Source of the DNA: Brevundimonas sp.
GTDB lineage: Bacteria > Pseudomonadota > Alphaproteobacteria > Caulobacterales > Caulobacteraceae
Direction: 5' to 3'
Assembly: GCA_020253595.1 (NCBI GenBank)
Contig: JADCBH010000079.1
Span: forward strand, 1-35,518
Length of the DNA: 35,518 nucleotides
Shown here one piece after another: positions 1-35,518 of the stretch. The notes beneath the pieces were generated by a model. That model was not told the DNA's origin. It was given only the letters and a program-made list of their open reading frames with translations, and made no database searches. The position numbers were made by a program, and so were the translations under genes. Every line of letters begins with the position of its first letter. Position 1 is the first letter of the stretch.

Positions 1-35
1 AAAGGGAGTGAGGAAGGGTTGGGTCAATCCGCCCC

Positions 36-908
36 TTAGCCGAACGTCACGTAGACGAACGCGAACAGGAACAGCCAGACCACGTCCACGAAGTGCCAGT
101 ACCAGGCCGCAGCCTCGAAGCCGAAGTGCTTCTCGGGTCGCATCTGGCCGGCCATCAACCGGATCAGGCAGACGGCGAGGAAGATGGTGCCGACCAGCAC
201 ATGGAAGCCGTGGAAGCCGGTGGCCATGAAGAAGACCGAGCCGTACAGGCCCGAGCTGGAGGCCTCTTCGTTGAAGAAGAGGTTGTCGTGCAGGATATGC
301 TCGTACTCATAGATCTGCACGCCGGTGAACAGGATGCCGAGCGCCACGGTGATGATCAGGCCCAGTCGCGCACCGCTGCGATCTCCGACCTGCAGCGCGT
401 GGTGAGCCCAGGTCACGGTCGTGCCGGACAGCAGCAGGATCACGGTGTTCAGCAGAGGCAGCTGCCAGGGATCGAGCGTCTCGATGCCGCGCGGAGGCCA
501 GGTCGACCATGCGGCGGCGGTCTCCGCCCAGCTGGATATCTCGGGGATGTGCGTGCGCGCCTCGTTGAAGAGGGCCATCTCGAAGAACATCCAGAAGAAG
601 GCCGCGAAGAACATGATCTCCGAGGCGATAAACAGCGTCATGCCGTAGCGCAGGCCGATCGAGACGACCGGCGTATGGTCGCCCTTCTGGCCTTCGCGGA
701 TGACGTCCCACCACCAGGCCCCCATGGCGTAGAGGGTTCCGGCGAGGCCCGCGAAGAAGAGGATGGCGTTGCCCTCCTCGATGCCGAACAGGCCCTTCAT
801 CCAGGCAACCGCGCCGATCATCATCACGGTCACAGTGATCGAGGAGATCAGCGGATAGGGGCTGGGATCGACCAGGTGATAGTCGTGATGCGGAGCGGCG
901 TGGGCCAT
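36..908 (-). CDS. coxC: Cytochrome c oxidase subunit III (CoxC/CtaE)
   Basis: This is the third core subunit of the aa3-type terminal oxidase, an integral inner-membrane protein that stabilises the catalytic subunit and is linked to proton uptake. The 290 residues begin MAHAAPHHDYHLVDPSPYPL, the usual alphaproteobacterial CoxC start. They show the seven-helix pattern of the COX3 family, with the hallmark segments GLRYGMTLFIASEIMFF, GFHGFHVLVGTIFL and a C-terminal AAAWYWHFVDVVWLFLFAFVY, which carries the lipid-binding and dimer-contact region. It is the last oxidase gene visible in the minus-strand cox operon, 54 nt after ctaG, so co-transcription with ctaG is likely. The stop codon is TAA at 36-38. 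Identification is secure. Confidence 0.98.
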   Translation of the reverse strand: MAHAAPHHDYHLVDPSPYPLISSITVTVMMIGAVAWMKGLFGIEEGNAILFFAGLAGTLYAMGAWWWDVIREGQKGDHTPVVSIGLRYGMTLFIASEIMFFAAFFWMFFEMALFNEARTHIPEISSWAETAAAWSTWPPRGIETLDPWQLPLLNTVILLLSGTTVTWAHHALQVGDRSGARLGLIITVALGILFTGVQIYEYEHILHDNLFFNEEASSSGLYGSVFFMATGFHGFHVLVGTIFLAVCLIRLMAGQMRPEKHFGFEAAAWYWHFVDVVWLFLFAFVYVTFG

Positions 909-962
909 GGGGTCTCTACGTCAGGCGAATGCGGAATCTGCGGAAGGCTATAGCGTCGGCTC

Positions 963-1529
963 TCAGCCCGCGCCAGTGGCCGGTGCGTCTTCCGCCGAAG
1001 GATAGAAGGTGTAGCTGAGCGTGATCTCATCAACGCCGTCGGTCTCGGCGTTTTCGGCGAGCTTGGGATCGACGTAGTACTGGACCGGGAACTGGATGGT
1101 CTGGCCCGGCTCGATGGTCTGATCATCGAAGCAGAAGCACTGCAGCTTCTGGAAATACTGGCCCGTCTGCACGGGCACGACGTTGTAGCTCGCGCGCGCC
1201 GCGATCGGCTGGTCCGAGGTGTTGGTGACGTCGAAATAGGCCAGCCCGGTCTCGCCGATGCGCACCGTCTGGGTCACCTGTTCCGCCCTGAAGGTCATCG
1301 GCAGGTTGCGGACGTTGGTGTCGAAGCGAACCTTGATGGTGCGGTCCAGAACGACGTCAGAGGGCCTGTCCGCCCGCATGGTCGTGCCGCCGAAGCCGGT
1401 GACCTGGCAGAACAGCTGATAGAGCGGAACGGCCGCGAAGGCCGCACCGGTCATGGTCAGCACGACGCCGGCACAGGCCAGGGCCACGGCCCGTGTCGAC
1501 CAACGGGTCTTGCGCTCGGGCGCACTCAT
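963..1529 (-). CDS. ctaG: Cytochrome c oxidase assembly protein CtaG (Cox11)
   Basis: CtaG/Cox11 is the periplasm-facing copper chaperone that delivers Cu(I) to the CuB site of oxidase subunit I. The 188-residue protein has a cytoplasmic N-tail, one membrane anchor at about residues 13-33, and an immunoglobulin-like copper domain. The diagnostic CFCF copper motif is at residues 131-134 within KLQCFCFDDQ, and the third conserved cysteine is at residue 41 in YQLFCQVTG. The start ATG overlaps the stop of the upstream 56-aa gene as ATGA (1526-1529), which implies translational coupling. Its place between ctaB and coxC is the normal alphaproteobacterial arrangement. Length is normal and no key residue is missing. 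Confidence 0.97.
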   Translation of the reverse strand: MSAPERKTRWSTRAVALACAGVVLTMTGAAFAAVPLYQLFCQVTGFGGTTMRADRPSDVVLDRTIKVRFDTNVRNLPMTFRAEQVTQTVRIGETGLAYFDVTNTSDQPIAARASYNVVPVQTGQYFQKLQCFCFDDQTIEPGQTIQFPVQYYVDPKLAENAETDGVDEITLSYTFYPSAEDAPATGAG

Positions 1530-1696
1530 CGGGAAGCCTCCGCCACGGCCGCGTTCATGGCCTTTCGCTCCGTCAGGTTGGACTGCATGCGCAGGAAGGT
1601 GGTCAGGAAGATCAGGACGATGAAGCCAACCAGGCCCAACGCGATCCAGAGGCTGCGGCGGTTGCGGGCCTGGAGCTGTTCGGGAGTAAGGCGCAT
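1526..1696 (-). CDS. Small single-pass membrane protein of the cox operon (CoxF-like)
   Basis: This short gene encodes 56 residues starting MRLTPEQLQARNRRSLWIAL. A positively charged N-terminus (residues 11-14, RNRR) is followed by a single hydrophobic helix at about residues 16-35 and a short charged tail, so an N-in membrane protein is predicted. It lies between ctaB (17 nt away) and ctaG, and its TGA stop overlaps the ctaG ATG in the sequence ATGA. Alphaproteobacterial cox operons commonly carry a small membrane protein here, called CoxF in some annotations, presumed to help oxidase assembly. I assign that relation from position and topology only; function is not shown by the sequence. Confidence 0.8.
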   Translation of the reverse strand: MRLTPEQLQARNRRSLWIALGLVGFIVLIFLTTFLRMQSNLTERKAMNAAVAEASR

Positions 1697-1713
1697 CGGT
1701 TTTTACAGGTCCG

Positions 1714-2667
1714 TCAGAGGGCGAAGCGTTCGACCAGCAGGGCTGCGAACAGGGCCATCAGATACAGGATCGAGAAGGCGAAGAGGTTGCGTGCCGGTTT
1801 GGCCTCAGTGCGCACATCATACAATGCGGCCTCTCGCCCCACGGCCTCGGCCTTGTCCGGCTGGTCGCCCGCGCGCGATCGCCAAAGCCGCACAGCGAGC
1901 GCCAGGAACATCAGGCCGCCGGCGATCGAGACCACGAGGTAGATCGGTCCACCCAGGCCGGTCAGACCGGGCGCGATCGCCACGGGCACGAACACCAGGG
2001 AGTAGAGCAGGATCTGCAGGCGTGTGGACTTCGCGCCCCGCGCCACCGGCATCATGGGAATGCCCGCCTTGGCGTAGTCGCCGGTCGAATACAGGGCCAG
2101 CGCCCAGCTGTGCGGCGGTGTCCACAGGAAGATGATCAGGAACAGAAGCCAGGCCTGCCAGGGGGCCTCGCCCGTCGCTGCCGCCCAGCCGATGACCGGC
2201 GGAAACGCGCCCGCTGCCCCGCCGATGACGATGTTCTGGGGCGTTCGACGCTTCAGCATCAGGGTGTAGAAGACGGCATAGTAGACGATGGTCAGCAGCA
2301 GCAGACCCGCCGCCATCCAGTTCGTGTTCATGCCCAGCAGCATGACCGAGAAGATCGACAGAACGACCCCGAAGATCAGGGCGTCGTTGGGCTTCAGCCG
2401 CCCCGCCGCGACCGGGCGGCCCCGCGTGCGCCGCATCAGGGCGTCGGTCTCGCCCTCCAGCGCCATGTTGAGCGCACCCGCCGCGCCCGCGCCGACCGCG
2501 ATGCACAGGATGGCGATGGCCGCCACCAGGGGATTGATGTCGGCACCTGCCACGACCAGTCCGGTCGCGGCGGTGAAGATCACCAGCGACATAACGCGCG
2601 GCTTCAGCAGCTGAAAGAAGTCTTCCGGCTGGGCCGTCGACAGGGCGGGGGTTGCGGACTGGGTCAT
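1714..2667 (-). CDS. ctaB: Protoheme IX farnesyltransferase (heme O synthase)
   Basis: CtaB transfers a farnesyl group from farnesyl diphosphate to protoheme IX, giving heme O, the precursor of the heme A of the aa3 oxidase encoded around it. The 317-residue protein is a UbiA-superfamily integral membrane prenyltransferase. It starts with the conserved FFQLLKPRVMSLVIFTA, carries the prenyl-diphosphate/Mg site in the form NMALEGETDALMRRTRGRPV, and has the second conserved loop around DYAKAGIPMMPVARG. Eight or nine hydrophobic helices are visible. The codon just before the ATG is an in-frame TGA, so 2667 is the furthest upstream start possible. No Shine-Dalgarno motif stands at the normal distance; the T-run of a terminator-like hairpin lies there instead. 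Confidence 0.96.
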   Translation of the reverse strand: MTQSATPALSTAQPEDFFQLLKPRVMSLVIFTAATGLVVAGADINPLVAAIAILCIAVGAGAAGALNMALEGETDALMRRTRGRPVAAGRLKPNDALIFGVVLSIFSVMLLGMNTNWMAAGLLLLTIVYYAVFYTLMLKRRTPQNIVIGGAAGAFPPVIGWAAATGEAPWQAWLLFLIIFLWTPPHSWALALYSTGDYAKAGIPMMPVARGAKSTRLQILLYSLVFVPVAIAPGLTGLGGPIYLVVSIAGGLMFLALAVRLWRSRAGDQPDKAEAVGREAALYDVRTEAKPARNLFAFSILYLMALFAALLVERFAL

Positions 2668-2668
2668 T

Positions 2669-2709
2669 CAAAAAAGCGAGGGGCCGCCTCCCGGGTCGGA
2701 AGGCGGCCC
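2669..2709 (-). terminator. Intrinsic-terminator-like hairpin between coxA and ctaB
   Basis: Read on the minus strand, a perfect 9-bp stem GGGCCGCCT/AGGCGGCCC (2709-2701 paired with 2689-2681, 11-nt loop) is followed after five bases by TTTTTT (2675-2670). Two bases later comes the ctaB ATG. This has the form of a rho-independent terminator placed after coxA. Because ctaB, ctaG and coxC lie downstream with little room for another promoter, it more probably acts as a partial terminator setting the subunit-to-assembly-factor ratio. Confidence 0.75.
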
Positions 2710-2733
2710 TCATCCTGGCATGGGGTGGAAGGG

Positions 2734-4413
2734 TTAGTGCTTGTCGGCCTTCACCACCGGCAATTCGTTGAACTGATGGTGGGGCGGCGGGCTGGACAGG
2801 GTCCATTCCAGGGTCGTGGCACCTTCGCCCCAGGGGTTGGGGACCCCGGCGCGACGACGCACGGCCGCCTCGATCAGCACGATCAGGAAGACGACCACGC
2901 CGACCGCCGTGATGGCGTAACCCCACGACGAGACCTGGTTCCACAGGGTGTAGGCCTCTGGGTAGTCGATGTAACGACGCGGCATGCCCTGCAGACCCAG
3001 GAAGTGCTGCGGGAAGAAGATCACGTTCACGCCGACGAACATGATCCAGAAGTGCAGTGCGCCCAGGAACTCGTTGTACTTCACGCCGAACATCTTCTCG
3101 AACCAGTAGTAGAAGCCCGCGAAGATGGCGAACACGGCACCGAGCGAAAGCACGTAGTGGAAGTGCGCCACGACGTAGTAGGTATCGTGCAGGCTGTAAT
3201 CGATACCGGCATTGGACAGCACCACGCCGGTCACGCCGCCGACGGTGAACAGGAAGATGAAACCGATCGCCCAAAGCATGGGGGTCTTGAAGCTGATCGA
3301 GCCGCCCCACATCGTGGCGATCCAGCTGAAGATCTTCACGCCTGTCGGCACCGCGATGATCATGGTCGCGGCGATGAAGTAGGCGCGCAGGTTCACGCTC
3401 ATGCCGACCGTGTACATGTGGTGGGCCCAAACGATGAAGCCGACGAAGCCGATCGCCACCATGGCGTAGGCCATGGCCAGGTATCCGAACACCGGCTTCT
3501 TGGAGAAGGTCGAGACGATATGGCTGATGATGCCGAAGCCCGGCAGGATCAGGATGTACACCTCGGGGTGACCGAAGAACCAGAACAGGTGCTGGAACAT
3601 CACCGGATCACCGCCGCCGGCCGGATCGAAGAACGACGTGCCGAAGTTGCGATCGGTCAGCAGCATGGTGATGGCACCCGCCAGAACCGGCAGCGACAAC
3701 AGCAGCAGGAAGGCGGTGACCAGCACCGACCAGGCGAACAGCGGCATGCGGTGGAGCGTCATACCCGGTGCGCGCATGTTGAAGATGGTGGTGATGAAGT
3801 TAATGGCGCCGAGGATCGACGAGGCACCCGCAACGTGCAGCGAGAAGATCGCAAGATCCATCGCGGGCCCGGTGTGACCAGACGTCGAAAGCGGCGGATA
3901 GATGGTCCAGCCGCCGCCGAAGCCGCGCCCCGGCCCGCCGTCAACGAACATCGACAGACAGAGCAGCACCCAGGCCGAAACGAGCAGCCAGAACGACACG
4001 TTGTTCATGCGCGGGAAGGCCATGTCCGGCGCGCCGATCATGATCGGCACGAACCAGTTGCCGAAGCCGCCGATCATCGCGGGCATGACCATGAAGAAGA
4101 TCATGATCAGGGCGTGGGCCGTGACGGTGACGTTGTAGCCGTGCTTGGAGGCCTCGACGATGCCGAGCTGCTCGATGAGGCCGCCCTCGACGAACCACTG
4201 GATACCCGGTTCGGCCAACTCCAGGCGGATGAAGCCGGACAGAACACCGCCGACGATGCCCGCCATGATGGCGAACAGCAGGTACAGCGTCCCGATGTCC
4301 TTGTGATTGGTGGACAGGAACCAGCGGGTGAAGAAGCCCGGCTTGTGATCGTGCTCTGCATGGGCGTCGTGCCCGGGCGAAGCGTGGGTGTCGGCGGTGA
4401 TGTCGGTGGCCAT
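2734..4413 (-). CDS. ctaD: Cytochrome c oxidase subunit I (CoxA/CtaD)
   Basis: This is the catalytic subunit of the aa3-type heme-copper oxidase, which reduces O2 to water and pumps protons across the inner membrane. The 559 residues hold twelve helices and all hallmark sites. [19 protein letters not shown] contains the heme a histidine. [15 protein letters not shown] contains a CuB histidine, the cross-linked tyrosine and the D-channel glutamate. [10 protein letters not shown] provides the two further CuB histidines, and [15 protein letters not shown] provides heme a3 and heme a ligands. The N-terminal [18 protein letters not shown] is typical of alphaproteobacteria. It follows coxB by 20 nt on the minus strand. 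The Shine-Dalgarno sequence is weak. The gene is intact. Confidence 0.99.
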
Positions 4414-4433
4414 GATCGTTTTCAGTCTGACGA

Positions 4434-5393
4434 TTACTGCGCGGGAGCGGCGGCGGCGTCTGCCGGAGCGGCGGGAACAGAAGCTTCTGCAGCGGCCGGC
4501 TGGGCCGCGTCGGCGGCCGCCGGAGCGGCGACCTGGGCGGCGGTTCCGCCCGGGGCTTCAGCGGCCGTGGCCGGGGTCATGGAACCGCCTCTGGAGGCGA
4601 CCCAGGCGGCGAACTCGGCCTCCGACACCACATTGATCTGGATCGGCATGAAGGCGTGGTCGACGCCGCAAAGCTCGGAGCACTGGCCGTAGAAGACGCC
4701 TTCGCGCTCGGCCCGGAACCAGGTTTCATTGACGCGGCCCGGGATGGCGTCGGTCTTCAAACCAAAGGCCGGCAGGGCGAAGGCGTGGATCACGTCGGAC
4801 GCGGTGACCAGAACGCGCACCGTCTTGCCGACGGGCACAACAATGGGCTCGTCCACGGCCAGGCGGAAGGGAACGCCCTGAGCCTGAGCCTCGTCCTCGG
4901 GCAGCATGTTGGAAATGTATTCCGGCACGCCCTGGTCCGGGTACTCATAGGCCCAGTTCCACTGGTTGCCAGTGGCCTTCACGGTCAGGTCCGGGGTCGG
5001 CATGTCGTGGTAGGCGAACAGCAGGCGGAACGAGAACAGCGAGATGCCGACCAGAATCATGACGGGCAGGACCGTCCAGACGATCTCCACCAGAGTGTTG
5101 TGGCTCCACTTGGCCGGGGTAGGATTGGCCTTCTTGTTGTAGCGGATCGCCACCCAGATCAGCAGGCCCAGCACCAACAGGCTGATCCCGGTGATGATCG
5201 GCATCAGGACGACGTCGTGGAAGAAATGCGCCTGGTGCTTCAGCGGCGAGGCGGCCGGCTGGAGGCCGATTCCGCCCGGCGTGGGCTGGCCCATCAGGTC
5301 CTGCGCCCATGCGGGCGCGGCGAAGAAGACGGCGAGCGAGGTCGTGGCGATGCCGCCTACGATCCCGTTCAGGGCGCGCTTGCCCAGACGCAT
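4434..5393 (-). CDS. coxB: Cytochrome c oxidase subunit II (CoxB/CtaC)
   Basis: Subunit II takes electrons from cytochrome c through its binuclear CuA centre. From the chosen start the protein has 319 residues: a signal peptide ending AWA at about residue 30, two transmembrane helices (about 60-83 and 103-126) and a periplasmic cupredoxin domain. The aromatic electron-entry motif is [12 protein letters not shown], and the CuA ligands are H203, C238, E240, C242, H246 and M249 in [18 protein letters not shown] chose ATG 5393 because GAGGA stands 8 nt upstream; the frame stays open to 5519 (ATG 5408 is another option), but that extension lacks family resemblance. The last ~48 residues form an Ala/Pro-rich tail beyond the normal end of the domain. 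It is the first gene of the cox operon. Confidence 0.97.
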
Positions 5394-5456
5394 GCGATTG
5401 TTCCTCATCCTGCTCAGTAAACCGGTCTCGACGACGGAGCGCCGATCCGACGTGAC

Positions 5457-5472
5457 CCCTGAAATGTCAGGG
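5457..5472 (-). promoter_or_regulatory. Perfect 6-4-6 inverted repeat upstream of coxB
   Basis: The sequence CCCTGA-AATG-TCAGGG is a perfect inverted repeat about 64 nt upstream of the chosen coxB start, in the 177-nt gap that should contain the cox operon promoter. It could be an operator or a 5' leader hairpin. No convincing -35/-10 pair was recognised in the gap, and no regulator can be named from the sequence. Confidence 0.35.
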
Positions 5473-5570
5473 CTCGACGATTTCAGCCGGTCCTTATCGG
5501 TCGGGACCCGCCTTGCCAAGCGATGGGACGCCTCAATGGCGATTTGGCGCAGCCGCAGGCTGACGTTAGG

Positions 5571-6554
5571 TCAGCAATCCGGGCAATCCGGAAGCGCGCC
5601 CGTCTCGAGCTGGAACGTCGTGTGCGAAATGCCGAACCGGGTCTTCGACAGCGTCTGGGCCTCGGCCAGAAGCCCCTTGGGGTCGCTGCGTCCGTGGACC
5701 AGATGGGCGGTGAGGGCCGTCTTGGTGGTCGAAAGCCCCCAGACGTGCAGGTCATGGACGGCCGTTACGCCCGGCAGTTCGGTGAGCGCCGTCCGAACGG
5801 CGGCCACGTCGATCGAGGTCGGGGCGGCGTCGAGCGCCAGGTTCAATGATTCCCGGAACAGGCCCCAGGTCCCCAGCACGATCACCGCCACGATCACCAG
5901 ACTGACCGCCGGATCGATGACGCTCCAGCCCGTCAGGAGAATCAACCCGCCCGACACAACCACGCCCAGGGAAACGCCGGCGTCGGCCAACATGTGCAGA
6001 TAGGCGCCCCGTGCGTTGAGATCCTTGTGATCGTTCATGAACAGCAAGGCCGTTCCCAGGTTGATCACGAAGCCGATGCCGGCCACCGCCATGATCAGGA
6101 CGGACTCGACCGGCGCGGGGTCAGCGATGCGGCGAACCGCCTCGAATGTGATTGCCCCGCAGGTGAAGATGAGCAGGACGGCATTGGCCAGCGCCGCCAG
6201 AACCGTGGCCTTGCCGAATCCATAGGTGCGGCTGGGGCCCGCAGCGCGTCGCGCCAGAACCGCTGCCCCGCCCGCCATGGCAAGCCCCAGGACGTCGGAC
6301 AGATTATGACCGGCGTCGGCCAGCAGTGCCGTGGAACCCGAGAGAACGCCCGCGATGGCTTCGCAAACCACGAAGGCCAGATTGACCACCAGGCCGACCC
6401 CATAACGCCAGTCGCCGGTATTGACCGGCCCGTGGCTGTGCCCATGCCCGTGGTGATGGTGATGGTGATGGCCGTGGTGCGCGTGATCGTGGCCATGACC
6501 GTGATGATCATGGTCGTGATGCGTATGGTCCGCGTGGGAATGGCCGCCTGACAT
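5571..6554 (-). CDS. Cation diffusion facilitator family transporter (Zn/Co efflux)
   Basis: This is a CDF-family divalent metal/proton antiporter of the inner membrane, 327 residues, most like the DmeF/CzcD group that exports zinc, cobalt or cadmium. The N-terminal ~42 residues are extremely His-rich, including seven consecutive histidines, and should bind metal. Six helices follow. The transport-site pairs are H83/D87 in LLADAGHNLSDVLG (TM2) and H187/D191 in AYLHMLADAGVS (TM5). A cytoplasmic ferredoxin-like domain contains VAAVRTALTELPGV and VHDLHVWGLS, and the protein ends in a Cys-Pro-Asp-Cys tail. It starts 9 nt after the upstream membrane-protein gene, and the AGG of that gene's TAG stop region can serve as its ribosome site, so the two look coupled. 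The exact metal cannot be read from the sequence. Confidence 0.93.
   Translation of the reverse strand: MSGGHSHADHTHHDHDHHGHGHDHAHHGHHHHHHHGHGHSHGPVNTGDWRYGVGLVVNLAFVVCEAIAGVLSGSTALLADAGHNLSDVLGLAMAGGAAVLARRAAGPSRTYGFGKATVLAALANAVLLIFTCGAITFEAVRRIADPAPVESVLIMAVAGIGFVINLGTALLFMNDHKDLNARGAYLHMLADAGVSLGVVVSGGLILLTGWSVIDPAVSLVIVAVIVLGTWGLFRESLNLALDAAPTSIDVAAVRTALTELPGVTAVHDLHVWGLSTTKTALTAHLVHGRSDPKGLLAEAQTLSKTRFGISHTTFQLETGALPDCPDC
6453..6470. repeat. Three tandem GTGATG hexamers in the His-tract coding region
   Basis: Three perfect tandem copies of GTGATG lie inside the His-rich N-terminus of the cation diffusion facilitator gene and encode histidines on the minus strand. Slippage here would change the His count in steps of two without breaking the frame. 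Confidence 0.7.
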
Positions 6555-6563
6555 GACACCAGC

Positions 6564-7223
6564 CTAGTGCTGGTGGGTCACGATAAGAAGGCCGATCACG
6601 ATCAGGGCCAGACCCAGCACGGCACCCTCGTAACGCGCCCATCGTTCCAGCCTAAGGATCGAGGCCCCGGCGCGCGCCAGAAGGGTGAAGACCGTCATGC
6701 CCAACACCGTGCCCAGTGCGAACGCGAGGGTCAGCAGGGCCAGCACGCCGGCCCCCTCGCCCGCGGCCGACATATAGATCGGCAGGAGCACCTCGCCCGG
6801 TGACAGGGCCATGATGCCGACCAGACCCCAGAAGGCGGCCGCGTGCGACACGCTCGGTTCGGCCAGCTCCATGCCCGGCCCACCCGCCACGACTGGCCGC
6901 CGCACGATCGCCCGGATCAGATAGAAGCCACCGAAGACGAACAGGAGGCCCGCCGATAGCCAGGGCAGAAGCCCAGACACCACGGTGTCGAGCACCATCC
7001 CGGCCGCCACGATCAGACTACCGACAAAGACGGTCGAGGCCACATGGGCCAGACCGGCGGCCGTCACCGCTGCGAGATTGCGGGTCAGGGTCCACTGCTG
7101 GGCCCGACCGACCAGCACGAACGGCAGCCAGTGTGTCGGCAGTGCCGCGTGCAGGAAGGCCGCAGCGAACCCGCCCCCGACAAGGGAGAGCAGGATCGGA
7201 TGTTCAAGGTCGGAGGGCGACAT
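6564..7223 (-). CDS. Polytopic membrane protein paired with CDF exporter (TauE/SafE- or NicO-like, metal efflux suspected)
   Basis: This gene encodes 219 residues with about six hydrophobic helices. Two conserved-looking sites are visible: HAALPTHWLPFVLVGRA near residues 25-41 in the first helix, and a second-half motif GIMALSPGEVLLPIYMSA. A six-helix protein with a His motif in the first helix and a repeated second half suggests a TauE/SafE-type exporter or a NicO/RcnA-type nickel-cobalt permease, but I cannot name the family with certainty. Its partner 9 nt downstream is a His-rich metal exporter, and the promoter in front holds an operator-like palindrome, so a role in metal handling is inferred. 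The predicted transcript start lies very near the ATG, so the leader would be short or absent. Confidence 0.75.
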   Translation of the reverse strand: MSPSDLEHPILLSLVGGGFAAAFLHAALPTHWLPFVLVGRAQQWTLTRNLAAVTAAGLAHVASTVFVGSLIVAAGMVLDTVVSGLLPWLSAGLLFVFGGFYLIRAIVRRPVVAGGPGMELAEPSVSHAAAFWGLVGIMALSPGEVLLPIYMSAAGEGAGVLALLTLAFALGTVLGMTVFTLLARAGASILRLERWARYEGAVLGLALIVIGLLIVTHQH

Positions 7224-7230
7224 CGCCGAC

Positions 7231-7259
7231 CCTATAGCGTGTTACTTTATAACGGTCGA
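7231..7259 (-). promoter_or_regulatory. Predicted promoter of the metal-exporter pair with palindromic operator in its spacer
   Basis: On the minus strand a -35-like TCGACC (7259-7254) and a -10-like TATAGG (7236-7231) are separated by exactly 17 nt. The spacer contains GTTATAAAGTAAC (7253-7241), an imperfect palindrome with GTTA/TAAC arms. The -10 element within GCTATAGG also resembles the Caulobacter GCTANAWC form. A repressor bound here would block RNA polymerase; the arms resemble Fur/Zur-family operators. The next gene starts at 7223, only about 8 nt after the -10. This is prediction from pattern only. Confidence 0.5.
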
Positions 7260-7279
7260 GGGGTTTGTCACTGGGCGAA

Positions 7280-7807
7280 CTACCGAAAGGTCCAGGTCGT
7301 CAGCAAGGCGATTGCGTTGACTAGCGCATGCAAGGTCACGACCACGAAGTAGCCGCCAAGACCGTCGCCGCGACGGGTCCAGTTCAACTGGATTGTAGCC
7401 ATGAGGGCGAAGAAGGGTGCCACGAGGAGAGAACCGAGCACGAGGCCGTGAAGGGGAACGCTAAGCACCACGACCGCCGACACGGCGATCCAGCCGGGCC
7501 AGCGGAGCCGGACCGAGACGAGCCATACGATAAAGGCCACGAGCGCGCTCTCGATCAGGGGAGCAAAGACGAGCGCAGACAGAATACGGACGGCGTCGAT
7601 GTCCCCGATCGCGCCGCTGAAGCCCTCGAGCGGATCGTTGTTCATGACGTCCGTTGTCAAGGCAAAGAGGACGAGAAGCGGGATGATCGACAGGCGGGCG
7701 AAGATCACGCCGTAAACGATGGTAAGTCCCCAGCGGTGCGAGCGACCGGTTAGGTCGCGCCAGACTCCGCGCCAACCCTTGGCCGTGTCGTTCGCGCTAT
7801 CGCTCAC
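7280..7807 (-). CDS. CPBP/ABI-like membrane protein
   Basis: This 175-residue integral membrane protein has about five helices. Three segments recall the CPBP (ABI, Rce1-like) intramembrane protease family: FAPLIESALVAF where the family has its Glu-Glu motif, SVPLHG corresponding to the Phe/x3-His motif, and LHALVNAI matching HxxxN. The first motif here has Glu-Ser rather than Glu-Glu, so the catalytic pair may be incomplete. The start codon is GTG, and the sequence GTGA overlaps the stop of the upstream cyclopropane synthase-type gene, so translation is probably coupled. Activity is not established; it may be a protease, a pseudoprotease or a prenyl-protein-processing relative. Confidence 0.7.
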   Translation of the reverse strand: MSDSANDTAKGWRGVWRDLTGRSHRWGLTIVYGVIFARLSIIPLLVLFALTTDVMNNDPLEGFSGAIGDIDAVRILSALVFAPLIESALVAFIVWLVSVRLRWPGWIAVSAVVVLSVPLHGLVLGSLLVAPFFALMATIQLNWTRRGDGLGGYFVVVTLHALVNAIALLTTWTFR

Positions 7808-9117
7808 GAATACAGACTGGCCCGATCCAGTGGGATGCCACTAGGCCCCGCACGCCGACGTTGGGCGACCGTCTGATAGACGAGGATGGACCCGCGCTCG
7901 AAGCCTTTGGCGCACATGGCGAAGAAGATCAGCCACAGCCGCGTCCGCTCCTCTCCGACCATCGCCACCGCCTCGTCGTGCCGGGCCATGAGGCGGCGCG
8001 ACCATTCCGCCGTTGTCCGCTGGAAGTGTTCGCGCAGATCCTCAACGTCCAGAACCTCGAAGCCCAGCCGGCCGAGGTTGGTCACCGTCATGCCGATGGT
8101 GTCCAGTTCTCCGCCCGGGAAGATGAACCGGCTGATCGCCCGCGTCGCATGGGTCTGGGGCGCGATATTGGCCGGATCGCTGCCGCCCCGCCGCACCGAC
8201 GCCTGGTGGAAATACAGGCCCCCGGGCTTCAGCAGGCGTTTCATCTCCAGAAAGTGCCGGTCGTGGTTGGCGAAGCCGACATGCTCGAACATCTCGACCT
8301 GGCTGATGGCGTCGAAGTGCTCGGTCATGTCGAGGTCGCGGTAGTCGCGCAGTTCCAGCGTGATCTTGTCCGTCAGGCCCTGCCGCTCGACCTTGGCCCG
8401 CGCAAACGCCAGCTGCTCTTCGGACAAGGTCACACCGTGAACCGTAACGCCGTAGTGCTGCGCCGCCCAGCATGACAGCCCGCCCCAGCCGCATCCGACA
8501 TCGAGCAGTTTCTGCCCCGGCTTGAGGTGCAGCTTCCGGCAAATCAGGTCCAGCTTCTGGATCTGGGCCTCTTCCAGCGAGGTCCCGTCGTCCGCGTAGT
8601 AGGCGCTGGAATAGACCATCTCGGGATCGAGAAAGAGCCCGTAGAAGTCGTTGCCGACGTCGTAGTGGAAGGAGATGAAGTCTTTGTCCCGACGCGCAGC
8701 CTTGTCCTGGCGCTGCCCGGCCATTCCCTCGACGTCATAAGCGGCGTCGACGCTGCGGGTCTTTCCGCCCATCAGGAAGGGGATCAACTCGCGCGCGATC
8801 AGGCTCTTGTCTACGCGGCGGGGCAGGTGAACAGCGCGGCCGTGGTCCCAGCGACCGGACGCCTCCAGCGGACTGCCGCCCTCGATGCGCACGTCACCGG
8901 CTCCATAAAGCTCGAACAGCGTCATCAGGCTGGGCTTGAGCAGAAGCCGCCGCACCGCGCCCGGGTCTGTCAGGACAATGCGGATGTCGTCCCTTGCGCC
9001 GGGCCCCAGCGGCAGGACCTCGCCGGTCCAGAGCTGGAGCGACAGATCGGCCTGCAAATGCTTGGCGACATGCGAAGCGATCCGTCGCGCGGCCTGGACC
9101 CTGCGGTCTTCGGTCAT
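7804..9117 (-). CDS. cfa: Cyclopropane-fatty-acyl-phospholipid synthase family methyltransferase
   Basis: CFA synthases transfer a methylene from S-adenosylmethionine to the cis double bond of membrane phospholipid acyl chains. The protein has 437 residues. An N-terminal lipid-interaction region (about 1-150) is followed by KDFISFHYDVGNDFYGLFLD, the typical entry to the catalytic domain. The SAM-binding site is LLDVGCGWGGLSCWAAQHYG. Further conserved parts are AISQVEMFEHVG, RFIFPGGELDTI and the C-terminal FFAMCAKGFERG. It begins 7 nt after pgsA, which makes phospholipid head groups, so the two membrane-lipid genes are probably co-expressed. Its end overlaps the next membrane-protein gene by 4 nt. 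Exact substrate within the CFA/Mma family is uncertain. Confidence 0.92.
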   Translation of the reverse strand: MTEDRRVQAARRIASHVAKHLQADLSLQLWTGEVLPLGPGARDDIRIVLTDPGAVRRLLLKPSLMTLFELYGAGDVRIEGGSPLEASGRWDHGRAVHLPRRVDKSLIARELIPFLMGGKTRSVDAAYDVEGMAGQRQDKAARRDKDFISFHYDVGNDFYGLFLDPEMVYSSAYYADDGTSLEEAQIQKLDLICRKLHLKPGQKLLDVGCGWGGLSCWAAQHYGVTVHGVTLSEEQLAFARAKVERQGLTDKITLELRDYRDLDMTEHFDAISQVEMFEHVGFANHDRHFLEMKRLLKPGGLYFHQASVRRGGSDPANIAPQTHATRAISRFIFPGGELDTIGMTVTNLGRLGFEVLDVEDLREHFQRTTAEWSRRLMARHDEAVAMVGEERTRLWLIFFAMCAKGFERGSILVYQTVAQRRRAGPSGIPLDRASLYS

Positions 9118-9124
9118 GCCGGGC

Positions 9125-9763
9125 TCAATCCTCGGGTTCAGCCAGCGAGCGGCGAGCGGTGTCGAAATACTGCCAGCCGGTCCAGACCGTGGCGATGGCG
9201 GCGAACCAGATCAGGGTGTCCGCGAACAGCTGGAACCAGGGCAGGTAATCGAACTCCAGCCCGAAGCCGTCCCAGTTTCGCGCGAACAGCTGGGCACCCA
9301 GCGCCACCAACTGGACTGTCGTCTTCCACTTGGCCAGCGTCGTGACTTCCAGGGTTACCCGCCCGGCGACGGTTTCGCGCAGCGCTGAGACAGCGAACTC
9401 CCGGAACAGGATCAGGCCGCAAGGAATGGCGATCTGCGGCACGCTGCCGGACGTCAGGACGCCCAGAATAGCCCCGGTCACCAGCACCTTGTCGGCGATG
9501 GGGTCCAGAATCGCGCCCCAGCGGGTCGTGGCGTTCCATCGCCGCGCCAGATAGCCGTCGATCCAGTCCGTCGAGGCAGCCACGACGAAGATATAGAAGG
9601 CTGCACGATACAGGCCGAACTGATCTTCGGGGCTCAGATAGGACGACAGGATCGGTACCCCGCCAGTCGCTCCCGCCAGGATCAGGAACATCACCACCCC
9701 GGCGATCAGACGCAGACCGGTCAGGATGTTGGGGATCGGATTGGCGCGGTGGGCGTGGGACAT
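9125..9763 (-). CDS. pgsA: CDP-diacylglycerol-glycerol-3-phosphate 3-phosphatidyltransferase
   Basis: PgsA makes phosphatidylglycerol phosphate from CDP-diacylglycerol and glycerol-3-phosphate in the inner membrane, the committed step to phosphatidylglycerol and cardiolipin. From ATG 9763 the protein has 212 residues and starts MSHAHRANPIPNILTGLRLI, the usual PgsA opening. The CDP-alcohol phosphatidyltransferase signature DGx2ARx8Gx3Dx3D is complete: DG-YL-AR, then eight residues to G, then AIL-D-PIA-D. An AAGG stands 5 nt before this ATG, while an in-frame ATG at 9799 lacks a ribosome site and adds residues outside the family. Proximity to uvrC on the same strand is a recurrent proteobacterial arrangement. 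Confidence 0.95.
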   Translation of the reverse strand: MSHAHRANPIPNILTGLRLIAGVVMFLILAGATGGVPILSSYLSPEDQFGLYRAAFYIFVVAASTDWIDGYLARRWNATTRWGAILDPIADKVLVTGAILGVLTSGSVPQIAIPCGLILFREFAVSALRETVAGRVTLEVTTLAKWKTTVQLVALGAQLFARNWDGFGLEFDYLPWFQLFADTLIWFAAIATVWTGWQYFDTARRSLAEPED

Positions 9764-9826
9764 GGGGGCCTTCAGGACTGTCAGGATGGCAAATGCCATG
9801 CTTTGCCGCGCGAGGCGAACGCCAGA

Positions 9827-10453
9827 TCAGTCAAGGGTTTCGAAACGGGGCTCTTCGGTCAACACCCGCAGCACGCCGTCGGCGATTCCAAAATGGACGC
9901 CGCTCAGGGCCAGGGCTCCTGCGGCCTCGCGCTCAGCAATCCAGGGGAAGGTGCGCAGGTTCTCCAGCGAAAGGCGGACGACTGCCTCCTCAGTCAGCTG
10001 CTCCACCTCTTCCGGCGCGCAGGCCTCAGCGACGCGCCGCACGACTGGCGCGCCCTGCTGAACCCACGGCGCGACAAAATCCTGACAGTTGGCCGGCGCG
10101 CCGTGGACCATGGCGCTAACTCCCCCGCACTGGGCATGGCCCATCACCATGATGCGACGGACGCCCAGCACCTTCACTCCGAACTCCAGCGCCGCCGAGA
10201 CGCCATGCAGTTGCCCGTCCGGCTGATAGGGCGGGACCAGATTGGCGACATTTCGCACCACGAACAGCTGTCCGGGCGCGGTATCGAAGATCAGTGCCGG
10301 GTCGGCGCGGCTGTCTGAACAGGCGACGACCAGGGTGTGGGGCTTCTGGCCCTCGACGGCCAGCGCCTCGTACTGGGCCCGGGCTTCGGGCCAGTGACCT
10401 TCACGAAAGCGCCGATATCCGGCGAGCAGGGCAGCTTGGGAGTGTTGGGGCAT
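9827..10453 (-). CDS. Beta-class carbonic anhydrase
   Basis: This enzyme interconverts CO2 and bicarbonate, supplying bicarbonate for carboxylations such as fatty acid synthesis. The 208-residue protein contains the full beta-class zinc site: C45, with the catalytic dyad D47/R49, in VVACSDSRADP, and H106 and C109 in VMGHAQCGGVSAM. The motif FVVRNVANLVPPY is also characteristic of plant-type beta-carbonic anhydrases. It starts 9 nt after the stop of the upstream YdeI-like gene, so the two are probably in one transcript. The ribosome site is weak. Length and motifs are normal and nothing appears truncated. Confidence 0.95.
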   Translation of the reverse strand: MPQHSQAALLAGYRRFREGHWPEARAQYEALAVEGQKPHTLVVACSDSRADPALIFDTAPGQLFVVRNVANLVPPYQPDGQLHGVSAALEFGVKVLGVRRIMVMGHAQCGGVSAMVHGAPANCQDFVAPWVQQGAPVVRRVAEACAPEEVEQLTEEAVVRLSLENLRTFPWIAEREAAGALALSGVHFGIADGVLRVLTEEPRFETLD

Positions 10454-10462
10454 GGGCGGTTG

Positions 10463-10771
10463 CTACCGACTGTGGCCCTTCCCATCAATCAAAACGGCTT
10501 GCTGCCAGCGACCGGGGGCTTTGTCCGTGCGGTGAATGCAGCCCGGCCAGCAGCACGGCCGGGTCTTGCCCTCGCGCAGCTCCTCCAACGCCCGTTCAAT
10601 GCGCCGCTCTCGGGTCGCGGCCCGCTTGGCGTCCTCGATCCAGCAGATGAACTCGTTCCGGCCCAGCGGTGTCAGGCCTTGCCAGAGGCCGAGACCACCG
10701 GCGTCCGAGCGCAGGGCGAGCTCAAGATCCGCAGGCACCGCATGAACCACGCCTTGCGCCAGCTCAGTCAT
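10463..10771 (-). CDS. YdeI/OmpD-associated family small protein
   Basis: The product has 102 residues. Its centre, LGRNEFICWIEDAKRAATRERRIERALEEL, fits the C-terminal block of the YdeI/OmpD-associated (OmdA) family, in which a loop is followed by W-I-E-x-A-K and R-x-x-R-I-x-x. A Cys cluster, RPCCWPGCIHR, follows. GGAGG stands 6 nt before the ATG. It lies 37 nt after uvrC and 9 nt before the carbonic anhydrase on the same strand. The family has been linked to resistance to peptides and bacteriocins in enterobacteria, but that role cannot be transferred here with any certainty. Confidence 0.75.
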   Translation of the reverse strand: MTELAQGVVHAVPADLELALRSDAGGLGLWQGLTPLGRNEFICWIEDAKRAATRERRIERALEELREGKTRPCCWPGCIHRTDKAPGRWQQAVLIDGKGHSR

Positions 10772-10807
10772 CCCATGCCTCCGGGCACCAGGCCGTCCGC
10801 CGACATC

Positions 10808-12712
10808 CTAACTCCGTATTGCGGGACGGAAGAAGCCATGAATGCGCTCGGCCAGCGCCTGGTTCACGCCTTCGACCTTGATCAGGTCCGCGACAGAGGC
10901 CCGCGACACCCCCTTGGCCGAGCCGAAGGCGTGCAGCAAGGCGCGTTTGCGGCCCGGTCCCACGCCCTCGATCTCGTCGAGCGGGTTCTTCTTGATGTCC
11001 ATGGCCCGGCGTTTGGCGTGGGCCCCGTTGGCGAAGCGGTGTGCCTCGTCGCGCAGTCGCTGGATGTAGTAGAGGGCCGGTGATTTCAGCGGCAGCATGA
11101 ACGGCGGCTTGCCCGACACGAAGAACCGCTCCAGCCCGGCGTCCCTGTCAGGCCCCTTGGCCACCCCGACCGCCAGGATGTCCTCCAGCCCGAGATCAGC
11201 CAGCACGGCCTGAACTTCCGCAAGCTGACCGGCCCCACCGTCGATCAACAAAAGGTCGGGCCGCACGACCTCCTCGGTCCCCTCCTCTTCGTCCTTGACC
11301 AGACGCGAGAAGCGGCGGCGCATGACCTCGCGCATCATTCCGTAGTCGTCGCCGGGGGTCAGGTCCGTGCCCTTGATGTTGAACTTGCGGTACTGCGATT
11401 TCTGGAACCCCTCGGGGCCAGCGACAATCATGCCGCCCACGGCGTTCGAACCCTGGATGTGGGCGTTGTCATAGACCTCGATGCGCTCGGGTCGGCTCTC
11501 CAGCCCCAGGGCCTCGCAGACCTCATCAAGGATCTTTGACTGAGCCGAGCTCTCGGCCAGTTTCCTGCCCAGCGCCTCGCGCGCGTTGGTCAGGGCGTGG
11601 TCGACCAGGCCCTTGCGGTCGCCGCGCATCGGCCGCTCGATAGAGACGACGCGGCGGCCGTCCACCGTCCGGGCCTTCATCGAGAAGGCCTCTTCCAGCA
11701 GTTCCTTCTCGAACGGCACGACATTGGACAGGATCAGGCGCGGGACCGGCTTGTCCTCATAGAACTGCCCCAGGAACGCCGACAGGATCTCCGGATCGGA
11801 GTCCGATTTGTCCACGCGCGGGAAATAGGCCCGCCCGCCCCAGTTCTGGCCGCTTCGATAGAAGAACACCTGCACGCAGGCCTGACCACCCTGCGAGAAA
11901 AGGGCGAAAACGTCGGCCTCGGCGACACCGTCGGCGTTGACCGAGGACTCCATCGAAATTGCAGACAGCGCCCGAATCCTATCCCGGACCCGGGCCGCCT
12001 GTTCGAAGTCCATGCGCTCAGCCGCCTCGGTCATCTCCTTGGATAGCCGACCGATGACGGCGCGAGACTTTCCCCTCAGGAACAGCGACGCCTCTTCGAC
12101 CAGGTCGCCGTAGTCCTGCAGCGAGATCAGGCCAGTGCAGGGGGCAGAGCACCGCTTGATCTGGTGCAGCATGCAGGGGCGGGTGCGGGTCTCGTAGACA
12201 CTGTCCGAGCAGGATCGCAGAAGAAACGCCTTCTGCAGCGTCGTCAGCGTCCGGTTGACCGCCCAGGTCGAAGCGAAGGGCCCGAAATAGTCGCCGGGCG
12301 TCGTATGAGCTCCGCGATGCTTCCTGACCTGGGGCGCGCGATGGTCCTTGCGGATCATCAGCTCGGCGAAGGACTTGTCGTCCCTCAGCACCACGTTGAA
12401 GCGCGGCTTCAGCTTCTTGATGAAGTTGGATTCCAGCAGCAGGGCCTCGGTCTCCGAGGCCGTGACCACCAGCTCCATCGCGCGCGTCAGCGAGACCATC
12501 AGGCCGATGCGCTGGGTGTGGAACCGCCCCTGGGCGTACTGCAGGATGCGCTTCTTCAGGGACTTGGCCTTGCCGACGTAAAGGCAGGTCCCATCCTCGC
12601 CATACATGCGATAGACGCCCGGCTTGTCGGGCGCACGCTTCGCCTCGTCGCGGATCAGGTCGGCGGCGACCAGCGTGGCGTCCGGTTCGAGGATGGGCGT
12701 GTCGGAAGGCAT
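10808..12712 (-). CDS. uvrC: Excinuclease ABC subunit C
   Basis: UvrC makes both incisions around a lesion during nucleotide excision repair, acting with UvrA and UvrB. The 634-residue product has the full domain order: a GIY-YIG nuclease near the N-terminus (KPGVYRMYGEDGTCLYVGKA), a UVR coiled-coil that binds UvrB (EAAERMDFEQAARVRDRI), the RNase-H-like 5'-incision domain (RIEVYDNAHIQGSNAVGG, then LLLIDGGAGQL), and two C-terminal helix-hairpin-helix motifs (IEGVGPGRKRALLHAFGS and IKVEGVNQALAERI). I chose ATG 12712; an in-frame TTG at 12721 would add only three residues. It is the first gene of the minus-strand run and is divergent from rplU. Confidence 0.97.
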   Translation of the reverse strand: MPSDTPILEPDATLVAADLIRDEAKRAPDKPGVYRMYGEDGTCLYVGKAKSLKKRILQYAQGRFHTQRIGLMVSLTRAMELVVTASETEALLLESNFIKKLKPRFNVVLRDDKSFAELMIRKDHRAPQVRKHRGAHTTPGDYFGPFASTWAVNRTLTTLQKAFLLRSCSDSVYETRTRPCMLHQIKRCSAPCTGLISLQDYGDLVEEASLFLRGKSRAVIGRLSKEMTEAAERMDFEQAARVRDRIRALSAISMESSVNADGVAEADVFALFSQGGQACVQVFFYRSGQNWGGRAYFPRVDKSDSDPEILSAFLGQFYEDKPVPRLILSNVVPFEKELLEEAFSMKARTVDGRRVVSIERPMRGDRKGLVDHALTNAREALGRKLAESSAQSKILDEVCEALGLESRPERIEVYDNAHIQGSNAVGGMIVAGPEGFQKSQYRKFNIKGTDLTPGDDYGMMREVMRRRFSRLVKDEEEGTEEVVRPDLLLIDGGAGQLAEVQAVLADLGLEDILAVGVAKGPDRDAGLERFFVSGKPPFMLPLKSPALYYIQRLRDEAHRFANGAHAKRRAMDIKKNPLDEIEGVGPGRKRALLHAFGSAKGVSRASVADLIKVEGVNQALAERIHGFFRPAIRS

Positions 12713-12771
12713 CAGGGGCAATATAGGGGTAGTCGAAGCCGCGTCACGGCCCCGAAACCGGGCCTTTCGCG

Positions 12772-12800
12772 TTGACTCTGTCCCGCCTCTTGTCTATGTC
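12772..12800 (+). promoter_or_regulatory. Predicted promoter of rplU-rpmA
   Basis: TTGACT (12772-12777), a 17-nt spacer and TATGTC (12795-12800) form a good sigma-70-type promoter about 70 nt upstream of rplU. It predicts transcription starting near 12807, immediately before the leader hairpin. Confidence 0.6.
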
Positions 12801-12809
12801 GCCGCTCTT

Positions 12810-12846
12810 CGCCCGCGGGGGGTCCTCCGGCGGGCGCATTCTTTTT
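12810..12846 (+). promoter_or_regulatory. rplU leader hairpin followed by a U-run
   Basis: A perfect 7-bp stem CGCCCGC/GCGGGCG (12810-12816 with 12830-12836), whose interior GGGGG/CCTCC can also pair, is followed by CATTCTTTTT. The form is that of an intrinsic terminator, but it sits in the leader between promoter and start codon. It may be an attenuator for the L21-L27 operon or a 5'-end stabilising hairpin. Ribosomal protein operons with leader control are known; this particular element is inferred. Confidence 0.55.
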
Positions 12847-12868
12847 CGCGTTAAGCCGAGGCCTCAAC

Positions 12869-13372
12869 ATGTACGCGGTGATCAAAACCGGCGGCAAGCA
12901 GTACCGGGTTCAACCGGGCGACACCATCGTGGTCGAGAAGCTCGACGGCGAGGCCGGCGAGGCCGTGAACTTCGGCGAAGTCCTGATGCTGGGCGGCGAC
13001 AAGGGCGTCACCGTCGGTGCGCCGCTGATCGACGGTGCCGCAGTGGCCGCCACCCTGATCGAGACCCGCAAGGGCGAGAAGGTCAAGATCTTCAAGAAAA
13101 CCCGCCGTCAGGGCTACCGCCGCACGCGCGGTCATCGCCAGATGGAATCGGTCCTGCGCATCACTGGCATCGAAGGTGCCGGCGAGAAGGCCAAGTGGGA
13201 CGGCAAGGTCGAACTGCTGACCAAGGCTGAAATCAACGCCCGCGCCCGTGGCCTTGCTCCCCGCGTGGAAGCCGCCCCGGCCGAAGAGGCTCCGAAGGCC
13301 GTCGCCAAGAAGGCTCCGGCCAAGAAGGCTGCCGCCAAGACCGAAACCGCCGCTTCGTCCGACGAAGCCTAA
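12869..13372 (+). CDS. rplU: 50S ribosomal protein L21
   Basis: L21 is a 23S rRNA-binding protein of the large subunit. The product starts [20 protein letters not shown], the invariant L21 opening, and includes [20 protein letters not shown] with the family's RNA-binding signature. The canonical domain ends at about residue 105. The remaining ~60 residues form an Ala/Lys/Glu-rich tail ([19 protein letters not shown]), making 167 residues in all, an extension seen in several alphaproteobacteria. GAGG stands 7 nt before the ATG. It is followed by rpmA, the standard pairing. Confidence 0.98.
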
Positions 13373-13387
13373 GCACTGAAGACGTAA

Positions 13388-13399
13388 GGGAGCGCTCCC
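13388..13399 (+). promoter_or_regulatory. 12-bp palindrome holding the rpmA ribosome-binding site
   Basis: GGGAGCGCTCCC is a perfect palindrome ending directly at the rpmA ATG. Its 5' half is the Shine-Dalgarno sequence (AAGGGAG), so a small hairpin (GGGA/TCCC, loop GCGC) could mask the ribosome site unless ribosomes leaving rplU, 15 nt upstream, open it. This is inference from sequence. Confidence 0.4.
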
Positions 13400-13684
13400 A
13401 TGGCACACAAGAAATCCGGCGGTTCGTCGCGCAACGGTCGCGACTCAGAATCCAAGCGCCTTGGCGTGAAGAAGTTCGGCGGCGAGCGCGTGCTGGCCGG
13501 CAACATCCTCGTGCGTCAGCGCGGCACCAAGTTCCACCCGGGCACGAACGTCGGCCTGGGTCGTGACCACACCCTGTTCGCCACGGCGACCGGCGCGGTG
13601 CAGTTCCAGACCAAACGTGGCGGCCGCTGTTACGTATCGATCATTCCGGCGAACGACGACCAGCAGGCGCTCGCCGCCGAGTAA
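13400..13684 (+). CDS. rpmA: 50S ribosomal protein L27
   Basis: L27 contacts the peptidyl-transferase centre of the 50S subunit. The 94-residue protein begins [20 protein letters not shown] and has [19 protein letters not shown], which are diagnostic. The N-terminus directly exposes AHKKSGG, as in proteobacteria, without the cleaved extension of Firmicutes. It lies 27 nt behind rplU with a strong AAGGGAG ribosome site, and the operon ends at a terminator at about 13757-13787. Confidence 0.98.
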
Positions 13685-13756
13685 CGCGAAACCGGCCTTC
13701 GGATCGCGTTGCTCTCCTCCAGAAAGCAGCCGATCCGGACCAAGGGAAGTATTCCG

Positions 13757-13787
13757 CGGGGAGTCTGGATCACCAGGCTCCCCGTTT
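13757..13787 (+). terminator. Intrinsic terminator after rplU-rpmA
   Basis: A 12-bp stem (13757-13768 with 13773-13784, one T-G wobble) CGGGGAGTCTGG / CCAGGCTCCCCG with loop ATCA is followed by TTTGCG. It lies 72 nt after the rpmA stop and is a good rho-independent terminator, although its T-run is short. Confidence 0.75.
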
Positions 13788-13859
13788 GCGTTCCCCGCCT
13801 CGAAGTCCGCCCGAGCCCTTCCCCAAGGAGGCAGACACGTCATCAGGCGAGGACGGTCC

Positions 13860-14408
13860 ATGTGCGTCATTGAAACCTCTCCGGTCGTGGAGACCCGGCG
13901 GCTGCTGCTGCGGTCGCCCGGCCCCCAGGACATTCCCGCGATCGCGCGGTTGGCCAACGATCCCGACATCGCGCGCATGACCTGCCGCATGCCTCACCCC
14001 TTCGGTCAGGGGGATGCGGAGGACTTCGTCGTCCAGGTCGCCGCCCAGGACCCGGCCCGCGCCGCCACCTTCCTAATCGAGCACGAGGACCAAGGCCCTG
14101 TGGGCGTTCTAGGCATGTTCGAGGACGCGGCCAATCCGTTGGGAGAGGGCGCTCCGGAGACCGGGTACTGGATCGGCCGTCAGTTCTGGGGCCGGGGCTT
14201 CGCCACCGAGGCTCTAGAAGGCGCACTCGTCTGGGCCGGCAAGCGGTGGAAGCGTCGTGCCCTGCTCGCCGGTCACTTCGCCGACAATCCGGCCTCGGGC
14301 CGGGTGCTGGAAAAGGCGGGCTTTCTCTACACTGGCGAGACGCGCAAACGCTTCAGCCGGGCCCGCAGCACGCCGGTCGACACGCGGATGATGGTCTGGC
14401 TGGCGTAA
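13860..14408 (+). CDS. GNAT-family N-acetyltransferase (RimJ/RimL type)
   Basis: This 182-residue protein belongs to the GNAT acetyltransferases of the RimJ/RimL-like group. VETRRLLLRSPGPQDIPAIA is their typical first strand, and TGYWIGRQFWGRGFATEALE contains the acetyl-CoA pyrophosphate-binding loop (Q/R-x-x-G-x-G/A, here GRGFAT). NPASGRVLEKAGFLYTGE is the conserved last motif. The chosen ATG has GAGGA 6 nt upstream. It lies alone after the rplU-rpmA terminator and converges on the M20 gene with only 6 nt between stop codons. The acceptor could be a protein N-terminus or a small molecule and is not identifiable. Confidence 0.9.
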   Translation: MCVIETSPVVETRRLLLRSPGPQDIPAIARLANDPDIARMTCRMPHPFGQGDAEDFVVQVAAQDPARAATFLIEHEDQGPVGVLGMFEDAANPLGEGAPETGYWIGRQFWGRGFATEALEGALVWAGKRWKRRALLAGHFADNPASGRVLEKAGFLYTGETRKRFSRARSTPVDTRMMVWLA

Positions 14409-14414
14409 TGCCCG

Positions 14415-15728
14415 TCAGGCCCCGCCGCTCTCCAGGAACCGAAGCGCGCTCAGCACATGGGCGCGCACCCCGACCACCAGCACGTCCTCATTGACGTCGA
14501 ACTGGGGCGAGTGGTTCGGGGCCGCCGTCGCCGGGGCCACGCCATTGGCAGTGCCGCCCAGGTGATAGAAGACGCCCGGGACCTCGGACTGGAAGTAGGA
14601 GAAGTCCTCCGCCACCGTCGTCGGCGGCGTCGCCGGATTGACGTTGCCCTCGCCAGCCGCCTCCTCCAGCACCGGTGCCAGCCAGGCCGACAGCGGCGGA
14701 TCGTTGAACACGAGGGCGGCGTTTTCACGGATCGAGAAATCGGCCGTCGCGCCATAGGCGGCCGCGATGTGATCAATGGCGGCCTCGGCCCGATCGACCA
14801 GAGCCTGACGTTGCGCGCGGTCGAAGGTGCGCAGCGTACCCGACATCGTCGCGGTATCGGGGATGATGTTGTAGCGCACGCCGGCGTCCACCGTGGCGAT
14901 AGTGAACACCGTGGGCGTCGTCGTGGGGTCTACGGTGCGCGCGGTCAGGGTGTTGACGGTCTGGATGACGTTCGCGGCCACGGCGATCACGTCGATGCCT
15001 CGCCACGGCCAGGCCCCGTGGGTCTGACGCCCGGTCAGGGTGATGTCGACCCGGTCCGACGCCGCCATAAAGCCCTGGGGCCGATAGAAGATCGTTCCCG
15101 GCCGTCCCGGCACGACATGCAAACCGAAGATGGCCTCGACCTCGGGGTTCTCCAGCGCCCCAGCTTCAATCATCAGTCGCGCCCCGCCCAGGGGCTCGCC
15201 GGGCGGCACGCCTTCCTCGGCCGGCTGGAACAGGAAGACGATGGTCCCCGAGAACCGATCCCTCATCTCGCTCAGCACCTCGGCGGCCCCAAGCAGCATG
15301 GCGACATGGGCGTCATGGCCGCAGGCATGGGCGACCGGCACGGTCGCGCCTTGATAGGTCCCAGTCGCGGTCGAGGCGAAGGGCAAGCCCGTGGCCTCCT
15401 GCACCGGCAGGGCATCCATGTCGGCCCTCAGCGCCACGACCCGCTCAGGCCCATCTCCGGTGCCGCGCAGGATACCGACCACACCGGTTCGACCCACGCC
15501 CTCGCGCACCTCGTCCAGTCCAAAGCCACGTAGACGCTCGGCCACGAAGGCGGCGGTCTGCACCTCCGCCAGTCCCAGTTCCGGGTTCTGGTGCAGGTGG
15601 CGACGCCAGGCGACCACGTCAGCATTGACGCCGTCAGCGGCTGTCCGGACCTCTGCGGCGGTGACCTGCGCAAAGGCGGGCACGGTGGCCAGCGTGAGCA
15701 GGGCGGCGAGGGTTGCGGTGCGGATCAT
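14415..15728 (-). CDS. Secreted M20-family amidohydrolase (IAA-amino acid hydrolase-like)
   Basis: This is a zinc-dependent amidohydrolase/peptidase of subfamily M20D, which cleaves N-acyl amino acids or similar amides. The 437 residues begin with a signal peptide (hydrophobic core about 4-16, likely cleaved after AFA near residue 20), so it should act in the periplasm or outside. Metal-site motifs are present: RRHLHQNPELG, ALRADMDALPVQE, HACGHDAHVAMLLGAA, FQPAEEG and FGLHVVPG, and a late histidine occurs in NHSPQFD. A dimerisation domain starts around ASDRVDITLTGRQTHGA. Known relatives include hippurate hydrolase and IAA-amino-acid hydrolases; the substrate here is unknown. It diverges from the ferredoxin-like gene. 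Confidence 0.92.
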   Translation of the reverse strand: MIRTATLAALLTLATVPAFAQVTAAEVRTAADGVNADVVAWRRHLHQNPELGLAEVQTAAFVAERLRGFGLDEVREGVGRTGVVGILRGTGDGPERVVALRADMDALPVQEATGLPFASTATGTYQGATVPVAHACGHDAHVAMLLGAAEVLSEMRDRFSGTIVFLFQPAEEGVPPGEPLGGARLMIEAGALENPEVEAIFGLHVVPGRPGTIFYRPQGFMAASDRVDITLTGRQTHGAWPWRGIDVIAVAANVIQTVNTLTARTVDPTTTPTVFTIATVDAGVRYNIIPDTATMSGTLRTFDRAQRQALVDRAEAAIDHIAAAYGATADFSIRENAALVFNDPPLSAWLAPVLEEAAGEGNVNPATPPTTVAEDFSYFQSEVPGVFYHLGGTANGVAPATAAPNHSPQFDVNEDVLVVGVRAHVLSALRFLESGGA

Positions 15729-15824
15729 GGGACGGCCTCTGGAAGTGAGGCATAATGATGGGCAGAGCCTTCATGCGCACGCAAGCGCCTTGCGGATCGC
15801 CCCGACGCAGCCGATGTCTCGGTC

Positions 15825-16172
15825 ATGGCCATCAAGACGACCAAGACCCGATGGAAGGACGTCGTCCTCGTCTGCAAGAAGTGCCAGAAGAAACTCGACG
15901 GCGGCTTCGGGCCCGATGGCGACAAATCCCTGAAAAAGGCCCTGAAGAAGTATCTCCGACCCGGCGACGGCAAGGGCCGCAAGGCCGAGCTGGCCGTGAT
16001 CCAGACCGGCTGTTTCGACATCTGTCCCAAGAATGCCGTCGTAGCGATCAACGCCGCCAATCCCAAGCAGCTGCTCATCGTGCCGGCCGGAGGCGACCTG
16101 TTCGAGGTCAAGGCGCGGCTGGGGCTGGATGACGGGCGCCGGCTGAAGCCGACGCTGAAGGTGGTGGATTAA
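15825..16172 (+). CDS. Thioredoxin-like (2Fe-2S) ferredoxin domain protein
   Basis: The 115-residue product has four cysteines: C17 and C20 in LVCKKCQKK, and C63 and C67 in TGCFDICPKN. It ends with a short strand motif before VDLFEV-type residues (LLIVPAGGDLFEVKARLG). This is the cysteine pattern of small cytoplasmic (2Fe-2S) proteins with a thioredoxin fold, similar to the NuoE-like/Shethna-type ferredoxins. Electron-transfer partners are not evident. Its TAA stop overlaps, on the opposite strand, the stop of the downstream SRPBCC gene (16169-16172). Confidence 0.8.
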   Translation: MAIKTTKTRWKDVVLVCKKCQKKLDGGFGPDGDKSLKKALKKYLRPGDGKGRKAELAVIQTGCFDICPKNAVVAINAANPKQLLIVPAGGDLFEVKARLGLDDGRRLKPTLKVVD

Positions 16173-16567
16173 GGCTGCGCTTCCATAGAGGCTTTGATGG
16201 CGTCGATGCCGGCGTTCATCATGGCTGTGATGCGATCTTTCGGATCATCGGGCAGGAAATCGACGATCCAGACGAAGCGGCAGCGATCGTCACCCTCGGG
16301 CACGACGGCGTTCGAGGCGCTGTGGTGTTCGAAAATGTCTGCCAGGATGCTGTAGACGATCCGTCGGCGCTCATCGTCGATCGCGATCAATCGCTCCCGC
16401 AGCACCAGACCGCCGTCGAACGTCACTGTGCGGATGTCGCCCTCGACCACGGTGTCGATGATGAATCCGGGCGCGGTTTTCGTGTGCAGCGCGCCGAAGT
16501 CCCTGAGGGCCTCCCAGACCTGGTCCGCCGGGGCGTTGATGATGCGTTCGACGTGGATGGTCGCCAT
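16169..16567 (-). CDS. SRPBCC-family (polyketide cyclase/dehydrase-like) protein
   Basis: The 132-residue protein starts MATIHVERIINAPADQVWEA, the standard first strand and helix of the START/Bet v1-like (SRPBCC) fold. It has ADIFEHHSASNAVVPEGDD and RFVWIVDFLPDD in the later strands and a long C-terminal helix (ITAMMNAGIDAIKASME). Members bind hydrophobic ligands in a deep cavity; the closest description is polyketide cyclase 2. GAGG stands 6 nt upstream of ATG 16567, while the frame's upstream extension to 16618 lacks family features. It converges with the ferredoxin gene and diverges from the MFS gene. The ligand is unknown. Confidence 0.85.
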   Translation of the reverse strand: MATIHVERIINAPADQVWEALRDFGALHTKTAPGFIIDTVVEGDIRTVTFDGGLVLRERLIAIDDERRRIVYSILADIFEHHSASNAVVPEGDDRCRFVWIVDFLPDDPKDRITAMMNAGIDAIKASMEAQP

Positions 16568-16688
16568 TTTTCGCCTCGCGTTTTCTGCACGATGAGACTG
16601 CACCGGAACGGTTCGCAAGTCTGGCGGCTATCGGACTGGATCAACTCCGTCGCGTGACCTGTCGTCAGGTCGGGGCTATGGCGGTGCG

Positions 16689-17981
16689 ATGTCCCCCACC
16701 TCGCCCGCCTTTGTGATCCTCTTCGTCGTCAGCCTGATCGCGGCGGCCGGGAACATGGGGCTGCAGTCGGTGCTGCCCAACATCGGTCGGACCTTCGGGC
16801 TGGCAGACACCCTGGTCGCCGCCGCCTTCGCCATCTCGGCGCTGATGTGGACCGTGGCCTCGCCCTTCTGGGCGCGACTTTCGGACCGGGCCGGACGGAA
16901 GAACGTCATCCTGATCGGCCTGACCGGCTTTGTCGTGTCGATGGCCGGGTTCGGGTTGGGGGCCACCTTCGGGCTTGAGGGGTGGCTCGCGCCGGTGACC
17001 GCCTTCGTCCTCATGGCGATTGCGCGCACGGTCTACGGTGTTCTGGGATCGGCCGCCCCGATCGCGTCCCAGGCCTATGTCGCGGACCGGACCAGCCCCG
17101 AGGAGCGGACCCAGGCCATGTCGCTCCTGGCCTCGGCGCAAGGGTTGGGGACCGTGATCGGGCCCGTCCTGTCTCCGTTCCTCGTCCTGCCCGTAATCGG
17201 CCTTGCCGGGCCCATGTACGCCTTTGCCTTGATCGGTCTGGTCGTCCTGTTCGTCGTCTGGAAGCGGCTGCCGTCCGGCGAGGTGGTGCGCCAGCCCACG
17301 ATACGGCTTAAGGCCGGTGAAGGCAGCGGCCTGTGGCGGGACCCCAGGGTGCGCGACTTCCTGCTCTATGGGTTGCTGGTCACCAGCGCCCAGGCAGTGA
17401 ACATCGCGGTTCTGGGCTTTCACATCATCGACGAGATGGCCCAGACCGGACTGCCCGCCACGCACGCCCAAGGTTTCATCAGCGTGGCCTTTTTTGCCGG
17501 CGCGGCCGCCACCCTGATGGTTCAGTGGGGCCTGATCCCGCTGCTGAAGATGCAGCCGCTCGCTCTCATGCGTTGGGGGGGCAGCCTGGCGCTCGCGGGC
17601 AATCTGCTCAGCATGGTCGCGCCCGGCTATTTCGGGGTGGTCGTCGGCTATGCCGTGGTGTCGATGGGCGTCGGCTTCGCGCGACCGGGCTTCACCGCCG
17701 GATCTTCGCTGGCGGTCAGTGCCCATGAGCAGGGTGCGGTGGCGGGTCTGATGATGTCGCTGGCGGGCCTCAGCTTTCTCGTTCCGCCCGTCGCGGGCGT
17801 GGCGCTGTATGGTCTGGGCGAGGCGGCTCCGTTCGGGGCAAACGCAGTGCTTCTTGCGATCGCCACGGTCATGGCCCTGATGAGCCCCACCCTGCGCCGC
17901 GATCCTCACCCGGATCTGGTCGACACGCCTTCGTCCGGCGCTCCGCCCGCCTCCCAGCCCGGACCGGAGGGCAATCGCTAA
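16689..17981 (+). CDS. Major facilitator superfamily transporter (DHA1-like)
   Basis: This 430-residue inner-membrane protein has twelve predicted helices and the MFS motif A between helices 2 and 3 (ARLSDRAGRKNVILIG). It also has an arginine-bearing helix 4 (IARTVYGVLGSAAPIASQAYVAD) and motif C in helix 5 (AQGLGTVIGPVLSPFL), the mark of drug/H+ antiporters with twelve helices. A second motif-A-like loop is not obvious. It is related to TetA/Bcr-type exporters, but the substrate cannot be deduced. No dedicated repressor gene stands beside it; the nearest neighbours are two SRPBCC proteins. The C-terminal tail of about 30 residues is Pro/Ser-rich. Confidence 0.9.
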   Translation: MSPTSPAFVILFVVSLIAAAGNMGLQSVLPNIGRTFGLADTLVAAAFAISALMWTVASPFWARLSDRAGRKNVILIGLTGFVVSMAGFGLGATFGLEGWLAPVTAFVLMAIARTVYGVLGSAAPIASQAYVADRTSPEERTQAMSLLASAQGLGTVIGPVLSPFLVLPVIGLAGPMYAFALIGLVVLFVVWKRLPSGEVVRQPTIRLKAGEGSGLWRDPRVRDFLLYGLLVTSAQAVNIAVLGFHIIDEMAQTGLPATHAQGFISVAFFAGAAATLMVQWGLIPLLKMQPLALMRWGGSLALAGNLLSMVAPGYFGVVVGYAVVSMGVGFARPGFTAGSSLAVSAHEQGAVAGLMMSLAGLSFLVPPVAGVALYGLGEAAPFGANAVLLAIATVMALMSPTLRRDPHPDLVDTPSSGAPPASQPGPEGNR

Positions 17982-18037
17982 AGGCGCGACGAACGCCCGC
18001 GCTTGCGTCTGGCCCCCGCGCTTGCGACATCGCGACC

Positions 18038-18472
18038 ATGAACCCGTTCAAGATCGAAAAGCGCATCGGCGTCCAGGCGGACGCGGACCGCATCTGGGCC
18101 CTGATCGCCGAGCTTTCGGAGTGGGACCGCTGGAATCCCGTGGAAACCCAGGTCGAGGGCCGGATCGGTTTCGGCGGCAGCCTGACCTTGGTCGAGACTC
18201 TTCCAGAGCTTGGCGAGCGGCGCGCCACCCTCGGCGTGGCGGAGTGGATCCCCGGGGGGCAATTGGTCCTGACCGAGAAGCGCGGTTTCCTGTTCAAGGT
18301 CGTGCGATACTTCGAGATCGAACAGCTCCAGCCGAGGAGCTGCATAGTCTCTAACGGCTTCATCTTCTCGGGCTTTCGCGGTGAGGGCTTCCACGACAGG
18401 CACCGCCGCCATTTCAAGGTCGCCTGCGAAGCGGTCTGCGAGGGCCTGAAGGTCCACGCCGAGGCCGACTGA
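18038..18472 (+). CDS. SRPBCC domain protein
   Basis: This 144-residue protein opens KIEKRIGVQADADRIWALIA and continues with LSEWDRWNPVETQVEG, the helix-loop-strand start of the SRPBCC fold. The end GFHDRHRRHFKVACEAVCEGLKVHAE is the characteristic long closing helix. It resembles the polyketide cyclase/dehydrase and lipid-transport subgroup and is distinct in sequence from the SRPBCC protein at 16169-16567. It lies 56 nt after the MFS gene on the same strand and may be co-transcribed with it. Its stop is 4 nt from the stop of the convergent tadC. The ligand is unknown. Confidence 0.83.
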   Translation: MNPFKIEKRIGVQADADRIWALIAELSEWDRWNPVETQVEGRIGFGGSLTLVETLPELGERRATLGVAEWIPGGQLVLTEKRGFLFKVVRYFEIEQLQPRSCIVSNGFIFSGFRGEGFHDRHRRHFKVACEAVCEGLKVHAEAD

Positions 18473-18476
18473 TCGG

Positions 18477-19484
18477 TTATTCGGTCTGGGGTGCCGTCGC
18501 CTGCTGGCCGTCGCGGCTCTTCATCTGGTCCTGGATCTGGATGATGGCCGGGCCGAGGATGACCACGAACAGCACCGGCAGGAAGAACAGGATCATCGGC
18601 ACGGTCAGCTGGGCCGGAAGCGCCGCCGCCTTCTTTTCTGCCGCTGATAGACGCAGCTCGCGATTTTCCTTGGCCATGGTCCGCAGGGCGGTGGCCAGCG
18701 GCGTGCCGTACTGTTCGGCTTGCACCATGGCGGTCGCCACGGCGCGCACGCCCGGATGGTTCGTCCGCTTGGCCAGGCCGTCATAGGCCATGCGCCGGTC
18801 GGGCAGATAGCTGAGCTCGGCCGACAGCAGGGCCAATTCCTCCGCCAGTTCGACCGAGGTGGTGCCGATCTCTTGGCTGACCTTCACGATCGCGGATTCG
18901 ATCGACATGCCGGCTTCCACGCAGATCAGCAGCAGATCCAACGCGTCGGGGAAGCCCTGCATGATCGACTGCCGACGGTTGTCGATACGGTTCTTCAGAT
19001 AGACGTTGGGTCCATAAAAGCCGAGCACGGTCGCGCCCATGATCATCGGCAGCTTGGTGATCGGCGGAAGACCGAAGTCGTTGACGAAGAACAGGTAAAA
19101 GGCGCTGAACAGCAGAAAGAAAATCGGGGTCGCAAAGCGGAAGAAGTAGAAGGTCGTAACCGGCCGAGGCCCGCGGAAGCCCGCCTGGATCATCTGCTCG
19201 GCGACCTTGGGGTCCTCGAGCAGCTTGGACAGGTTCAACTGCTCGACGATCTTCTTCTTGAAGCCGTCGTCGGTGTGGCGCAGCCCACCCTGACCGCTGG
19301 CGATGGCGGCGCGTGACTTGCGCTTGAGTTCGTCGCGGCGAGTCGAGACCGCCTGCATGCGCTTGTCCAGCTGGACCCCGCCGGTCATGGAACCGAGCAG
19401 GGTCACCATGGTGGCGAAAACCAGAACGGCGACGCCAATGCTGAGCAGGTTCCTGGGTTCGACGATGGCTTCAAGCATGCCCAT
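18477..19484 (-). CDS. tadC: Tad pilus inner-membrane platform protein TadC (CpaH)
   Basis: TadC and TadB together form the inner-membrane platform on which the Flp pilus is assembled. The 335-residue protein has an N-terminal anchor (about 12-32), a basic linker, two further helices near residues 105-155, and the type II secretion F domain (residues ~160-310) including MQGFPDALDLLLICVEAGMS and ALRTMAKENRELRLSAAEKKA. Two terminal helices follow, containing LTVPMILFFLPVLFVVILGP. It is the last gene of the cpa/tad operon, 9 nt after tadB, and converges on an SRPBCC gene without a terminator hairpin between them. Confidence 0.96.
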   Translation of the reverse strand: MGMLEAIVEPRNLLSIGVAVLVFATMVTLLGSMTGGVQLDKRMQAVSTRRDELKRKSRAAIASGQGGLRHTDDGFKKKIVEQLNLSKLLEDPKVAEQMIQAGFRGPRPVTTFYFFRFATPIFFLLFSAFYLFFVNDFGLPPITKLPMIMGATVLGFYGPNVYLKNRIDNRRQSIMQGFPDALDLLLICVEAGMSIESAIVKVSQEIGTTSVELAEELALLSAELSYLPDRRMAYDGLAKRTNHPGVRAVATAMVQAEQYGTPLATALRTMAKENRELRLSAAEKKAAALPAQLTVPMILFFLPVLFVVILGPAIIQIQDQMKSRDGQQATAPQTE

Positions 19485-19493
19485 GGTCGGCCC

Positions 19494-20474
19494 CTAGATC
19501 TTGAACGAGATCATGCGCTTCATCACGAAGATGCCGCAGCCCATCCAGATGGCCGAACCCAGCAGCATGATCTGCCCCCGGAGTTCGGTGAACATCAGGG
19601 CCATGTAGGCCGGGGTCGTCAGACCCACGAGCGTCATCACCACCGGCGGCAGGGCACCGATGATGCCGGCCGACGCCAGGGCCTCGGACGACAGGGCCTT
19701 GACCTTCTCACGCATCATCCTCCGGGCCCGGAGCACATGCGACAGGTTGCCGAGCGCCTCGGCCAGGTTGCCGCCGGTCTTCTGCTGAATGGCAATGACG
19801 ATGCCGAAGAATTTCAGCTCCGGCGTGGGGATGCGCTCATACATCTTCTCCAGCGCCTGTGGCAGGGTTAGGCCAACGCCCAGCCCTTCGACCAGGGTCT
19901 GGAACTCCGGCCCCAAGGGCGCGGGGCTCTCCTTGCCGATGATCTTGAAGCAGTCGTGGACCGGCAGGCCGGACTTGATGCCCCGCACGATGACGTCCAC
20001 CGCGTTAGGAAACTCCAGCCCGAATTTCTTCAACCGACTCGTCGCGACGAAACCGACGACCCAGCGCGGCAAACCCAGCCCAGCGGCGATACCGGCCCCC
20101 AGAGCGACAAGGATGTGGAGACCAAACACCAGCGCAACCAGGGTCGCCACGACACCGAGACCGGCGCTGATCAGCCAGAAGGTCCGGACACTTAGCCCCA
20201 GTCCGGCGTGCTTCAGGCGGGCCGCGATGGTCATGCGGGCCTTGCGTTCTTTGCGCTCGGCATCCTTCAGCTGGACCTCGATCGCCTTGCGGCGGGCTTC
20301 GGGCGTGTTGGCCTCGGCCTTGGCGGCCTTGAGCCGGGCGGCCTTGGTCTGGCCCATGCCCATGGCTTCGGCGCGCTTGACGGCTTGTGCCGAGGAATCT
20401 TCTCCGCCGACCAGCGCCCAGCCCAGGCCACCGACGGTGATGAAGGCCAGAAGTCCGGCGAGGAGCATCAGCAT
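19494..20474 (-). CDS. tadB: Tad pilus inner-membrane platform protein TadB (CpaG)
   Basis: This is the partner of TadC in the pilus platform, contacting the CpaF ATPase. From ATG 20474 it has 326 residues. An N-terminal helix (MLMLLAGLLAFITVGGLGWALV) is followed by a charged Ala/Lys/Glu-rich cytoplasmic segment up to about residue 90, then helices, and the T2SSF domain with FPNAVDVIVRGIKSGLPVHD, IAIQQKTGGNLAEALGNLSH and KVKALSSEALASAG. The chosen start has GGAG 8 nt upstream and lies 5 nt after the cpaF stop; the frame extends to 20546, but that part overlaps cpaF and is not family-like. It belongs to the minus-strand pilus operon. Confidence 0.95.
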   Translation of the reverse strand: MLMLLAGLLAFITVGGLGWALVGGEDSSAQAVKRAEAMGMGQTKAARLKAAKAEANTPEARRKAIEVQLKDAERKERKARMTIAARLKHAGLGLSVRTFWLISAGLGVVATLVALVFGLHILVALGAGIAAGLGLPRWVVGFVATSRLKKFGLEFPNAVDVIVRGIKSGLPVHDCFKIIGKESPAPLGPEFQTLVEGLGVGLTLPQALEKMYERIPTPELKFFGIVIAIQQKTGGNLAEALGNLSHVLRARRMMREKVKALSSEALASAGIIGALPPVVMTLVGLTTPAYMALMFTELRGQIMLLGSAIWMGCGIFVMKRMISFKI

Positions 20475-20479
20475 GACCG

Positions 20480-22108
<1,629 letters not shown>

Positions 22109-22111
22109 GGA

Positions 22112-23656
22112 TCAGGTCTTCTTCTTGAACAGGCCCGCGAACAGGGACTTGGATTCGCCCTTGGGGGCCTTGCCGGGGGCCGCCAGCGCGGGCAACTCGC
22201 GACGCGAGACGATCTGGGCCAGCAGCTGGAAAGCCTCGGCCGCCTTGGACTTGGCGCCCATGTCCAGGATCATCTGGCCGTTGTTGGCGGCGGCACCAAA
22301 CAGCTTGGCGTCGAAGGGGATCGACAGGCTGGGATGAACCCCCAGCGCCGCGCCGAAATCCTTGGCCGAGATTTCCGGCCGGCCGGGCACGCCCACCTGG
22401 TTGAGCACCAGGCGCGGCGGCGCATCGTTCAGACGACCCGAACGGATCAGGTCGATCATGTTCTTGGCGTTCCGCAGCGAGGCGAGATCGGGCGTCGCCA
22501 CAACCACCACCTCGTCGGCAGCGATCAGGGTGCGTCGCATCCAGCCCGACCAGATGTGCGGCAGGTCCAGCACCACGAACGGTGCCGTGCCCCGGATCTG
22601 GGTCGTGACCTCCTCGAACGCCTCAGCGCTGATTTCCCAGTCATTGTCCAGGGTGGCCGGGGCCGCGAACAGGCTCAGCTTGTCGGTGCAGCGGACCATC
22701 ATCCGGTCCAGCAGGACCGGGTCCAGACGATCGGGCTGACCCAGCGCATCGGCGACGCCGTTCAGGGGGTCCTGGTTGAAATCGAGGCCCGCGGTGCCGA
22801 ACGGCAGATCGTAATCGACGATGACGGTGTTCGCGCCGATCTTTTCGGACATCGCATAGGCGGTGTTGTGCGCCACCGAAGAGGAGCCTGATCCGCCTCT
22901 TGCTCCCACGAAGGCGATGGAGCGGCCGACGAAGGGCTGGGCCGGATCGGAGAACAGTCCGCCGATCGCGGCGATCAATTGCAAGGGCTGGATCGGGGCG
23001 ACCAGATATTCGCTGACGCCCCGCTTCATCAATTCCCGGAACAGGATGATGTCGTTGGTTGCGCCGATGACGACAACTTTGGTTCCAGCGTCGCAGACCT
23101 CGGCCAGACGGTCGACCTGCCACAGCAGGGCACCCGGGTCCTGCATGCACTCGACGATGACCAGGGGCGGCGTCGGCTCCTGATTATAGGCGTCGACGGC
23201 GGCCGGAATGCCGCCGACCCGGATCTGGGTGGTGGCGCGAGCCATGCGGCGGTCCTGTCCGGCGCGCTCGGCAGCCGCCAGGGTGTCCTGCCGCTCGGCG
23301 AAGACGTGGATGGCGATGCGCGGAATCGTGACTTCGTTTTGCAGCCCAGCCGACACCGCTTGAGGCGCGATCGCGGCCGACGCACCGGCGACGAGGTCGC
23401 CCACGGGGTTATAGCCAGCTGCGGCGGGCAGTCCACCCTGGGTCGCCGGCAGACCAGCCGGATGGGCCACGACCGCGCCGCCGGGCGCGACGGGAGCATT
23501 GGCGTCGTAACCGCCCGGCGCGGTGAACTGCAGCGGCTCGCGCGGATTGATGTCCCCGGCCGCTACAGGCGAGGCAGCCTGCGGCGCGACGTCCAGTTCG
23601 GCATCGAACTCGTCGTCCAGGGGATCATAGGGACGCGAAGCAAACGCATTGGTCAT
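22112..23656 (-). CDS. cpaE: Tad pilus localisation ATPase-like protein CpaE (TadZ)
   Basis: CpaE/TadZ is a ParA/MinD-related protein that positions the Tad pilus at the cell pole. The 514 residues comprise a Pro/Ala-rich N-terminus (about 1-105), a response-receiver-like domain (about 110-235, with PPLVIVECMQDPGALLWQ and VVVIGATNDI) and a P-loop domain (from about 245). The P-loop at 251-260 reads GARGGSGSSS; it lacks the Lys residues of the classical ParA deviant Walker A, as is known for atypical TadZ/CpaE proteins. VIVDYDLPFGTAGLDFNQDP gives the switch/Walker B region. It is 6 nt from cpaD and 3 nt from cpaF. Confidence 0.95.
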   Translation of the reverse strand: MTNAFASRPYDPLDDEFDAELDVAPQAASPVAAGDINPREPLQFTAPGGYDANAPVAPGGAVVAHPAGLPATQGGLPAAAGYNPVGDLVAGASAAIAPQAVSAGLQNEVTIPRIAIHVFAERQDTLAAAERAGQDRRMARATTQIRVGGIPAAVDAYNQEPTPPLVIVECMQDPGALLWQVDRLAEVCDAGTKVVVIGATNDIILFRELMKRGVSEYLVAPIQPLQLIAAIGGLFSDPAQPFVGRSIAFVGARGGSGSSSVAHNTAYAMSEKIGANTVIVDYDLPFGTAGLDFNQDPLNGVADALGQPDRLDPVLLDRMMVRCTDKLSLFAAPATLDNDWEISAEAFEEVTTQIRGTAPFVVLDLPHIWSGWMRRTLIAADEVVVVATPDLASLRNAKNMIDLIRSGRLNDAPPRLVLNQVGVPGRPEISAKDFGAALGVHPSLSIPFDAKLFGAAANNGQMILDMGAKSKAAEAFQLLAQIVSRRELPALAAPGKAPKGESKSLFAGLFKKKT

Positions 23657-23662
23657 CGACCG

Positions 23663-24334
23663 TCAGTCCACGGCATCCGAAACCTGGCCGTTCTCGAGCA
23701 GGGTTTCGATGGCGGCCGCCGTTTGTTCTCCACGGCGGTATCTATCCAGCACGACCGCCCGGCGACCGGCATCGGGCGGAGTCATGGTGCGCGGCGTAAC
23801 GATGTCGCGCGGATTGGCGATCTGGGCCGCCAGATTGGCGTTGACGGCGCAGCCGAAGTTGGCGCTGCCGGCATTCGAACCGGTCCGCGCCAGATTGGTC
23901 CAGGTGGTGCCGCAGCGAGGAACCGCCGCCCGGACTGTATCGAAACCGACCAGCACCGGCGCACGCGGATCGGGCGCGATGTAGGTCACGACCTGCACCT
24001 GGTGACCCGGCACGCCCAGCGATTCCAGGGCGTTCCTGACGCTCCAGGCCATTTCGCCCGACACGGTATCGTCGCCTGACGGCACCTCGACCCTCAGGAC
24101 CGGAGCTCCCTCGGCCGAGAAGCGATAGGCGAACTCCTGAAGCGCACGGCTCTGGTTGGCCGAAGGACCGGTTTCGTGAATCGCCAGGGCGATGCGCTCG
24201 ACGCCCGGCTCCACCGCCAGGGCATAGCGGGACGTGGGCGTCAGCGGCACCGGTCCGGTGCCCTCGGCGGGCAGCCCTACGCATGCCGACAGGGTCAGGA
24301 CAGAGGCGACGGCGATGGACAGGGTGCGGATCAT
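23663..24334 (-). CDS. cpaD: Tad pilus biogenesis lipoprotein CpaD
   Basis: CpaD is an outer-membrane lipoprotein that accompanies the CpaC secretin. From ATG 24334 the 223-residue protein begins MIRTLSIAVASVLTLSACVG, a lipoprotein signal peptide with lipobox LSAC (acylated Cys at residue 18). The body contains the CpaD-family segments LAIHETGPSANQSRALQEFA, FGCAVNANLAAQIANPRDI and DAGRRAVVLDRYRRGE. The upstream in-frame ATG at 24376 lies inside cpaC and would bury the signal peptide. It is 8 nt from cpaC and 6 nt from cpaE. Function follows from family and context. Confidence 0.93.
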   Translation of the reverse strand: MIRTLSIAVASVLTLSACVGLPAEGTGPVPLTPTSRYALAVEPGVERIALAIHETGPSANQSRALQEFAYRFSAEGAPVLRVEVPSGDDTVSGEMAWSVRNALESLGVPGHQVQVVTYIAPDPRAPVLVGFDTVRAAVPRCGTTWTNLARTGSNAGSANFGCAVNANLAAQIANPRDIVTPRTMTPPDAGRRAVVLDRYRRGEQTAAAIETLLENGQVSDAVD

Positions 24335-24342
24335 CGGGGCGC

Positions 24343-26133
24343 TCACTCGATCACATAACCGACCGGGCCCGACCACGCCGGGGCGGTGGATGCTCCCGGA
24401 GCGGGCGAGCCGTAGGCCTGGTTCAGCTGGCCGAAGAAGATGGTCTGGGCGTCGCTGGCGATGCGTAGACCGTCAGCGGGGGTCTGCATCATGCCTGGCG
24501 AGACGGGATTGACGATGAAGGGCTCGACCATGACGACCAGCTCAGTCTCGCCCGACAAGTAGTCGCGCGAGCGGAATAGCTGGCCCAGTACCGGTAGGCC
24601 AGCAAGACCGGGCAGGCTGTCCACGGCCTGACGGCTGGTGTCCAGCAACAGGCCCGCAATCATCATGGAGCCCCCCGAAGGGATCTCGACGGTGTTCTGC
24701 ACGCGCCGGACGCTTAGGCCCGCGATGGCCAGGGAACCGACGCTCCCAGCGCCGAGTGTAATGCCGCCCGTCTGGGTCAGCTCCGACACCTCGGCCGAGA
24801 TCTGCAGGTTGATGCGCCCTTCGGACAGAACCACCGGCCTGAAGGCCAGGCTGACGCCGTAGGGCTTGAACTCGATGGTGACGTTGCCGTCGCGGTCACG
24901 GCCGGTCGGCACGGGGTATTCCCCGCCCGCCAGGAAGCTGGCGCTCTCGCCATTCACGCTGGTCAGGTTCGGCTCGGCCAGGGTGCGGACCAGACCGACC
25001 CGCTCGAACGCCTGCAGACAGGCGCTGGCGTTGGTCCCTGTCACCGCGCGATAGGCGCTGGAAACCACGTTCTCGACCACGTTGGACAAGGCATTGCCTG
25101 ACTGGGTCTGCAGCAGCGACGTCACCGTGTTGACGAAGTTGTTGACCGCGTTGGTGCCCGAGATGGTCTCGAGGTTGAAGCTTTCGGGCTCGGTGATGGT
25201 CGTCCCGGTCAGGGTCGTGGTGTTGCCGCTGAAGTCGGTCACCGTGACCGAGCCGGGAGTGGCCGAAGAGAAGGAGATCCGCCGGCCGTCGAGCGTGGTG
25301 ATGGTCGTGCCCGTCTCGGTCGTTGTCACGCCGGTGACGGTGTTCCCGAGGTTGGAGCTTGATGTCGTCGTGTTTCCGGTCGTGGTCCGGGTCAGGTTGT
25401 CCGTCGCGATCCCGCGGTTCTCGTTGTAGCAGGCGCCGGCTCCACCCAGCGCCGAGCCGTTGACGCTATAGGTGTTGTCACGGCCAAACCCGACCGACTG
25501 CAGTCCGTTGTTGAACACGACGTCCGACGACAGACCCAGCTGCTTGATGGCGTTACGCTGGACCTCGATGATCCGAACCCGGAGCGTCACCTGATCCGAC
25601 GCCGCGATGGTGGTCAGGTTCAATACCTTTTCCGGGGCGGAGACGAAGGCCCGGGCGACCGAGGCAACACGTTCGGATTCGGCGGCGCTGGTTACCATGC
25701 CGGTCAGGATGATGCTGTCGTTGACGGCTTCCGCCCGCACCTGGGACCCCGGCGCGACCCGGCTCAGCGTGTCCTGCAACGCCGAGACCCCGGCATCCAC
25801 CCGCACACGCAACGTCAGGATGGCGCGGCCGGCGGCATCCAGGAACACCGCATCGGTCTCGCCCGGCGCGATGCCGATGACCGTGATCCGACGCGGCGAA
25901 TGGACATTGGCTTCGGCGACCGCCGGATTGGACACGATCACGTCGCGCGCATCGGCAGGCAGGTCGACTGCGAAGGAGGTGCCGCGCGGCAGGTTGATCA
26001 GGCGCGGTCCGGACCCGGCCGAGACCGTCTGGCTTGCGCCATAGCTCTGGGCCAGAGCCGGGGTGGCGATCGGAGCTGCCGCCGTCACCACCGCGCAGGT
26101 CAGCGCGACGAGGGGCTTCATGGAAATGGACAT
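24343..26133 (-). CDS. cpaC: Tad pilus outer-membrane secretin CpaC (RcpA) with a large Thr-rich insertion
   Basis: CpaC forms the outer-membrane channel for the Flp pilus. The 596-residue protein has a signal peptide ending ALA (about residue 28), a pilus-assembly N-domain (LPRGTSFAVDLPADARDVIV to about 110), a BON-like domain (ALQDTLSRVAPGSQVRAEAV) and the secretin core (LVRTLAEPNLTSVNGESASF, then VSLAFRPVVLSEGRINLQIS). Between RIIEVQRNAIKQLG and the core lies an unusual ~150-residue segment rich in Thr, Ser, Gly and Asn, bounded by the only two cysteines of the mature protein (C235 and C372). ATG 26133 has GAGGG 5 nt upstream; ATG 26145, overlapping the cpaB stop as ATGA, is an alternative adding four residues. 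Confidence 0.95.
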   Translation of the reverse strand: MSISMKPLVALTCAVVTAAAPIATPALAQSYGASQTVSAGSGPRLINLPRGTSFAVDLPADARDVIVSNPAVAEANVHSPRRITVIGIAPGETDAVFLDAAGRAILTLRVRVDAGVSALQDTLSRVAPGSQVRAEAVNDSIILTGMVTSAAESERVASVARAFVSAPEKVLNLTTIAASDQVTLRVRIIEVQRNAIKQLGLSSDVVFNNGLQSVGFGRDNTYSVNGSALGGAGACYNENRGIATDNLTRTTTGNTTTSSSNLGNTVTGVTTTETGTTITTLDGRRISFSSATPGSVTVTDFSGNTTTLTGTTITEPESFNLETISGTNAVNNFVNTVTSLLQTQSGNALSNVVENVVSSAYRAVTGTNASACLQAFERVGLVRTLAEPNLTSVNGESASFLAGGEYPVPTGRDRDGNVTIEFKPYGVSLAFRPVVLSEGRINLQISAEVSELTQTGGITLGAGSVGSLAIAGLSVRRVQNTVEIPSGGSMMIAGLLLDTSRQAVDSLPGLAGLPVLGQLFRSRDYLSGETELVVMVEPFIVNPVSPGMMQTPADGLRIASDAQTIFFGQLNQAYGSPAPGASTAPAWSGPVGYVIE

Positions 26134-26141
26134 GGGTGCCC

Positions 26142-27074
26142 TCATTGGACGGTCACCGTTTCTGCTTCGCCGCCCCGGTAGACCCGGATCGAGGTGGTCT
26201 GGGGCGTGGCGCGTGCGCGGGGCTGGTTCTGGACGCGGCCCGAGGGGCCCGCCGTGTCGGCATAGGAGCGCAGAACCAGCGACAGGGTGCCGGCCGCCTT
26301 GGCCAGGGCCAGGGCCTCGGCGTCGGTGGGGGCCAGTTCCAGGGTTGCGGTGGCACCGACCACCGCCTGCTGGTCGTCCTCGGCGCGGGTCGACTGATCG
26401 ACGGCCAGGACCTTCACATTCTGCAGGACGGTGGAGCTGGCATAGCGGGTCTGGCCGCCGCCCTCGCCATTGTCCGCCAGTTCCACGGTGACCAGAACGT
26501 CGACGCGGTCACCCGGCAGGATGAAGCCCCCGGCGGCGGTTTCTACCGACACGCCGATCGACATGGCCCGCATGCCGGGCTCCAGATAGGCGGCCATGTA
26601 GCCGCTGTCCCCGGCGCGGACGATCTTGCGTGCCACGATCGGCTCTCCGGCCAGAATGGGTTCGCGCACGACCGAGCCGAAGTAGTCGGCCTCGGCACCG
26701 CCGGTAGCCAGTTCCGTCGCGGCCCGGGCGACGCGAGCGACCGCGCCTTGGCCCTCGGCCGTTTCCTCGTTGGCCTCTTCCTCGGCACCTTCGTCTTCGG
26801 CGGGTTGGGGGACGGGAACGGTCCCGTCCGTGATGAATGCCGGATTGACCTCTGCGGCGGGCCAGTCCTTCCACTCCAGGTCCGCGTCGGTCAGGCGCTG
26901 ACCGGGCGCGAGGTCACGCGCGGCGACCAGAACCTTGGCCATCGGCGCGGCCGGCGCGGCCGAAGCGGTGGCCACAGCTTCGCCCGAGGACGAGCCCATG
27001 GCGCGCACAACCAGCGCCAGGCCAATGGCCGAGACGGCGGCGATACAGATGACGGCGATCCGTGCGGGCTTCAT
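26142..27074 (-). CDS. cpaB: Flp pilus assembly protein CpaB (RcpC), SAF domain
   Basis: CpaB is an inner-membrane-anchored periplasmic protein needed for Tad pilus assembly, probably connecting platform and secretin. The 310 residues start MKPARIAVICIAAVSAIGLA (one transmembrane anchor). A SAF domain follows (VLVAARDLAPGQRLTDADLE, then REPILAGEPIVARKI), and then the RcpC/CpaB domain with AGGFILPGDRVDVLVTVEL. An acidic low-complexity insertion of ~40 residues (about 89-130) splits the SAF region after FITDGTVPVP. GGAGA stands 6 nt upstream of the chosen ATG; the frame is open to 27137 but that extension is not family-like. The stop overlaps the alternative cpaC start. Confidence 0.93.
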   Translation of the reverse strand: MKPARIAVICIAAVSAIGLALVVRAMGSSSGEAVATASAAPAAPMAKVLVAARDLAPGQRLTDADLEWKDWPAAEVNPAFITDGTVPVPQPAEDEGAEEEANEETAEGQGAVARVARAATELATGGAEADYFGSVVREPILAGEPIVARKIVRAGDSGYMAAYLEPGMRAMSIGVSVETAAGGFILPGDRVDVLVTVELADNGEGGGQTRYASSTVLQNVKVLAVDQSTRAEDDQQAVVGATATLELAPTDAEALALAKAAGTLSLVLRSYADTAGPSGRVQNQPRARATPQTTSIRVYRGGEAETVTVQ

Positions 27075-27126
27075 CGTGGGTCTCCGGCGCGACCGGACGC
27101 ACGACTCAGGGTGCGGGCGGTCTACC

Positions 27127-27155
27127 GTTAACGACAATGCCGGGGCCGGGTTAAC
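27127..27155 (-). promoter_or_regulatory. Two GTTAAC sites upstream of cpaB (CtrA half-site-like)
   Basis: GTTAAC occurs at 27127-27132 and 27150-27155, 23 bp apart, in the gap between cpaB and cpaA. One reads TTAACC on the minus strand, like a CtrA half-site. The full TTAA-N7-TTAA form is absent, so binding by CtrA is only a possibility. The remainder of the gap (27075-27224) shows no gene and no terminator. Confidence 0.3.
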
Positions 27156-27224
27156 GGGGACCTAAGCGTCGCAGGGCGTTCAGGGACGCGGGACCGTGCC
27201 GTTAGGCCTGCCACCCAGGAGCGT

Positions 27225-27737
27225 TCAGGCCCCGAAGGCGCGGGCGATCAGCAGGCTGGACGGATAGGCCATTAGCACGCCGCCACAGATGGCGACGCCA
27301 TAGGGAATATCGCCCTTGGGCTGGAACAGGGTCGAGACCCAGGCCGGAGCACCCGCGATATAGGGCTGGGCCAGGCTACGCCCCAGAATCAGCACCAGGC
27401 TGAAGGCTCCGCCCAGGATGGCGGTCCAGATCAGGAAAGGCATCAGGGCCGAAGCTCCCAGCCACATACCGGCGGCCGCCATCAGCTTGGCGTCACCTCC
27501 GCCGACGACCCGCAGCGCGAACAGCGCCATGCCCGCGATCAGCACCAGAACGCCAACGCCGAAGTGCATGCCGACCTCGATCGGCGACAGGCCGGCCGCG
27601 AAGGCCGCCGGGAAGAAGGCGACGATCAACAACGCCGATATCCAGTTCGGAATCTTCATCCGCGTCAGATCCGTCAGGGCCGCGATCACGACCAGAACGG
27701 GAAAGGGGGCGAGCAGCAGCGACGTCAGCATGTCCAT
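27225..27737 (-). CDS. cpaA: Tad-type prepilin peptidase CpaA (TadV, A24 family)
   Basis: CpaA cleaves the leader of the Flp pilin and pseudopilins in the inner membrane. The 170-residue polytopic protein has about six helices and both catalytic aspartates of the A24 family: D23 in LTDLTRMKIPN and D82 in VVGGGDAKLMAA. It lacks the methyltransferase domain of larger PilD-type enzymes, as normal for CpaA/TadV. It lies between pilA (with a strong terminator between them) and cpaB. The start ATG 27737 has an AGG 8 nt upstream. A TTAACC site lies about 25 nt before the start. Confidence 0.95.
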   Translation of the reverse strand: MDMLTSLLLAPFPVLVVIAALTDLTRMKIPNWISALLIVAFFPAAFAAGLSPIEVGMHFGVGVLVLIAGMALFALRVVGGGDAKLMAAAGMWLGASALMPFLIWTAILGGAFSLVLILGRSLAQPYIAGAPAWVSTLFQPKGDIPYGVAICGGVLMAYPSSLLIARAFGA

Positions 27738-27759
27738 GGGCGAAACCTGCCACAGCGTT

Positions 27760-27765
27760 GGTTAA
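27760..27765 (-). promoter_or_regulatory. TTAACC half-site upstream of cpaA
   Basis: On the minus strand TTTTAACCAACG contains TTAACCA (6 of 7 with the CtrA half-site TTAACCAT core) about 25 nt upstream of the cpaA ATG. A single half-site has little weight alone; it is listed because similar sites lie before pilA and cpaB. Confidence 0.3.
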
Positions 27766-27877
27766 AACGAGGTTCGCCACGTCCTTGCGTCAGACCCGCG
27801 ACCCGGGCGGTCGCGCACCAACCGTGCGCTCAAGCAGCGAGCGACCGCGTCGCGAGCGATAGCGCTACTAGATAAGC

Positions 27878-27909
27878 AAAAGGGGCCGGAGCGTTTCCGC
27901 TCCGGCCCC
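27878..27909 (-). terminator. Strong intrinsic terminator after pilA
   Basis: On the minus strand a perfect 12-bp stem GGGGCCGGAGCG / CGCTCCGGCCCC (27909-27898 with 27893-27882) closes a GAAA tetraloop (27897-27894) and is followed by TTTTGC. It begins 24 nt after the pilA stop. It should end the abundant pilA message while letting little transcription enter cpaA. Confidence 0.88.
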
Positions 27910-27933
27910 CAAGGCTTCAGACGATCAGGTCGC

Positions 27934-28101
27934 TTAGAGCGCCAGACCATCCGCGATGGCGTCGAACACGGCCTCAAGGCGCGTGCCGACCAGGCCGACG
28001 GCGGTGATGATCAGGACCGCGATAAGGGCGGCGATCAGGCCGTACTCGATGGCGGTGGCGCCCGACTCGTCTTTGACGAACTTCTTGATGAACTGGGTCA
28101 T
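27934..28101 (-). CDS. pilA: Flp-type major pilin PilA
   Basis: This is the structural subunit of the Tad pilus, 55 residues, starting MTQFIKKFVKDESGATAIEY. A short basic leader ends at G14, and cleavage before ATAIEYG would give a ~41-residue mature pilin with the conserved Glu at +5 and Tyr at +6, followed by the hydrophobic helix GLIAALIAVLIITAVGLVG. The start at 28101 has a perfect AGAGGA 6 nt upstream, whereas the frame's extension to 28191 would place the leader internally. It is the first gene of the minus-strand pilus locus and carries its own terminator, in line with high expression. Confidence 0.97.
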   Translation of the reverse strand: MTQFIKKFVKDESGATAIEYGLIAALIAVLIITAVGLVGTRLEAVFDAIADGLAL

Positions 28102-28467
28102 ATGACTTCCTCTCAGGTAAAATGGCTTAGCGAGCAACGATGGCTGGGAGGCTCCGGTCGCCCGCTTGTCCCCCAAACGCAGGGTGACCATGCACGCCTA
28201 TCGGTTAAGGTCACGTCAGAGGGCATGGTTACCGCGCTGTTCGCCTTGAAAAGTTTGAAGATCGATCCCGTCGACAAATGGACACCTTATACAGAGACCG
28301 AAAACCTGGCGCGTTGTGACAGTATTCGCGAAATGAATGCTTCACCGCACGTTAACCGGCGTTGACGACCTGTTGTCAGCCACGCCGGGTTTCAGGATTT
28401 GTAGAGGTTTCCACCCGATCCTTCCGGCTCGTCTCGCGCGCCTGCGAGAAAGACCAAGGATCTGCTC
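28102..28467. promoter_or_regulatory. Divergent regulatory region between pilA and the plus-strand pilus genes
   Basis: This 366-nt non-coding region separates pilA (minus) from the pilus-assembly gene at 28468 (plus). Three CtrA-half-site-like motifs are visible: GTAACCAT on the minus strand (28232-28225, 7 of 8 with TTAACCAT), TTAACC on the minus strand (28208-28203) and GTTAACC on the plus strand (28351-28357). A TTGACG -35-like hexamer occurs at 28362-28367, but no partner -10 is convincing. In Caulobacter, pilA transcription depends on CtrA; transfer to this locus is inference. No gene is supported inside the region, and its composition is more AT-rich than the surrounding coding DNA. 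Confidence 0.5.
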
Positions 28468-28872
28468 ATGGCTGGATTTCCCGCCCGCACCCTTTCCACC
28501 CTGGCGGCGGCCGCCCTGCTGGCTGTTGCCGGCGTGGCCCAGGCCCAGTCCCTCAACGTCGAGATCGACCGCTCCAGCCGCATCAGCCTGCGGGGTCCGG
28601 CGGCCTCGGTGATCGTCGGCAACCCGGACATCGCCGACGTCACGGTCGTGGACGCAACCACCCTGTTCGTCACGGGCAAGGGTTACGGCGTTACCGAAGT
28701 AGTCGCTGTCGATGCGCTCGGCCGCACTCTCTACCAGGGCGAGGTCATCGTGACCGGCGGCTCGACCGGCTCGGTCCGCGTCTGGCGCGGTGCCCAGGCG
28801 ACGGAGATGGCCTGCGCCTCCTCCTGCTCGCCGTCGGTACGCAACGGCAACGCCGCCTCCCCGACACCCTGA
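28468..28872 (+). CDS. Pilus assembly protein N-terminal domain protein (free-standing)
   Basis: This 134-residue exported protein has a signal peptide ending AQA at about residue 26. It has one pilus-formation N-terminal domain (LNVEIDRSSRISLRGPAASV, then NPDIADVTVVDATTLFVTGKGYG), the same type of domain found at the N-terminus of the CpaC secretin, and then a short tail with two Cys (ACASSCSPSV). The mature part is therefore periplasmic. Free-standing copies often accompany Tad loci and may help secretin assembly, but no function is demonstrated. It precedes the two TadE-like genes by 11 nt and runs divergently from pilA. Confidence 0.85.
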   Translation: MAGFPARTLSTLAAAALLAVAGVAQAQSLNVEIDRSSRISLRGPAASVIVGNPDIADVTVVDATTLFVTGKGYGVTEVVAVDALGRTLYQGEVIVTGGSTGSVRVWRGAQATEMACASSCSPSVRNGNAASPTP

Positions 28873-28883
28873 GGCGGCACCCG

Positions 28884-29417
28884 ATGGCCCTGCGCATGCG
28901 CACTCCCGGCCTGTTCCGTCGCCGCCCTCGTCGTGAAGGCGCGGCTGCGGTCGAGTTCGCCATCGTTTCCGTGCCCTTCTTCTTCGTGATCTTCGCGGTG
29001 CTGGAGCTCGGCGTGATCTTCCTGGTGGACTCGACGCTTGAGGCGGCGGTCCAGCAAGCCACCCGACTTGTGCGCACCGGCCAGGCCCAGGGCGGGGCCA
29101 TGACGCCCGCCCAGTTTCGTACCGCCATGTGTGGCGCGATGAATGTGTTCGAGGGCGACTGCCAGGCGCGCGCGGTGATCGACGTGCGTCCGATCCCCCA
29201 GTTCCGGAACCCCAATCCGCCCAATCCCATCGTCGACGGCGAGTTCGATCCGGATCAGACGGATTTCGATCCCGGGGCGGCCGGCGACCTGATGCTGGTT
29301 CGGGTCTGGTACCAGCAACCCGTGGTCACGCCCATGCTGTCGAACGCCCTGACGCGGCTCGAATCCGGCGACGCCCTGATCACCGTCACCACCGCCTTCC
29401 GCAACGAGCCCTTCTGA
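28884..29417 (+). CDS. TadE-family pseudopilin
   Basis: TadE proteins are minor pseudopilins cleaved by the Tad prepilin peptidase. The 177-residue protein has a basic leader (RMRTPGLFRRRPRRE) ending at Gly19, then AAAVEFAIVSVPFFFVIFAV, the pilin-like hydrophobic segment with the conserved Glu at +5 after Gly. LVDSTLEAAVQQATRLVRTG is the TadE motif. The C-terminal part is periplasmic and Pro/Asn/Asp-rich (PQFRNPNPPNPIVDGE), with two Cys (C80 and C89 region). Its TGA stop overlaps the start of the next gene (TGATG), which suggests coupling. Confidence 0.9.
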   Translation: MALRMRTPGLFRRRPRREGAAAVEFAIVSVPFFFVIFAVLELGVIFLVDSTLEAAVQQATRLVRTGQAQGGAMTPAQFRTAMCGAMNVFEGDCQARAVIDVRPIPQFRNPNPPNPIVDGEFDPDQTDFDPGAAGDLMLVRVWYQQPVVTPMLSNALTRLESGDALITVTTAFRNEPF

Positions 29418-29968
29418 TGATGCGCTCGCCTTCCAGTAGGATCCGGTCCTTCGCGGCGCGCTTCACACGCAATGCCGACGGCGTCGCCGCGGTGGAGTTC
29501 GCCCTCGTCGTCCCGGTATTGATCGTCTGCTACTTCGGTCTTGCCGAGTTCTGTCAGGCCTACATGGCCCAGAAGCGCGCCCAGCACACCACGTCCCAGA
29601 TCGCGGACATGATCGCTCGGACTCCCGACACTACGCTGGCCGAGCTCGACGCCATCTTCGATGTCGGCTCCCTGATCATGCAACCGTTTCCGGAGGCCGC
29701 CCTGTCGATCCGGGTCACCAGCATCACGCGCGACACCGACGGCGTCGCCCGCGTCGACTGGAGCCGTGGCCGGGGCATGACCGGTCTATCCGGGGTTCAG
29801 ACCGTGCCGGCGGGTCTGATTGCCAACGGCGAGACCATCATCATGAGCGAGACGCGCTACGCGTTCGACTCGTCCATGGATCGTCTGCTGCCTGGCCTGA
29901 CGAACTTCAACAGCAGATACTACCTGCGCCCGCGACTGTCCGATCGCCTGCCCTGCACAGACTGCTAG
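29417..29968 (+). CDS. TadE/TadG-family pseudopilin
   Basis: This second pseudopilin-type protein has 183 residues. A leader with basic residues ends in DG and is followed by VAAVEFALVVPVLIVCYFGL, again a Gly then Glu at +5 before a hydrophobic helix. AYMAQKRAQHTTSQIADMIA is the TadE-like helix. The C-terminal half (IRVTSITRDTDGVARVDWSR) is similar to TadG/TadE partners in alphaproteobacteria, and the protein ends in a Cys-Thr-Asp-Cys tail. It starts within the stop of the preceding gene. Its TAG stop overlaps, on the other strand, the stop of pabB in the palindrome CTAG. Confidence 0.87.
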   Translation: MMRSPSSRIRSFAARFTRNADGVAAVEFALVVPVLIVCYFGLAEFCQAYMAQKRAQHTTSQIADMIARTPDTTLAELDAIFDVGSLIMQPFPEAALSIRVTSITRDTDGVARVDWSRGRGMTGLSGVQTVPAGLIANGETIIMSETRYAFDSSMDRLLPGLTNFNSRYYLRPRLSDRLPCTDC

Positions 29969-31221
29969 CCGACCAACGCACGGCGGATCGCCCCGATCTT
30001 GGCCTCGGTCTCGTCCAGTTCCGCCTGCAGATCGCTGCCGGCCGTGATCCCCGCCCCCGCCTGGGTGCGGAACCTCCAGCGGGTGTCCTCGCGCCACAGG
30101 GCGACGGTCCGGATCAGGACCGAGGCGGTCATCTGCCCCCTGCCGTCGATGTGGACCAGACTTCCGCACCAGGCCCCCCTCGGCGGCTCATGGTCGGCGA
30201 TCACCTTCATGGCCTGATGCTTGGGCGCGCCGGTGATCGAGCCCGGCGGAAAGGTGGCTTCCAGAATGGCTCCGGGGCAGGCTTGCGCCTTCGCACGTGC
30301 CGTGACGGTCGAGACCAGATGATGCACCGTGGCGAAGCTCTCCAACTGGAACAGCCGCTCGACCGACACACTGCCGATGTCTGACACTCGCGCCAGATCG
30401 TTGCGCATCAGATCGACGATCATCAGGTTTTCAGCCCGATCCTTCTCGCTGGCCACCAGCTCGTCGGCGCGGGCCGCGTCCTCGACAGGGTCCACAGATC
30501 GCGGCCGCGTGCCCTTGATCGGTCGTGTCTCGATCCGATGGCTCGCCGGATCGAATGTCAGGAACAGCTCGGGCGAGTTCGACACCAGCGCCCGCTCGCC
30601 CAGCCGCCAGAAGGCCCCGTAGGGCGCAGGCCCCGCCGCCAGCCTGATGAACAGATCAAACGGATCGGCGGCCTCGGTCAGCGTCCCGGACCAGCCCCGG
30701 GCGATATTGGCCTGAAACAGGTCTCCCTGACCGATCCGGCCAACCACATCGGCGACGGCGGCGCGATAATGGCCGTCGTCTTCATCCGGTCTGAAGCCCT
30801 CCGCCGGTGGTTTGGGCATATTGGGCGCAAGGGCACCGTCCAGCCATATCGCCGCCGTCGCCGCGTCCCCGACGACGCTGACTGTCCGTCTCGCATGATC
30901 GAACACCAGCACCGTGCGATAGACGGCCGTCATCAGATCGGGCCAGACCGGCTCGCGCACACCCGTCGCCGGTCGCGCGCCCCAGTCATAGGCGACCAGA
31001 CCAATGCCATGACAACCGGCCGGGACGACCAGGGCTTCACTCAGGCCGTCCGGGTCGAGCGGGCCCGCAAAGGTCCTTTCGGGATCGGCAGCGACGTAGG
31101 AGAACCGCCCGGCAGGCCCCCCGTCCGACAGCAGGCAGACCAGACCGTCACGATCCTTCAGGCCCGCCGCGACCGCCAGCGGCTCGACCCAGGGCCAGAC
31201 GCCGTCTTCGGGTCCGTTCAC
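29965..31221 (-). CDS. pabB: Aminodeoxychorismate synthase component I (PabB)
   Basis: PabB converts chorismate plus ammonia to 4-amino-4-deoxychorismate in folate synthesis. The 418-residue protein has the chorismate-binding domain with RPIKGTRPRS, NLMIVDLMRNDLARVSDIGS, VHHLVSTVTARA, FPPGSITGAPKHQAMKVI and the C-terminal AGAGITAGSDLQAELDETEAK. These are shared with anthranilate synthase, but Pro-Ile-Lys-Gly-Thr fits PabB/TrpE types with the catalytic Lys of PabB. The N-terminal half (LVCLLSDGGPAGRFSYVAAD) is typical of PabB. The start codon is GTG and overlaps the upstream phosphatase stop (GTGA). No glutaminase component lies in the window. Confidence 0.92.
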   Translation of the reverse strand: MNGPEDGVWPWVEPLAVAAGLKDRDGLVCLLSDGGPAGRFSYVAADPERTFAGPLDPDGLSEALVVPAGCHGIGLVAYDWGARPATGVREPVWPDLMTAVYRTVLVFDHARRTVSVVGDAATAAIWLDGALAPNMPKPPAEGFRPDEDDGHYRAAVADVVGRIGQGDLFQANIARGWSGTLTEAADPFDLFIRLAAGPAPYGAFWRLGERALVSNSPELFLTFDPASHRIETRPIKGTRPRSVDPVEDAARADELVASEKDRAENLMIVDLMRNDLARVSDIGSVSVERLFQLESFATVHHLVSTVTARAKAQACPGAILEATFPPGSITGAPKHQAMKVIADHEPPRGAWCGSLVHIDGRGQMTASVLIRTVALWREDTRWRFRTQAGAGITAGSDLQAELDETEAKIGAIRRALVG

Positions 31222-31997
31222 GCCGCCAGTCGCTCCAGGATCCGGTCGCGCAAAACCGCGTCGATGCCCAGCGCCTGCTCGAGATAGGCGTCGATCGAGC
31301 CGTGCCGCGTCTCCATGGCCTGGATGGCGGAATGCAGATAGGCGGCCTCCACCCCCATGAAGGCGACGACCGCGTCGTGGGAGGCGGTCCGGCCGGTAAA
31401 GGCCTTCAACTGCTCGGCGATGCCGGGCGCGCGCGCCTCCAGGTCCACCGCCCGGTTGGTCAGCAGATAGTCCTCCATCAGGTCGTCGTGCGAAACGCCG
31501 AGCAGATGGTGTGTCAGGGCGGCCAGCATCCCCGTGCGGTCCTTGCCCGCTGCGCAGTGGATCAGGACCGGCCGGTCGCTGTCGGCCACGGCGCGAAAGT
31601 AGCGCGAGAACAGATCCAGATGCGCCGGCGCGAAGGGCAGGACACGATAGGTGTCGGTCATGAACCGCCGACCGCTGTCCGGCGTGAGGTCTGCGGTCTT
31701 CAGGAAGGTGATGTGCGGGGCCTCGCCCGCCTCATCCAGATCGCTCTCGATGACCACGCCGGTAAAGTTGGCGGCGCGCTTGGAGGGTTGGCGGCGGCGC
31801 TCGACCGGTCGGCGCAAGTCGATGACCACACCGAAGTCGATCGCCGCCAGCCGTTCCAGATCCGCCTCGGTCACGCCCGCGTGGTGCGCCGAACGGAACA
31901 GGGCCCCTATACGGACATGCCCCCCTGCCGCGGTGGCGTAGTCGCCGTAGTCCCGAAAGTTGTCGAGAGCGTCAAAGACATGGATGCGGCTGGCCAT
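31218..31997 (-). CDS. Tyrosine-protein-phosphatase-like protein
   Basis: The 259-residue protein has the cysteine-phosphatase active site VLIHCAAGKDRTGML, with nucleophile C148 and R154 in the HCx5R loop. The GKDRTG form is typical of bacterial atypical dual-specificity/lipid phosphatases of the Y_phosphatase3 type. Its N-terminus (FDALDNFRDYGDYATAAGGH, then LFRSAHHAGVTEADLERL) and the general-acid-loop region VVIDLRRPVERRR match that family. It overlaps pabB by 4 nt at its end, so the two genes are translated from one message. The substrate, protein phosphotyrosine or phosphoinositide-like lipid, cannot be decided here. Confidence 0.88.
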   Translation of the reverse strand: MASRIHVFDALDNFRDYGDYATAAGGHVRIGALFRSAHHAGVTEADLERLAAIDFGVVIDLRRPVERRRQPSKRAANFTGVVIESDLDEAGEAPHITFLKTADLTPDSGRRFMTDTYRVLPFAPAHLDLFSRYFRAVADSDRPVLIHCAAGKDRTGMLAALTHHLLGVSHDDLMEDYLLTNRAVDLEARAPGIAEQLKAFTGRTASHDAVVAFMGVEAAYLHSAIQAMETRHGSIDAYLEQALGIDAVLRDRILERLAA

Positions 31998-32042
31998 GCC
32001 CTCCCTATAGGGGCGGCGCGCCCGGCGGGCGAGGGGGACCGT

Positions 32043-32345
32043 TCAGCGCGGTTGAACCAGTCCCGCCATGGCGTCAAGGTAGGCGACGAAGGCCTTGCGC
32101 CCTGTGTCGGTCATCGAGGCCTCAGTCAGGGGCTTTCGTCCCACGAACCGCTTGGTCACGGTAACGAACCCGGCTTCTTCCAGCTTTCTCAGGTGGACCG
32201 AGAGATTGCCGTCCGTGGCCTGGAGCCGCGCCTTTAGGGTGGTGAAGTCCGCGCTCTCCACACCCGACAGGGCCGCCATGATGCCTAGCCGCATCCGTCC
32301 GTGGATGACGTCGTCGATGCGGGCGATGTCGAAATCGTCCGGCAT
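32043..32345 (-). CDS. Winged-helix transcriptional regulator (MarR/ArsR-like, HTH_34 type)
   Basis: This is a 100-residue, one-domain DNA-binding protein. After the N-terminal IDDVIHGRMRLGIMAALSGV come the DNA-reading segment FTTLKARLQATDGNLSVHLRKL, the wing (AGFVTVTKRFVGRKPLTEASM), and a closing helix (TGRKAFVAYLDAMAGLV). This order fits the short winged-helix family that has a dimer of single domains. It is the last of three genes in an apparent minus-strand operon, two nt behind the membrane-protein gene. Repression of its own operon is likely but inferred. Confidence 0.87.
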   Translation of the reverse strand: MPDDFDIARIDDVIHGRMRLGIMAALSGVESADFTTLKARLQATDGNLSVHLRKLEEAGFVTVTKRFVGRKPLTEASMTDTGRKAFVAYLDAMAGLVQPR

Positions 32346-32347
32346 GG

Positions 32348-32968
32348 TCAGGCCTTCGCCGCTCGCATGAGCAGGAAACCCGGCAGGGCCATCAGACCGA
32401 ACAGCGCTACGGCGTAGGCCAGATACTGCCAGCTCGTGCCGGACAGGACCGCAAGCGCGGGTGCTGCCGCGAAGGACGCCAGCGCCAGGGTCCACAGAGA
32501 CTTCGAGCGCGTCATTGTGGCCGTGACGGCCCAGCCCACGCCATAGAAGGCCATGATGATCGAAGGGATCACCAGGGACCACTCCGCGACATCGGACTGC
32601 CCCGCCCGGGTCAGGTCGCTGGCGATCAGCGACGTGAACAGGCTGAAGATCCCCCATCCCAGCGCCGACCAGACGATGCCGAAGGCGCGCGTCGCGGCGG
32701 TCTCGACTCCGCCTTCCCGCTTCAGACGTCCGATCAGCACCACGAGTGTCACCAGGAAGACGACGGTTGTGACGCCCCAGATCGCGCCATAGGCGGCCGG
32801 TGACACGGCCAGAATCCCTGCCGTGGTCAGTCCATGGACCAGGCTGCCCGTGCCGAAAATCAGCCCGGCCGCGAACAGGATGGAGCCACCCCGGACGGGC
32901 GCCTTGGTGCCCTCTTCGGCCAGGCCCTTCAGCCAGGCGATGTCGGTCAGTTCGTCGTGGTTGGTCAT
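32348..32968 (-). CDS. Polytopic membrane protein, paralogue of the adjacent upstream gene
   Basis: The 206-residue product has about six hydrophobic helices. It is visibly homologous to the next gene upstream (32986-33555). Both share an FGT motif near the first helix (AAGLIFGTGSLVHG versus AGAVFGTANLFQFG), a YGV-W motif (MAFYGVGWAVTA versus MALYGVAWIIAA) and a C-terminal QYLAY block (WQYLAYAVALFGLMALPGFL versus AQYLAYGLSLFAFALTPGL). The cytoplasmic N-terminus is longer (MTNHDELTDIAWLKGLAEEG). ATG 32968 has AAGGA about 9 nt upstream; an in-frame TTG at 32989 is weaker. Function unknown. Confidence 0.78.
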   Translation of the reverse strand: MTNHDELTDIAWLKGLAEEGTKAPVRGGSILFAAGLIFGTGSLVHGLTTAGILAVSPAAYGAIWGVTTVVFLVTLVVLIGRLKREGGVETAATRAFGIVWSALGWGIFSLFTSLIASDLTRAGQSDVAEWSLVIPSIIMAFYGVGWAVTATMTRSKSLWTLALASFAAAPALAVLSGTSWQYLAYAVALFGLMALPGFLLMRAAKA

Positions 32969-32985
32969 GCGTGTGTGTCCTTGGG

Positions 32986-33555
32986 TCAACGGTCACGCCC
33001 GGACATCAGGATCAGACCTGGCGTCAGGGCGAAGGCGAAAAGAGACAGGCCATAGGCCAGATACTGGGCGGGCGTGCCGAGCAGCAGGGAGATGGCTGCG
33101 CTTGCGCCGAGGCAACCGACGGCGAGCCCGGCGGTCCACAGCGTCCGGGTGCGAACCGCGGCGATGATCCAGGCCACGCCATAAAGAGCCATGCCGACGG
33201 CGGACATCGCCCGCATGATCGTCCAGTCCTTCAGGACAATGGACAGACCCAGCAGAACCAGGGCCCCTCCGATCTGCCCGGCCAGGGTGAAGCGCGACCA
33301 GGCTGCGGCGCGCCGCACCGTCGCGAAGGGCGAGCGGCGCAGGCGGAACAGCACGGTCAGGAAGCCCGCGACCGCCAGCGGCCAGCTGAGGCTCAGCACG
33401 GCCGGGTGCAGATGAAGCAGCCCGCTGAGCACACCGAACTGGAACAGGTTGGCGGTGCCGAACACCGCGCCGGCCAGAACCAGAAACCGCCCGACTGCGG
33501 CCGAAAGCGACGGTTCCGGCGAGGTGGTCGGGAAAGAAACAGCAGCAGCGGTCAT
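32986..33555 (-). CDS. Polytopic membrane protein, first gene of the winged-helix cassette
   Basis: The 189-residue protein has about six helices. It shares the FGT, YGV-W and QYLAY blocks with the following gene, so the pair arose by tandem duplication. The chosen start has a perfect GGAGG 5 nt upstream; an in-frame start at 33576 would be outside the family block. The gene is divergent from the SAM methyltransferase at 33651 and probably transcribed with the next membrane gene and the winged-helix regulator. No catalytic motif is recognised. Function unknown. Confidence 0.8.
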   Translation of the reverse strand: MTAAAVSFPTTSPEPSLSAAVGRFLVLAGAVFGTANLFQFGVLSGLLHLHPAVLSLSWPLAVAGFLTVLFRLRRSPFATVRRAAAWSRFTLAGQIGGALVLLGLSIVLKDWTIMRAMSAVGMALYGVAWIIAAVRTRTLWTAGLAVGCLGASAAISLLLGTPAQYLAYGLSLFAFALTPGLILMSGRDR

Positions 33556-33591
33556 GGGTGCCTCCGGGATGACCAACCACTAGCGAAATAA

Positions 33592-33612
33592 CTTTGTGTT
33601 GTAAAGCACTTT
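33592..33612. promoter_or_regulatory. Possible operator CTTT-N7-AAAG-CA-CTTT in the divergent promoter region
   Basis: In the 95-nt gap between the membrane-protein cassette and the methyltransferase gene, CTTTGTGTTGTAAAG (33592-33606) has CTTT/AAAG arms. It is followed by AAAGCACTTT (33603-33612), giving overlapping inverted repeats. The placement fits an operator for the cassette's own winged-helix regulator. The arms are short, so this is a weak assignment. Confidence 0.3.
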
Positions 33613-33650
33613 TTCGCTGCGCCGGATCGAAGGGCCGTTACAACCGACGG

Positions 33651-34397
33651 ATGGCCCCGGACTACCATCACATCGCCTACCTCGGCGTCGACATCGCCAA
33701 CCCCGTGACGATCGAGGCTGTGCTCGCCATGGCGGACCGCAGCGGCCTTCCCGCCGGGGCCAAGGTGCTGGACATCGGCGCGGGCACGGGCGGCGTTTCG
33801 GCGGCGCTGGCGCGGCGTTTCCGCTACCAGGTCCACGCCATTGAGCGGGATCCCGTCATGGTCTCGCACATCGCCGACAGGGTCGAGCGCGATGGCCTGG
33901 CCGACCGCGTCACCCTGGTTCGCGGCGTCGCTCCACAAGCGCTCGACGTCCTCGCTCCGGCGGACATGATGGTGGCGTTGGGCAGCAGCCGCATCGGCGG
34001 GTCTGACGTCACCACCGCCGCCGGCATGTTTCAGGTCCTGGCGGACCTTCTCGCCAGCCCCGGCTACATCCTGTGGGGCGACCTCACCTGGATCGCCACC
34101 CCCCCGGAGCCCCTGCGCCAGATCGTCAGCCTGTCCAGCATCTATGAGAGCGACGACGGCTGGAAGGCCGCGGCAGAGGCGGCCGGCATGACGTGCGTCT
34201 CGGCCGAACTCTCGCCTCAGGCAGTCTGGGACGATTTTTTCGGCACCGCCGATCGCCGCGTGCGCGACTGGCTCGAGGCCAATCCCGGGGTCGAAGGCCG
34301 GGAGTCGCTCCAGGCTCGCGCCGACCAGATCAGGGCCACGTTCGATTTCGGGCGGCCCTACCTCGGTTTCGGCCTTTATCTGTTCCGAAAGCCCTGA
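33651..34397 (+). CDS. Class I SAM-dependent methyltransferase
   Basis: The 248-residue protein has a clear Rossmann-type SAM site: motif I AKVLDIGAGTGGVSAAL, motif II-like acidic end HAIERDPVMVSHIA, and VTLVRGVAPQALDVLAPADM leading to motif IV. The N-terminal MAPDYHHIAYLGVDIANPVT and the C-terminal GRPYLGFGLYLFRK are not diagnostic of a known substrate class. The frame is open upstream to 33594, but that extension is not family-like; the ribosome site before ATG 33651 is weak. It diverges from the winged-helix/membrane cassette and may share its regulatory gap. The methyl acceptor is unknown. Confidence 0.82.
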   Translation: MAPDYHHIAYLGVDIANPVTIEAVLAMADRSGLPAGAKVLDIGAGTGGVSAALARRFRYQVHAIERDPVMVSHIADRVERDGLADRVTLVRGVAPQALDVLAPADMMVALGSSRIGGSDVTTAAGMFQVLADLLASPGYILWGDLTWIATPPEPLRQIVSLSSIYESDDGWKAAAEAAGMTCVSAELSPQAVWDDFFGTADRRVRDWLEANPGVEGRESLQARADQIRATFDFGRPYLGFGLYLFRKP

Positions 34398-34510
34398 CCG
34401 GTCAGATACAGGCCCCAGAGGGGGCCAGACGCTGCGGAGCGACGGGGCTGGCCCGCTCCATGCAGGGGACCGCGCGAGGGGGACAGTTCGTCCCATTCAG
34501 GACGACCCGT

Positions 34511-35518
34511 ATGCCGTTTTCCATCAGGCCGGTTCAGGAGGGCGATACCGCCCACCTGATGGCGTTGCACGCTTCCGTCGGATGGCCTCGCCGCAGCGAG
34601 GCCGGCTGGCGCTGGCTCATCAACCATCCCGCACGTCTGGAAGCCGGTGCCCCGGCCGGCTGGCTTCTGATCGACGCCAACGGAACGCCGCGCGGCCATA
34701 CCGGCAACTTCGTCCAGACGTTCTGGCGCGGCGACACGATCCTGCACGGAACCAGTGGCTATTCCATCCTGGTCGAACCGGCGGCGCGCGGGCGCAGTCC
34801 CATGCTGCTCAAGCCCTTTGCCGAGCAGCCCGGAGTGTTCGCCCGCTACACCTTCAACGCCAATCCGAAATCCAGCCCCCTGTTCCAACGATACGGACTG
34901 ACGGCCTGGCCTACCACGACCCACGCCCTGAAGCTGGCCTGGCGGCTGGACACCCTGACGTGCGGCGCAGGACGGATCTGGCGCGAGATCGACAGCCGGG
35001 CCCCCCAGTGGGTCGATCCGGACCACGAGTGGTTTCTGAACCGTCGCCTTGCCCACCCCGGTCCACTTGTCCTGCCTGCCGACGTCCGTGTCCTCTGCGA
35101 TCTGGCCGACCACTCCTCGTTTGCCGCCTTCTGGACCGCGCTCAGGGGCGAGGGGCGGCTGATCGCGGACCGTAGCCCGGCGACCCTGCGCTGGCGCCTG
35201 TCGGATCCCGACCAGACGATCGCTCCGCTGCTACTCGCCTTCCATCGCGGGACCGAGATCCGGGGCTACGCCATGGCCATGATGGCCAAGGCCAACAGCA
35301 TCGACCCTCCGGTTCTGGAAATCCTCGACCTCATGGCCCTGCGCGACGAACCTCGCGCCATCCCGGCGCTGATGCAGGCGCTGCTGGCCAATGCCCGCTC
35401 CCTCGGCGCGGCCAAGGTCCGCATCCAGGTCGTCAACGAGACGCTGCTGCGCCAGCTGGGCTCGCTGGCAGCCTCAGCCCGGCGCGAGGGCGGTTGGGGT
35501 CACTGTCACGTGCGCTTC
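34511..35518 (+). CDS. Acetyltransferase-like (GNAT-type) protein, 3' end outside the window
   Basis: An open frame of 336 codons runs from ATG 34511 to the window edge without a stop. It begins MPFSIRPVQEGDTAHLMALH, the first strand of a GNAT domain, then GWPRRSEAGWRWLINHPARL and AGWLLIDANGTPRGHTGNF. It later has GYSILVEPAARGRSPMLLKP, which resembles the acetyl-CoA loop (R-G-R-S), and NPKSSPLFQRYGL. A second half begins about residue 170 and includes TEIRGYAMAMMAKANSIDPP, VLEILDLMALRDE and ALLANARSLGAAKVRIQVVN, which reads like another acetyltransferase half. A two-domain enzyme is likely. The substrate is unknown and the C-terminus is not seen. Confidence 0.7.
   Translation, partial: MPFSIRPVQEGDTAHLMALHASVGWPRRSEAGWRWLINHPARLEAGAPAGWLLIDANGTPRGHTGNFVQTFWRGDTILHGTSGYSILVEPAARGRSPMLLKPFAEQPGVFARYTFNANPKSSPLFQRYGLTAWPTTTHALKLAWRLDTLTCGAGRIWREIDSRAPQWVDPDHEWFLNRRLAHPGPLVLPADVRVLCDLADHSSFAAFWTALRGEGRLIADRSPATLRWRLSDPDQTIAPLLLAFHRGTEIRGYAMAMMAKANSIDPPVLEILDLMALRDEPRAIPALMQALLANARSLGAAKVRIQVVNETLLRQLGSLAASARREGGWGHCHVRF

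Follow-up and report, generated by a model that had tools for sequence, protein, structure and literature searches.

Gene order and the hairpin between coxA and ctaB

The window analyzed here, that is, the whole stretch of 35,518 nucleotides of contig JADCBH010000079.1, comes from a metagenome-type assembly of 414 contigs whose closest named relatives are Brevundimonas. Its minus strand carries the genes of a cytochrome c oxidase in the order coxB, coxA, ctaB, a 56-aa ORF, ctaG, and coxC, and gene families were assigned by HMM searches, the small ORF excepted. The features that matter for the analysis are the following:

4434–5393, minus strand: coxB, subunit II (TIGR02866), first gene of the operon
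2734–4413, minus strand: coxA, cytochrome c oxidase subunit I (TIGR02891, PF00115), stop codon TAA at 2736–2734
2710–2733, minus strand: 24-nt spacer from the coxA stop to the base of the hairpin
2681–2709, minus strand: intercistronic hairpin of 13 pairs with a 3-nt loop, from the fold and from a homologous, covarying stem in relatives
2670–2675, minus strand: run of six T (U tract) of the terminator-like site, from the sequence
1714–2667, minus strand: ctaB, heme o synthase (TIGR01473), start codon ATG at 2667–2665
1526–1696, minus strand: small membrane-protein ORF of 56 aa in the ctaB–ctaG interval, with coding signal
963–1529, minus strand: ctaG (Cox11), copper insertion factor (PF04442)
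947–976, minus strand: promoter-like element of coxC, formed by CTGGCGC (976–970), 15 nt and GCTATAGC (954–947), with a CTATA core
36–908, minus strand: coxC, subunit III (PF00510)

The product of the small ORF looks like a one-helix membrane protein, and the HMM searches gave it neither a Pfam nor an NCBIfam match.

The co-directional genes coxA and ctaB are separated by a gap of 66 nt. Read 5′ to 3′, it consists of 24 nt, the stem arms GGGCCGCCTTCCG (2709–2697) and CGGGAGGCGGCCC (2693–2681) around an acc loop, CTCGC, TTTTTT, and GA, after which comes the ATG. The outer 9 bp of the stem are perfect and G+C-rich, and one of the 13 pairs is a G-T. A sequence-only reading of this DNA had described such a 9-bp stem and six T on the minus strand between both genes, with coordinates and base counts that proved correct, and the in-frame TGA that it placed directly before the ctaB start was found at 2670–2668. 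The same reading had the hairpin end two bases before the ATG; this distance is right for the T-run, whereas the base of the hairpin lies 13 nt from the ATG, or 10 nt if GAG/CTC pairs form around a one-base bulge. Accordingly measured, the T-run begins 5 nt past the perfect stem or 2 nt past the bulged extension. The hairpin at this place is genuine and not a chance fold. Its RNA folds at −29.8 kcal/mol (z = −5.0), a stability equaled by none of 200 shuffles. When the gap was shuffled with its dinucleotides preserved, 0 of 2000 trials gave an equal stem, and no other terminator-like site within the window's first 20 kb is as strong. It has both the stable G+C-rich hairpin and the U tract directly after the stem that are expected of an intrinsic terminator. 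A search of Rfam gave no family match above the gathering score at the hairpin. An origin as a multi-copy repeat was considered and rejected: only 7 sites of the genome itself match the arm pattern exactly, a reversed control pattern is matched just as often, and the loops and stems of these matches differ, so that the hairpin is not a dispersed repeat.

Conservation among Brevundimonas and in the wider family

The sequence-only reading had named the absence of the hairpin from related genomes as evidence that would count against it, and the opposite was found. In a sample of 100 distinct coxA–ctaB gap sequences from the Brevundimonas side, a homologous stem, recognized by its GGCCG/CGGCC core, is present in 82, almost all of them from Brevundimonas, although such counts overstate the evidence because relatives share ancestry and are not independent. 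A stem score of at least 30 was reached in 80 of these 82 gaps and in 2 of 1640 shuffles. Among the other 18 gaps are some in which other palindromes have replaced the stem, one that is masked, and some from neighboring genera. When 41 distinct stems were aligned, 99.6% of the alignment cells were paired, with changes on both sides at 8 of the 12 pairs (56 such cells); the observed covariation was reached by none of 500 shuffles on any measure, and pairing fell to 47–70% when the partner was shifted by one, two, or three columns. RNAalifold predicted the same helix independently. From covariation and pairing together it follows that the RNA stem itself is under selection, and the comparison of relatives marks the hairpin as an old, selected element.

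Not every detail of the window is shared. Judged from the relatives' sequences, the six-T run and its two-base abutment to the ATG are peculiar to a few species: six consecutive T are an exception (5 of 92), stem and ATG are separated by either 8–18 nt or 28–57 nt, and many relatives have a weak U tract, which in one Brevundimonas group is reduced to GTT past the stem. In the B. vesicularis/diminuta-like group (L024–L030, L034, L092, L106), a stretch GTGTGCTATGCGG..GCGCAC is conserved between the hairpin and the ctaB ATG, and it is possibly a lineage-specific promoter or a second small hairpin.

In four of the closest relatives (L003, L005–L007), whose ctaB is 92–95% identical to that of the window and whose gaps are longer, other palindromes take the place of the hairpin. 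In L003 and L006 the gap is occupied by a dispersed palindromic repeat with the core CCTCCACCGCTTCGCGGTCCCC, which is found at about 22 places in the genome of the window itself. Another REP-like palindrome, of the GTCATCCTCGGGCTTGTCCCGAGGA type, is inserted around a hairpin in the gaps of L005, L007, L082, L124, and L108. Among the coxA–ctaB gaps of 20 further genera of the family, 51 measure at least 40 nt, and 49 of these contain one hairpin at −20 kcal/mol or lower, with a sequence usually unrelated to the Brevundimonas stem. In one genus (g21) the two genes all but touch. Beyond the family the picture is patchy, with a hairpin in some genera and nearly touching genes in many. Since other palindromes and unrelated stems fill these gaps, a foldable element seems often to be kept while its sequence is exchanged; on the other hand, the four close relatives and the nearly gapless genus indicate that this hairpin is not essential.

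Terminator-like character of the site

The T-run belongs to the hairpin. Of the 82 relatives, 64 have at least three consecutive T in the 12 nt that follow the hairpin, and none has such a run before it. A U-rich ribosome site, by which the run would be a feature of the start codon, could be ruled out, as the run does not move along with a distant ATG: of 34 gaps with at least 28 nt to the ATG, 31 have the run behind the hairpin and none has it in front of the ATG, and such a run stands before the start of 22 of 354 ordinary genes used as a control. The clearance from coxA is kept as well. The stem starts 20–52 nt past the coxA stop, mostly 20–31 nt, and in 0 of 82 relatives at less than 20 nt. 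In E. coli, terminators a few bp past a stop codon are repressed by the terminating ribosome, and full strength is reached beyond about 27 nt from the stop (PMC4824070). The T-run tied to the hairpin, together with this clearance, favors an intrinsic terminator. A third point in favor is that its tails resemble those found at 3′ hairpins elsewhere in Brevundimonas, where three T in a row are common. As a genomic background, 400 kb of one complete relative were searched with a home-made gene caller; of its 160 non-overlapping tandem gaps, 13 hold a strong hairpin, and coxA–ctaB is the only one with a stem of at least 13 pairs lying at most 16 nt from the next start. A terminator-like character inside the operon is thus well supported by the sequence comparison. 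Because some relatives are almost devoid of a T-run, the efficiency of termination would probably depend on the species, and in some relatives a stabilizing role of the hairpin is likely.

Supply of ctaB and coxC

The 200 nt upstream of ctaB hold no conserved promoter: promoter-like scores there are at background (mean 9.20) and their positions are scattered, and no excess of synonymous conservation was found at the 3′ end of coxA. A place with a stronger promoter-like score, which lies within coding sequence some 240 nt upstream of the coxA stop, might still be a promoter. Internal terminators are expected between co-directional genes that have no promoter between them, which is the arrangement found here. 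Given the lack of a conserved upstream promoter and of synonymous constraint, ctaB is probably made by read-through. Before coxC, in contrast, the promoter-like score is 10.62 at a position fixed across relatives, and the CTATA −10 core is present in 74 of the 87 distinct ctaG–coxC gaps. The element agrees at most positions with the RpoD consensus of Caulobacter, TTGaCgS/GCtANAWC (PMC8144410). Therefore coxC, with a conserved promoter-like element of RpoD type just upstream, probably escapes the effect of the hairpin. An independent supply makes sense for this gene, since it encodes a stoichiometric subunit whereas ctaB and ctaG encode assembly factors. The sequence-only reading had expected the hairpin to lower ctaB–ctaG–coxC relative to coxBA; this expectation probably holds from ctaB to ctaG, but probably not for coxC. 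The coxC element, CTGGCGC-N15-GCTATAGC, is also retained in relatives where Nudix-like and other genes sit between ctaG and coxC.

As had been read from the sequence, ctaB has no Shine-Dalgarno motif of at least 4 bases at −16 to −4. This is ordinary in the group: a clear motif precedes only 8 of the 100 ctaB genes compared, and 75% of the genes of C. crescentus lack one (PMC4117421). Ending 10–13 nt upstream of the ATG, the hairpin might be an obstacle to the 30S subunit.

Proposed mechanism and alternative explanations

The reading preferred here, with a probability of roughly two in three, is that the hairpin is a leaky internal intrinsic terminator that probably also guards the 3′ end of the coxBA mRNA, read-through supplying ctaB. 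Since nearly all relatives retain the hairpin, transcription of the operon is probably divided into two unequal parts. According to this proposal, the polymerase that has passed coxBA would form the hairpin 20–30 nt beyond the coxA stop, clear of the terminating ribosome, and a fraction of the transcripts would stop in the U-rich segment that precedes the ctaB ATG. On these the hairpin would remain to guard the 3′ end, so that coxBA mRNA would be abundant, and the other transcripts would read through into ctaB, the small ORF, and ctaG, that is, into assembly factors needed in small amounts. From this read-through mRNA, ctaB would be translated in a Shine-Dalgarno-free manner, and coxC, as a structural subunit required in amounts like those of coxA, would be topped up from its own promoter. 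We infer termination, its efficiency, the protection of the 3′ end, and the resulting expression ratio from the arrangement and conservation of these elements.

A stem that is conserved even next to a poor U tract, and that different palindromes can replace, would also be expected if the hairpin were mainly an mRNA stabilizer and processing boundary similar to that of puf, transcription reading through with little termination and an RNase cutting after the hairpin, so that the 3′ end of coxBA would be protected and the downstream part would decay faster. The precedent of puf in Alphaproteobacteria (Klug 1987, as cited in PMC6238624) and the preference of RNase E for AU-rich sites there speak in the same direction; however, T-runs right after the stem in most relatives are not needed for stabilization, and this explanation, as the main one, is unlikely. 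A full terminator that ends coxBA, with ctaB to ctaG transcribed from a promoter of their own in the 3′ end of coxA, possibly as a leaderless mRNA, is improbable: leaderless mRNAs are indeed common in Caulobacter, where 375 have been found (PMC4117421), and the T6-G-A-ATG context leaves no room for a leader of normal size, but the promoter within coxA that had been offered as an alternative finds no support in scores that are at background and scattered before ctaB, and fixed before coxC, nor in the unconstrained synonymous sites. That a few close relatives lack the hairpin could be taken as a sign of a functionless relic or a chance palindrome; covariation, shuffles, and the recurrence of hairpins across the family contradict this, and leave it very little credit.

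A further possibility, speculative and rather improbable, is a valve coupled to translation, in which ribosomes finishing coxA would partly block the hairpin at its fixed distance of 20–30 nt. If this were true, the rate of coxA translation would set the mRNA level of ctaB (heme-O synthase) and ctaG (copper chaperone), the supply of cofactors would be matched to subunit I, and translation of ctaB would also be gated where the hairpin abuts its start codon.

Relation to known systems

Internal terminators that tune the stoichiometry of an operon are already known, as is the stabilizing hairpin of puf. Terminators inside operons of Clostridia, with GC stems that are longer and U tracts that are poorer, have this tuning function (PMC9045158). 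As in the ABC-importer operons of cellulolytic species, the cox hairpin lies between highly needed first genes and downstream genes, and it shares with the clostridial terminators a long GC stem, an often poor U tract, and a proposed role in setting ratios; it differs from them in operon and phylum, in that termination was measured there and is inferred here, and in the position of the cox T-run against the next start codon (PMC9045158). The puf operon of Rhodobacter is likewise an alphaproteobacterial operon of energy metabolism with a hairpin between major and minor products, although the puf hairpin works through mRNA decay (Klug 1987, in PMC6238624), whereas the cox T-run after the stem argues for termination. 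Finally, the stem type GGGCCGCC...GGCGGCCC with its short T-run resembles GC-rich terminators with short U tracts (L- or I-shaped); those close transcription units (PMC2245857), and the cox hairpin is internal to an operon. Similar stems terminate other Brevundimonas genes.

No description of the coxA–ctaB hairpin was found in open-access papers, and its conserved occurrence in the operon for the aa3 oxidase of Caulobacteraceae, the family of the model Caulobacter, appears to be undescribed. As a concrete example from a core respiratory operon, and a widely conserved one, it would illustrate how unequal amounts of subunits and assembly factors could arise from a single operon, and the model predicts which gene escapes, namely coxC, through a promoter of its own.
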